Positions 1-45,739 of a DNA stretch of 45,739 nt are shown here, in pieces. Positions within the stretch are counted from its first letter, which is position 1. Each line of letters opens with the position of its first letter. The translations under genes were made by a program, and so were the position numbers. The notes beneath the pieces were generated by a model. That model saw only the letters and a list, made by a program, of their open reading frames with translations, did not search any database and was not told the DNA's origin. The stretch is from a virus: positions 1 through 45,739 of IMG/VR virus record IMGVR_UViG_3300035661_000111. One strand, written 5' to 3'.

Positions 1-27
1 AAAACAGTAGAACAAAACGAAGAATAA
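1..27 (+). CDS. C-terminal tail of an upstream gene (partial)
   Basis: Frame 1 reads eight codons (KTVEQNEE) to a TAA at 25..27, and nothing else is visible of this gene. It lies just outside repeats that look like an IS21-family end, so it could be the last residues of an IstB-like helper ATPase. That identity is inference from position only. Confidence 0.3.
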   Translation, partial: KTVEQNEE

Positions 28-70
28 CTAATTTTAAAACACTAAAACTGGCAGCACTTTTTTGACATCA

Positions 71-119
71 ACTACTAGGTGGTCAAATGCGCCGGACGGA
101 GGTGGTCAATTACACCGGA
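71..119. repeat. Tandem terminal repeats, probable IS21-family end
   Basis: Two near-identical 19-bp units lie 23 bp apart: GGTGGTCAAATGCGCCGGA (78..96) and GGTGGTCAATTACACCGGA (101..119), matching at 16 of 19 positions. Multiple GGTGGTCA..CCGGA-type repeats at the ends are characteristic of IS21-family elements. The rest of the element would lie upstream of the window. The frame of the following host fragment runs back into these repeats, which suggests the insertion removed that gene's original start. Family assignment rests on the repeat style alone. Confidence 0.45.
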
Positions 120-296
120 TTTTCTACATTAGCAAGGGAATATGGCAAAGGTTCAAACGAGTATGGCGAAATCAAAGTCAGTAGCCTTGAGTGCTTTCAC
201 CCAAATCTTTTTAACACCCCTAACTACAAGAATCCTAAATATTCATTCGGGACTGGCTATGTGTATCTCGATATTGATTTTACATCGAGAGAAGAT
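120..296 (+). pseudogene. 5' fragment of a VirE_N/primase-type host gene, interrupted by the prophage
   Basis: The open frame (from 87 in the same frame) encodes a VirE_N-like (BT4734-like) segment ending GYVYLDIDFTSRED; the LDID stretch matches the hydrophobic-acidic strand of that domain. The reading frame meets a stop only in prophage DNA (297..299). Joined to the right-hand fragment at 39242 it continues in frame as ..TSRED-AIAYRLQLTTEFPF... The 5' end is probably missing because of an IS21-like end just upstream, so the gene was likely damaged before or independently of the phage. Such proteins carry a primase-like N-terminal domain and a PriCT domain and occur on Bacteroidota plasmids, islands and conjugative elements. 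Confidence 0.7.
292..296. repeat. Left target-site duplication (AAGAT / AGAT)
   Basis: AAGAT here is repeated at 39237..39241. With symmetric prophage termini (TAAG...CTTA) the duplication is 4 bp (AGAT, 293..296). If the last A belongs to the host it is 5 bp, the Mu length. Sequence alone cannot decide between the two. Confidence 0.75.
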
Positions 297-428
297 TAAG
301 GGGGTAAGAACCATACGCCATAATATTACAATATAAAAAGTGCGATTTTTGAACAGGTTGGCGGTTTTTTACAAACGGCCAAAAAACGAAACGTTCTAAC
401 GTCTTCCATTCCGGTTCAATTTTGGGAG
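297..428. other. Left prophage end with transposase-site-like repeats
   Basis: There is no gene in this 132-bp stretch. Motifs related to AAAAACGWAMCGCCATA occur at 306..322 (12 of 17 positions match the R1 copy at the right end) and 382..398 (14 of 17 match the R2 copy). A weaker copy in the opposite orientation lies near 356..374. Spacing and orientation resemble the L1-L3 sites bound by MuA. Assignment as transposase sites is inferred from symmetry with the right end. Confidence 0.65.
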
Positions 429-1283
429 CTATTTGAGGTGGCGCTGCTCCAGCAAGGTTAAACGGGATTCTACTTCGGTGATGCGGTTGGCCAGTTCGCC
501 TGGTGCGCGCATCTGGCGGCTCATGAAGAGCACCGAGTACCAAATTTCAAGGATTTCATCGGGGCTGATGACAATGGGTGGGTACTCGCCAGGATGGCGC
601 TGGTTATCGCTGTTTAGAATTAGCTTTCCGTCTGTGGCGACACGGTTTATGACCCGCTTGGCGACCACTCCATCGCGCTTGGTAACGATGATATGAATGC
701 GATTTGAGCGTATTTCGGCAATATTTTCGACAAAGCTGCCCACTACCACATCGGACTCATTGAAAGTGGGAACCATGGAGTGCCCGAATATTTCAAAGGC
801 CCGGTAGGTGCCATTATTTAAGCCAGGAAGCCGGTAACTTGGCAGGCTTTGGATGAATTCAGGATCGCCGTAGCCAGAAAGATAACCGGCCCGCGCCCGC
901 GCCGGGACAAACACGATATTATCGAGCTGATCGGCCCCAACCGTGACCACTTTCGGCATCCTCGCAATTTCGACGAACGGTTCATTTACTCGATTAGGTG
1001 TGCTATTGGGTGTGTACTTAGGTGTGCTTTTCACCTGTTTTTTACCCCCCTTTTCTCCTTCGATTAGGTGCGCACTCTCTAAATCGGTATACAGCAGATC
1101 GAAGACTGGAATATCAAAATAATTGACAATTTCCGTTAGCTCAGTAAAATTGGGCTCAGCTATTCCCTTTTCCCAATTTCCCACGGTAGTGGCTCCCTTG
1201 CCTATAAAATCAGCGATTTCCGACTGATTAAGCCCTTTTTGCTTTCGAAGGAAACGCAGGTTTTTGCCAAAAATCAGATTCAT
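429..1283 (-). CDS. Phage repressor, XRE HTH plus S24 (LexA/CI-type) peptidase
   Basis: This 284-residue protein has an N-terminal XRE helix-turn-helix (about residues 6-62, with SEIADFIGKGATTVGNWEKG) and a C-terminal S24 peptidase domain (about 120-250). The expected catalytic serine is S169 (FGHSMVPT) and the lysine K209 (GVVAKRV). ARAG at 130-133 provides an Ala-Gly bond of the type cleaved in LexA and CI. It should repress the rightward early operon, from which it diverges across two palindromic operators, and be inactivated through RecA-stimulated self-cleavage. Mu itself uses a Clp-controlled c repressor without a peptidase domain, so this switch is lambda-like. A short linker with repeated TPN motifs joins the domains. 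Confidence 0.9.
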   Translation of the reverse strand: MNLIFGKNLRFLRKQKGLNQSEIADFIGKGATTVGNWEKGIAEPNFTELTEIVNYFDIPVFDLLYTDLESAHLIEGEKGGKKQVKSTPKYTPNSTPNRVNEPFVEIARMPKVVTVGADQLDNIVFVPARARAGYLSGYGDPEFIQSLPSYRLPGLNNGTYRAFEIFGHSMVPTFNESDVVVGSFVENIAEIRSNRIHIIVTKRDGVVAKRVINRVATDGKLILNSDNQRHPGEYPPIVISPDEILEIWYSVLFMSRQMRAPGELANRITEVESRLTLLEQRHLK

Positions 1284-1294
1284 AAAATAAATAA

Positions 1295-1329
1295 TCTCAA
1301 TTATGTTGAGAATCTCAATTTAGTTGAGA
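1295..1329. promoter_or_regulatory. Two palindromic operators between repressor and early operon
   Basis: TCTCAA-TTATG-TTGAGA (1295..1311) and TCTCAA-TTTAG-TTGAGA (1313..1329) are two 17-bp inverted repeats with identical 6-bp arms, centred 18 bp apart. They lie immediately upstream of the repressor start (1283) and overlap the predicted early promoter. They are the obvious binding sites for the XRE repressor. Binding is inferred. Confidence 0.8.
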
Positions 1330-1335
1330 TATTTG
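1306..1335 (+). promoter_or_regulatory. Predicted early promoter (Bacteroidota type)
   Basis: TTG at 1306..1308 is followed after 19 bp by GATATTTG at 1328..1335, close to the Bacteroidota -33 TTTG / -7 TAnnTTTG pattern. The -33 part sits in the first operator and the -7 part touches the second, so repressor binding would block transcription of the early operon. Confidence 0.5.
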
Positions 1336-1338
1336 TTC

Positions 1339-1357
1339 TGTTCCACATAAAGGAACA
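1339..1357. promoter_or_regulatory. Inverted repeat in the early leader
   Basis: TGTTCC (1339..1344) and GGAACA (1352..1357) form a perfect 6-bp inverted repeat with a 7-nt spacer, 20 bp before the first early gene. It may be a second operator type, for example for the small HTH protein that follows (Ner-like feedback), or a leader RNA hairpin. Confidence 0.4.
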
Positions 1358-1377
1358 AAAACCACAGCACAAAAACA

Positions 1378-1614
1378 ATGGCTAAAACTTTAAGAACCGC
1401 CTCCACCCGCGATGATATAGCCCAGACTGTAGCCGATATAACGGGGCATTCTCCGAGGTACGTTCGGATGGTACGCAATGGCGACCGCGATAACGCCACC
1501 ATCGAAAATCTGCTGGTAGAATACGGCATCGGGAAAAGCAACCTGATCAAGCATCTCGAAAAACTGGTTCCGCTCAACTCAAAAACCACGCGTCATGGTC
1601 GTAAAAAAAACTAA
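1378..1614 (+). CDS. Small HTH protein, possible Ner-like early regulator
   Basis: This 78-residue basic protein is the first gene of the early operon. The segment DDIAQTVADITGHSPRYVRM (about residues 12-31) looks like a helix-turn-helix, and the C-terminus is strongly basic (TTRHGRKKN). In Mu the first early gene, ner, encodes a small DNA-binding protein that turns down both early and repressor promoters. Position and size fit that role, but homology to Ner cannot be shown by eye. It overlaps the next gene by 20 bp. Confidence 0.5.
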   Translation: MAKTLRTASTRDDIAQTVADITGHSPRYVRMVRNGDRDNATIENLLVEYGIGKSNLIKHLEKLVPLNSKTTRHGRKKN

Positions 1615-1921
1615 GGCGAATAACATATCGATTGAACTCGATCTCTTTTGCAGAGCACGATTGAATCAATGTTTACTTGTTTCTCTGGGATTCGGATTTT
1701 CCAGAACAGTGTTTAACGAAACGCAAATACTTCGTCAGTTACACTACTTCATAATCTTAAATATCTACACCCGGAAAAATTTACACTTAAATCTTCCTGG
1801 GTTACGCAAGATAGTTTTCACACCCGCTGAGGCAATTGCTTTGATGTGGATGATACGGCATGAGAGAGATATCAATCTTGTCAATTTAAAAAGCGCACTA
1901 CATAAAACTCTTTTCGCATGA
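1595..1921 (+). CDS. Unknown early protein upstream of transposase
   Basis: This 108-residue protein is not recognised. The N-terminus is basic (VVKKTKANN), the middle is hydrophobic and aromatic, and the C-terminal half (PAEAIALMWMIRHERDINLV) is helical. It overlaps the preceding gene by 20 bp and the transposase by 4 bp (ATGA), so it is translationally coupled in the early operon. Base composition is more AT-rich than the transposase. Confidence 0.5.
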   Translation: MVVKKTKANNISIELDLFCRARLNQCLLVSLGFGFSRTVFNETQILRQLHYFIILNIYTRKNLHLNLPGLRKIVFTPAEAIALMWMIRHERDINLVNLKSALHKTLFA

Positions 1922-3876
1922 GAAACATTGATAACACATTATTTCTTGAATGGCGTGAGGGCGTTGAGTGTGGATTCAGCGAGAACACTTTGAAGAATGC
2001 CAAGCTTCGTAATTCTCCTAGTTGGCACTTCATGAATGACCCGGACGACAAGCGCCGTGTATTGATTGGATACGAAAAGCTGAACGAGGAAAATAAGAAG
2101 AAGGTAATTGCGCGCTTTGGTAACCCTTACGACTTCATGGCGCGCCAGCCGATCCGTGACCTTGTGAAGTTTGACCATGAAGCTGAGAAGTTTTATCTGG
2201 ACTATAAATATGACGGCAGCAAAAAGCTGAGCAGCGAACACGTAGAGAAATACACCAAGGCCGCAAGCTGGCTCAATATGTTTAAGAACATGGTGGCCGA
2301 TAAGAAGGCTCTTAAAAAGTTACTTAACCTCTCGATCGACAAGTTTTGGCTTCACTGCATTGAGCTGATCAAGATTGAAAAGATAGACCTACCCACCAGC
2401 TACGACAGGCTGATCGTAAGAGAAGATTCGGCACTGAAAAAATACACAGCCGGTGGTTATGCTTCGCTGATCGACTGGAGGTTTGGCAACAAGCTTGCCG
2501 CAAAGGTAAAGGACGAGCTGAGCGAAAGCACACTAGTAGAAATGCTTTCTCACCCGAACCAATACGACGATGTTTTCATTTCGTGGCAGTACAACAAATG
2601 GGCAAAGGCTAACGCCTACAAAATGATTGACGCTGCCACGGTTGGCAACTGGCGCAGAAAGAAGGAGCATGAGATCATCATGTTCCGCGAAGGCAACGCA
2701 GAGCTGAACGAGAAGTTCATTCCACAAGTAAAAGGATTCAGACCGACTGCGCCGCTGTATATGGTGGAAAGTGACGATAACCACCTCGACTTGTTGTTCA
2801 TTGACCCGGACGACAAAACACCACACTCACCCTTTCATAAGTACAAAGCGATTGTGGTGATGGATAGCTTCAACGATTATGTGTTGGGATATGCGTATGC
2901 TGAGCGCCTGAGCACCGACCTGGTGCGCGCCGCCTACCTAAGCGCGATGTATCACATTCGCGAACTAACCGGCAGCTGGATACTTCCTCACGAATCCAAG
3001 ACCGACCGATGGGCGATCAAAGAGTTGGAGCCATTTTATCAATCGCTAGGCAAATATTTTAAGACTCCTGTAGGCTCAAAGCATCGTGGCTACATCGAAC
3101 CATTCTTTGGGTCACCACACTGGAAGCGTTGCCTTAAAATCAGAGCGAATAATTACAGCGGTAATAACATGACCGCAAAGTATCGCGGCGTAAATCAGGA
3201 GGTACTGCAACGCAACGCGAAGAACAGGCCCATGATTGGCAACGAAGCCATACAACAAATCGAAAATTTCTTCCACAGCCTTCGCCACCTGCCACAAAGC
3301 AACGGCATCAGCAAACATGAGCAATGGTTGAATGCCATGAATGCTCTTCCTGCCAATGAAAAGAGAATTATCACCGACGAGCAGTTCCTATTGAAGTTTG
3401 GCATTGAACACACCGGCAACGGCGATGGCACACAGATCACCAACCGAGGAATAGAACCTCAAATTAACAACAGAAAATACAGCTACGACCTTCAAGTCCA
3501 AAGCCTCATGGAATATGTTGGCAAACGAGTGAGCGTATTCTACGACCCTTATGACATGAGCAGGGTGTTAGTAACGGATCACGACAAAGTTCGCCTGATG
3601 GCCGTTGATGCGCGATTGAATTCCCGCGCCCTGAAAGACTCTCACCTGGATAGCCGCACTTACCTGAATGCTTCGCTGAACGAAAAGCGCGACGATGTGA
3701 ACTACATCGCTGCGAAAGCGGATCGACGCAAGCAGGTATTGGACTCGGCCGGCATTGACGCAGAGACTTTGTTGCAAGCCGGTGTGATGGTGAAGGAGCT
3801 GAAGCAAATGGCAGAGCAGCGGATACTGCTACCGATAAACGCCAATGGAGAAATAGATTACCTCGACCAAATATAA
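1918..3876 (+). CDS. MuA-like DDE transposase
   Basis: This 652-residue protein is close to MuA in length (663). It catalyses strand transfer of the phage ends for integration and replicative transposition. The N-terminal half should hold DNA-binding subdomains. The catalytic core (about residues 275-410) shows candidate acidic residues at D286/D287 (VESDDNHLDL), D363 (HESKTDRW) and E394 (GSKHRGYIEPFFG), with the core strand AIVVMDSFNDYVLGYAYA between. The C-terminal region (about 520-590) resembles the Mu transposase C-terminal beta-barrel (GKRVSVFYDPYDMSRVLVTD). The final helix rich in KELKQMAEQ may contact the MuB-like partner encoded next. The start overlaps the upstream stop as ATGA. Confidence 0.92.
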   Translation: MRNIDNTLFLEWREGVECGFSENTLKNAKLRNSPSWHFMNDPDDKRRVLIGYEKLNEENKKKVIARFGNPYDFMARQPIRDLVKFDHEAEKFYLDYKYDGSKKLSSEHVEKYTKAASWLNMFKNMVADKKALKKLLNLSIDKFWLHCIELIKIEKIDLPTSYDRLIVREDSALKKYTAGGYASLIDWRFGNKLAAKVKDELSESTLVEMLSHPNQYDDVFISWQYNKWAKANAYKMIDAATVGNWRRKKEHEIIMFREGNAELNEKFIPQVKGFRPTAPLYMVESDDNHLDLLFIDPDDKTPHSPFHKYKAIVVMDSFNDYVLGYAYAERLSTDLVRAAYLSAMYHIRELTGSWILPHESKTDRWAIKELEPFYQSLGKYFKTPVGSKHRGYIEPFFGSPHWKRCLKIRANNYSGNNMTAKYRGVNQEVLQRNAKNRPMIGNEAIQQIENFFHSLRHLPQSNGISKHEQWLNAMNALPANEKRIITDEQFLLKFGIEHTGNGDGTQITNRGIEPQINNRKYSYDLQVQSLMEYVGKRVSVFYDPYDMSRVLVTDHDKVRLMAVDARLNSRALKDSHLDSRTYLNASLNEKRDDVNYIAAKADRRKQVLDSAGIDAETLLQAGVMVKELKQMAEQRILLPINANGEIDYLDQI

Positions 3877-3908
3877 AAAAAGACCCTGACCGCTCGACAC
3901 GATCAGGG
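3874..3908 (-). terminator. Minus-strand terminator-like hairpin between transposase and ATPase genes
   Basis: CCCTGA (3884..3889) and TCAGGG (3903..3908) form a 6-bp stem preceded on the plus strand by A7. Read on the minus strand this is a stem followed by a T-tract, the form of an intrinsic terminator for antisense transcription. On the plus strand no T-tract follows, so early transcripts should read through. Confidence 0.5.
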
Positions 3909-3937
3909 CATAACTAAAACTTCTAAAACCCAAAACT

Positions 3938-4801
3938 ATGAACGATTCACAGAAAAAAGAAATCCAGATGCTCCTCAAGACTTTCGTTGAGCGGTATCCA
4001 AGCCAGGCCAAAGCGGTAGGTGCGCTTAAAAATGTAAGCGAAGCCACGGTGATCAACATCCGCAAGGGCGAATGGGAAAGCATCAGCGACGACATGTGGC
4101 GCAACGTTGGCAAGCAGGTAGGATTCAATAACAAATCGAAGTGGCAGTTTGTGCCGACGCAAGCGGCCAGTCTTCAGATCGATCTGCTCGATGATGCCCG
4201 CGAATATGGCAACGTGTACGCCTTCACGGTAAACTCCGGCAGCGGCAAAACTTTCGTGGCTGAATACTTCGAACAGAAGCGCAACAACGTGTACCTGATC
4301 AGCTGCTCGGAGTACATGAACCGGAAGACTTTCCTGCAACAGATTTTAGAGAAGATGGGTAAGACCAACACCGGACTGAACGTGCCGGAAATGATGGACT
4401 TGATCATTGAGACTTCTTTGAAGAAAGAAAACCTGCTGCTGATCCTTGACGAGTTTGACAAAGTATCGGATTCGATCCTCTACTTCTTCATCACTCTTTA
4501 TAATAAGCTGGAAGGCAACATGGGCATCGTGATGATGGCCACCAGCCACCTTGCCAAGCGGATCACCAACGGCCGGAGGAAGAACAAAAAGGGATACGCT
4601 GAAATCTTCTCCAGGATCGGCCGGAAGTTCATCGACCTGCCAGCTGCTACCGAAAAGGAAGTGTTTGAAATCGCTCGGGCTAACGGCATCAGCGACCCCC
4701 AATATCTGCACTCTATATATAATGAGTGCGAAGGTGACCTGCGGAGGGCAAAACGCTCGATCCACAAGTACTCCATGAAGGTGATGAAAAAAGCCGCTTA
4801 A
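3938..4801 (+). CDS. MuB-like AAA+ ATPase (target DNA selection)
   Basis: The length of 287 residues compares with 312 for MuB. An N-terminal helix-turn-helix (about 1-60, with SEATVINIRKGEW) precedes an AAA+ domain with Walker A NSGSGKT (99-105) and Walker B LLLILDEFDK (166-175). A sensor-like stretch (MMATSHLAKR) and a helical C-terminal region follow. In Mu this protein coats target DNA, confers target immunity and stimulates MuA. It lies 62 bp after the transposase gene and starts the rest of the early operon. Confidence 0.88.
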   Translation: MNDSQKKEIQMLLKTFVERYPSQAKAVGALKNVSEATVINIRKGEWESISDDMWRNVGKQVGFNNKSKWQFVPTQAASLQIDLLDDAREYGNVYAFTVNSGSGKTFVAEYFEQKRNNVYLISCSEYMNRKTFLQQILEKMGKTNTGLNVPEMMDLIIETSLKKENLLLILDEFDKVSDSILYFFITLYNKLEGNMGIVMMATSHLAKRITNGRRKNKKGYAEIFSRIGRKFIDLPAATEKEVFEIARANGISDPQYLHSIYNECEGDLRRAKRSIHKYSMKVMKKAA

Positions 4802-4823
4802 AAAACGCTTAAAAGCGCTCACA

Positions 4824-5240
4824 ATGAAAAACGAGGCAACCGGACAACGGACAGGGCAACAAAACCGCGCGGACGACCTGCGCCGCGCGGTGATGAAATT
4901 CCTAAGATGGGATGAAATGGCCTACAACACCTTTCAATACGAAAGCGGACTGGCCTACCTGAAACACTATCTGAGGAACGATGAGCATGCAGTGAATAGC
5001 ATCAGCGCCACGGCTGACTTTTGGAAATGGTGGCGCAACCACTGGACCAACCGCGACCAGGCTTTCATTGAGTTTGTGATTAACACCACCTATTCGACTG
5101 ACGAGATGCACGAAACCTATAATGATGTTCACGATGCGCTTACTCTTAGTAAAGCGATTTACCCGAACGGTAGGATTCTTCAGGAAAGCTACGCGATGAT
5201 GATCAAGGAGCTGATTCAACACGAAACGCAAAAGGTGTAG
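4824..5240 (+). CDS. Unknown early protein
   Basis: This 138-residue, mainly helical protein is rich in aromatic residues (FWKWWRNHW near residue 71) and has a polar N-terminal tail (TGQRTGQQNRADDLR). No family is recognised. Its place between the MuB-like ATPase and a DnaA domain IV-like gene suggests a part in transposition or replication. It ends directly at the GTG start of the next gene. Confidence 0.6.
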   Translation: MKNEATGQRTGQQNRADDLRRAVMKFLRWDEMAYNTFQYESGLAYLKHYLRNDEHAVNSISATADFWKWWRNHWTNRDQAFIEFVINTTYSTDEMHETYNDVHDALTLSKAIYPNGRILQESYAMMIKELIQHETQKV

Positions 5241-5606
5241 GTGATAAAGCTCGATGAAATATTGACTTCGGTGAACGCCTGGCGCGCGCAACTTCGAAAG
5301 GAAAAAACACGCGCTCAGGTAAGACTTAAAGTTTGCCTTGAATTTGATTGCACAATAGCTCAACTGACCAAGCCACGAGGTCGGGGCCACGTGATCGATG
5401 CTAAGATGGTGTACGCTTACCTGATCCGGAAACATTTGAAGGATACCGTGACAAAAATCGGCAAGGACTTGAACCTCGATCATAGCAGTATAGTGAACCT
5501 GCTCAAGCGCATGGATGACATGATATGCACGCGCGACTATAGCTACAAAAAGATGGAAGCGATTGAACAGTTAATTTTTTTAAACCATAACCCAGAACAA
5601 CTATGA
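5241..5606 (+). CDS. DnaA domain IV-like DNA-binding protein
   Basis: This 121-residue protein has a GTG start directly after the upstream TAG. Residues about 30-105 resemble the C-terminal DNA-binding domain of DnaA: CTIAQLTKPRGRGHVIDAK matches the region around the basic loop, AYLIRKHL the following helix, and LDHSSIVNLLKRM the DHSTV signature, here DHSSI. The AAA+ ATPase part of DnaA is absent. A stand-alone domain IV could bind DnaA-box-like sites in phage or host DNA to support or block replication. The fold call is from motif recognition; the role is inferred. Confidence 0.75.
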   Translation: MIKLDEILTSVNAWRAQLRKEKTRAQVRLKVCLEFDCTIAQLTKPRGRGHVIDAKMVYAYLIRKHLKDTVTKIGKDLNLDHSSIVNLLKRMDDMICTRDYSYKKMEAIEQLIFLNHNPEQL

Positions 5607-6040
5607 ACAAGACAGAACAAAAAGCACTGGCCAGAGGCGAAGAGCTGATGACCCGCTACGCAGAACTCAGCATTGCGTGGAAGAAAAAAGCTGACTCCAT
5701 CAAAGAAGACCTTAACAAGCTTTCGGTGGAAATGGATGAGACGGAGAAGGAACTCCTTGCGATCGGTGAAGCGGCGCGTCCTTTCTTTGTAAATGACAAC
5801 CTGATTTTTGAAGACGGGTATCTGCACATCAGCAGCAACAGCTTTGTGAAGCTTGGCAAGAAATTCGACCTCTCCACTTTTCAGAATGCTTACCCGGAAA
5901 TGGTAGATGTGCAAAAGGCACTGAAGCTTTCGCCGATTAAAAAAGCCTTTTTAGATGCCGGTGAGCGCAAGTTGATCAAAGCGATGGGCGTGGAGATCGA
6001 CTCGAAGGAGAGCATGAAAGTAATAGCTAAAAAGGAATAA
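5603..6040 (+). CDS. Gam-like host-nuclease inhibitor
   Basis: This 145-residue protein begins with a long coiled coil (about residues 15-55, KKKADSIKEDLNKLSVEMDE). A compact domain follows with YLHISSNSFVKLGKKFDLS, like the beta-hairpin of Mu Gam-type proteins. Gam binds free DNA ends like a Ku dimer and blocks RecBCD-type nucleases. Its position after transposition genes agrees with Mu. It overlaps the preceding gene by 4 bp (ATGA). Homology is plausible rather than certain. Confidence 0.62.
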   Translation: MNKTEQKALARGEELMTRYAELSIAWKKKADSIKEDLNKLSVEMDETEKELLAIGEAARPFFVNDNLIFEDGYLHISSNSFVKLGKKFDLSTFQNAYPEMVDVQKALKLSPIKKAFLDAGERKLIKAMGVEIDSKESMKVIAKKE

Positions 6041-6209
6041 CCTGCTACGCCATAGCGGTTGGATTCGGGGATACTTAGGGATGAGAAAGTTAAACGGCGC
6101 GACCCCCGATAGCGCCGCTTAACACAGGGAAATTCGACCCTTTACCCACGAATAAGCGGGGGGCTTTTACCCCTCACAACAGGAAGGAAGGACAATAAAA
6201 ACCAGCAAC
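6041..6209. other. Structured intergenic region between early and middle operons
   Basis: These 169 bp contain no gene. GTTAAACGGCGC (6089..6100) and GCGCCGCTTAAC (6112..6123) form a 12-bp inverted repeat with one mismatch and an 11-nt loop. A second short hairpin, AAGC-GGGGG-GCTT, with T-tract and CCCC downstream, lies near 6153..6170. The second could terminate early transcripts or act in attenuation. No Bacteroidota promoter is obvious, although the middle operon starts here. Confidence 0.55.
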
Positions 6210-6884
6210 ATGACCACAAAAAGCAACAATTCGGGGCAAACTGCGCCCGAACTGCCGAACGCGGAAGACAAACCGTCCATTCAGGAGCAGATCGATTTCA
6301 TCAATAACAACATCAAAGCCGCCGAAGAGGATATTACCGGATGGGACTTCTTCGATGAAGCATCCAGCGAAGAAGAGAAGCAAGCTTTTAAAAGTGATTT
6401 GCAAAATCACGCCGTAATGCTTCGCGCCGTTCGTGAAAATCTGATCGCGGTAAAACTTTACAACATGGCCTCCGAGCGCTCAGAACCCGAGGTTATTACC
6501 GATCGCCGACGCGAAGAAATTGGACGGCTGCTCTCAACAAACATCGATGGACAAATCGTGTATGTCGATGCATACGTGCAAACGCTTCGTAAAAGTTCAC
6601 TGAAAGATTTTAAGCCTTGGCACGAAGATGATATGCTCTATCACCTCAACATTTTGAAGACCCTCAAAATGACGAAGTGGTTTATACGGGCTATCACCGA
6701 CGAACTCACCTCAATGCCGGGTAACCAGCCCACCAACATCAATGAGGAGATCACCGAGTTTGTGACGATGCTACTTCGCGCGAAGGCTGTTATCAAGGAG
6801 TCGGGCATTAATGCCGGCCCCGTGATCAGCGACATTGAAAATCTTCTTTCGCACTATGTGGAAACGGAGGTGGGCCATGAATAA
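6210..6884 (+). CDS. Unknown middle protein with a repeated N-terminal module
   Basis: This 224-residue, helical, acidic protein contains a module (about 25-85) with PSIQEQIDFINNNIKAA and, after an insert, MLRAVRENLIAVKL. The small protein encoded at 9280..9465 has the same pattern (PSLDDQLNFIRGAINIV and MLKAIEESLSEVKL), so the two are paralogous in this region. Function is unknown. The 3' end overlaps the next gene by 8 bp. Confidence 0.65.
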   Translation: MTTKSNNSGQTAPELPNAEDKPSIQEQIDFINNNIKAAEEDITGWDFFDEASSEEEKQAFKSDLQNHAVMLRAVRENLIAVKLYNMASERSEPEVITDRRREEIGRLLSTNIDGQIVYVDAYVQTLRKSSLKDFKPWHEDDMLYHLNILKTLKMTKWFIRAITDELTSMPGNQPTNINEEITEFVTMLLRAKAVIKESGINAGPVISDIENLLSHYVETEVGHE

Positions 6885-7086
6885 CATCACCATCGAGATT
6901 CCTTACTGGGCAATGTGCGCCACATTTACGCTTACTGTTTGGCTTGTGTCAAAATACTTGTACCTGGCTTATGAGGCTACGCTGAGATTCTTCGCTGTAT
7001 GGAAGCGCGGATTCCCTCCGGCCCACTGCGACGCTCTCGGCGAAAAATGGGAAGATAAGACCGACGAAAAAACCGTGAAGCCGTGA
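6877..7086 (+). CDS. Small membrane protein
   Basis: This 69-residue protein has one hydrophobic segment (about residues 7-30, YWAMCATFTLTVWLVSKYLY) followed by a basic, aromatic stretch and an acidic tail. The start chosen is the ATG at 6877, preceded by GGAGGTGG, a strong ribosome-binding site. A longer frame with an upstream ATG at 6835 would overlap the previous gene more. No family is recognised. Confidence 0.55.
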   Translation: MNNITIEIPYWAMCATFTLTVWLVSKYLYLAYEATLRFFAVWKRGFPPAHCDALGEKWEDKTDEKTVKP

Positions 7087-7508
7087 AGATAAAATGCATC
7101 ACCCTAAAGCAGCCGTTTGCCCATCTCATTGTGACGGGTCACAAGGAGTTTGAGACGCGCAACTGGCAGACAAATTACCGCGGCGACCTATACATCCACG
7201 CCGGGCAGCAGTTTTATTTCAGCGACTACAACGTGTGCCAGCAAGACCCCTTTTTCAAGGCCGCACTTCCTGATCTATCGAAGCTGCAAACCGGAGCCAT
7301 CATTGGTAAAGTGAAGCTGGTGAACTGCGCACGTGTGGAAGAAATAAAACACATGCTCACGGAGAAGGAACTAAAGTTTGGCAACTACTGGCCCGGCTAC
7401 TACGGCTGGGAGCTGGAGGAGCCACAGATGATCGAGCCGATTCCCATGCTCGGTAAGCTCAGTATTTGGGAAGCAGATATACCAGAACAACTAATCAAAC
7501 TAAGATGA
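7083..7508 (+). CDS. ASCH-domain protein
   Basis: This 141-residue protein begins at GTG, overlapping the upstream stop (GTGA). The N-terminus reads ITLKQPFAHLIVTGHKEFET then RNWQTNYRGDLYIHAG, the signature of the ASCH fold, a beta-barrel related to PUA that binds RNA or modified nucleosides. The region ending in GAIIGKVKLVNC completes the barrel. ASCH proteins in phages are often small stand-alone genes of unsettled role, including N4-acetylcytidine hydrolases. Family call is firm; substrate is unknown. Confidence 0.82.
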   Translation: MKIKCITLKQPFAHLIVTGHKEFETRNWQTNYRGDLYIHAGQQFYFSDYNVCQQDPFFKAALPDLSKLQTGAIIGKVKLVNCARVEEIKHMLTEKELKFGNYWPGYYGWELEEPQMIEPIPMLGKLSIWEADIPEQLIKLR

Positions 7509-7760
7509 AATTTCCTAAGATTAAAATTGAGAAACCAGGGCTTTCAAGGTTATTTATTATCAGGAGACAAGATCATTTCTATTTCAAAACGGGCGACCAT
7601 TGAGCATGTCGATTACCTTTTGAGGGACTGGAAAAGCAACATTAAAAATTTTGATTTGGTGCGTGAAGATATTATTACCCGCATCGAAGCTAACCACGAG
7701 ACAATGCTCAATAAGGTTTGGAAGGAAGACAAAAAGAAGAAGGAGGTGAGCAATGGATAA
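7505..7760 (+). CDS. Small unknown protein with an apparent one-base frameshift
   Basis: An ATG at 7505 overlaps the previous stop (ATGA), as at most junctions here, but this frame stops at 7603. The frame that continues to 7760 begins only at a TTG at 7527. Removing one G from GGG at 7538..7540 joins them into MKFPKIKIEKP-GFQGYLLS and onward, so an insertion or sequencing error is likely; otherwise the gene starts at TTG 7527 (77 residues). The C-terminal part is helical with a charged tail. No family is recognised. Confidence 0.5.
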
Positions 7761-8292
7761 CTCAAAAAATAAATGTCCTAACTCCATTGAAGGAAGCAGT
7801 TGCATTTTAGGCAAACGGTGTATTTATCCTAGTTGCGAAATGGAGAGTGCTCAGCACGCTAAAATCATCACACTCACCGACGATCAAAAGGCGCTCCGTG
7901 CCAAGATCGATCTGATCTTCCGCTTCATGTACGACATGGGCGCGATCATCCCGAAAACGTTTCAAGCCCACGAAGCGCAGGTATTCATTCTCACGCAGAT
8001 GCTCAGCACACTCGTAAAGCACTTTCACCTGACGCGGAACATCGGTAAAGTCGATACGGCCACCAAGCCCTCACCTCAGGTAATTGAAGTCGGTTCCCTA
8101 TTCCAGCAAAACATGAACCTGCTCTTTGACGCCCTGGAGAACCTGGAGAAGATTGAGACGCCCACGATACCGATGGCGACACGGCAGGCTCCTCTTTTTG
8201 AAAAGGCAGTAAACAAAACAGCGAAGGAAATTGAAGCCGTCTACGCCAAGCCCGAAATAGTAGGACTCAACGGAATGCAAATTGTAAAGTGA
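7753..8292 (+). CDS. Unknown helical protein with N-terminal cysteine cluster
   Basis: This 179-residue protein has four cysteines in its first 28 residues (CPNSIEGSSCILGKRCIYPS followed by C), which may bind metal. A mainly helical body follows (about residues 40-140). The frame overlaps neighbours by 8 bp and 3 bp. Function is not recognised; the compact operon suggests a takeover or accessory role. Confidence 0.6.
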   Translation: MDNSKNKCPNSIEGSSCILGKRCIYPSCEMESAQHAKIITLTDDQKALRAKIDLIFRFMYDMGAIIPKTFQAHEAQVFILTQMLSTLVKHFHLTRNIGKVDTATKPSPQVIEVGSLFQQNMNLLFDALENLEKIETPTIPMATRQAPLFEKAVNKTAKEIEAVYAKPEIVGLNGMQIVK

Positions 8293-8414
8293 TGAACTGG
8301 ATATACTACAGCCTTTGCTATCTATTTGCGCTCATGATTTACGATGTGCTCAAAGTAGGATTAATCGCCTTGTTCGACCAATTCATTATGCGAAAACCGA
8401 AAAAGAAAAAGTAA
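8292..8414 (+). CDS. Small membrane protein, 40 residues
   Basis: ATG at 8292 overlaps the upstream TGA (ATGA) and the frame ends at TAA 8412..8414. The peptide has one hydrophobic stretch (YYSLCYLFALMIYDVLKVGL) and a basic tail, RKPKKKKK-like. Positive-inside topology would put the tail in the cytoplasm. Small size makes the call tentative, but overlap and composition support a real gene. Confidence 0.5.
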   Translation: MNWIYYSLCYLFALMIYDVLKVGLIALFDQFIMRKPKKKK

Positions 8415-8421
8415 ACCCTTT

Positions 8422-8619
8422 ATGCCGAAATACCACATTATATACTATCAACCTGATTACGCGGTAATCCTTCAACGAGTAGAAATCATATTAAACACCG
8501 AACGTGAAGCGCGCGAATATTTCACAAAGAACTACCCGAAAAAGAAAATCGGCGGTATCAAAAAAGGAGAGCCACACACGAAAGCAGAAATAGACAGGAT
8601 AAAACAATCACTCAGGTAA
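8422..8619 (+). CDS. Small basic unknown protein
   Basis: This 65-residue protein contains a predicted beta-rich start (YHIIYYQPDYAVILQRVEII) and a basic C-terminus. It lies 7 bp after the preceding small membrane gene and overlaps the ATPase gene by one base (TAATG). No family is recognised. It may be a co-translated accessory to the following RecA-like ATPase. Confidence 0.5.
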   Translation: MPKYHIIYYQPDYAVILQRVEIILNTEREAREYFTKNYPKKKIGGIKKGEPHTKAEIDRIKQSLR

Positions 8620-9323
8620 TGGCAAAAGTTCTCGGCTTAAAGCAGCTCCTACAGCGCACTTATCATTTCCTCGAAAATCTTTCGGATGAAATCGTTCACA
8701 GCTTCGGCAAGTTGACGGACAACTTTGTAATGATCATCTGGGGACAAAGCGGCAACGGTAAGAGCAACCTGATCATGCAACTGTTGAAAACCTTAATGCC
8801 TTACGGCAACGTGCTCTATGTGGGCCTGGAGGAAGGCACGGAAAGCACCATGCAGCTCACTGCACTTCGCCACCTGAATGAACAAAGCCACAACGGTAAA
8901 ATTGTTTTTGCCGATCATGAAATGACCTACGATGAGCTGATGAAGCGGCTAGCCAAAAAGAAAAGCGCACGCTTCATTGTGATCGACAGCATTCAATATT
9001 TCAACATCAGCTACGAGCAATACAAAGCCATGAAGGAAAGGTTTAAGCGCAAGAGCTTCATCTTCATCAGCCACGCCAAAGGCAAAAACCCCGACGGCCG
9101 CACCGCCGATAAAATCCGATACGATGCCGGAATAAAAATAAGAGTAGAAGGTTATGTGGGCTTCGTCATCAGTCGCTACGGAGGCAACAACCCTTACGTG
9201 ATCTGGGAAGAAGGTGCGAAGAAATATTGGGGCAAAGAGTACAGAAAAATTATCACTACACCAGCAAAACAAAAACAAGATGCCAGCACAACAGAACAAT
9301 CAACAGCCCTTACCGTCGCTTGA
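8619..9323 (+). CDS. RecA-superfamily P-loop ATPase (Sak4/RadA-like)
   Basis: This 234-residue, single-domain ATPase has Walker A GQSGNGKS at residues 42-49 and Walker B FIVIDSIQ at about 119-126, with D123. The EEGTES segment after strand 2 corresponds to the catalytic glutamate region of RecA-like cores. There is no DnaB-type N-terminal domain. Proteins of this size with only a RecA core include Sak4-type phage recombinases and RadA-like ATPases. A role in annealing or strand exchange during phage replication is plausible. The P-loop fold is certain, the subfamily is not. Confidence 0.75.
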   Translation: MAKVLGLKQLLQRTYHFLENLSDEIVHSFGKLTDNFVMIIWGQSGNGKSNLIMQLLKTLMPYGNVLYVGLEEGTESTMQLTALRHLNEQSHNGKIVFADHEMTYDELMKRLAKKKSARFIVIDSIQYFNISYEQYKAMKERFKRKSFIFISHAKGKNPDGRTADKIRYDAGIKIRVEGYVGFVISRYGGNNPYVIWEEGAKKYWGKEYRKIITTPAKQKQDASTTEQSTALTVA

Positions 9324-9465
9324 CGATCAATTGAACTTCATCCGGGGAGCGATCAATATTGTAGAGAGCAACCCAAAGAAGAACCAGATCATTATTGATA
9401 ATGATAATGCTGGTATGCTCAAGGCGATCGAGGAGAGTTTGAGCGAAGTAAAATTGCAAGAATGA
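9280..9465 (+). CDS. Small paralogue of the 6210..6884 protein
   Basis: The ATG at 9280 gives 61 residues; the gene overlaps the ATPase gene by 44 bp. LPSLDDQLNFIRGAINIVES and DNAGMLKAIEESLSEVKL match the N-terminal module of the larger protein at 6210. It looks like a duplicated, stand-alone helical domain. Function is unknown; possible modes are an oligomerisation partner or competitor of the larger protein. Confidence 0.55.
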   Translation: MPAQQNNQQPLPSLDDQLNFIRGAINIVESNPKKNQIIIDNDNAGMLKAIEESLSEVKLQE

Positions 9466-9638
9466 AAGCAGCGCCTGTATTTCATCCGCTCAAACAATTC
9501 AATGCCAGGCAGCCGCTTACTAACGTTGAGATTGTTCAATTTTTTTGCTTCATCGATGAGCAACAGGCTCGGTGCTTCGTACGCAAATACATAACCCGGT
9601 ACAGGAAAAGGAAAATCAAAAAATTAGTTCAATCATGA
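9462..9638 (+). CDS. Small basic protein, 58 residues
   Basis: ATG at 9462 overlaps the upstream stop (ATGA) and the TGA at 9636 overlaps the next start (ATGA), which is strong operon evidence for this short gene. The peptide is basic, with FCFIDEQQARCFVRKYITRY then RKRKIKK. It may bind nucleic acid. No family is recognised. Confidence 0.5.
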   Translation: MKAAPVFHPLKQFNARQPLTNVEIVQFFCFIDEQQARCFVRKYITRYRKRKIKKLVQS

Positions 9639-10069
9639 AACGCTACCTCATCACCTCAGCAGCTTTCACCGGTGAGATACAAGTGCTCTACGGCCAAGAC
9701 GCCAAGCTGCTATACATTGACTTTCTGAATTGCGAAATGACGGAAGAGCAGATTTCATTTTTCAAGAATGCACTGCCGGTGTATTACAGCGACGATAATT
9801 TCAACAAGGCATTTGCCTCAGCCAAGTCGATCAATATTCAGGAGCAAGGCTACCGCATCAGCTTCGATCAGTTCTGGAGCAAATACAACATGAAGCGCAA
9901 CCGGCTCCGCTGCGAGAAGCTATGGACGAAGCTCAGCGAGGCCGACCAGGTGAACGCCTACTTCGGACTGCGTGGCTACGACCGGCACCTGATGCTGAAC
10001 ACCTGGAAGACGAAAGCCGACCCGGATACTTATTTACGAAACCGCTATTGGGAAAACGAATGGAAGTAA
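9635..10069 (+). CDS. Unknown middle protein
   Basis: The start is set at ATG 9635, inside an ATGA overlap, giving 144 residues; upstream starts in frame would run through the previous gene. The N-terminal half is beta-rich (LITSAAFTGEIQVLYGQD), and the C-terminal half (about 65-140) has FDQFWSKYNMKRNRLRCEKL and TWKTKADPDTYLRNRYWEN. The second half resembles the short domain common at the C-terminus of Bacteroidota phage replication proteins (FWxxY... DPxTYLRNxxWE). A replication role is inferred. Confidence 0.55.
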   Translation: MKRYLITSAAFTGEIQVLYGQDAKLLYIDFLNCEMTEEQISFFKNALPVYYSDDNFNKAFASAKSINIQEQGYRISFDQFWSKYNMKRNRLRCEKLWTKLSEADQVNAYFGLRGYDRHLMLNTWKTKADPDTYLRNRYWENEWK

Positions 10070-10374
10070 TCACAGGTACTCGCACGTTCTCTCCAGGAGA
10101 GAAGGTGGTCATCGCCGGGACCGAAATGTTTTTCAGCCATTGGATCACCACGCCCAACGGTGAGCGGCCATTCTTTCATTACTACATCGACGGCAAGGAA
10201 TACGGCTATATCAACCACGGCTGCAACTGCGGCAAGATTTATGGTGAGACCTGCACCAACAAAATAAACGATTGCCCGGAGTTTCTTTATCACAGAGCGA
10301 TGGTCGAAGCAAAATTTTCACCAAAACAAAACCCCTTAAACCATGAACATCGAAGAGAAATTAAGCGCTATTAA
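10060..10374 (+). CDS. Cysteine-rich unknown protein
   Basis: ATG at 10060 gives 104 residues, overlapping the previous gene by 10 bp. A beta-rich N-terminal part (FSPGEKVVIAGTEMFFSHW) is followed by a cysteine cluster, NHGCNCGKIYGETC then NDC, likely a metal site. The 3' end overlaps the next gene by 32 bp. No family is recognised. Confidence 0.5.
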   Translation: MEVITGTRTFSPGEKVVIAGTEMFFSHWITTPNGERPFFHYYIDGKEYGYINHGCNCGKIYGETCTNKINDCPEFLYHRAMVEAKFSPKQNPLNHEHRREIKRY

Positions 10375-10618
10375 AGCGATCAATGAGGAGAAGGAATTTA
10401 TAGAAATGCAGCTTTCAAAAATTAGTGTTTTATCTGATGTTACAGAAACAATAGCATACTATGATGGAATTTCTTTTTCTGGATTGAAACCAGGAATGGT
10501 GTCAGTAGGTATCGTAGTTTCGGAAAAGATCATGCTTGAAATAAAGAGAGTAATCAAGACCGAATTATTGAAGCATAAGGAGGAATTGATCGAGAAGGCG
10601 AAACAGTTGATGAAATGA
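10343..10618 (+). CDS. Small coiled-coil protein
   Basis: This 91-residue protein has helices rich in Glu and Lys at both ends (EEKLSAIKAINEEKEFIEMQ and the KHKEELIEKAKQLMK tail) and a short hydrophobic middle. The DNA is noticeably more AT-rich than neighbouring phage genes, hinting at separate acquisition. Function is unknown. Confidence 0.5.
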   Translation: MNIEEKLSAIKAINEEKEFIEMQLSKISVLSDVTETIAYYDGISFSGLKPGMVSVGIVVSEKIMLEIKRVIKTELLKHKEELIEKAKQLMK

Positions 10619-10896
10619 AAATCGTCACTCCAACTACAAAATTTACTTTCAAAGGACTATGTCCTTACTGTAGTGGCGATCTGGTTTATGAGGCGACAGG
10701 ATGGGATAGACATCCATCGAAGACTTTCTGGAAGGTAACGGAACTCCAATCGACTTGCTCAAATGAACCCAATATTGATTCGGACGAATGGGAACACTGG
10801 TTTCAACTTCATAGCGATATGCCTTATGTGCATCAACTTCCGGTGGATGAGAAGGTAAAGGATTTTATCAATAGAACATATAGAATAAGATTTTAA
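10615..10896 (+). CDS. Small zinc-ribbon-like protein
   Basis: This 93-residue protein overlaps the previous gene by 4 bp (ATGA). CPYCSGDLVYEATG is half of a zinc ribbon; the other cysteine visible is in LQSTCSNEP, so a full four-cysteine site is not evident. Aromatic residues dominate the middle (DEWEHWFQLHSD). No family is recognised. Lower GC suggests accessory origin. Confidence 0.5.
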   Translation: MKIVTPTTKFTFKGLCPYCSGDLVYEATGWDRHPSKTFWKVTELQSTCSNEPNIDSDEWEHWFQLHSDMPYVHQLPVDEKVKDFINRTYRIRF

Positions 10897-11130
10897 ATGA
10901 CCAAAGCAAGAGAATTTTGGGATACAGTTTTACTGTTAACCATTTTGTTTTTCCCGTTCGGGCTGGTGTTCTTGATGGACATCCTACTCAAGCCGCAGAT
11001 GAAAAGTGGAGAAGATGAAGGCATCTACATCGGCATGCTTCTGTTTGCCATTCTCGTTGAGGTGGCAATCATTTCGATCGTATTTAAGATCATCGACTTG
11101 GTGAGATGGTTTAAGAAAAAATATCTATGA
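10897..11130 (+). CDS. Small membrane protein with two hydrophobic segments
   Basis: The 77-residue frame starts immediately after the preceding TAA. Hydrophobic segments at about 12-30 (VLLLTILFFPFGLVFLMDIL) and 47-68 (GMLLFAILVEVAIISIVFKI) are followed by WFKKKYL. Topology with both ends inside is predicted by charge. It could be a superinfection-exclusion-type protein, but this is a guess from position and topology. Confidence 0.5.
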   Translation: MTKAREFWDTVLLLTILFFPFGLVFLMDILLKPQMKSGEDEGIYIGMLLFAILVEVAIISIVFKIIDLVRWFKKKYL

Positions 11131-11342
11131 TCTGCACGCACTGCCAAACTGATCCGGGTATGAAACCCAACGGCCTGTTCAGAGGCTTCCGCGATGGCGA
11201 CACCGGCGAGCTGGTGTGCAACAGGTGCCGCGATATACACTACCGTAAAAAGCAAAAGGCGCTCAACCTCGCAAACGGTGAAATGCTCTATTCCGAGTTT
11301 CCCGTGATGGCGCTGGCGCCGCAATTAAGATTAGCGTTATGA
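11127..11342 (+). CDS. Small zinc-finger protein
   Basis: In this 71-residue protein CTHCQTDPGMKPNG and VCNRCRDIHYRKKQKAL supply two CxxC pairs about 25 residues apart, a typical small zinc ribbon, followed by a basic stretch that could bind RNA or DNA. It overlaps both neighbours by 4 bp. Size and architecture recall the Mu Com RNA-binding protein, but sequence similarity cannot be claimed. Confidence 0.6.
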   Translation: MICTHCQTDPGMKPNGLFRGFRDGDTGELVCNRCRDIHYRKKQKALNLANGEMLYSEFPVMALAPQLRLAL

Positions 11343-11692
11343 ATCAAAAACTGAGAATGCTGGCTTCTGAGCAAGATTGGATTTGTGCACTCTGTGGAGA
11401 TGAAATGAAGCCCGAGGAAGTCTCTACGGATCATATTGTTCCGGTTGTGTTAGGCGGAAAGAAGGGGCCGGTCCGGGCAACTCATAAAATCTGCAATTCG
11501 ATCCGTGGGCATGATATGAGAGAATTGCCGTTAGAATATTACAGGTCGAGAAGGCTTGATGTTGAATCCCGCTTGGCACGAAGGAAATCGAAGAAGTGGA
11601 TACCAAAGAAAGTAATACCGTTAAAATTAGTAAAGCACGACGATAAAGGGGTATCATTTTTTGATTTGACAGAAGAACTATTTAAACGATGA
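11339..11692 (+). CDS. HNH endonuclease-like protein
   Basis: This 117-residue protein has the HNH core ICALCGDEMKPEEVSTDHIV then THKICNSIRG, i.e. a CxxC pair (C16, C19), the DH pair and the CN dipeptide of the beta-beta-alpha-metal fold. In phages HNH proteins nick DNA in homing, packaging or degradation of competitors. Lying within the accessory middle operon, far from the terminase genes, it is less likely to be the packaging nuclease. The C-terminus is basic. Confidence 0.75.
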   Translation: MNQKLRMLASEQDWICALCGDEMKPEEVSTDHIVPVVLGGKKGPVRATHKICNSIRGHDMRELPLEYYRSRRLDVESRLARRKSKKWIPKKVIPLKLVKHDDKGVSFFDLTEELFKR

Positions 11693-11979
11693 CTATGAAA
11701 CCGCTATTTGAATTCAAAGCCTTCGACCAACCAAAACTAGGGGTGTTCAGAGTGGAGACCGGTGAATACACACTTCCTGTAGGATGGGTTAAGAAGGAAG
11801 AAGAAATAACAATTATCGGAGAAACTGATGATTCATTTGTTTACAAACTCGTTCCATCAGGTCACGGTGAATGGGGGGTTGGCGATACGGTTGTGCAGCA
11901 TAACTACATCCTTCCCATTGGCGTGCATAAATCCCGATTCGTGAGATGGAATTCCCAACTAAATTTATTTTCTCTATGA
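11689..11979 (+). CDS. Unknown small beta-rich protein
   Basis: This 96-residue protein is coupled to both neighbours by 4-bp overlaps. The sequence alternates hydrophobic and polar residues (LGVFRVETGEYTLPVGWVK, ITIIGETDDSFVYKLV), consistent with a small beta-barrel. No family is recognised. The downstream start lies in its last codons. Confidence 0.5.
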   Translation: MTMKPLFEFKAFDQPKLGVFRVETGEYTLPVGWVKKEEEITIIGETDDSFVYKLVPSGHGEWGVGDTVVQHNYILPIGVHKSRFVRWNSQLNLFSL

Positions 11980-12374
11980 AACCCCTCACCGCCAACCAGC
12001 TCCGGGCGATCCATGCGCTGTTCAACAAGAATGGATTGACCGACGATAAGAAAAGCATAGTGAGCAGCTTCACGGCCGGCCGCAGCGAAAGCACGAAAGA
12101 CCTGAGCTATGCCGAAGCCGGTGCGCTCATCGGCCACTTAAAAAGCCTTGACGTGACGGACAAACGCAGCGATAAAATGCGCAACAAGATATTGAGCCTG
12201 GCGCACGAAATGAACTGGACAAAAAAGGGCTATGTGGATATGGAGCGGATCAATAGTTGGTGCATGAAGTACGGCCATGCGCACAAGGCACTTGATGGCC
12301 ACACCTACGAGGAGTTGCCGAAGCTGGTAAGCCAGTTTGAAGAGGTTTATAAACAGTATTTGAAGGGAGTTTAA
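11976..12374 (+). CDS. GemA-like regulatory protein (Mu Gp16, DUF1018 type)
   Basis: ATG at 11976 in an ATGA overlap gives 132 residues. MKPLTANQLRAIHALFNKNG, STKDLSYAEAGALIGHLKSL, KMRNKILSLAHEMNW and a C-terminal helix follow the pattern of GemA/Gp16: an N-terminal helix pair, the SxKDLTxxE linker, then the KxRALW-like block. GemA modulates host gene expression and DNA supercoiling in Mu. It sits near the end of the middle operon, as in Mu where gemA precedes the late activator mor. Similarity is good by eye. Confidence 0.65.
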   Translation: MKPLTANQLRAIHALFNKNGLTDDKKSIVSSFTAGRSESTKDLSYAEAGALIGHLKSLDVTDKRSDKMRNKILSLAHEMNWTKKGYVDMERINSWCMKYGHAHKALDGHTYEELPKLVSQFEEVYKQYLKGV

Positions 12375-12427
12375 GAAATCAGTAATTTAGAAGGCATGAA
12401 CATCGAGGACATTTAACAAACACAAAT

Positions 12428-13321
12428 ATGGGGTTAACTAAAGAAGAACAAAGCGAAATGAAATTGTTGAGGAAGCGTCAACAAGATCAAATAAGACCTC
12501 TGAGTAGAGGAGAAGTTATAAGATTAGATGAGTTAGATAAAAAAGCAGCAGGTAAGCCATATGAATGGCGAGATGTTAAGTTTTATTTAGCAGGTGTAGA
12601 GATAAAAGTGAAACGACTCAAGTATAAAAAAACTGATTTATCTGCACTGAAAGGTAAAATGTTACCTGTGTTTTTTTTCTTCTGCTCCCTCTTCGCCTCA
12701 GCGCAGACCACCGAAGGCTACGATCAGAAGTATGTGAAGCTGCGGGCATCGTATAGCGAGCTGGTCAGCTTTGTGGCTCAGGTGAAGGACAAACACACGC
12801 ACGTCAACTTCTACAGCCAGACGGGCCTTAAAACAAACTACGGGCAAGATGGCACCTACATCCTGAAGCTGGGCCGCAGCGAGAACCATCACTTTATCAC
12901 CACTACCTATACTTACTACCTTAAAAAGGACACGGTGTTCATGATGGAGATTAAACCGAACAAAGGAAACTTAATTGAATTGAGCTACAAGAAAATCACC
13001 GAGCAGGATTTAAGAGGCATAATATCGATACTGAATAATGTTAGCCCAAAGCAAAAGCCCCATATCATCATCCCCGTTAGATTGCGGAGAGATTTTATAG
13101 TTGGATATGGTTGGCACTTCGTTTTTTACTATGAAGAATATAGCAGCAATCCAATATTTATCCCAATTGAAGAACTCACCATTATTCCTTTTAAGGTACG
13201 ATTGATAAACATGATATATCAGTTTCAGAATTCTTTAATTTTTCTTTGGGAGCAACAAAAAATTCAGAGCACACTTAGTCCAATTTTATACACAGGTAGA
13301 GAGGAAAGAGCGCGTAAGTGA
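12428..13321 (+). CDS. Composite protein with an internal signal peptide
   Basis: The 297-residue frame shows three unlike parts. Residues 1-77 are charged and AT-rich in DNA (TKEEQSEMKLLRKRQQDQIR). At residue 78 a typical signal peptide begins (MLPVFFFFCSLFASAQ) at ATG 12659, followed by about 100 residues with higher GC. The C-terminal part is again AT-rich and beta-rich with hydrophobic stretches. It may be a fusion of a small cytoplasmic protein and a secreted protein, or translation of the secreted protein may start at 12659. No family is recognised. Confidence 0.5.
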   Translation: MGLTKEEQSEMKLLRKRQQDQIRPLSRGEVIRLDELDKKAAGKPYEWRDVKFYLAGVEIKVKRLKYKKTDLSALKGKMLPVFFFFCSLFASAQTTEGYDQKYVKLRASYSELVSFVAQVKDKHTHVNFYSQTGLKTNYGQDGTYILKLGRSENHHFITTTYTYYLKKDTVFMMEIKPNKGNLIELSYKKITEQDLRGIISILNNVSPKQKPHIIIPVRLRRDFIVGYGWHFVFYYEEYSSNPIFIPIEELTIIPFKVRLINMIYQFQNSLIFLWEQQKIQSTLSPILYTGREERARK

Positions 13322-13360
13322 CCGATCGACAGATCGGGATTCACACGGGATCTATTTGTG

Positions 13361-13402
13361 GGAAGCGCTGAGAAATCAGCGCTTTTTTTATTCCTTTGAT
13401 TT
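13361..13402. repeat. 42-bp direct repeat, copy 1 (with terminator)
   Basis: This copy is identical over 42 bp to 13898..13939. It includes the hairpin AGCGCTGA-GAAA-TCAGCGCT followed by T7 and then TATTCCTTTGATTT-type sequence. In copy 2 the last part encodes the C-terminal KSKE and stop of the leftward gene, so copy 1 is the derived, partial duplicate. Confidence 0.9.
13364..13389 (+). terminator. Intrinsic terminator of the middle operon
   Basis: AGCGCTGA and TCAGCGCT form an 8-bp stem with a 4-nt GAAA tetraloop (13364..13383) followed by a T-tract to 13389. It lies 42 bp after the last middle gene. A further small hairpin, CCGATC-gaca-GATCGG, occurs at 13322..13337. Confidence 0.8.
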
Positions 13403-13430
13403 TTAAAAGTATTACAAAAATATTATGCTT

Positions 13431-13480
13431 TTTTCGTAACAAACTATTGACTTTTACGTATTAAGTGGTATATTTACGTA
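13431..13480. promoter_or_regulatory. Promoter with three TTTnCGTA repeats
   Basis: A Bacteroidota-type promoter is visible: TTGAC at 13447 and TATATTTA at 13469..13476, 19 bp apart. Three related motifs, TTTTCGTAAC (13431), TTTACGTATT (13453) and TTTACGTAAC (13473), lie 22 and 20 bp apart, i.e. on about the same helix face, and overlap both promoter elements. They look like operator sites for a regulator, whose identity is unknown. This promoter drives the two-gene cassette independently of the middle operon. Confidence 0.55.
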
Positions 13481-13502
13481 ACAATTTAAAACAAACAGCA
13501 AA

Positions 13503-13697
13503 ATGAAAACGATTAAAGAAGTCAGTGCAATGAACCCATCAAATTACAAAGTGATTGATTTTAACGAGCAACGCGGTAACCTTAAAAGCTGGGATGATAC
13601 CATTCAAGTGATGATCATTGACCCCACAGAACACATCAACGCTACTCGTGAAGAGGCTTATAAATTGGGCTTATGCTCTGCCGCTGATGGTGAATAA
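13503..13697 (+). CDS. Small cassette protein 1
   Basis: This 64-residue protein is the first gene behind the independent promoter, between two terminators. It has a central DDTIQVMIIDPTEHINATRE and ends in LCSAADGE. It overlaps the next gene by 11 bp. It is not recognised; position and private promoter fit a lysogenically expressed accessory (moron) gene. Confidence 0.6.
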   Translation: MKTIKEVSAMNPSNYKVIDFNEQRGNLKSWDDTIQVMIIDPTEHINATREEAYKLGLCSAADGE

Positions 13698-13884
13698 AGT
13701 GATCATTGCGGTTTGGGCAGACGGTCGGGTAGAGTGCTACTCGACCCTTACTGTTTTTTTAGAGCATAATCCGGGCAGAAATTACGATACGATCAGTTAT
13801 CACATTTCTCGCAATAATAGGCCCTACAAAGACGATGAGGTAACTATTCATCGTTGTACGGTTATGAGAGCCATAAGGGAATAA
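13687..13884 (+). CDS. Small cassette protein 2
   Basis: The ATG at 13687 gives 65 residues, overlapping protein 1. NKVIIAVWADGRVECYSTLT and NNRPYKDDEVTIHRC suggest a small alpha/beta fold. It ends 17 bp before the second terminator copy. It may act with protein 1, either as a pair or as a small regulator of the phage or host. Confidence 0.6.
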   Translation: MVNKVIIAVWADGRVECYSTLTVFLEHNPGRNYDTISYHISRNNRPYKDDEVTIHRCTVMRAIRE

Positions 13885-13897
13885 ACCCCTACTTTGT

Positions 13898-13939
13898 GGA
13901 AGCGCTGAGAAATCAGCGCTTTTTTTATTCCTTTGATTT
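13898..13939. repeat. 42-bp direct repeat, copy 2 (with terminator)
   Basis: A perfect repeat of 13361..13402, 537 bp downstream. Here the right part is coding, including the last codons and TAA (13925..13927) of the leftward HTH gene. This copy is therefore likely the original. Confidence 0.9.
13901..13926. terminator. Bidirectional terminator at the convergent junction
   Basis: The 8-bp stem AGCGCTGA/TCAGCGCT (13901..13920) is followed by a plus-strand T-tract (13921..13926). It lies between the rightward cassette and the leftward head operon. On the minus strand the stem also follows the head operon's last stop, but no long T-tract is seen in that direction. Confidence 0.75.
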
Positions 13940-14182
13940 GAGCGCTTTCAGGATCGTGCTCTTCGCCAGGCAGAATTCAAGAGCCAGCGTTTCCATCACA
14001 TCGTCGTAGCGAATGCGCTTGTCGTTGTGCAGCTCATTGAACCGGATTTGAATGCGCTTATTGCGCGCTGAAAAGTTCTTTTTTTTGATCGCTGTGACTT
14101 TAGCGACACGATCATTGACGGCAAACTCGCCGCTGAAAAGGGAAAGCGTTTCGGGATGTGCTGTAGACTGGCCTTCTGTCAT
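13925..14182 (-). CDS. Small HTH protein at the end of the head operon
   Basis: This 85-residue protein has a C-terminal helix-turn-helix-like segment (RYDDVMETLALEFCLAKSTI, LKALKSKE), a basic middle (KKKNFSARNKRIQIRFNEL) and a polar N-terminus. It is the most promoter-distal gene of the leftward operon. It could be a DNA-binding regulator; no family is recognised. Confidence 0.55.
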   Translation of the reverse strand: MTEGQSTAHPETLSLFSGEFAVNDRVAKVTAIKKKNFSARNKRIQIRFNELHNDKRIRYDDVMETLALEFCLAKSTILKALKSKE

Positions 14183-14251
14183 TGTTGTAAAATAACGAAG
14201 GTTTAACAGTTATCAACAAACAATCGGTTCGGTTGTGGATATCTTTTTTAT

Positions 14252-14812
14252 TTACTGAATTACGCGAACCGTCGAGCTGATTTGAAGTGGCACGTTCATG
14301 ATCGTCTGCAAGGTTGGATTGGCAGCATGATCGTACATCGCGCAACGAAACTTTTGCTTGGTGACCATCAGCGATTTTAACACGTGCGGCGGATTGATAC
14401 CCACCCGTGCAATGGTGCCTACCACGCGCTGATCAGTGGATGTACCGGCGAGCGCTGCGAAGGCCGGCAAGTACGAAAGCTTACTACTCCAGTTTAACAG
14501 GCTGCGGAAAATCTTATCCATGATCATGGCATGATCGGTGGCACTCACCTTCTGCACGCGCCGGTCGTCTTCAAACACATTGGTAGTGGCCAGGTGCAGC
14601 GTCCAGGTGACATCGGCCATCTGAATGTTAAAGCCAAGCTGCTGCAACTCAATTTCTGCCGGAAACTCGATGTACACTCCGGGTTCCGCCGTCATAAAGT
14701 TGCCTTCCTTTTTGGTTGTATCGTACTGATGCAGGAACCAATCAACTTCTTTCAGCTCGGGTACGTCGGCCTGAAGTTTCTTCTTGATGATCTGATACGG
14801 ATAGGTGTACAT
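14252..14812 (-). CDS. Probable tail terminator / head-tail connector protein
   Basis: This 186-residue protein follows the gpG-like gene in the leftward operon. Motifs such as YIEFPAEIELQQLGFNIQMA and VTWTLHLATTNVF, together with its position, match tail-terminator-type proteins of Mu-like phages (Mu Gp37 or gpJ region). Assignment rests on gene order and fold pattern. Confidence 0.5.
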   Translation of the reverse strand: MYTYPYQIIKKKLQADVPELKEVDWFLHQYDTTKKEGNFMTAEPGVYIEFPAEIELQQLGFNIQMADVTWTLHLATTNVFEDDRRVQKVSATDHAMIMDKIFRSLLNWSSKLSYLPAFAALAGTSTDQRVVGTIARVGINPPHVLKSLMVTKQKFRCAMYDHAANPTLQTIMNVPLQISSTVRVIQ

Positions 14813-14825
14813 GGCTTTTTATGGG

Positions 14826-15296
14826 TTATCCAAAAATTTTGTCTAAATGATCTTCAACAAACCGATCGATCTGCGCTTCGAGCTCGTGGTTTGTCTCTCC
14901 GGGTATGGGCATGTATTGTCGCTGCGGCATCTGGAATCCTGCACCACGGCCAGCTCTCAACCCTTCGTTGTGTACCTGGCTGTAGGGCGTGTTGCTGGCG
15001 ATTACCACATCCATGCCACGGCGCTCGGCTTTGGTTTGTTCCACGAGCGCGCCGGTCTTTACCAGCAGTGCTCTACGGCCACCACGTTCCTTTCCCGGCT
15101 GCTCTTCCTTCTTCCGGCCTTTCCACTTGCTGGTGTTCCCTTCGTAGTGTTCACCCTGAAAGCTTTTGTCAACGATATCCTGTGCGGCCATCTCGGTGAA
15201 CTCCGGAAGTTGCTCGGTGGTAAATACGCGTAGCTTTTCTGCCGCGCTGCGAAAGTCACCGCCGATCGGCTGGCCGGTGTTGATGTTGCGTATCAT
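14826..15296 (-). CDS. Mu gpG-like virion morphogenesis protein
   Basis: This 156-residue protein carries ALLVKTGALVEQ, VVIASNTPYSQVHNEG and MPQRQYMPIPG, the signature of the Mu gpG / P2 gpS family: a central LxxTGxL block, the YxxxHNxG turn, then PxRxF/Y. The family acts in tail completion or head-tail joining. It overlaps the gpF-like gene upstream by 4 bp. Length agrees with Mu gpG (156). Confidence 0.8.
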   Translation of the reverse strand: MIRNINTGQPIGGDFRSAAEKLRVFTTEQLPEFTEMAAQDIVDKSFQGEHYEGNTSKWKGRKKEEQPGKERGGRRALLVKTGALVEQTKAERRGMDVVIASNTPYSQVHNEGLRAGRGAGFQMPQRQYMPIPGETNHELEAQIDRFVEDHLDKIFG

Positions 15297-16075
15297 TCCT
15301 TTACGTGTTTAGCTTCCCATTCCTTCTGCATCTTCTCGGCTTGCTGCCGAATTTTTTCTGCCTGGTCGCGTCCTACCTCTTTGATGAATGGATGTGCGTC
15401 AGTAAATACCTGGCCGGTAATGCCCACATTATTTTGAAACATTTCTTTCACGTCCGGGAATCCCTGCGGCATCACCGTGGGCGTGTCGTTGTTTCTCCAC
15501 CGGGAGTAACACCGGCAGTTCCAACCATTTGGCGGATAGTATATGGTCCAGAAATTATTAATTGAGCCGTCTTCATTGTGGATGGCCAGCACCGTGCCGT
15601 CCAGCTCGCGGTGAGCATCGCGCACGCGCCCATCGCGCTGGGTGAGGTACAGCAGCTTTCCGCCACGTGCTTCTACTGCTTTCCAGTTTTCGGCAGCGCG
15701 GCCTGCGGCGGTAGCGTAGTTGTACTCGGCCTGCAAGTAGTTTTTGTTGTACTTCTCGTTGATGCTCAGCGCATGTTTTTTAAACTCACTGAAGGGCACC
15801 GGCTTGTCGTCGGGACCGGTAAGCTCATTCACCAGTTCAATGATGTTTAAGTGGTTCTTAAAGGCCGCAAAAACATTGACGTTGGCGCGCAGCTCCAGGA
15901 TAAATTTCTCTGCCCTGGAGAACTCACCGACCGGATTGATGCCGTAGCCTTCGGCCACAGATTTCCACAGCTCGTCGGTGGTGGCTTGCCAGGTGGCTTC
16001 GTCGATGTCACCGGCCTCGATGAGTTTGTTGTACACCCGCTCGGTGACGGATGCAAAAAGCTGAGACAGATCCAC
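15293..16075 (-). CDS. Mu gpF-like minor head protein
   Basis: The protein has 260 residues from a GTG at 16075. NVFAAFKNHLNIIELVNEL, the YLQAEYNYA block, RDGRVRDAHRELDGTVL and FWTIYYPPNGWNCRCYSRW are diagnostic of the Mu F / SPP1 gp7 head morphogenesis family (DxRxR..H..LDG, PPxxWxCRC). It is a few-copy internal head protein near the portal. No ATG precedes GTG in this frame, and the frame is open back into the end of the portal gene, so the start or a frameshift fusion needs attention. Confidence 0.85.
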   Translation of the reverse strand: MDLSQLFASVTERVYNKLIEAGDIDEATWQATTDELWKSVAEGYGINPVGEFSRAEKFILELRANVNVFAAFKNHLNIIELVNELTGPDDKPVPFSEFKKHALSINEKYNKNYLQAEYNYATAAGRAAENWKAVEARGGKLLYLTQRDGRVRDAHRELDGTVLAIHNEDGSINNFWTIYYPPNGWNCRCYSRWRNNDTPTVMPQGFPDVKEMFQNNVGITGQVFTDAHPFIKEVGRDQAEKIRQQAEKMQKEWEAKHVKE

Positions 16076-16137
16076 TCCATCTTTTGCCTGAAAAGGTTCG
16101 ACTACTTTTTTGGGATACAGCTCCGCCGCTGCCTGTG

Positions 16138-17403
16138 TTATCTGAACAAGTTGCGCGGAGCTGAAGTTTTTTTTGTGAGGCCACCTCCAGCGCCTTTCAC
16201 TTTTTGTTTTGGTTTCACGGGCTTGATGGGGTTGCCCTGGTCGTCGAGTTCTTCGTCGCCATCGGGCTCGTCGTCGCCATCTTTGTCGATATCGAGATAG
16301 CGGAACTCACGATCTTTCAGCGGATAACCTTTGCCGATGAGGAAAGGAAACAGCGTCTCGTTGTTGTAGAAGGTTTCGCGCCTTTTGTTGTCCTCAATAA
16401 ACTCATCCTCGGTACGCTCATGTACCTCAGCAGCGCCAACAAATGATTTCTGATCGCTGGTACCGGTCTGGCCGTTGATGATCTTGCTGATCATCTCATC
16501 GCAGTACTTTGCTTTCTCCAGATAAATCTGGTGCGAGTCTTTCCCTTTGGATTCAAGGATGGTTACTTCATCCTGGTCGTCGATGATCACCCAAAGATTT
16601 GATCCAAACTGGCTGGCCATCTGTTCGAGCCGGTTTATCTCTTTTTGATCTTTGGTGGCTGTCTTGATCGCCAAAATCGGCATACCAAACTTTTCGCTAT
16701 GGCGGCTCCAATCGGTACGCGAATAGTTTTTCCAGATCACTTCTTTGGCTACGCTCAGCAATAATCCAAGATCGTCGTGTTCGCCTACTTCCAGCAACCA
16801 TTTGTTGAATGGAGGCTTGCGGTATGGAATACCGATGGTGTCGCCCACGTTGATCAATATCTCGCCGGTCTCCGGGCGCACGTGCTCGCGCGGGAAAAGT
16901 TTTACATCAGAAAACTCCATCGCGATACCGGGCTCTGTGCTTGGTATCATTTTGCCAAACTCAATGAGCGTGTGTCCGTAAAACGGTGTGGAGTGAAAGT
17001 GCGATCGGTAATCATGAAACCATGTCTTTTGCAGAATGCGGGTAGAAGCTTCGTCTATTTCTTCCGACCCTTTTTTGAACACGGCAAAAGGAGAGCCAAC
17101 CGTTTTGAGAATGTTATTGCGGATGGCGCTGCGTGTATGTGACTCACGAACCGCCTGCCGGTAGATTTCATAGAGCAGCCACCGGTTTGGAAACTCGGGA
17201 TTTTCTGCGGCCATGATAGCCATCTTCAATTCATCCTGCTGCATCTGCGCCACGAATACCCTTCGCGCCGTGATGTCGAAGCTCAGGCGCTTGCCGTCAT
17301 CATTGAAATACTTTTTGGCTTTGCCTTCAATGGCACTGTTCATGATGGCGTTTCGTATCCCCTCAGGGAGCGCGTTGATCACGCGGGTTAATCCAAATTT
17401 CAT
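16138..17403 (-). CDS. Mu Gp29-like portal protein (DUF935)
   Basis: This 421-residue protein is somewhat shorter than Mu Gp29 (512). It forms the dodecameric channel for DNA packaging. Characteristic stretches include AIMAAENPEFPNRWLLYEIY, RNNILKTVGSPFAVFKKGS, the KEVIWKNYSRTDW block, FGMPILAIKTATKDQKEINR and KIINGQTGTSDQKSFVGAAEVH. The C-terminus is acidic then Lys/Gly-rich. A run of eight A residues (sense strand, complement of 16167..16174) precedes the stop by about 30 bases and offers a -1 slip into the open gpF frame. Confidence 0.88.
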   Translation of the reverse strand: MKFGLTRVINALPEGIRNAIMNSAIEGKAKKYFNDDGKRLSFDITARRVFVAQMQQDELKMAIMAAENPEFPNRWLLYEIYRQAVRESHTRSAIRNNILKTVGSPFAVFKKGSEEIDEASTRILQKTWFHDYRSHFHSTPFYGHTLIEFGKMIPSTEPGIAMEFSDVKLFPREHVRPETGEILINVGDTIGIPYRKPPFNKWLLEVGEHDDLGLLLSVAKEVIWKNYSRTDWSRHSEKFGMPILAIKTATKDQKEINRLEQMASQFGSNLWVIIDDQDEVTILESKGKDSHQIYLEKAKYCDEMISKIINGQTGTSDQKSFVGAAEVHERTEDEFIEDNKRRETFYNNETLFPFLIGKGYPLKDREFRYLDIDKDGDDEPDGDEELDDQGNPIKPVKPKQKVKGAGGGLTKKTSAPRNLFR

Positions 17404-17415
17404 AAGAGTAAATTT

Positions 17416-17886
17416 TTAAGCTCCGAATTTGTTGATGTTGATAAAGCCATCTCCTTGCGAGCGCACAGGCTGACTTCCCCAACGTGTTTTTGTGAGCGGC
17501 TCTGCATTGCCATCTGTGTCAGACTCCTGAAGCTGCGCGAGTGTGCAGTTCATTTTGCCGTCGCTGATCTTGTTGAGCATCTCCATCGTGTCGTCATAGT
17601 TTTTGATCACACGCTCCGGCACAAGTGCGTCCGGGATACGCTCGTAGAGATAGTACAGCACCAGGCACTTCACCCAGCGCAGCAATGCCTGATTGCGATT
17701 AGCTCCGGTTTTAGCAAACTCAAGATTCATGTCGTAGCGTCCGCTAAGAAACTCCTGAACTTGTCCGAGCGCTTCGGTTTCAGCCGCGTCGATCGTAGCG
17801 TCGGAAGCTTCGGTAATCTGGTCGAGCTTGTAGGTCTTGATCTGATACAAGTAATCAGCCTTGGTGATAAAATCGGATAGAGCCAT
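17416..17886 (-). CDS. Mu Gp36-like head-tail protein (DUF1320)
   Basis: This 156-residue protein has ALSDFITKADYLYQI at the start, then EALGQVQEFLSGRYDMN, LLRWVKCLVLYYLYERIPD and VIKNYDDTMEMLNKISDGKM, which are the conserved helices of the DUF1320/Gp36 family, counterparts of head-tail adaptor proteins. It lies between TerL and portal, a modified order relative to Mu, where Gp36 follows the capsid gene. Confidence 0.82.
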   Translation of the reverse strand: MALSDFITKADYLYQIKTYKLDQITEASDATIDAAETEALGQVQEFLSGRYDMNLEFAKTGANRNQALLRWVKCLVLYYLYERIPDALVPERVIKNYDDTMEMLNKISDGKMNCTLAQLQESDTDGNAEPLTKTRWGSQPVRSQGDGFININKFGA

Positions 17887-17889
17887 ATT

Positions 17890-18015
17890 TCAATTAAGGT
17901 TAAAGGTGAATGCATAAATATCTTTACCATCGGAGAGCACAAGAACATTGGAAGCGTTGCGTACTTCATCGTACTTAACTTCGACGAAGCAAACGAAGTG
18001 CAATTTGTTGGGCAT
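17890..18015 (-). CDS. Small unknown protein, 41 residues
   Basis: ATG (complement of 18013..18015) to TGA encodes a peptide with alternating beta-like residues (LHFVCFVEVKYDEV, SNVLVLSDGKDIYAFTFNLN). It fits exactly between TerL and the Gp36-like gene with 8- and 3-bp gaps, which supports coding. Function is unknown. Confidence 0.5.
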   Translation of the reverse strand: MPNKLHFVCFVEVKYDEVRNASNVLVLSDGKDIYAFTFNLN

Positions 18016-18023
18016 AGTTTCAA

Positions 18024-19631
18024 TCATCCCTGGCGTGCGCTGGAGTGTTTGTATTTACCCATCATTTGCCCGGCCGGGCGATCGTCCGATCGGCGATTGG
18101 TTTTCGTCAGCAAATAGATTGCTCCTTCCACGGCATCAGGCCCATCATCGTGGCCGTTGGGGAAGGCAAGGAACTGTTCTCGCAGGGTGATCATGTCGCT
18201 ATTCTTCTGCAACTTTTTATTGAAAACAATCAGTCCACGCTCAGCCAGTGGAGACAGGTCTTCAATGCGGCCAAACTTATCGGGCTTGGCGCGCTTGTCT
18301 GCCCGAAGGCGCAACAGCTTGCCACGGCTTTCGCCTTCGCTGTCGTACTCGCTCATATACAATTCTTCCTGAAGAAAATTCGCCTCCAGGTAATGTGGAC
18401 AAATCACCTCTCGGTGACCGGGTTTTAAGCCGGGTACGAATGACCTTTTGCGGATGGCTTCATCAATGTCGTAATGAGCCGATACCATCGCCACACGGCT
18501 TGCCTGACGCACCCACGCCCAGATGATGTGATAGTACTTGCCTTTTCGGCCAACGAGCACAATGGCCTTAAAATCGTTTTTCTTGGCCCCCTTGTAACTT
18601 GGGTCATTGTACGTGATGAGCTGATCGTATTCATCGAGCGGCAGTACATCATCCCACGGCAAGTGTTCCTCACGGAATATGTCACCGTCTTCAATGTGCT
18701 GGTGATAGAACTGCCTGCGCGAGCTGCGGTAGCCCATCTCCAAAATACGCGCCTGAATATTTTCAACGGTGTAGCGTGGCCATGCCGGTACACCTCCGTT
18801 TTCGATGAGCAACATCTTGTGCGTGACCGGGTCTTCGGTAGCGAAAACTTTGATGTGCACAATGCCCGGCCGTATCGGGTCGCCCTCTTTCACATCTCCG
18901 GCAAAGTGTGCGGTAAGGTCGTTCTTTGCCGTACGGTTGTTGGCAAAGACCAGGCGTTTGCCTTTGATACTCAAACACCCCAAGAACTCTCCGTTAACCC
19001 AATCCAAATCTTGCTTAACGAGCTCTTGATTCTTCGCTCGCTTCTTCGATGCGGCATCATCCACCACACCGTAGTTTGGTCTGCGGCCTGCGTTGCGCAC
19101 ACCGGCAGGGTTTTGACCAATACCAAAAGACCAGAAGCCAATGCCATCGGCTGTAATGAAACTGCCGTCGCTCCAGCTGCCTATAGTGCGCTGCTCACCA
19201 AAGTCGTTGATGTATGCTTTATTGTTCATCAACTCTGCCTGCACATCACCGATCAGCTTGGCTGCTTTGGCTTCTGTTTCGCTGGCGAGTATCATGCCAT
19301 CGAGCTGACCGGTGGCTTTCAACCAGAGCGGAATAAACACATCGGCAAACACGGACTTGGCATGCTCACGCGCCCACTCGAGCAGCACGGTGACGTTTTC
19401 TTTGCTAAGAATTTCGTTGGCTGCTTTTTTATGAAACCAACCAAACTTAGAGTCGATGTAGTGCGGGAAATAATATTGGCAGAACTTCTCGAAGTTACGA
19501 ATCAACAACAGCTCGCTGATGCGCTGGCGTTTTTGCTCCGGTGTTTCATCCCGAATAGGTGTAGTTTGCTTTTTTATGCGACTGCATAATTCAAGCCAAT
19601 CCTGATAGACTTTATCATCAATCCTTGCCAT
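18024..19631 (-). CDS. Terminase large subunit (Mu Gp28-like)
   Basis: This 535-residue protein is the ATPase/nuclease motor for headful DNA packaging. A variant Walker A lies at about 86-93 (WAREHAKS) and Walker B at about 187-192 (NYGVVDD). The C-terminal RNase H-like nuclease begins with LITYNDPSYKG, followed by DFKAIVLVGRKGKYYHII, and a late acidic segment PNGHDDGPDAVEGAIYLL that completes the metal site. The length matches the family. It overlaps the small subunit by one base. Confidence 0.9.
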   Translation of the reverse strand: MARIDDKVYQDWLELCSRIKKQTTPIRDETPEQKRQRISELLLIRNFEKFCQYYFPHYIDSKFGWFHKKAANEILSKENVTVLLEWAREHAKSVFADVFIPLWLKATGQLDGMILASETEAKAAKLIGDVQAELMNNKAYINDFGEQRTIGSWSDGSFITADGIGFWSFGIGQNPAGVRNAGRRPNYGVVDDAASKKRAKNQELVKQDLDWVNGEFLGCLSIKGKRLVFANNRTAKNDLTAHFAGDVKEGDPIRPGIVHIKVFATEDPVTHKMLLIENGGVPAWPRYTVENIQARILEMGYRSSRRQFYHQHIEDGDIFREEHLPWDDVLPLDEYDQLITYNDPSYKGAKKNDFKAIVLVGRKGKYYHIIWAWVRQASRVAMVSAHYDIDEAIRKRSFVPGLKPGHREVICPHYLEANFLQEELYMSEYDSEGESRGKLLRLRADKRAKPDKFGRIEDLSPLAERGLIVFNKKLQKNSDMITLREQFLAFPNGHDDGPDAVEGAIYLLTKTNRRSDDRPAGQMMGKYKHSSARQG

Positions 19632-20098
19632 TACAACTCAGCGCGTTTGATGTTGAGATAATCGTCGGCTTTGGGAATGAGATTTTTAGCGAGCTCCAGA
19701 TCGGCCACCTGCACGTAGTCGATGAATTCTTTCATGATGTTCACCACGGTAGCCCACTCTAATTGTTTGCTCTTAATGGTGGTGAATAATTTTTGAAGTG
19801 CGTCGATATCACCTTTGTCGAGGAGTGTGAGTGACTCTGTTTCTTTCTTTTTGAACTTCTCCTCATATTGATCCTTGCGCATTTTGAGCGCGCGTGTCTG
19901 GTAGTTGATCAACTCCCACACGTCGTCTTCAGCTACTTCGCGGCTCATGTTTTTCTTGGCGCGCTTTTCTTTCCAGTTGTATTTGGTAGCCCAGGAGGAA
20001 ATTGATTTCTCAGATACATCGAGCACACGAGCGATGCTCTTCTGATCGAAGCCGGCGTCGAATAATTCTTTCGCAGCTTCTTTTTTATCATTCATCAT
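19631..20098 (-). CDS. Terminase small subunit-like HTH protein
   Basis: This 155-residue protein has an N-terminal helix-turn-helix (AKELFDAGFDQKSIARVLDV, SEKSISSWATKYNW) of the kind found in phage terminase small subunits, and a helical oligomerisation region after residue 50. As the first gene of the leftward operon, directly before TerL, it likely recognises phage DNA for packaging. Confidence 0.75.
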   Translation of the reverse strand: MMNDKKEAAKELFDAGFDQKSIARVLDVSEKSISSWATKYNWKEKRAKKNMSREVAEDDVWELINYQTRALKMRKDQYEEKFKKKETESLTLLDKGDIDALQKLFTTIKSKQLEWATVVNIMKEFIDYVQVADLELAKNLIPKADDYLNIKRAEL

Positions 20099-20193
20099 TC
20101 AGCAAAAGTGCCGCGAAAACATGCGCTTTGAAAGGCAACTATTTGGTGATCTGCTGAAATGAAACAGGTGACGTAAACAATCCCGGAGGTGAG
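20099..20193. promoter_or_regulatory. Divergent late intergenic region
   Basis: These 95 bp separate the leftward terminase/portal operon from the rightward protease/capsid block, so they should hold two late promoters. A 7-bp inverted repeat, TTCAGCA (20098..20104) and TGCTGAA (20152..20158), frames the middle. TTTG and TATTTG occur on the plus strand near 20128 and 20140 but with short spacing. GGAGGTG at 20185 is an unusually strong ribosome-binding site. Confidence 0.4.
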
Positions 20194-21447
20194 ATGAAGA
20201 GAAGATTTTTTATCCGTGCAATGTCTGTGATTTTTGGTTCACTATTTCACAAAGGGATAAAAAAATTTAGAATGTTCGAGCCAAAAGCAGTCGCTAAAGA
20301 CACTTACGAAATCAAAATGTATGGCACTATCTCTCAATGGGAGAAAGCCAATGCTGCTGATTTCAGCAAGTCGATGGATGAGGTGATTGCAAAGGGTGCG
20401 AAGCAGATTATTTTTCCTACTCACTCCGGAGGCGGATCAATCTATGAAGGCATAGCAATGGGCAACAAAGTCCAGGAGGCCCGATCCAAAGGAATCAAAA
20501 CTATTTGTCGCATTGAAGGATTGGCCGCATCGATGGCCGCTGTGTTTGCTGCCAACTGTGATGAAACAGAGATAGCAAGCAACGCGCGCATGATGGTGCA
20601 TGAAGGCCGCATGATTTCAATGGGAACAGTCACCCAACTCCGCGCTGATGCTGATCAGCTCGAATCTTTGAACGAAGACATTGCCGATGTATTCGCTACG
20701 CGAACAGGTAAGGAGAAGTCCTGGATCATGACAAACTGGTTGAGCGGAAAGGATAAATGGTTCAACGCCCAGCAGTCTATTGATGTAAAGCTTGCCGATC
20801 GGAAAATTCCGACCGGAGAAAAAAAACTTCCGGTGCTGGCCAACTCCACACCGTGGGAAAAGATGGCGGCTACCTACGACAAAATCTTTTATCCCGAAAA
20901 CCCAACTCCTGAAAATTCAAATCTCATGAAAGATCAATTGATTAAGACACTCGGCCTCGCGGCTGATGCTACTGATGAACAAATCAACGCGGCCGTTGCT
21001 GCTTTGAAAAATACACCGGCTCCCGCTCCTGGTGCTGCTGCGCATGCCGCTGCTGCACCCGCCGCTTCGGCTGCCAGTACTGCCAACGACAGCAAAGCGG
21101 TTGACTTGTTGATGAAGATCGCGACAGAACGCGGCGTAACTGATGCCAAGAAATTGGAGAACATCAAAGCCGTTGCTGCTATCAACATCGATGCAGCCTA
21201 CGACATGCTTCCTACCAAGGAAGATGAGCCACGGTTGAGCGAAGTTATCGCGCAGCTTAAAGGCAACTCCGCCGAAAACGGCGGACGCCAGGATCGTAAG
21301 GACTGGACGCTGACCGACTGGCAGATGAAAGACGAAAAAGGTCTTCATCAGATGCTCACCAAGGAGCCGAAGAAATACATCGCGCTCTTCAAAGCAGAGC
21401 ATGGTGTAGAACTGAAAGAATCCGACCTGGCAGGATTCGCTCTGTAA
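20194..21447 (+). CDS. ClpP-like head maturation protease with C-terminal scaffold
   Basis: This 417-residue protein corresponds to Mu gpI with the overlapping scaffold gpZ. The N-terminal protease (about 30-210) has FPTHSGGGSIYEG, the nucleophile region GLAASMAAV (S113) and ARMMVHEGRM (H136) of the S14/ClpP fold. A Pro/Ala-rich linker (about 270-300) joins a helical scaffold region ending with DLAGFAL. An internal ATG at 20926 could give a separate scaffold. GGAGGTG lies 3 bp before the start. It should process the capsid during assembly. Confidence 0.85.
   Translation: MKRRFFIRAMSVIFGSLFHKGIKKFRMFEPKAVAKDTYEIKMYGTISQWEKANAADFSKSMDEVIAKGAKQIIFPTHSGGGSIYEGIAMGNKVQEARSKGIKTICRIEGLAASMAAVFAANCDETEIASNARMMVHEGRMISMGTVTQLRADADQLESLNEDIADVFATRTGKEKSWIMTNWLSGKDKWFNAQQSIDVKLADRKIPTGEKKLPVLANSTPWEKMAATYDKIFYPENPTPENSNLMKDQLIKTLGLAADATDEQINAAVAALKNTPAPAPGAAAHAAAAPAASAASTANDSKAVDLLMKIATERGVTDAKKLENIKAVAAINIDAAYDMLPTKEDEPRLSEVIAQLKGNSAENGGRQDRKDWTLTDWQMKDEKGLHQMLTKEPKKYIALFKAEHGVELKESDLAGFAL
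20926..21447 (+). CDS. Possible nested scaffold protein (in frame with protease)
   Basis: ATG 20926 begins MKDQLIKTLGLAADATDEQI at residue 245 of the protease. In Mu the scaffold Z is translated from an internal start in I. The same arrangement would give a 173-residue Ala-rich helical scaffold here. There is no clear ribosome-binding site, so cleavage of the full protein is an alternative source. Confidence 0.4.
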   Translation: MKDQLIKTLGLAADATDEQINAAVAALKNTPAPAPGAAAHAAAAPAASAASTANDSKAVDLLMKIATERGVTDAKKLENIKAVAAINIDAAYDMLPTKEDEPRLSEVIAQLKGNSAENGGRQDRKDWTLTDWQMKDEKGLHQMLTKEPKKYIALFKAEHGVELKESDLAGFAL

Positions 21448-21506
21448 AAAAAGCCACACCCGATTTTCTAAACCCTCGAATTCAAAAATTTTAAAGATAC
21501 CCTATC

Positions 21507-21872
21507 ATGGAAAAATCAAGATGGCCCTTCGGTAAAGCTGACGTTCCCACTAGCATTGCAAGCGGTGCCGGTACAGTGCAGATACTGACCAAAGAAGGGA
21601 ACAGCGGCATCGACAATCAGTATGTGATTGAGAAGTTGTCGCTCACCGGTAACATCACGCTCAACGCGGGTCCCCTGGATGCAGAGTTGAAGGCCGGAGC
21701 AATTCTCGAATTGTGGATTACCTGCGATGGAAATATCCGCACGGTGACGCTCGGTACCGGCTTTAACAACGCCACTGTGTTGAGTGGAGTTGCCAGCAAG
21801 ACGGTGAAGATATTGTTCTCGTTCGATGGAACTTCTTTCAGCCAATTGGCCCCGCAAATCCAGATCAACTAA
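21507..21872 (+). CDS. Probable head decoration protein
   Basis: This 121-residue, beta-rich protein (TVQILTKEGNSGIDNQYVIE, LSLTGNITLNAGPLDAEL, ASKTVKILFSFDGTSFSQLA) lies between the protease and the capsid gene, the usual place for a decoration protein of lambda gpD type. No motif is diagnostic; the pattern also resembles small trimeric beta-sandwich structural proteins. Confidence 0.5.
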   Translation: MEKSRWPFGKADVPTSIASGAGTVQILTKEGNSGIDNQYVIEKLSLTGNITLNAGPLDAELKAGAILELWITCDGNIRTVTLGTGFNNATVLSGVASKTVKILFSFDGTSFSQLAPQIQIN

Positions 21873-21932
21873 GCCAGCACATTTCATACGCCCAATAACC
21901 CCTTAAACCGAATTTTTTAAACTGAAATAATC

Positions 21933-22859
21933 ATGGCAAACGAAGCTCTCAAAGTCCTTATATCCAGCGATGTTCAGAAAGCATTGTTCCCGAACAACAG
22001 CTTTTACGAAGGTTGCCAAAGCGATGCCGCTGGCGTTGATGTGGATACGATCACCATTCCCCAGGATGAGACCGGCACCAGCACGGTGTTGGTGAACCCT
22101 ACCAAGCTGCCGCTTGAAACGGTGATGGAAGAAGATACGAAGAAGACGTACAGTGCGGACTTCCTGATCACGAATCCACAACCCATCAGCTGGAACAACC
22201 AATTGCTGACGAGCTATAACAAGCGCGCAGCGAAGTTGTACAAGCATACCAACTCGCTGATGACGTCACTCGCTGACCGCATCATGTACGGATGGGCTCC
22301 GAGCTTGGCGGCAAACATCAAGTCTGCCACGGGCACTGCCACCCGCGCCGCTACCGCACCAGGTGCAACCGGTACCCGCAAGGTTACCCAGGAAAGCGAC
22401 TGGATTGCGATGATGACGTTGTTCAACACGTGGAACATTCCGGTCGAAGGACGGCGCGTAGTTATCCCTCCGCCATTCCTGGAAGATATTCTCGCGATAA
22501 AGAAAACCTACGGTACCGGTACCGACAGCAACAACGCGTTGTTTGCCGAGCCGTTGACTCCGGGTGCGATCGCGCGGATTTTCACGTTCGAGGTGTTCCT
22601 GCGGAGCCGGACTACGGCATTCGATAACACCGGCGCGAAACGCGCCGTGGGATCGGCCGGTGGAACAACCGACTTCATCGGTGCGATTTTCTTCCACCCT
22701 CAATTTGTGCGCTATGTGAAGGGAACTCCTGCGGTGTTTATGGACCCGTACGAAAAACCTGAACTGGCCGGTGGTGTGGGCCTCAACGTTGCCATCCGTG
22801 GTGGTGGAACGGCGAGCCGTAACTCACAAACCGGTGTGGCTGCGCTCATCGAGGCGTAA
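21933..22859 (+). CDS. Major capsid protein
   Basis: This 308-residue protein is equal in length to Mu gpT (305). It follows the protease/scaffold and decoration genes. SWNNQLLTSYNKRAAKLYKH, LADRIMYGWAP and FFHPQFVRYVKGTPAVFMDP are capsid-like segments; the C-terminal domain has GVGLNVAIRGGGTA. The absence of a long N-terminal prodomain fits a separately made scaffold. The HK97 fold is inferred from context. Confidence 0.75.
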   Translation: MANEALKVLISSDVQKALFPNNSFYEGCQSDAAGVDVDTITIPQDETGTSTVLVNPTKLPLETVMEEDTKKTYSADFLITNPQPISWNNQLLTSYNKRAAKLYKHTNSLMTSLADRIMYGWAPSLAANIKSATGTATRAATAPGATGTRKVTQESDWIAMMTLFNTWNIPVEGRRVVIPPPFLEDILAIKKTYGTGTDSNNALFAEPLTPGAIARIFTFEVFLRSRTTAFDNTGAKRAVGSAGGTTDFIGAIFFHPQFVRYVKGTPAVFMDPYEKPELAGGVGLNVAIRGGGTASRNSQTGVAALIEA

Positions 22860-22878
22860 GACATGGTAATCACTTTTT

Positions 22879-22915
22879 CCGGAGAGCACCTCCTCACCCG
22901 AGCTCTACTCTCCGG
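22879..22915. other. Hairpin after the capsid gene
   Basis: CCGGAGAG (22879..22886) and CTCTCCGG (22908..22915) form an 8-bp stem with a 21-nt loop, 20 bp after the capsid stop. No T-tract follows on the plus strand. It may stabilise or process the abundant capsid mRNA, or weakly limit read-through into lysis genes. Confidence 0.5.
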
Positions 22916-22942
22916 GCTTACCTAACCAAGCAAGTGAAAGGA

Positions 22943-23122
22943 ATGAGTCATATCCAAAACAACGCTGAAGGAATCTTAGGCGGTTCCATCGGCACGATCG
23001 TCGCGAGTGTATTCGGGGTAAGCTTCCTGGACAATCTCGTTCAGACGATCATCATGGCAGTAGTAGGAGCAGTAATCGGATTTTTCACCAACAAGCTTTT
23101 GAAATCGATATGGAAAAAATAA
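22943..23122 (+). CDS. Holin candidate, small membrane protein
   Basis: The ATG at 22943, after GAAAGGA, gives 59 residues. Two adjacent hydrophobic stretches (ILGGSIGTIVASVFGVSFL and IIMAVVGAVIGFFTNKLL) separated by a short polar part, and a basic end (KSIWKK), match small holins. It opens the lysis gene cluster and overlaps the next membrane gene by 13 bp. Confidence 0.55.
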   Translation: MSHIQNNAEGILGGSIGTIVASVFGVSFLDNLVQTIIMAVVGAVIGFFTNKLLKSIWKK

Positions 23123-23481
23123 AGAACCTTTTCTCCCTGGTGATTAAATTTTTTCAGACCTGGAATGAGTTGATCCTCGGCCCGGTGTCGATTGTTTTGT
23201 GGGTGATCTCGATCGTCGTGATTCACTTCCTCGACCAGACCGCCGCCACCTATGATGTGGCCGTGTTTCAAAAAATCATCTTTGCTCTCACTGCGTTCTG
23301 TGCCTTCAGCTTCAGCGCATGGCTCTTGTGCCGGGTACAGTTCCCTAAAGTATTTCAGTTTCTATCTGAAAGTTTCGATTCTAATTTTTCAACCCTAACC
23401 CCCCTACAACAATGCGTAATTTCATTGTGTGTCTTGGCCTATTATTTATTGGGCTTGGCACTCTGCGGGCTGATCCTGTAG
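23110..23481 (+). CDS. Membrane protein of the lysis cluster
   Basis: This 123-residue protein has three hydrophobic segments: about 24-41 (GPVSIVLWVISIVVIHFL), 55-73 (IIFALTAFCAFSFSAWLL) and 103-122. The last 70 bp overlap the endolysin gene in another frame. It could be the holin, with the preceding short protein an antiholin, or the reverse. Confidence 0.55.
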   Translation: MEKIKNLFSLVIKFFQTWNELILGPVSIVLWVISIVVIHFLDQTAATYDVAVFQKIIFALTAFCAFSFSAWLLCRVQFPKVFQFLSESFDSNFSTLTPLQQCVISLCVLAYYLLGLALCGLIL

Positions 23482-23966
23482 ATCAGTCAACGCGCGACCG
23501 AAAGGTCATCATCGAAAAAGTTTCTGCGGTCTACACCTCACAGCTCGGCGTGCGCGAAGCCACCGGCCACAACGATGGTGTGCAAGTGGAAGCTTACCTG
23601 AAGACCTGCGGCTTTACCAAAGGCGCTGCCTGGTGTGCATCCTTCGTCACCTGGACATTCATTCAGGCTGAGGTGCCTGCACTCAAGAGTGCGTGGGCTC
23701 CCAGTTGGTTTCCACCAAACAAAGTAATCTACTCGAAAGGAAACCCGCATAACAAGCTGCCTGAAAAGTGCGATGTAGCCGGAATCTTCTACAGTAACAA
23801 AGGAATTATCGGCCATGTATTTTTTGTGGATGAGTGGCCACCGAATGACGAATACGTGATCACTGTGGAAGGCAATACCAACAATGCGGGAAGCTCGGAA
23901 GGTGATGGCGTGTATCGCAAGCGAAGGTTGAAACAAAATATTTATAAGGTAAGTCGCTGGGTTTAG
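23412..23966 (+). CDS. Secreted endolysin, CHAP/NlpC-like cysteine amidase
   Basis: This 184-residue protein starts with an N-terminal signal sequence (NFIVCLGLLFIGLGTLRA), so export could be Sec-dependent. The catalytic domain has GAAWCASFVTWTF (C75), GIIGHVFFVDEW (H135) and ITVEGNTN (E153/N155), the Cys-His-Glu/Asn arrangement of CHAP amidase/endopeptidases; LGVREATGHNDGVQVEAYL precedes the Cys. It degrades peptidoglycan at lysis. Confidence 0.8.
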   Translation: MRNFIVCLGLLFIGLGTLRADPVDQSTRDRKVIIEKVSAVYTSQLGVREATGHNDGVQVEAYLKTCGFTKGAAWCASFVTWTFIQAEVPALKSAWAPSWFPPNKVIYSKGNPHNKLPEKCDVAGIFYSNKGIIGHVFFVDEWPPNDEYVITVEGNTNNAGSSEGDGVYRKRRLKQNIYKVSRWV

Positions 23967-23992
23967 CTCCAGAAACTTAACCGATGGTACAA

Positions 23993-24066
23993 CGCGAGGT
24001 GGAGAAGATGGTTATCTCGCCAGGCTCATAACCTGGAGGCCGCGGGTTCAAGTCCCGCTCTCGCTA
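23993..24066 (+). tRNA. Initiator-type tRNA-Met (CAU)
   Basis: A full cloverleaf can be drawn. Acceptor strands CGCGAGG and TCTCGCT pair except at 1-72 (C/U). The D stem is GAGA/TCTC, the anticodon stem CCAGG/CCTGG with loop CTCATAA (anticodon CAT), the variable loop AGGCC, the T stem GCGGG/CCCGC with TTCAAGT, and the discriminator A. The unpaired 1-72 and the A11:U24 pair are initiator hallmarks, and the 5' half closely follows bacterial tRNA-fMet. One of the three initiator G-C pairs is A29:U41. CCA is not encoded. It lies between endolysin and spanin genes. Confidence 0.85.
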
Positions 24067-24092
24067 CAAAAATTTTTAACCAGCAAAAACTA

Positions 24093-24602
24093 ATGCTCCG
24101 CAAGCTTTCCATATTGATCCTCTCCATTTTCTGTTTGTGCCTCCTGTTGCTGGTGGTTGGGTGTAGCCGCAAGGTTATGCCCTCCACCACAATAGTGGTG
24201 AAGGACAGCGTGATTGAGAAGACGGTGGAGAAGATCGTTCACCTGAAAGGCGATACAATCCTGATCGAAAAGAAAATTGAATGCGATCCAAAAACCTTGC
24301 AAGCCAAACCATTTGAAGAAAAAATATCAAGAGGCATACAACGCCTTGATGTGAAAGTCGATCAGGGAAAATTAACCGTGCAGACCGACTGCGATAGTCT
24401 TCTTAAAATCCAAAATACCATCATTCAAAAGATGCACAGCGAGAGCGAGAAAGAAGTGAAGCCGGTGATTATTCACGAAGCCTATTGGTACGATAAATAC
24501 ATCGCGAGGCCTCTGGCTTTTCTGTTTCTCCTGGTCGCGGCATTTGTTGCCGGAAAAATCTATTTAAAAACCATCAACCCCTCAACCCTTTTAAAATCAT
24601 GA
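24093..24602 (+). CDS. Unimolecular spanin-like lipoprotein
   Basis: This 169-residue protein has an N-terminal lipoprotein signal with lipobox LVVGC (C24). A periplasmic region rich in charged and beta-like segments (SVIEKTVEKIVHLKGDTILI) follows, and a C-terminal transmembrane helix (about 141-159, PLAFLFLLVAAFVAGKIYL). An outer-membrane lipid anchor plus an inner-membrane helix in one chain is the u-spanin architecture, which fuses the membranes at lysis. Location behind the endolysin supports this. Confidence 0.65.
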   Translation: MLRKLSILILSIFCLCLLLLVVGCSRKVMPSTTIVVKDSVIEKTVEKIVHLKGDTILIEKKIECDPKTLQAKPFEEKISRGIQRLDVKVDQGKLTVQTDCDSLLKIQNTIIQKMHSESEKEVKPVIIHEAYWYDKYIARPLAFLFLLVAAFVAGKIYLKTINPSTLLKS

Positions 24603-24988
24603 AAGCGCAATTAAAGCAACTTGCTCAGGATATGTTCGCCGCTCACCCTTCAGTAGAAGCGTGGCTTGTCACTACCGACAATCAATTTTTCACACCCGAG
24701 CAAGCAAACTCCGCCAAAGCTCACCAGGACTATCTGAACCGGCCCACGGAAGCAACGACAGCTCCGGCCACCATTCGCCTGGCTGATCTTGATGCTCCAT
24801 CAGACGAAGAGGTTGAAGCAGCCACTGCGTCATCTGAGGTTGTGCCGACTGAAAAAAGTACGGCGAAGCAAATCGCTGACTACCTGACTTCAAAGGGAGT
24901 GCAGTTTGACGCCACTTTGAAAAAAGCGGATTTGGTAGTGAAGTTGAATGAGTACGTGGCCTCATTGTCGCCAGCTCCACAACAATAA
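24599..24988 (+). CDS. Small protein with C-terminal HeH/SAP-like motif
   Basis: This 129-residue protein overlaps the spanin gene by 4 bp. The N-terminal part has DMFAAHPSVEAWLVTTDNQF, common in Bacteroidota phage proteins beside the tail genes. A Thr/Ala/Glu-rich linker precedes a helix-extended-loop-helix-like end (STAKQIADYLTSKGVQFDAT and LKKADLVVKLNEY), possibly DNA-binding. Function is unknown. Confidence 0.6.
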   Translation: MKAQLKQLAQDMFAAHPSVEAWLVTTDNQFFTPEQANSAKAHQDYLNRPTEATTAPATIRLADLDAPSDEEVEAATASSEVVPTEKSTAKQIADYLTSKGVQFDATLKKADLVVKLNEYVASLSPAPQQ

Positions 24989-25083
24989 ATCATGAGGCGG
25001 CGGGGGAGCTGACAGCCTCTCTGCGTAAGTCCTCTCCCGGAATTTTAATGAAACGAATTTTAAAAAAGTAAACAGCGCGAGTT

Positions 25084-26295
25084 ATGGGATTGCCAAAAGT
25101 AAACATCATCATCAGAAATGGAGGATTAGGCCTCACCGCGGGTACTGATGACCAGGTATGCGGATTGATCATTCAATCGCCGGTTGCACCTGCGGGCCTT
25201 GCGCTGGCTACGCCCGTTCAGATTTTTAGCGTGACGGATGCCGTCGCGCTTGGAATTACTGCCGCTTACGACAGCACCAACAGCACTAATGTTTACAAAC
25301 AGATCAGCGACTTCTACGCTACGGCAGGCCAGGGAAAAGAACTGTGGATCATGATCCTGGTAAATACCACGCTGATGACCACGCTGCTGGATATCACACA
25401 AACCACGATGGCGTATGCGCTGATCAATGCCGCTAACGGACGGATCAAAATGCTTGGCGTAAGCCGCAAGCCTGCCGTGAGCTACACACCTACCTATACC
25501 GGTCAGCTCGATGCTGATGTGACCAATGCAATGGTAAAGGCACAAGCTTTGGGCGATGGTTTTGCTGCGCTCTACAAGCCTTTCCGTGTATTGATCGATG
25601 GCCGCGATTTTCAAGGTACGCTCGCCAGCTTGGCGGACTTGCGAACTTTTACATACAACCGTGTATCTGTTGTACTTGGCGCTGACACCGTAAGCACAAA
25701 AGAAAGTATGGTAGGAAGAGCGCTCGGCAAATTTGCGGCCGGGCCGGTGCAACGAAATATAGGCCGCGTAAAAGACGGCGATATCGGTATTTCCTCTGCC
25801 TTCTTCAATGGCACAACGCTGCTCACGGATATCAAGGACATTGCCCCTGCATCGCTGGACAACGTGAACGACTACGGATACATTTTCCCGCGCAAAATCA
25901 TTGGCCTATCCGGATACTTCTTCAACGACGATCCCACGGCGTCGCTTGCTACCGATGACTTTCACCAGGTATCGAGAGGCCGAATCATCGACAAGGCCAC
26001 AGTGATTGCCTACACCACCTTTGTGACCGAGTTGAGCGACGACCTGGACGTGGACTCCTCCGGCAAGATCGCTCCGGCCACGGCCAAGTATTACCAGGGC
26101 AAGATTGAAACAGCGCTGCGCAATGCCTTCTTCGGTGGCTCGTATGGCCCTGAGGTGAGTAGCATAAAAGTAGTGGTCGATCCAAACCAGAATATCATTA
26201 CTACCAACAAAGTGGCAGTAACGGTTTATATCCAACCAAAAGCTTACAGCAAGACTATTGAGGTGAGCCTTGGGCTTACTGCTGTGACAGGATAA
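25084..26295 (+). CDS. Contractile tail sheath protein (DUF2586 type)
   Basis: This 403-residue protein starts GLPKVNIIIRNGGLGLT and contains QISDFYATAGQGKELWIMIL, FRVLIDGRDFQGT and a C-terminal domain with RGRIIDKATVIAYTTFVTEL and IETALRNAFFGG, typical of compact sheath proteins of Bacteroidota myophages. It defines the virion as contractile-tailed. The tube gene follows, as usual. Confidence 0.82.
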   Translation: MGLPKVNIIIRNGGLGLTAGTDDQVCGLIIQSPVAPAGLALATPVQIFSVTDAVALGITAAYDSTNSTNVYKQISDFYATAGQGKELWIMILVNTTLMTTLLDITQTTMAYALINAANGRIKMLGVSRKPAVSYTPTYTGQLDADVTNAMVKAQALGDGFAALYKPFRVLIDGRDFQGTLASLADLRTFTYNRVSVVLGADTVSTKESMVGRALGKFAAGPVQRNIGRVKDGDIGISSAFFNGTTLLTDIKDIAPASLDNVNDYGYIFPRKIIGLSGYFFNDDPTASLATDDFHQVSRGRIIDKATVIAYTTFVTELSDDLDVDSSGKIAPATAKYYQGKIETALRNAFFGGSYGPEVSSIKVVVDPNQNIITTNKVAVTVYIQPKAYSKTIEVSLGLTAVTG

Positions 26296-26339
26296 TTTTT
26301 TGACGAACTGAATTTTTGAAAATTTAAAATAGTACTGCC

Positions 26340-26756
26340 ATGACCTTTAACAGCGAAGAATACGGTTGGAATGATATCACCCTGGTAATGTTGGGAAGAC
26401 CCGTCATTACCCTGCGCAGGGTGCGCTATAAAGTAGCTCAAGTGAAGGACAACGTTTACGGCAAGGGTAAATTGCCGATCGCCCGTGCACGTGGTAACGT
26501 AACTTTTGAAGGCGATCTTACGATCCTTCACTCCGATCTGCGCGCATTGCTTACTACCGTAGGCAACCGGGATAACATCACTTCCATCCGGCCCTTTGAT
26601 ATCGTTGTGAACTACGGTCCACTCGTCGGCATTCAAAGCACTGATATTTTGAAGTACTGCGAATTTATGGAACAGGAGATCGACGTGAAGCAAGCCGATC
26701 CGTTCACCGAAATTCCTCTGCCCATTGTGATTGGAGACATTCAATTCAACGCATAA
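26340..26756 (+). CDS. Tail tube protein
   Basis: This 138-residue protein comes directly after the sheath. Beta-rich segments (WNDITLVMLGRPVITLRRVR, RGNVTFEGDLTILHSDLRAL, CEFMEQEIDVKQADPFTEI) fit the tube fold that forms hexameric rings inside the sheath. The CEF..EQE..VKQ..P pattern with a short C-terminal strand is typical of this class. Confidence 0.75.
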   Translation: MTFNSEEYGWNDITLVMLGRPVITLRRVRYKVAQVKDNVYGKGKLPIARARGNVTFEGDLTILHSDLRALLTTVGNRDNITSIRPFDIVVNYGPLVGIQSTDILKYCEFMEQEIDVKQADPFTEIPLPIVIGDIQFNA

Positions 26757-26787
26757 AAGATTTTTAATTAAAACCACAGCAACAGTT

Positions 26788-27357
26788 ATGAAACCAGCAA
26801 CCAACACTCCGGTAAATCCGGAAACACAAATTGAAGAGTGGAAGAAGAAGTACGGCATACTCTACGAGTTAGAAGCTGACGAAAAAAAATGCATCATCTT
26901 CGACCCCATGAGCAGCTTGAAAATCATGAAGCAGCTTATGACCGCCCGGAGGAAAAGCAAAGGCGATCAGGTAGATGCACTTCTCGCCAACTGCTGGCTC
27001 TCAGGAGATGACAGCATCAAAGGCAACGATCGATTCAAGCTAGGAATTGAAGATCAGGTCGATGAGCTTTTTGATATTCCCGATCATACCATCACGGAGA
27101 CGACCGATGGATTTGTCGTGAAGGTGGAAGACAAAAAACTTGAAGTAAGAAAAGCCGGCCGCGGCGATATCGCTTATGCCGAGGCACGCAATGCTGACAA
27201 TAAGCCGTTCACCACGGCAGAGTTTTTAATTGAACGCATTGCTCTGAATAAACCAGAGCTTGACGAAATCAAAAAGGACAACCGGATTTACCTCGCCATT
27301 CTTCTGGCGGCCAGCGAACTGAAGGATAAGGTTTACGTAGGCATAAAAAAGCTTTAG
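26788..27357 (+). CDS. Tail assembly chaperone (short, zero-frame product)
   Basis: The start at ATG 26788 gives 189 residues. The helical N-terminal half includes MSSLKIMKQLMTARRKSKGD and the middle FTTAEFLIERIALNKPEL. It precedes the tape measure gene and ends 6 bp after an A AAA AAG slippery heptamer, so it is the short form of the chaperone pair (like lambda gpG / T7-like pairs in myophages) that coats the tape measure protein during assembly. Confidence 0.8.
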   Translation: MKPATNTPVNPETQIEEWKKKYGILYELEADEKKCIIFDPMSSLKIMKQLMTARRKSKGDQVDALLANCWLSGDDSIKGNDRFKLGIEDQVDELFDIPDHTITETTDGFVVKVEDKKLEVRKAGRGDIAYAEARNADNKPFTTAEFLIERIALNKPELDEIKKDNRIYLAILLAASELKDKVYVGIKKL

Positions 27358-27392
27358 CGGATTCCGAGATAAAAGAGGGCGATGTAATCCGC
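27345..27392 (+). promoter_or_regulatory. Programmed -1 frameshift signal in tail chaperone gene
   Basis: A AAA AAG at 27345..27351 is in the correct zero frame (ATA AAA AAG). A perfect 7-bp stem, GCGGATT (27357..27363) with AATCCGC (27386..27392), begins 5 nt downstream with a 22-nt loop. AAGGA at 27322..27326 could act as an upstream Shine-Dalgarno stimulator. These are the classic parts of a -1 frameshift site; shifted ribosomes make a 250-residue fusion. Confidence 0.85.
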
Positions 27393-27539
27393 CAAGCTAA
27401 TGCCCTGATTGAATTCTACTACCGGATCGACCCGGACAAACTCACCGAGGAGGAGTGGGCAATCAAGTTCAATAATATTCTTTGGGTGCGTCAGGAAGAA
27501 TTTAAGCGAAGCGCATCAGCAGGTCTAAAACTCCAATGA
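27351..27539 (+). CDS. Tail assembly chaperone, frameshift extension (GT part)
   Basis: This -1 frame is open for 62 codons after the slippery site: ALADSEIKEGDVIRQANALI, EFYYRIDPDKLTEEEWAIKF and onward to TGA at 27537. It has no start of its own. The stop overlaps the tape measure ATG (ATGA). In tailed phages the T extension binds the tape measure protein. Translation as a fusion is inferred from the signal upstream. Confidence 0.82.
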   Translation, partial: ALADSEIKEGDVIRQANALIEFYYRIDPDKLTEEEWAIKFNNILWVRQEEFKRSASAGLKLQ

Positions 27540-29185
27540 AAATCTACGAATACATCATCCGTTTAAAAGACCAGTCGAGTGATAAACTCAATCGACTGGC
27601 TTCTTCTTTTAGTGGCACATCCACGCGGGCTGAGCGGCTATCGGGCGCTACGGACAGACTCGGGAACAAGCTTGGAGGGCTGAATAACCCTGCTGCAAAG
27701 GCAACTAATTCAATGTCAGGTTTTGGAAATGCACTTGGCTCACTGGTCACCCGGTTCATCGGCCCTGCGGCCATCATTGCTTCGGTGGCCATGTTTGGGC
27801 AGAAGCTCATCAAGCTCGGATCGGAGGCAGAACAAACCCGAGTTTCATTTGAAGTTTTTCTCGGCAGCGTTGAAAAGGCTAAGACACTTATCTCCGAAGT
27901 TACGGCGCTGGCAAACGTAACTCCGTTCACGCGCACTGACCTTTTAGACAGCTCTAAACTGATGCTGAACTTCGGCATTGCGAATGAGAAGATATTGCCC
28001 AACTTAAAAATGCTCGGCGATATCAGCGGTGGCAATGCGCAAAAACTTCACCTGATGACGCTCGCCTTCTCGCAGAGTGCAGCAGCTGGCCGGTTGATGG
28101 GTCAGGACTTATTGCAGATGGTGAACGCCGGGTTTAACCCACTCCAGGAGATCAGCAAGAAGACCGGGCTGAGCATGGTTTACCTGAAAAAGAAAATGGA
28201 GGACGGCGCGATCAGCACCAAGATGGTAGAGTCCGCTTTTAAGTCGGCTACGTCGGAAGGAGGATTGTTCTTTGGCATGATGGATAAGCAAAGTCAAACC
28301 ATTGAAGGAAAGATGAGCACGCTGTCTGACAAACTCGGTATAATTTTTACCCAAGTGGGCGAGAACCTCAACCGAATCTGGAGTCCCTTCCTGGACAAGA
28401 TTTTGAAGATCATGGACAAAGGCAACATCGGCTCAGCGATCAGCGACTACAAGTCGTCGAAAGGAAAGCAGATGGAGCTTCAATCATTGTACGGCGCTTA
28501 CAAGGATGCTAAGGGCACTCCCTTCGAAAAGGATTTTGAGTCGCAGATACTTGACAAGTTCCCGGAGCTCGGCACCGACTTCTCCACCGGTAAGGCCAAG
28601 AATCTTTCAGAAAACAAAGTAGCCACCAAACTTAGCGCGCTTGCGAAGGCCCGCGACAATGCGTTCGGCGAAGTGGGAGAAGCGTACCGTTCGATCGCAA
28701 GAAAGCAAGACCAGATCGAGAAGCTACAAGCTGAAATAAATTCAGGCAAAGAGTCAGACTCATCGCCGATGCAGCGAATGCTGGGTCTTGATAAGCTTTC
28801 GGATGCGGATATCAAAAACCGGATCGCCGATATTTCAAAACTCGCCGACGAAATAAAGGACATTCAAAAAATGTACGCTGAGTTTAAGCAGACCCCGGAT
28901 GCTGCGCGGCTATTGTTCAATGCGATTAAAGGAGGCACCGGGCCAGTCTACAATTTTGACGACCCGGCAAAATCAGGAAAAGGCAAAAAGCTGAAGGAGG
29001 GAATCAACGGTATCACCGGAGGTGGCAAGCAGAGCGTGAATGTTACGATCAATCTGCAAAGCCTTATTGCCGAGCAAAACAATTCATTTACGACAGTACG
29101 CGAAGGCGTAGCAGAAATTGAACGCCTGGTGACTGAGGCACTATTGCGAGTGGTAAACAGTGCAACCTATGCGGCAACTCAGTAA
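27536..29185 (+). CDS. Tape measure protein
   Basis: This 549-residue protein sets tail length and occupies the tube lumen. The N-terminal region has TRAERLSGATDRLGNKLGGL and a hydrophobic stretch (SLVTRFIGPAAIIASVAMFG), then a conserved tape measure domain (EVFLGSVEKAKTLISEVTAL, NVTPFTRTDLLDSSKLMLNF, GQDLLQMVNAGFNPLQEISK). Helical coiled regions fill 300-470. It is short for a myophage, implying a short tail of perhaps 80 nm by the usual 0.15 nm per residue rule. Confidence 0.88.
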   Translation: MKIYEYIIRLKDQSSDKLNRLASSFSGTSTRAERLSGATDRLGNKLGGLNNPAAKATNSMSGFGNALGSLVTRFIGPAAIIASVAMFGQKLIKLGSEAEQTRVSFEVFLGSVEKAKTLISEVTALANVTPFTRTDLLDSSKLMLNFGIANEKILPNLKMLGDISGGNAQKLHLMTLAFSQSAAAGRLMGQDLLQMVNAGFNPLQEISKKTGLSMVYLKKKMEDGAISTKMVESAFKSATSEGGLFFGMMDKQSQTIEGKMSTLSDKLGIIFTQVGENLNRIWSPFLDKILKIMDKGNIGSAISDYKSSKGKQMELQSLYGAYKDAKGTPFEKDFESQILDKFPELGTDFSTGKAKNLSENKVATKLSALAKARDNAFGEVGEAYRSIARKQDQIEKLQAEINSGKESDSSPMQRMLGLDKLSDADIKNRIADISKLADEIKDIQKMYAEFKQTPDAARLLFNAIKGGTGPVYNFDDPAKSGKGKKLKEGINGITGGGKQSVNVTINLQSLIAEQNNSFTTVREGVAEIERLVTEALLRVVNSATYAATQ

Positions 29186-29187
29186 AC

Positions 29188-29811
29188 ATGGCGCTGGATA
29201 ATACATACGACAAACCTTCTCAGGTTCGCGAGAACTTTTCGCTGTCGGTTGACTTATTCAACCTTGCTTTCGGCTACGTAAAGCCACCGTTTCCGCAAAT
29301 TTCCTTAATCCCCGAAATCAATCCTCTCGGATTTGTAAAAGCGCTCCGTGGATCGTTCCACTTTCGCAATGAGATCGGTAACGAGTACACGATGCCGGTG
29401 AAGTTGGATGATTATGAAATTCCCTGCGAACCATCGATCGGAATGTTTGGCAGCAAGAATGTGGTGGAGACTAAACTTAACCGGATCGACCCGGCGACAA
29501 AGAAACAGGCCGTACAGAATATTGTAGAAGAGACGAGCCTTAACAACTATCAGATACGCATTCGCGGAGTTATTTATAATGAAGCCGACTACTACGATTT
29601 TCCAGAAGATGATGTGGTAAGATTAAGAACCATATATGAGACACCCGGAGCAAGGACGATTGAAAATTCTTTGCTCAACATGTTTGGCATAAATAAGATC
29701 ACCATACTTCGGCTCGAGTGGCCAGAGCTGCCTGGTTATCCTGGAGCGCAACCTTTTGAAATTGTAGCGATAAGCGATGAAACAGATTTATATCCACTTG
29801 AATTGGTTTAG
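29188..29811 (+). CDS. Tail hub-associated protein (DUF6046-like)
   Basis: This 207-residue protein lies between the tape measure and the gpD-like hub. RENFSLSVDLFNLAFGYVKP and VIYNEADYYDFPEDDVVRLR and EIVAISDETDLYPLELV match the general form of DUF6046-type proteins that occupy this slot in Bacteroidota phages. It may connect tube tip and hub or carry a peptidoglycan-interacting role. Function is inferred from gene order. Confidence 0.6.
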   Translation: MALDNTYDKPSQVRENFSLSVDLFNLAFGYVKPPFPQISLIPEINPLGFVKALRGSFHFRNEIGNEYTMPVKLDDYEIPCEPSIGMFGSKNVVETKLNRIDPATKKQAVQNIVEETSLNNYQIRIRGVIYNEADYYDFPEDDVVRLRTIYETPGARTIENSLLNMFGINKITILRLEWPELPGYPGAQPFEIVAISDETDLYPLELV

Positions 29812-29815
29812 CATT

Positions 29816-30796
29816 ATGGGCCTTGTGCTGATCTGCAATATTGAAATCGGAGCGTATCGTTTTCGTCAGGTTAACGAAGTAGAGATTCGTAAAAGCTGGC
29901 GTGAGCTGAGCGGCAAAGCGCGTATCGCGTTGCCGATGAAGAATAACCTGCAGAACATCGTAAAGCCCGGCGACCCGGTGAAGATAACCCTGGGATATCT
30001 TGGCGTCTATGAAGGCGAGGAGTTTCAAGGGTATGTAAGCCGCGTGTCGCCAAACTATCCACTCTCGGTAGAGTGCGAAGACAATGCGTATCTGCTCAAG
30101 AAAACGAACCTAAGCAAGAGCTGGACGGATACGACATTGAATGAAATTGTATCGTACATCATTGACCAGGTTAAGCAAAAGTTTCCGGCCGCGAATATCT
30201 CATCCAATGCAAGTATTCCTTCGGTCGCATTTACCAATTTCAGACTGGCCAACGAAAATGCAGCTCAGGCGCTCACTAAGCTAAAGGAAGAATATGGCCT
30301 CGCAAGCTTCTTCCAGGGCTCAGTATTGTTTGTTGGATTGGCCAATCAAATCAATACCGGTAAAGTGGTGAAGCATAGTTTCTCCTGGAATATCATTCAG
30401 GCCGAAAGCGATCTTGTTTTCCGCAAGGCAGATGAGGTGAGTTTGAAGGTGAAGATTTACGGAATTACCCGCGACAACAAGAAGATCGAAACCGACGAAA
30501 CGATCGGCGACGAGGATGGAGAACAGCGCACAATTTACGTCTATAATGTAACCGATAAAGAAGCTCTTAAAAAACAGGCGATTGATCAACTCAACCGCAT
30601 GAAGTTTGATGGGTATGACGGTCACTTCAGCACCTTCCTGGTGCCTTATGCCGAACCATTGATGGCCACGCAATTGCAAGACCCGAACTACGATGAAAGC
30701 AGAGGTGGAACTTTTTTGATTGATACGGTGATCACGACTTTCGGTGAGGATGGAGCACGGAGAAGAATTGAGCCAGGGAGGAGGCTGAGCGTATGA
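29816..30796 (+). CDS. Baseplate hub protein, gpD/Mu Gp44-like
   Basis: Start at ATG 29816 (326 residues); an upstream in-frame ATG would overlap the previous gene. FRQVNEVEIRKSWRELSGKA, GDPVKITLGYLGVYEGEEFQ, GYVSRVSPNYPLSVECEDNA and FLIDTVITTFGEDGARRRIE follow the late control gpD / Gp44 / T4 gp27 pattern: two tube-like barrels with an insert and the C-terminal domain. It forms the central hub that holds the spike. Confidence 0.8.
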   Translation: MGLVLICNIEIGAYRFRQVNEVEIRKSWRELSGKARIALPMKNNLQNIVKPGDPVKITLGYLGVYEGEEFQGYVSRVSPNYPLSVECEDNAYLLKKTNLSKSWTDTTLNEIVSYIIDQVKQKFPAANISSNASIPSVAFTNFRLANENAAQALTKLKEEYGLASFFQGSVLFVGLANQINTGKVVKHSFSWNIIQAESDLVFRKADEVSLKVKIYGITRDNKKIETDETIGDEDGEQRTIYVYNVTDKEALKKQAIDQLNRMKFDGYDGHFSTFLVPYAEPLMATQLQDPNYDESRGGTFLIDTVITTFGEDGARRRIEPGRRLSV

Positions 30797-31302
30797 AAAA
30801 ATCAGAGGAATTAATAAGTGCCTTCAAAATGCTTTTTAAAGCACCGGTGCAGACATTTCCGGCCACTGTAGTTGATGTGGACACAATCGAATTGACTTGT
30901 ACCGTTCAACCTGTGGACGGCCCTCTGCTCTATGGCGTGAGATTGAAAGCGGCCGTGAATGAAGTTACGGATGGCATGGTTCAGATTCCATCGGTTGACA
31001 GTTCAGTATTGTGCGGCCTGATCGGCAATGACGATAACACCTGCTTTGTTCTGGCCGTCGATAAGGTTGATGGAGTACTTTTTAATGGCGGATTGAATGG
31101 AGGCTTAATCAACATTCAAACTTTGATTACCAACCTTAATAAAACCAATCAACTGGTAACTGCCATAAAAGCAGCTCTCACCGGGTGGACGCCGGTAGCT
31201 GGTGACGGAGGGGCCGCACTGAAGGCGTTTGCCACGGCACAGATCGGAAGTAATGTTGTTGGAGACTTCACGGCGATGGAGGATACTAAAGTAAAGCACT
31301 GA
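30793..31302 (+). CDS. Baseplate spike protein, gpV/Mu Gp45-like
   Basis: This 169-residue protein overlaps the hub gene by 4 bp. The OB-fold-like part has TFPATVVDVDTIELTCTVQP and VDSSVLCGLIGNDDNTCFVL (conserved V/P..GS.VLV pattern). A helical C-terminus follows instead of an extended spike helix. It should form the trimeric tail tip that pierces the outer membrane. Confidence 0.65.
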   Translation: MKKSEELISAFKMLFKAPVQTFPATVVDVDTIELTCTVQPVDGPLLYGVRLKAAVNEVTDGMVQIPSVDSSVLCGLIGNDDNTCFVLAVDKVDGVLFNGGLNGGLINIQTLITNLNKTNQLVTAIKAALTGWTPVAGDGGAALKAFATAQIGSNVVGDFTAMEDTKVKH

Positions 31303-31589
31303 TGCCAATCGATTACCAACATACCAATTACGATCTGAGCATTGCCAACGGCGATTTTGTGAAAGCAGAAAGCACGGTGCAGCACAAGAATCTTCTATTC
31401 GTTACGGCAGCTGGTGAGTGGCGACAATATCCGATGCTCGGAATTGGAGCCGTTAATTTTTTACAGGACGATGAGATGGGAGGCATCTACACAAAAATTC
31501 AGGAGCAGTATAAACTAGACGGTCTTAAAGTAAGTGGGCTGAAAGTGACAGCGGATGGAAAAGTAACCGACAACTCCTACTACCCATGA
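31302..31589 (+). CDS. Baseplate wedge protein, gpW/T4 gp25-like
   Basis: This 95-residue protein contains YDLSIANGDFVKAESTVQHK, LLFVTAAGEWRQYPMLGIGA and VNFL, the pattern of gp25-like proteins (D..G....D....Q....L....GE....P..G). Gene order hub, spike, wedge supports it. gp25 links the wedge to the sheath and starts contraction. Confidence 0.7.
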   Translation: MPIDYQHTNYDLSIANGDFVKAESTVQHKNLLFVTAAGEWRQYPMLGIGAVNFLQDDEMGGIYTKIQEQYKLDGLKVSGLKVTADGKVTDNSYYP

Positions 31590-32314
31590 GAAAGGTCACG
31601 GCCATAAAGAACACTAGCGTAATGGATATCGCCATGCAAGAATACGGCGGTGTGGAAGGTATTGTATCGGCCGCGGTACTTAATGGTTTATCTCTGGACG
31701 CAGACCTTAGTGCCGATACGCTTGTCGTCATCGATGAGGTGGTGGAAGCTGTAGTACGGAAAACAATTTCACTTCCAGTTTCAATTACCGCTCCGGAAAA
31801 CCTGACCGATTTAAGCATTCAGTACGAATCGATGATCGATGCGGCTATGAGGTTGTATGAAAGTGTGGAAGGGATTGTCGTGTTGGCCAGAGATAATTCT
31901 GTATCTGTCGACAGCGATTTTTCAGGAAGTCAGGTTTTAAAGATTAACCAGGTTATTGCACAGGCTCTATCTATTCAAAAGCCTTCGGAGCCTGTCGTTT
32001 ATCAGCCTGCGCAAGACTCCGTTATCGTGGCCAATGGTCAAAGCGTGATTGACCTGCTTGTTCAGGAGTATGGAAATGTGGAAGGGATCATAAGCTTTTT
32101 GAGGTTGAATGTTTTGGGGGCTACGGATACTCCCTCCGGAGCGGTGAAAATAGATCTTCTTTCGATCAGTGATAAAGTGATAAGAAACTACTTCTCCGGC
32201 CGAGTAATCAATACCGGGTACACTGGCGCAGCTCCGGCCGGAAATTTTGAACTGCGAGAAGACAACTTCTACATCCTTCGCGAAGATGGAAATAAAATTT
32301 TAAGGGAAAATTAA
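31586..32314 (+). CDS. Protein with three LysM-like repeats
   Basis: This 242-residue protein shows three diverged units of about 60 residues with a common core: DIAMQEYGGVEGIVSAAVLN (1), DAAMRLYESVEGIVVLARDN (2) and DLLVQEYGNVEGIISFLRLN (3). The pattern resembles tail LysM domains that connect tube or baseplate parts. The C-terminus repeats LRED (NFELREDNFYILREDGNKIL). Location inside the baseplate cluster supports a structural role. Confidence 0.65.
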   Translation: MRKVTAIKNTSVMDIAMQEYGGVEGIVSAAVLNGLSLDADLSADTLVVIDEVVEAVVRKTISLPVSITAPENLTDLSIQYESMIDAAMRLYESVEGIVVLARDNSVSVDSDFSGSQVLKINQVIAQALSIQKPSEPVVYQPAQDSVIVANGQSVIDLLVQEYGNVEGIISFLRLNVLGATDTPSGAVKIDLLSISDKVIRNYFSGRVINTGYTGAAPAGNFELREDNFYILREDGNKILREN

Positions 32315-32316
32315 TT

Positions 32317-34377
32317 ATGGCCGACCAAAAAATAAGCTTAGACCCAGCGGCAACCGACCTTACCGGCGCGGTGATCCCCGTTGTACAGGCCGGACTTAAC
32401 AAGAAGGCTGATTCAAGTCTTTTTGCTACGGCTGCTGCACTTGCCCTAAAGCTTGACATTGCAGGAGGAAGTGGGGTTGGAAATATTTTGTTTGGCAACA
32501 ACTACGGCATCGATGTGGTTGCTTCAGGCGGTACAGACACATTGAATATTGGCACGTCGAATGCAGACGTAATCAACATCGGATGGAGCGGCGCCCAGGT
32601 GAATATCATTGGGACGCTGCTCTATGAAAACGTAACCAATCTCACCGTTACCGATAAACTCATTACCCTCAATAAAGGCGGTGCTTCTTCGAGTGCTGTG
32701 AGTACTGGATTCGAAATAGAAGAGGGAGGAACGATCACGGGATACTTTGCTACCAATGGTAGCAGAAATGGATTTGATATGAAGGCACCGGCAATTGCCG
32801 GCGTCGCATCATTTTCATTGGCCGGCCTTACAGCCAGTAGAATATTTACACTCCCTGACGTTGCCGGAACATTGGCAGTGATGAGCGCAGTGGCCACGCA
32901 AGGGTCCGTCATTTTCGCCGGAGCGTCGGGTGTCTATTCCCAGGACAATGCGAACTTTTACTGGAACGCGGGAAGCCACATTTTGAGTGTTAATGTGAAC
33001 GCAGATTTCACGGGGACCGATGCCGTTAATATTTACGGGCAATATGACGCCTATCAACCAAACTCAGCGATGGGTGCGATCGGGACGTTAGCGAACGCAG
33101 GGTATACAGCATCTACTTCCAGAGGCACGGGAAGCGCGCCTTCTGTTAATAGTGCAAGTGATCTTGCCGGTGGTTTCAGCATGTGGGGATATACAGGCTC
33201 AATTCCCGCTTACAAGGCAGTAGCCGGAGCTTATGGAGTTATGACGGGAGTGAGCTCCGATCTTGGCGGTGAGTATCAGATATGGACGAAGGCAGACAAC
33301 GGAAGCTTCACACAACGATTTACACTTGACAATGCTGGAGGAGCTACCGTCAACAATGGTTACTTTAATGTGAACGGGACCGGAACAAATCCGACTATGA
33401 AAATCGTCGGCGCCGGGTCGACCACGAATTATACAATGAGGGTTTTCCAAAATAATGGAACAACCGAAATTTTGAGTCTGCTGGATAACGGAATGTTTTC
33501 ATTGTCCGGATCCGGCACCAACACCAATCCAACGCTGAAGATACTGAGCGGTAGTTTTACGGGCTATGCCGGATTATTCATGAGCGCGAATGGGGTAAGC
33601 CAGTGGTATAATTCGAGCGACGCCGCAAACATCAGCTTGGGCGGTGGTGCCATCACGATGGGTACGACGGTTTATTTGACAGCCACCTTCAATGGAACAA
33701 TGTATGGTGCTAATTTCATTGGGCCTCAAGTGCTCAACGGCAATAGCCTTATTCTTTCCGGTCGCCCCAACAGTCCAGCATCCGGCAATGACGTACATAG
33801 CGTTTCAATCCAGGGCACGGCAAATAATCAAACGACCGGCATCACGCGATTCCTTGCGATCGACACGATCATTAATCTTAATGTGAATGCAACCGCGGCT
33901 GTCGTGTATGGAATAGACTACAATCCCACGCTGACCAACATCACGGGCCTCGCCTCTCACATTGGTTTGGTGATCAGGCCGACAGCGGCTGTAAACGGTT
34001 TTGGAACCGGAGCATCGATCCCTTTGGCAACTGTTCACGTCGTTGGAAAATTACTTGTCGGCAGTTCGATATCGTCAAGCGGAGCGCTGGTGGAGTTTAC
34101 TTCGTCCACGCTAAATCAAGGATTGTTAATCCCGCGGGCAGTGACGACAAACATTGCCTCTCCAGTGAACGGTATGATTGCACTCGATCCATTGTCGGGC
34201 GAGTTCCGCGGTTATAAAAACGGCAGCTGGCAAAATTTTGTGACCTCACCAATCGACGACAACCCCGACACGATTCTGAGAAGGCTAATTGTCGATCTGG
34301 CATCGCAAGGATGGAATTTTAGCGATCCGACTTTGGTCGACGAACTTAATACTGCACTCAACTCAATCAAATTCTAA
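32317..34377 (+). CDS. Tail fibre / large repetitive structural protein
   Basis: This 686-residue protein is Gly/Ser/Thr/Asn-rich with long beta-repeat character (TLNIGTSNADVINIGWSGAQ, VNIIGTLLYENVTNLTVTDK, TNPTMKIVGAGSTTNYTMRV repeated as TNPTLKILSGSF). The C-terminal end has LSGEFRGYKNGSWQNF, found at the tip of many Bacteroidota phage fibres. It likely forms a trimeric beta-helical fibre or spike that binds the host surface. Confidence 0.7.
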   Translation: MADQKISLDPAATDLTGAVIPVVQAGLNKKADSSLFATAAALALKLDIAGGSGVGNILFGNNYGIDVVASGGTDTLNIGTSNADVINIGWSGAQVNIIGTLLYENVTNLTVTDKLITLNKGGASSSAVSTGFEIEEGGTITGYFATNGSRNGFDMKAPAIAGVASFSLAGLTASRIFTLPDVAGTLAVMSAVATQGSVIFAGASGVYSQDNANFYWNAGSHILSVNVNADFTGTDAVNIYGQYDAYQPNSAMGAIGTLANAGYTASTSRGTGSAPSVNSASDLAGGFSMWGYTGSIPAYKAVAGAYGVMTGVSSDLGGEYQIWTKADNGSFTQRFTLDNAGGATVNNGYFNVNGTGTNPTMKIVGAGSTTNYTMRVFQNNGTTEILSLLDNGMFSLSGSGTNTNPTLKILSGSFTGYAGLFMSANGVSQWYNSSDAANISLGGGAITMGTTVYLTATFNGTMYGANFIGPQVLNGNSLILSGRPNSPASGNDVHSVSIQGTANNQTTGITRFLAIDTIINLNVNATAAVVYGIDYNPTLTNITGLASHIGLVIRPTAAVNGFGTGASIPLATVHVVGKLLVGSSISSSGALVEFTSSTLNQGLLIPRAVTTNIASPVNGMIALDPLSGEFRGYKNGSWQNFVTSPIDDNPDTILRRLIVDLASQGWNFSDPTLVDELNTALNSIKF

Positions 34378-34398
34378 ACCCCTTTAAATTCAAAAACG

Positions 34399-35025
34399 AT
34401 GATTAATCAAGGAAAAGTAGGCGCACAAAATGCGCAAGACGGGACAACCCCCGATACTCGCTCCGGAAGAACCGGAGAGCTTGTAACGAGCGATGCGCAC
34501 GCACGCTACAATGAAGCAACGAGCCGTGGCAACGTGTTCACAGCTCAGGCCAAAGGTGTTACGGTCGTGGCCGCAATGGCGTCGCCGATCGCGGCCGGAG
34601 CGACAACTTTGTTGGCTTTGTATAACCCTGCCAGTAGTGGAAAGAACCTGGTAATTAAAAAAGCAGGGGTGGCAACCATTAGCGGAACGCCCGCGGGACC
34701 ATTTTACATTGATGCTCTCGCCAACACAGGTATAATAACACAGTCTTCGGTCGCTATTTTGTGTGCGTTGATTGGTGGCGCGGCTCAATCGATAGCCAAA
34801 GCATTTAGCAATGTGGCGTTGACCGGATCAAGCATAGCTACTACACTTCGTGTGCTTGGTGGGCAGGCCGCGATCGCGGCGGGTGCCGGTAACAATAGCA
34901 TTGATGAAGAAGTAGCCGGAGCGATCATTGTGGCTCCGGGAAGTGCTATTGCTTTGAGTGCTCACGGAGCGGGTACCTCGCATGTAGTGAGTGCCTATTT
35001 AACCTGGGAAGAAGTACCGGTTTAA
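34399..35025 (+). CDS. Structural protein downstream of fibre
   Basis: This 208-residue protein is Ala/Gly/Thr-rich without membrane helices. It begins INQGKVGAQNAQDGTTPDTR, then GELVTSDAHARYNEATSRGN. Similar small proteins after a tail fibre gene in Bacteroidota phages form decorations or fibre caps. A strong terminator follows. Function is inferred from position. Confidence 0.55.
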   Translation: MINQGKVGAQNAQDGTTPDTRSGRTGELVTSDAHARYNEATSRGNVFTAQAKGVTVVAAMASPIAAGATTLLALYNPASSGKNLVIKKAGVATISGTPAGPFYIDALANTGIITQSSVAILCALIGGAAQSIAKAFSNVALTGSSIATTLRVLGGQAAIAAGAGNNSIDEEVAGAIIVAPGSAIALSAHGAGTSHVVSAYLTWEEVPV

Positions 35026-35033
35026 TTCACTTT

Positions 35034-35062
35034 AATGAGCGCAGCCTACTGCTGCGCTCATT
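35034..35062 (+). terminator. Strong stem-loop after structural gene
   Basis: AATGAGCGCAGC (35034..35045) and GCTGCGCTCATT (35051..35062) form a perfect 12-bp stem with a 5-nt loop (CCTACT minus the closing base). It lies 8 bp after the stop. Only a weak T-rich stretch follows after ATTAACC, so it may attenuate transcription or protect mRNA rather than fully terminate. Confidence 0.7.
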
Positions 35063-35080
35063 ATTAACCTTTTTAAAATC

Positions 35081-35527
35081 ATGGCAATCAATCAACTTCA
35101 AATAGTTCTACCAGGCGTAGACGCAATTACACAAAAGAGCACTCTTTGCACTCATCGTTTTTTAGTGCTCGACGAGAACCTTGAGATGAGACACTCCCGG
35201 ATTCTAACCTTTATCGAGGCAGACGGTACGCCATGCGAAGCAACCAATGAGCTGGAAAAGAAAATATACGTTCCACACGAAATTGTAGACGGGACAAAAG
35301 ATCAGTGGGTTGATCCGGCAACGGGTGCAGTCGTTGATCCGGCAACTCCCGGTGCTATCAGCGAACTGGAGTACTGGCAAAATATTCCCCTGGCGGCTTA
35401 TCCTGGTATCGCTTCGCTTCCCGACAGCGTGAAGAGCGCTCTTGCCGGTATCAAAATCAGTGATACCATTTACTGGCTCATGCAGCAGAGTATGATTGCC
35501 GGCCGCGTGCAGAATCATCGTTATTAA
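35081..35527 (+). CDS. Unknown tail-region protein
   Basis: This 148-residue protein has a polar middle with repeated DPATGAVVDPATPG-like turns, and an aromatic segment (LEYWQNIPLAAYPG). It lies between a fibre-associated gene and baseplate J. It could be a fibre or baseplate accessory; no family is recognised. Confidence 0.5.
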   Translation: MAINQLQIVLPGVDAITQKSTLCTHRFLVLDENLEMRHSRILTFIEADGTPCEATNELEKKIYVPHEIVDGTKDQWVDPATGAVVDPATPGAISELEYWQNIPLAAYPGIASLPDSVKSALAGIKISDTIYWLMQQSMIAGRVQNHRY

Positions 35528-35554
35528 TTTTTTAACCACCAACCAACAACTACT

Positions 35555-36001
35555 ATGCAAGTCACCAACGAACAACTCGTCAACTTTTTTATCAATGCTA
35601 AAGCAATCCTGCAAAAATCAGCAGGCAAGAAAAGCAGAATGTTGTATTCTCTTCAAAGAATGTATGACAAGTGTCTTCCTTTAATAAAAAAATACAACAA
35701 GAAGGACGAAGATTTGCGTGCCCAGTATGCGCGCACCGATAGCGAATCAGCTTTCATCATGACCGAACAAGGTGACAAGTTGGACTATACCTTCACCAAG
35801 GATAAGCTGAAAGAAATGAATGCGGCCCGCGAAAAACTGACGGAAGATAAAGTAGAAATAGAACCGCACGTAGTACCAAGTATCAATGATGTGCCGTCAG
35901 ACTACAGCAATCTTTTAATTCAAGCGCTCACTCCATTCGTCATTTCAGAAGAAATGAGGGATCAGTTGATTTACTCAGAACCCGCCGAAGGGGCCCAATA
36001 A
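35555..36001 (+). CDS. Unknown helical tail-region protein
   Basis: This 148-residue, helical, Lys/Glu-rich protein contains KSRMLYSLQRMYDKCLPLIK then KKYNKKDEDLRAQYARTDSE, followed by an acidic C-terminus with VPSINDVPSDYSNLL. It lies 15 bp before the baseplate J-like gene. The form suggests an assembly chaperone or small structural subunit; no family is recognised. Confidence 0.5.
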   Translation: MQVTNEQLVNFFINAKAILQKSAGKKSRMLYSLQRMYDKCLPLIKKYNKKDEDLRAQYARTDSESAFIMTEQGDKLDYTFTKDKLKEMNAAREKLTEDKVEIEPHVVPSINDVPSDYSNLLIQALTPFVISEEMRDQLIYSEPAEGAQ

Positions 36002-36016
36002 AAAATACTTTGATCA

Positions 36017-36871
36017 ATGGCACGTACAATTAATGAAATACTGGCAGAGGGGAATGCAGCTCAGAACGAGTTGAATTCTCTTTTTACACAAATCACAAAC
36101 TCGGTTAATGCCGATGCAAATCTATCGGGGCTGACCAGCCCCAGTAAAACTGCCGAGTTTAATTTGTGGAAATATGTATGGGCGGCTATGTCCTATATTC
36201 AGGAGGCGATTTGGGGCGAGGCTCAGTCAGAAATTCAGGCTATAGCCGATGCCGCGATTCCGGGGACTGATAAGTGGCTTCAAAAGGAAATTCTAAAATT
36301 TCAATACGGCGATGCGCTGCTGTTTGATACCGTGACCGCCAAGTATTACTATGCTACAATTACACCCGCGAATCAGATCATCGCCCGGTGCGCTGTTGTA
36401 TCGGCGGGGGGATTGACAACTATTAAGGTGGCCAAAATCAGCGGGGGCCTGCCGGTAGTGTTATCTACGCTTGAATTGAATGCGCTTAAAAGTTATGTGC
36501 AGCAAATTCAATGGTCGGGTAGCAACTTAACCGTAATTAGTTATGACTCTGATCTGATCGATGCACGCTTTACGATCTATTACAATGGAGTGATACCATT
36601 GGCTACTATACAGGCATCCGTTCAGGCTGCCTACGACAATTATCTGGCGAATCTGCCTTTCAACGGCCAGTATAATATCACCCGACATATCGATGCACTG
36701 CAAGCAGCAGATTCACTTAACATCAATGACGTTGTGCAAGGCACTGTACAAGCTAAAACCAATGCTGGCAGCTATGCGCCGCTGACAAGAATCTACAATC
36801 CGTTGAGCGGCTATATTAAACGCGACCCCGCTGTTCCATTTTCCACACTCCTCACTTACGTTGCACAATAA
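36017..36871 (+). CDS. Baseplate J-like protein
   Basis: This 284-residue protein starts with a helical part (NAAQNELNSLFTQITNSVNA, WKYVWAAMSYIQEAIWGEAQ), then beta segments and FTIYYNGVIPLATIQASVQA with AYDNYLANLPFNGQYNITRH, which matches the C-terminal domain of baseplate J proteins (a helix before ...G......I...I...). It overlaps the gpI-like gene by one base. J-like proteins form the wedge ring of the baseplate. Confidence 0.65.
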   Translation: MARTINEILAEGNAAQNELNSLFTQITNSVNADANLSGLTSPSKTAEFNLWKYVWAAMSYIQEAIWGEAQSEIQAIADAAIPGTDKWLQKEILKFQYGDALLFDTVTAKYYYATITPANQIIARCAVVSAGGLTTIKVAKISGGLPVVLSTLELNALKSYVQQIQWSGSNLTVISYDSDLIDARFTIYYNGVIPLATIQASVQAAYDNYLANLPFNGQYNITRHIDALQAADSLNINDVVQGTVQAKTNAGSYAPLTRIYNPLSGYIKRDPAVPFSTLLTYVAQ

Positions 36872-37341
36872 TGGCACTCGTTAATTATGATTTTGACTTC
36901 ACCAAGATGATCAAAAATCTGCTGCCGGTGAAACTTCGCACAACCATCAGAACCTCATGGTTGAAAGCTTCCTTGTCAGTGGTTCGATCGTTGCATGATC
37001 AATTTCTGTCGTTCCGCGCCAACATTATGAATGCAATAATCTGGAATGGACAAACGATCAAATTGCAACAACTACTCATTCTAAAGTATGGCGCAGGGAT
37101 TTTTATCACGAATAATACCGGTCAAAGCGACATATTCTTTGTGGGCGACGGCATAGACTCATCGGCCTTCATTGGCGATCAGACGGATGTTATTGATTTC
37201 ATCGATATCTCGTATTCCGTCTATGCCTACAATTTCACCGTGCATGTACCCGTCGCAATTACTTTCAACGCCAGCGAGATGCAAGGATTGATTAACCGAT
37301 ATAAAATGTTCGGCACAACTTATAACATCGTAACCTTCTAA
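36871..37341 (+). CDS. Probable baseplate protein (gpI/Mu Gp48 position)
   Basis: This 156-residue protein follows J directly. The segment KNLLPVKLRTTIRTSWLKAS then FRANIMNAIIWNGQTIKLQQ is a helical domain, and the second half is beta-rich. In Mu and P2, the gene after J encodes gpI-like wedge proteins that attach fibres. Assignment is from order, since no diagnostic motif is visible. Confidence 0.5.
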   Translation: MALVNYDFDFTKMIKNLLPVKLRTTIRTSWLKASLSVVRSLHDQFLSFRANIMNAIIWNGQTIKLQQLLILKYGAGIFITNNTGQSDIFFVGDGIDSSAFIGDQTDVIDFIDISYSVYAYNFTVHVPVAITFNASEMQGLINRYKMFGTTYNIVTF

Positions 37342-37344
37342 ATC

Positions 37345-38154
37345 ATGAAATTATTAGACCTATCACACATCATCGCCGGAGTGAGAAAGCTCGGCGCCGT
37401 AAAAGATACCTTTCTTCATTTACAAGAAAGCTTTTCGGAATTGTCAGATGCCCTTGCGCGCAGTTTATTCAATAACAATCAAACAGACCCGATCGTAATG
37501 TGGGGCTGCGTCAATAGCGGCACGGGACTCAATTACATCATCAGTGCAGGTGCAATTTATTACCAAGGCGAGATTTATCAGGTTCCTGCCTTTACGGGAA
37601 CAGCCACCGGCTTGAACGTTCCTACGCTCAGCATCAATACAACCTATCGTTCAGTTGATCCGGTTGTTTACAGCGACACCAATACATTCAACACACACGC
37701 TGTCCGGCAAATGGCATGGACTATCACGGCAAGCGGCGGTGGTTTGGTTGATTTTGGAGCGGCAAAAAGATCAAACCGAGGTGGAGGAAATAATGCTTGG
37801 AATGCTCTGCCGTTAAATACTGGCTGGGCTGCTTTTATCAATCCGGACACGAATCCATTTTTTAGATACACCTTTAATGGTATGGTGGAATTGAAGGGTG
37901 CGGTCAAGCAAAATAGTGGAACTTTTCAGCTTTGCGTTGCCGGTACGCTGCCTGCTCCCGCAGCCAATAATCCCAAATATTTTGCAGTGCCCTACACCGC
38001 TCATGGCGGAGGAGCATACTTGGGGTACTGTCATATTACCGTTCAGGATGATGGCAGTGTTTTTGTAGATAAGGCACCGGTGTGGGTAACGCCATCCGCG
38101 ATTGATGTGGCCGTTGACCTGTCGGGGGTCAGATACTGGCCAGCGAATTACTAA
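37345..38154 (+). CDS. Tail fibre protein
   Basis: This 269-residue protein has a helical N-terminus (DTFLHLQESFSELSDALARS) that may bind the baseplate, then a beta-rich body with SAGAIYYQGEIYQVPAFTGT and a C-terminal domain with MVELKGAVKQNSGTFQLCVA. It is the last structural gene. Probably a fibre or adhesin distinct from the large fibre at 32317. Confidence 0.6.
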   Translation: MKLLDLSHIIAGVRKLGAVKDTFLHLQESFSELSDALARSLFNNNQTDPIVMWGCVNSGTGLNYIISAGAIYYQGEIYQVPAFTGTATGLNVPTLSINTTYRSVDPVVYSDTNTFNTHAVRQMAWTITASGGGLVDFGAAKRSNRGGGNNAWNALPLNTGWAAFINPDTNPFFRYTFNGMVELKGAVKQNSGTFQLCVAGTLPAPAANNPKYFAVPYTAHGGGAYLGYCHITVQDDGSVFVDKAPVWVTPSAIDVAVDLSGVRYWPANY

Positions 38155-38166
38155 TTGTTGAAAAAG

Positions 38167-38197
38167 GTATTGGGGGAAATAAGCAATAACCCAATAC
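38167..38197 (+). promoter_or_regulatory. Hairpin in the methyltransferase leader
   Basis: GTATTGGG (38167..38174) pairs with CCCAATAC (38190..38197), 15-nt loop, ending 4 bases before the ATG at 38202. The G5 tract that could serve as part of a ribosome-binding site is partly within the stem. The hairpin could limit translation of the methyltransferase until a protein opens it. A related loop sequence recurs after the gene. Confidence 0.6.
38171..38184. repeat. 14-bp direct repeat flanking the methyltransferase, copy 1
   Basis: TGGGGGAAATAAGC is repeated exactly at 39061..39074. In both copies most of it forms a hairpin loop: here within the leader hairpin, there within GGCTTA-N9-TAAGCC. 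It may be a recognition element for an RNA- or DNA-binding protein, or the scar of cassette insertion. Confidence 0.8.
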
Positions 38198-38201
38198 TTA
38201 A

Positions 38202-38993
38202 ATGAAAACAAAAACACCAATCAGTTACTATGGAGGGAAGCAAAGGCTTCTCTCCGTTATTCTCACCAAAATTCCAGAACACACTTTGTACTGTGAGCCG
38301 TTCCTCGGAGGAGCGGCTATTTTCTTTGGTAAGCCTCAAAGCGCCGTCGAGGTAATCAACGATACCAATAAAGAGTTGATGAACTTCTACAGGATTTGCA
38401 AAGAGAAGTTTTTAGACCTTCAAAGCCTTGTCCGGATTACCCTACACAGCCGTACAGCTCATAAGGATGCCAAGATCATTAACGCCAATCCTCATTTGTT
38501 TACCGATGTGCAGCGGGCTTGGGCCGTGTGGGTGCTCAGCTCACAAAGCTTCAGCGCTCAACTCGATAATTCGTGGGGATTTGATATTTCCAAACGGACG
38601 ACCTCAAAGAAGATTACCAACAAGCGAGAGCAGTTTACCGAGGACCTGGCCATCCGCTTACAGGACGCTCAAATCGAATGCGCCGATGCCATTTACATCA
38701 TTCAAAGCAGGGATACAGCCGAGAGTTTCTTCTATTGTGATCCTCCCTATTTCAATAGCAATTGTGGCCATTACGATGGGTATACTCAGGAGGACTTTGA
38801 GTTGCTTTTAAAGACTCTCAGCGAGATTAAAGGCAAGTTCCTGCTCAGTAGTTACCCATCGCCTGTTTTAATGAAGTGGGCCAAGCAAATGGGCTGGAAG
38901 CAATGGAGCCTTGAGATGGGCGTGACGGTGAATCAGAAAAGCGGCTACCTGAAGCGAAAGGTTGAAGTGCTCACGGCTAATTATGAAATATAA
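38202..38993 (+). CDS. DNA adenine N6-methyltransferase (D12/Dam class)
   Basis: This 263-residue protein has ISYYGGKQRLL at the N-terminus (AdoMet-binding GG motif), CEPFLGGAAIFF (second AdoMet motif), VINDTNKELMNFYRICK and the catalytic FFYCDPPYFN (DPPY). The order is that of class alpha adenine methyltransferases. It probably methylates phage DNA to avoid host restriction. It occupies the right-end slot where Mu carries mom, another DNA modifier. Confidence 0.92.
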   Translation: MKTKTPISYYGGKQRLLSVILTKIPEHTLYCEPFLGGAAIFFGKPQSAVEVINDTNKELMNFYRICKEKFLDLQSLVRITLHSRTAHKDAKIINANPHLFTDVQRAWAVWVLSSQSFSAQLDNSWGFDISKRTTSKKITNKREQFTEDLAIRLQDAQIECADAIYIIQSRDTAESFFYCDPPYFNSNCGHYDGYTQEDFELLLKTLSEIKGKFLLSSYPSPVLMKWAKQMGWKQWSLEMGVTVNQKSGYLKRKVEVLTANYEI

Positions 38994-39120
38994 AGCCCGG
39001 ACTATTCTAAGTTAACGCCAATCAACATAAAACCTCAGCGAGTGAGTTCGTCCGGGCTTATGGGGGAAATAAGCCGAGGTTGCGGTCACAGACTGAGGTT
39101 TAATAAAATGTTGATTGGCG
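38993..39120. other. Interleaved inverted repeats after the methyltransferase
   Basis: Stem A: AAGCCCGGAC (38993..39002) with GTCCGGGCTT (39050..39059). Stem B: CGCCAATCAACAT (39016..39028) with ATGTTGATTGGCG (39108..39120), extended by AACCTCAG (39031..39038) with CTGAGGTT (39093..39100). The order A1-B1-A2-B2 is that of a pseudoknot or two competing folds. GGCTTA-TGGGGGAAA-TAAGCC (39055..39075) is a third alternative. No coding frame is convincing. The element may be a regulatory RNA or attenuator. Confidence 0.7.
39061..39074. repeat. 14-bp direct repeat flanking the methyltransferase, copy 2
   Basis: This is identical to 38171..38184 (TGGGGGAAATAAGC), 890 bp downstream. The copy lies in the loop between the arms of stem B and in a small hairpin of its own. 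Confidence 0.8.
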
Positions 39121-39128
39121 GGTCAAAT

Positions 39129-39237
39129 ATAGCCAGATTTACGCACTTGGAAATTGGCTATTGTGCGGATTTTGCACAACCTTTGAAAATATGGCGTTTC
39201 GTTTTTTTTTATATGGCGGTACGTTTTTGTGCTCTTA
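39129..39237. other. Right prophage end with transposase-site-like repeats
   Basis: There is no gene here. TATGGCGTTTCGTTTTT (39190..39206) and TATGGCGGTACGTTTTT (39212..39228) differ at two of 17 positions and lie 22 bp apart, like Mu R-sites. Their complement matches the motif at the left end. An inverted repeat ATAGCCA/TGGCTAT (39129..39135, 39155..39161) and the palindrome TGTGC..GCACA (39162..39178) precede them. The end itself reads ..CTCTTA. Confidence 0.75.
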
Positions 39238-39241
39238 AGAT
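39237..39241. repeat. Right target-site duplication (AAGAT / AGAT)
   Basis: Copy of 292..296. AGAT (39238..39241) is the minimum duplication; the preceding A may belong to the phage terminus (CTTA) or to a 5-bp duplication. Confidence 0.75.
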
Positions 39242-40543
39242 GCAATTGCATATCGTCTTCAACTAACAACTGAATTTCCGTTCATAGCAGCGTGTTGGCT
39301 CTCTCTTTCGGAAGCTGGATTGGGAATTTTGGTGAGGGTTGATAATGGTGGTAAGTTCTATTTTCAACAATACTGGAATCAATTAAGTGACATAATCGAA
39401 GGCATTGACTCAGCCACCAAGAATTATAACCGTCTTAACGTAATCTCGCACGACCCATCAATATATGTAAACAGAGATTGTAAAAGTCTTGATTCCCAAT
39501 ACAAGTTCAATAAAAATTCAATTCATTACCGAACACAAATTCCAGATCATGAGTTTGAAAATATCAATGCACCAGTGATTTATGTCGATGGATTAGACGT
39601 ACTTGAGGTTAATCCCTTTCTATATAAGAAAAATAAAATTGGAGAGGGATATAGAAATAAAGCTATCGGTTCAATTGGCTCACAGCTAATTCATCTCAAT
39701 CCAGATGCTGATGCCAGTCAAATACAATCAGCATTGTTGTCCTTCAACAAAAACTATTGTTCCCCACCGTTAACGGATAAAGAAGTAATCAATAGCCTGA
39801 ACGCAAACATTTCAAAATTTAAAAAGGGTGAACTTGATGTTAGTCACAACCTTGTTAATAAAAAACGGTTCTGGCATCCCCTATGTAAATTGAACAAAAG
39901 CGATAAGATAAGTATTGGGAATAAAGCCTTGTCAGAAGCAAGGTTTAAACGAGATGAACAATTAATTCTTGACACCATAGATGTGCTTCGTTCCTCAAAT
40001 AAAATAATAGATGCATCTTCAATTCAGGATTATACTCATATTAAAAAGTCCAGTTTTTATAAGGCACTAACCAAATCCAAGAAAATCGGAGATAAGTGGC
40101 ACTATTTCCGTACAACTCAATATAACCCCCTTGGGGATAATATGCACCCAAGCGGAAAAAGTGCCAAAGAAAAATCAGATTCAATTTGCCTGATATATGC
40201 AGCAATTGAGGAACTACAGGACAACAAAAATAAGATCAGCCAAGAGCGAGTTTCTGACTTCATTGGTTTATCTATACGCACGGTTAAAAGGAATTGGTTA
40301 CCACTAATTAAAGAACTCGTTAAGTACTATAACAACAACTTAAAATCAATACCAAAAGAGTCAAAGAAGACAGAGGTTGAAAATGAATTTGATGGCACAT
40401 GTAGAAATATCCTGAACCCGTTGACAAATGAATTCAACTTTGAAAAGTTTAGTGCTGAATTAAGGGAATCAAAGGTCTACAATCACAAACCGTACAAGTA
40501 CGATATGCCCACCGCCTTAGAACATAAATATGTTAATCAATAA
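39238..40543 (+). pseudogene. 3' fragment of the VirE_N/PriCT primase-type host gene
   Basis: From 39242 the frame reads AIAYRLQLTTEFPFIAACW then LSEAGLGILVRVDN, which continues the VirE_N-like domain of the left fragment, followed by LNVISHDPSIYVNRDC. A PriCT-like region follows (GEGYRNKAIGSIGSQL, then FNKNYCSPPLTDKEVINSL). The rest (WHPLCKL to the end) is helical with HTH-like parts. A TTG at 39320 could start translation of the fragment. Such proteins act in replication or mobilisation of plasmids and islands. The gene is broken by the prophage but its frame is conserved. Confidence 0.82.
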
Positions 40544-40572
40544 TCTTGATGTTTTTAGGTGCTTGGGTTTAT

Positions 40573-41088
40573 TTAACCAATAACTTCAATTGATATTTTT
40601 TCTCCTGTAACATCTTTAATGATCGGTGATTTGATAATTGTTTTTGATTTACCGTTTTTGATCGTCATCGTGATGCTCCTACCGTTGTCATTATATTCAA
40701 TGCCTTTAGTGTTATTCATATTGTGCCATTCGAGTAACTGTTCTTGAAGAAATGTAATTACTGCGTTTAAATAAATTTTTCTGTCAAAGTACCGGGGCAT
40801 TTTATCATTCCTGTCCAAGCCATAAAAGGCATTTTCTAAATATTGTTTTGCGAGTTCGTATTGTGTTTCGTTTGGATAGGGGTGAATAAGTTCATCATGC
40901 GAAACCTTTCTACCTACCTTCTTTTCCAATTTATCCCATTGGTTAAATATTTTTTTTGCATCAGCCCCACTTAATCCATTTCCACTTTTAGCTTTTGTAT
41001 ATTGTTCATCTAATAGCTTATTGAACTGCCCTAATTGTTTGGGGGTTAATTTTTTCTTCGGTGCTGATTTTTTTGTCTTGGTTTTCAT
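40573..41088 (-). CDS. Unknown protein, host island
   Basis: This 171-residue protein has a Lys-rich N-terminus (KTKTKKSAPKKKLTPKQLGQ) and a helical body (EDxxY-type helices, ENAFYGLDRNDKMPRYF), ending in beta-like GRSITMTIKNGKSKTIIKSP. No family is recognised. It converges on the primase-type gene with a 29-bp gap and may belong to the same mobile element. Confidence 0.6.
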   Translation of the reverse strand: MKTKTKKSAPKKKLTPKQLGQFNKLLDEQYTKAKSGNGLSGADAKKIFNQWDKLEKKVGRKVSHDELIHPYPNETQYELAKQYLENAFYGLDRNDKMPRYFDRKIYLNAVITFLQEQLLEWHNMNNTKGIEYNDNGRSITMTIKNGKSKTIIKSPIIKDVTGEKISIEVIG

Positions 41089-41349
41089 GTAGGTTAGTTT
41101 TTAGGTTATGAGGTTAAAAATTTGGAAATAAAAAACCGACCAACACGATTAAGGTTTTTGAAGTCTTGTCGAGGTTGGCGGATTTTTGTGTATTCGATAA
41201 TCTACAACGGGACATGGAACTTTCTCCCATTATGATGGAGTTATGTTTTGGAAGCACAAATAATGGTGGAATGATTTATCAAAAAAAATGACTCAACCAA
41301 AATTTGCAAGAAATTAGCATTCATTGATAATACCAAAATCTTACGATCC
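41089..41349. other. Intergenic region without recognised gene
   Basis: These 261 bp are AT-rich. CCGACCAAC (41136..) and GTTGGCGG (41175..) make a short imperfect inverted repeat with a T-tract after it, possibly a terminator in the rightward direction. The leftward promoter for the gene at 41088 must also lie here, but no clear -7 element was identified. Confidence 0.35.
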
Positions 41350-41607
41350 TCAGAAATCGCATAATTCCTTTATGTCGAGTTTCATTGCATCAGCAATAGC
41401 CATTAGTGTACTTATTGACACATTAAGTTTACCTCTTTCAAGTGTATTATAAGTGCTGTGAGAGATGCCAGCCCGGAAAGCTACTTGTTCCTGAGTAAGT
41501 TCATTTTCTGTTCTTAACTTCTTTAAATGTAATCCAAGGGACTTTAGTCGTTTCGCATACCGAACTTTTACTATGTGAGTTTTCACTTCCCCAAAAGTCA
41601 ATCTCAA
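41350..41607 (-). CDS. XRE-family HTH regulator
   Basis: This 85-residue protein has the complete XRE HTH LHLKKLRTENELTQEQVAFR, AGISHSTYNTLERGK and NVSISTLMAIADAMKLDI. Only a DNA-binding domain is present. The start is uncertain: TTG at 41607 or GTG at 41586. It faces the gene at 41688 across a palindrome that is likely its operator. It may control the following gene group. Confidence 0.8.
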   Translation of the reverse strand: MRLTFGEVKTHIVKVRYAKRLKSLGLHLKKLRTENELTQEQVAFRAGISHSTYNTLERGKLNVSISTLMAIADAMKLDIKELCDF

Positions 41608-41620
41608 ATAAGAAAATGCT

Positions 41621-41638
41621 TATATGAACATTCATATA
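41621..41638. promoter_or_regulatory. Palindromic operator for the XRE regulator
   Basis: TATATGAA-CA-TTCATATA is a perfect 18-bp palindrome in the 80-bp divergent region, 14 bp from the XRE start. It lies just upstream of the rightward promoter, suitable for self-repression and control of the opposite gene. Confidence 0.65.
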
Positions 41639-41645
41639 GAAGTAT

Positions 41646-41653
41646 TATTTTTG
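41646..41653 (+). promoter_or_regulatory. Predicted -7 element of rightward promoter
   Basis: TATTTTTG matches TAnnTTTG exactly. The position 35 bp before the ATG at 41688 is suitable. A -33 TTTG is not clear, because the palindrome occupies that place. Confidence 0.45.
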
Positions 41654-41687
41654 TGCCCTAAATGCAATTAATACGAACGAATTAAGC

Positions 41688-42083
41688 ATGAAGTACCTCT
41701 GGCTTGTAGTAGCAATTATTGTTGTGGGTTGGATATTTCAACCTTTAATTCCATTTATCAAGTCGTTCAAATCCAGCAGTACAAGTTCAAACAAATCCAC
41801 ATTGTCAGTTAGAAAGATCATTTTGTTTGCCGTTGGAATTATTGCCGTGTTCTGGCTTATCGGTAAGTTTTCAAATATTGAGACCACACATAATGACAAC
41901 GCAAAAGTTAGCTACACCTGTGTTTGGTGCAGAAAGATATTCGTTGGTAATGACGGAGAATTGGGTTGCTATTATTATGACGAGAACTACAAAGGTTGCG
42001 GACATCATACAGTAACTCAAAATACATTAACTGGTTTTTGTACTCCAAATCACTGCGAACTATATCGTCTCGCTAATAAATAA
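41688..42083 (+). CDS. Membrane protein with cysteine/histidine-rich domain
   Basis: This 131-residue protein has two hydrophobic segments (about 3-22, YLWLVVAIIVVGWIFQPL, and 45-62, ILFAVGIIAVFWLIGK) and a C-terminal part with CVWCRKIF, LGCYYYDENYKGCGHH and FCTPNHC, able to bind zinc. Family is not recognised. It lies directly downstream of the predicted XRE-controlled promoter. Confidence 0.6.
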   Translation: MKYLWLVVAIIVVGWIFQPLIPFIKSFKSSSTSSNKSTLSVRKIILFAVGIIAVFWLIGKFSNIETTHNDNAKVSYTCVWCRKIFVGNDGELGCYYYDENYKGCGHHTVTQNTLTGFCTPNHCELYRLANK

Positions 42084-42098
42084 AAACGTTTTCGAAAT

Positions 42099-43490
42099 AT
42101 GACCAATCCACATCAACACAGAAAAGCAATCAAACGTTATCGCTCAATATTTGAGTTTAATAATCTGCTTCTTTTGGGAATCGCATTGTTCTTACAGTCC
42201 TGTTCATCAAATAAGGAAAGTAACAAGAAGGAGGATTTGAGCAAGTGGGTTGGGAATTATTTCTATGGTTCTGATCTTAAAAATCAGGGTATTATCCTAA
42301 CCATCGATTCAATCGGAAATTCAATTCGAGGAACTCTAAGTGACGGGACTGATCCTAAATTAAGTATTGACGATGACGGTAAAGTTTGGCTTGGTGAGTG
42401 GGTAGCAGCCCTTAGGAATGATTCAATCCGTTTTACCTCCATCCACTCTGGTGACACAACTAACTACAAACTTCCTCGAATGTCAAATACAGACGTGGCA
42501 AGTATGAAGGGATATAACGAGCGGATTAAAAATGAGATAAAGTCTGTAAAGATAGGTTCACAAGAATGGATGGCAGCAGATTTAAAAACGCAGACATACA
42601 GCAACCGTGATCCAATTCGAGAAGCTGAGAGTCCAGAAGAATGGAAAAGATGTAACGATGAAAAAGTTGGATGTTGGTGTTATTTTAACAATGATAAAAA
42701 CCAAAATGTACTTTACAACTGGTATGCAGCAACCGATCCAAGGGGGCTTGCACCAAAGGGATGGAGAGTTCCTTCCTTAGATGACTTTCTGACTTTAGCA
42801 AATTTTCTTGGTGGGGAGGGCAAAGCAGGTATTCAAATGAAGAACGAAGGCTTTCATCCTCCAAGAGATAATGATGGTAGTTTGAATTTTAGTCGGTTCA
42901 ATGCGGTTGGCACTGGTTACAGAGATCAAGGTTGGAGGTCAGGTGAGTTTAGAGGGAAGACTACAAATGGTGTAGCTGGACTTGTGTTCTATTGGACAAC
43001 TACGTTTAATGTTGATCTTACTCAAAACATCCGTCCGAGCACTGTCGGTCTTTTTATTAATTCTCGAAGACTTGATCGAAGTCCTATTGGTGCAAACATA
43101 GCTTCGGGGCTTACTGTGAGGTGTATAAAAAATACCGACACAGAATCAAATGAAGCAGTAAAGGTTTCCGCAAAACTTGTTTACGCTGACGGTAGTTTAT
43201 CTGAATCCGATATATTAAACGACAAATCAGTTGTTCTGTGGAATGTTAACATGGCGGAAGGCGATAAAAAGGCTTCTAACAAAACAATGGTTTCCTTTAA
43301 CGGACACGTTACCGAAGTTGAAATTAAAATAATGAACAATGACGAAATTGTTGACTCTGAGAAAATCTCAATCAACGGTATTTACAACGTTGAAGTTAAG
43401 GGCACGGGTTGCGGTAAATTAACAATCACTGTGTTGGATCATGGAAGAACAATTTATTCAGGTGGCATTGAATTTGGATGTGGTGAATAA
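42099..43490 (+). CDS. FISUMP-domain lipoprotein
   Basis: The protein has 463 residues. A hydrophobic stretch ends with LFLQSC (C-S-S-N), a lipobox-like lipoprotein signal. The middle contains IGSQEWMAADLKTQTYSNRD, NVLYNWYAATDPRGLAPKGW, RVPSLDDFLTLANFLGG and later LTVRCIKN, the Fibrobacter succinogenes major paralogous (FISUMP) domain. The C-terminal part resembles a beta-sandwich. Surface-associated role is likely; specific function is unknown. Confidence 0.75.
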   Translation: MTNPHQHRKAIKRYRSIFEFNNLLLLGIALFLQSCSSNKESNKKEDLSKWVGNYFYGSDLKNQGIILTIDSIGNSIRGTLSDGTDPKLSIDDDGKVWLGEWVAALRNDSIRFTSIHSGDTTNYKLPRMSNTDVASMKGYNERIKNEIKSVKIGSQEWMAADLKTQTYSNRDPIREAESPEEWKRCNDEKVGCWCYFNNDKNQNVLYNWYAATDPRGLAPKGWRVPSLDDFLTLANFLGGEGKAGIQMKNEGFHPPRDNDGSLNFSRFNAVGTGYRDQGWRSGEFRGKTTNGVAGLVFYWTTTFNVDLTQNIRPSTVGLFINSRRLDRSPIGANIASGLTVRCIKNTDTESNEAVKVSAKLVYADGSLSESDILNDKSVVLWNVNMAEGDKKASNKTMVSFNGHVTEVEIKIMNNDEIVDSEKISINGIYNVEVKGTGCGKLTITVLDHGRTIYSGGIEFGCGE

Positions 43491-44037
43491 AATTGTTCTC
43501 TTCTCAATTCTCGTGGCTCTTTCATTTACAGCCAATTCTCAGATCGATTATTCTGCACATCCTGAAAGCATTTCTTCTGCAAACAAAATCGTTCGTGTCG
43601 ATTGGTTGCGATCTACTCCAAGAAACTGCCAGATTGATTTCAATCACTTAGTAAACTTCATAAATACAAAGAACGATCAATCATTCAACAGCAAAGTAAC
43701 TGTTGAACTATTTCATAATGATGAATTGATTAGAGAATTCATCTTTCCAACTGGTGATCGCATCAATAATAGAATTTATGTTGGTGAAGCAATTAATTTG
43801 AAAAAGGGCGACCGGGTTTACTTTGTGTTCAAACTTTCTCCAACAACCCAAAACGAAGAATATATTTTTAACATTTATGAAGAGCCAAGGGCAGCGATAA
43901 AAACCATTTCAATTGTTATGCCAACGACCAAGAATGAAACGATCAGTAAGAAAGCTAAACCAATTAAACGCAAATCTCATTCAGATCGCTATTTCAGAAA
44001 ATTGCAGCGAAAGCCAATCGGACAAGAAATGAATTAA
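43483..44037 (+). CDS. Secreted protein
   Basis: The GTG at 43483, overlapping the upstream gene's end, starts a typical signal peptide (NKIVLFSILVALSFTANSQ); this gives 184 residues. The body is beta-rich (RVDWLRSTPRNCQIDF, KVTVELFHNDELIREFIF) and the C-terminus basic. An earlier in-frame ATG at 43441 would not give a signal peptide. Translation is probably coupled to the FISUMP gene. Function is unknown. Confidence 0.6.
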   Translation: MNKIVLFSILVALSFTANSQIDYSAHPESISSANKIVRVDWLRSTPRNCQIDFNHLVNFINTKNDQSFNSKVTVELFHNDELIREFIFPTGDRINNRIYVGEAINLKKGDRVYFVFKLSPTTQNEEYIFNIYEEPRAAIKTISIVMPTTKNETISKKAKPIKRKSHSDRYFRKLQRKPIGQEMN

Positions 44038-44071
44038 AGAATAGTAAAAGGAAAAATTGAATTTATAAAAG

Positions 44072-44590
44072 ATGAAAAATTCACTCGTTTTAAGTTTTGT
44101 TATTCTGGTTTCAATTCAATGCTTGGCACAAACCGAAGCTGAATTGACTCCCGAAGGTAAACTTGGTACAAAAATTCTCTTGGAGCATGGAATAAATGGT
44201 CATTGTTTTGGCATTTATGAGACTCCACAGGGAGTTATCATCAGTAGCAGGACAGAAGCCAATGTTCCGGTGAACTATCTCTACACATTAGATAAACAAC
44301 TTCAAAAGGTTGATCAGTTGGATCGTTATATCGTCTTCGGCTATTCCCCGTTGAAAGGTGATCTGTTGCTTGGTAAGCATGGGCACGACCCAAGTGGCGA
44401 CTCGATGTGCAGAGAGGTCTACACGTATAACTTAGCAACCAAGAAATTCTTAAGACAATGCGATTTAGGTTGGATTTACGGTGAACCGAAATACTCTGCT
44501 AAGTTTGATAGCGTTATACTTGTCGTCAACGAAAAAAACTCTGACGGTATTGGGAGTCACTATGCCACCAAATCAGTAAAACTAAAATAG
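44072..44590 (+). CDS. Secreted protein with beta-propeller-like repeats
   Basis: This 172-residue protein has a signal peptide (LVLSFVILVSIQCLAQ) followed by alternating strands (CFGIYETPQGVIISSRTEAN, YLYTLDKQLQKVDQLDRYIV, GDLLLGKHG). The strand pattern resembles part of a WD/YVTN-type propeller, too short for a full one. No family is recognised. Confidence 0.55.
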   Translation: MKNSLVLSFVILVSIQCLAQTEAELTPEGKLGTKILLEHGINGHCFGIYETPQGVIISSRTEANVPVNYLYTLDKQLQKVDQLDRYIVFGYSPLKGDLLLGKHGHDPSGDSMCREVYTYNLATKKFLRQCDLGWIYGEPKYSAKFDSVILVVNEKNSDGIGSHYATKSVKLK

Positions 44591-44625
44591 GACTTCAATT
44601 CAGAACGGTAAAAATCTGGATCAAA

Positions 44626-44805
44626 ATGAGTCAAATAAAAAGATTGATTAATCGTCTTGCAGGGCTAATACGCAAGAGGAAAGCCGATGACTTTTTTTTA
44701 ACTGACTTGGTAATATCGAAAGAAGACGAAGCTGCATACGTGGAGTGGGCAAAAAGAAAGAATGAAAGGGTGCTCCAAAAGTATAGGGCAAAATGGAAAT
44801 CGTAA
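44626..44805 (+). CDS. Small basic protein, 59 residues
   Basis: ATG 44626 to TAA 44805 encodes SQIKRLINRLAGLIRKRKAD and EYVEWAKRKNERVLQKYRAK-like helical, charged sequence. It lies 35 bp after a secreted protein gene. No motif is seen; the coding call is moderate because of size and the AT-rich background. Confidence 0.45.
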   Translation: MSQIKRLINRLAGLIRKRKADDFFLTDLVISKEDEAAYVEWAKRKNERVLQKYRAKWKS

Positions 44806-44834
44806 CAATACATTCTTAATCGTTTATTCCATCC

Positions 44835-45176
44835 ATGCAAACTTTAGATTTATATAGCATTGGTAAAACGGGTGATGGAGATGAAATTTCTATTCCAGAA
44901 CACCTTGCGGACAAATTGAGGATGCAGGGTTGCATGTGGTCTTTCTGCACGTTATTGCGCAATACCGATGATCCCGAAATAATCTACTTCATGTTTAGGC
45001 AAATAATGGAAAGTGGATACCACAATGACGTTCGAGAAGGCAAGAACTTTTTTCCTGCGTTCATGCGTGAACACGCCACAAATAATAATGTAGACTGTAA
45101 GCTGCAATTCCAGAAGATTATTTGGGTACTTAAAGAATATGATGATGACGATTGGGCATTGTTTTGCAAAGATTGA
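44835..45176 (+). CDS. Unknown protein
   Basis: This 113-residue, helical protein has an aromatic/cysteine centre (MQGCMWSFCTLLRNTDDP) and an acidic C-terminus (EYDDDDWALFCKD). No signal peptide or membrane segment is present. The family is not recognised. Confidence 0.5.
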   Translation: MQTLDLYSIGKTGDGDEISIPEHLADKLRMQGCMWSFCTLLRNTDDPEIIYFMFRQIMESGYHNDVREGKNFFPAFMREHATNNNVDCKLQFQKIIWVLKEYDDDDWALFCKD

Positions 45177-45225
45177 ATCTTGCTTGTCCCTTTAGTTTTA
45201 AAACCAACGCCTGTATTTAAAATAA

Positions 45226-45555
45226 ATGCCTAACACTTTCCCCCGTGTTCTTGCAGGACGCTACTCTGTATCGTTTACTGATCATTCCATAAAACCGCTT
45301 CGTTTGATTGACACTAAACCCGGTGATCAACAATTATTAGAAATTCGATTTTCACAAAATAGAACGGGGCAAGCTGTTTTTGAAAACGGAAGTCAAATCT
45401 CGTTTGATGTTAAGTGGGATGGAATTAGCGACTCGTACACTTTTGTTTACAATGAAGTTCCGCACATGTTTAGTACCAAAAGAGATTTGGGCGAAGTGCT
45501 CACTCATGTAAATGTCATGAGTCTCAACGATCTTGAGCAAGATTATGAGAACTGA
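45226..45555 (+). CDS. Unknown protein
   Basis: This 109-residue protein is beta-rich: RYSVSFTDHSIKPLRLIDTK, LEIRFSQNRTGQAVFENGSQ, ISFDVKWDGISDSYTFVYNE. It might be a small barrel or sandwich. It lies 50 bp after the preceding gene. The family is not recognised. Confidence 0.5.
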   Translation: MPNTFPRVLAGRYSVSFTDHSIKPLRLIDTKPGDQQLLEIRFSQNRTGQAVFENGSQISFDVKWDGISDSYTFVYNEVPHMFSTKRDLGEVLTHVNVMSLNDLEQDYEN

Positions 45556-45739
45556 ATTTGAAGTTGACTAATCTCATCTTACCCGTACCAATATCCGTAC
45601 ACTTTATCTCTATCCTCAACAGCCCGAAATGCGTTTCCATTAAATAGAACCGGAAATTAAGCGAAGCATGAGCATGGATTTGTAGAAACACTTCCTGCCT
45701 GTTTTTCGGTTCTTACGACAACGGAATCGTTTACCCTTT
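45556..45739. other. Window end without recognised gene
   Basis: A short minus-strand frame enters from the right edge (reading VNDSVVVRTEKQAG...) and stops near 45659..45661. It might be the 3' end of a leftward gene, but it is too short to judge. Confidence 0.25.

Follow-up and report, generated by a model that had tools for sequence, protein, structure and literature searches.

What does an initiator-type tRNA gene do in the middle of the lysis genes of a Mu-like phage? The window, which is the whole stretch of DNA that was analysed, spans 45,739 bases; it corresponds to a complete virus record of IMG/VR and consists of the virus contig alone. The virus is Mu-like, as the sequence-only reading had proposed. 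It encodes the C-terminal domain of a Mu-type transposase (Mu-transpos_C, 1.6e-6) followed by an AAA protein, a portal protein (Portal_Mu, 1.9e-52), protein F (Phage_Mu_F, 8.7e-11), and an I-like protease (Mu-like_Pro, 4.5e-6). A major head protein and a DUF2586 tail protein are also encoded. The terminase, portal, and F genes lie on the minus strand (15293-20098); the protease, head, lysis, and tail genes lie on the plus strand (20194-40543). L021 and L037 are among the relatives that show a similar opposite-strand split. The host is probably a member of the Bacteroidota. No close prophage was found in the sampled genomes, where the best match had about 40% identity.

The features around the tRNA gene are listed in the table. 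The tRNA shares its strand with the late genes. A CHAP endolysin gene precedes it and a spanin-like lipoprotein gene follows it, which agrees with its earlier placement inside a lysis cluster. The lipoprotein has a lipobox (..VVGC..) near its N terminus and a hydrophobic C-terminal stretch, a layout that suggests a one-protein spanin. It has no Pfam or PHROG match, and a single-sequence search for its relatives found none. The candidate holin also lacks a family match in Pfam and PHROG.

Table. Positions of the tRNA gene and its neighbours in the window.
Feature	Position	Strand	Evidence
Small membrane protein, candidate holin	23110..23481	+	Hydrophobic translation and position; putative role
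CHAP-domain endolysin gene, directly upstream of the tRNA	23412..23966	+	Pfam PF05257 at its cut-off; PHROG endolysin, 9.7e-18
Initiator-type tRNA gene, tRNA-fMet(CAU), no encoded CCA	23993..24066	+	ARAGORN; Rfam RF00005; same-place conservation in L013/L142 and L014/L143; compensatory pairs
A29:U41 pair, adjoining G30:C40 and G31:C39	24022 (A), 24034 (U)	+	Sequence; Rfam alignment
Anticodon CAU within the loop CUCAUAA	24027..24029	+	ARAGORN (anticodon at gene position 35); sequence
Spanin-like lipoprotein gene, directly downstream of the tRNA	24093..24602	+	Translation read; putative role
DUF2586 tail protein, phage-group marker	25084..26295	+	Pfam PF10758, 4.6e-54

The window tRNA is a real tRNA gene, and the only one in the record. 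ARAGORN called a tRNA-Met(CAU) at 23993-24067. The Rfam model RF00005 matched 23993-24066 over its full length (model positions 1-71 of 71) with 58.8 bits, against a gathering cut-off of 29 bits. Every stem pair is formed except 1·72, and the cloverleaf is the minimum-free-energy fold. The folding energy of the single sequence does not go beyond that of shuffled sequences (z -0.83). A chance origin is excluded by the covariance-model score together with the compensatory changes across relatives described below. The intact stems, the score, and these changes also rule out a pseudogene, which was one of the two ways in which the sequence-only reading could have failed.

The marks of an initiator were read directly. 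The gene has a C1·U72 mismatch, A73, the acceptor pairs G2:C71 and C3:G70, and the D-stem pair A11:U24. There is a C at position 74, but the gene does not encode the CCA end. The 1·72 mismatch, G2:C71, C3:G70, and A11:U24 are the features named for formylation, and the three GC pairs of the anticodon stem serve passage to the 70S complex (PMC7949028). Two of these three GC pairs are present (G30:C40 and G31:C39), and 29:41 is A:U. The window tRNA is thus of the initiator type, and its charging, formylation, and P-site use are predicted from these marks; its position and its marks had both been given correctly before. Bacteroidota chromosomal tRNA-fMet genes likewise have C1·U72, A11:U24, and the loop CUCAUAA, mostly without an encoded CCA. 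The anticodon stems differ: CCAGG/CCUGG in the window versus UCGGG/CCCGA in the chromosomal genes. The window tRNA is 73-81% identical to three chromosomal initiators.

The A29:U41 pair had been singled out as a departure from the usual initiator. It does differ from the Bacteroidota chromosomal initiators, since G29:C41 was found in 87 and A29:U41 in two of 89 tRNA copies, a sample that favours strong matches to our own model and includes some repeated loci. It is no anomaly. A29:U41 within initiator-type arms was found in at least 120 viral-contig stretches, by a pattern search that demanded this pair and shows the variant to be common rather than giving its frequency; many of these stretches have arms of other bacterial types. 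Because it is common among initiator tRNAs on viral contigs, A29:U41 is no sign of a pseudogene. A defect was ruled out, as the pair is a natural variant of viral contigs and of two of the 89 Bacteroidota copies.

Judged by the tail protein, the nearest relatives are L013/L142 and L014/L143 (75-77% identity), and both have an initiator tRNA in the matching position. A phylogenetic tree groups the window with L142 and L143 in a fully supported clade. Computed over all alignment columns, the identity in the comparison with these relatives is 82-85% for the tRNA, 58-72% for the downstream gene, and 40-62% for the upstream spacer. A more distant relative, L149 (tail protein 46%), has an initiator-bodied tRNA at the matching place (8685-8757). 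Among the four same-place sequences, 96% of the cells are paired and five pairs changed on both sides; pair 13:22, for example, is A:U, C:G, or U:A. None of 500 shuffles reached as high a score for pairing and compensatory change, and no slid version was as good. The five compensatory pairs show that the tRNA structure is under selection. A11:U24 is invariant in all four, and all three CAU copies keep C1·U72 or C1·A72, G2:C71, and C3:G70. Two observations count against a functional reading: the L014 tRNA retains only one of the three GC pairs (A29:U41 and A31:U39), and the L013 and L014 tRNAs both have a C5·U68 mismatch. A host fragment, the second possible failure of the earlier proposal, or an assembly join was ruled out, because two relatives have the tRNA in this position although their flanks have diverged. 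An ORF of 81 amino acids lies directly after the tRNA in L013 (4688-4933) and L014 (4826-5071). It is 83% identical between the two; neither the window nor any other locus compared has it.

It is very improbable that the tRNA is a passive hitch-hiker, a recently acquired host or phage initiator tRNA that brings no benefit: a single tRNA, a patchy distribution, a moron-like place between conserved genes, and a decayed-looking L149 copy would all fit, but the compensatory changes and the conservation above the flanking spacers largely contradict it.

tRNAs are rare in such phages, in agreement with the sequence-only reading. In a wider survey of about 114 related records with a tail gene and limited flanks, they were found in six (L142, L143, L149, L360, L225/L416, and L353), and most relatives had no tRNA. 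A covariance-model search for hidden tRNA remnants in the other relatives found none beyond the known tRNAs. The related Mu-like phage L360 has an initiator-type tRNA (691-763) after the head-protein gene; its three GC pairs are intact, and its loop, UUCAUGU, is changed on both sides of the anticodon. L225 (3268-3341) and L416 (3591-3664) have a CAU tRNA after the tail genes, in a Mu-like tail region on a bacterial contig. This tRNA has a U1·U72 mismatch, an initiator-like acceptor stem, and an elongator-like D arm. The L353 tRNA is probably a tRNA-Gln. In L037, which was found through its tRNA, an initiator lies between the terminase and protease genes. Initiator or CAU tRNAs thus recur at several places in this phage group, always on the late strand, in small numbers. 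Strong hairpins adjoin the tRNAs of several relatives, upstream in L013 (4571-4594) and L149 (8651-8674) and downstream in L360 (787-822) and L416 (3687-3722), whereas no strong hairpin lies beside the window tRNA. In Pinibacter soli, L310 (G001:C11:2087280-2087960) contains several lower-scoring tRNA genes in a tight array.

From its sequence features, this is probably a cargo ('moron') gene that a Mu-like Bacteroidota phage carries within its late operon and that encodes a functional initiator tRNA. A scan around it found no convincing promoter or terminator; with its alignment to the late genes, this suggests that the tRNA is most simply made within the late transcript. It would be transcribed together with the lysis genes and excised by the host RNase P and a 3'-end nuclease. 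A host enzyme would then add CCA, MetRS would charge the tRNA, and formylation and use in the P site would follow. The most likely effect would be a larger or better protected supply of initiator tRNA in late infection. In related genomes, one to three strong matches to the initiator model were found, so a replicating phage would greatly raise the gene dose, and late in infection the phage copies might far exceed the one to three initiator genes of the host. A shift in start-codon choice, which had also been suggested, found no support: the anticodon is unchanged, 53 of the 69 non-overlapping ORFs start with ATG, and several of the others look spurious.

Counter-defence is the first alternative, and an unlikely one. 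The phage tRNA might replace a host initiator tRNA that a nuclease has cut, for example a VapC toxin or a CRISPR effector that cleaves tRNA; under this explanation, A29:U41 in place of the host G29:C41 may lower recognition by the nuclease. VapC toxins of several bacteria cut the initiator tRNA between the anticodon stem and loop, and growth under VapC is partly rescued by extra initiator genes (PMC8522696), which makes replacement of the cleaved tRNA a real alternative. Nuclease evasion by phage tRNAs has already been proposed, with anticodon-loop mutations as its signature (PMC10264068). The altered loop of L360 beside the anticodon fits this proposal; the loop of the window does not, since the sampled Bacteroidota chromosomal initiators have exactly the same loop, and the published signature is therefore absent. 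A29:U41 occurs in all four same-place copies (the window, L013, L014, and L149), against its rarity on the chromosomes, which would suit counter-defence, but initiator tRNAs elsewhere on viral contigs commonly have it as well. Moreover, where VapC cuts the anticodon, phages mostly avoid tRNA-fMet (PMC10264068).

A different role is raised by L149. Its anticodon loop is CAAAAAA, which ARAGORN reads as Phe(AAA), and its stems are paired except 1·72 and 6·67. L149 lies on the same contig as L334, L411, and L426, and a search of further viral contigs for loops of the CAAAAAA type found them in this contig only. In the tree, L149 is placed beside tRNA-free relatives with a support of 56. As this position is weak, either a single gain of the tRNA with a loss in the sister group or two gains at one place may have occurred. 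Given a body without CAU, at least one lineage may be able to do without decoding. The initiator-tRNA body might then have a second, non-decoding role, in mRNA cutting or as a decoy for a factor that binds or cuts initiators, which would account for the body and place kept by L149 despite its loop; this role is considered quite doubtful.

It is similarly improbable that the main function of the tRNA is to mark a cutting point in the late mRNA, at which RNase P and a 3'-end nuclease would separate the endolysin and spanin messages and the anticodon would be irrelevant. Besides the L149 copy, this explanation is consistent with the next start codon, which lies 12-36 nt after the tRNA in all four copies, and with the orientation of the tRNA, which is always sense to the late genes. 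However, CAU and the initiator-only marks, which are unneeded for cutting, are kept in three of the four copies; the lysis clusters of the relatives L327 and L367 work without any tRNA; and the L149-type loop is confined to one viral contig. A working initiator tRNA is the reading we prefer.

The reason why phages carry tRNAs is still debated. An initiator tRNA serves start codons only, so codon compensation is no explanation here. With codon compensation excluded, small phages that carry only an initiator make it possible to distinguish cleanly between more initiation, a replacement for cleaved host tRNA, and a role in RNA processing. Should nuclease cutting prove to depend on A29:U41 or on the L149 loop, phage tRNA carriage would be tied directly to defence. 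A search of one collection of papers for Mu-like Bacteroidetes phages with a tRNA-Met found none, which is weak evidence of novelty.

Phage-encoded initiator tRNAs are already known, and the window gene is a well-preserved, mostly ordinary example. A tRNA-Met with the initiator layout is annotated in Cellulophaga, Caulobacter, and mycobacterial phages, and unannotated matches were found in Lak phages. Like the window, the Cellulophaga phage phi4:1 and the Prevotella Lak phages represent Bacteroidota phages with an initiator-type tRNA(CAU), and that of phi4:1 also has A29:U41. These are large lytic phages of 145-550 kb with multi-tRNA clusters, whereas the window has a single tRNA in a Mu-like lysis region. 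The phage tRNAs of PMC10264068 are, like the window gene, phage copies of a tRNA that host nucleases cut; they carry a change in the anticodon loop, whereas the window copy has an unchanged loop.
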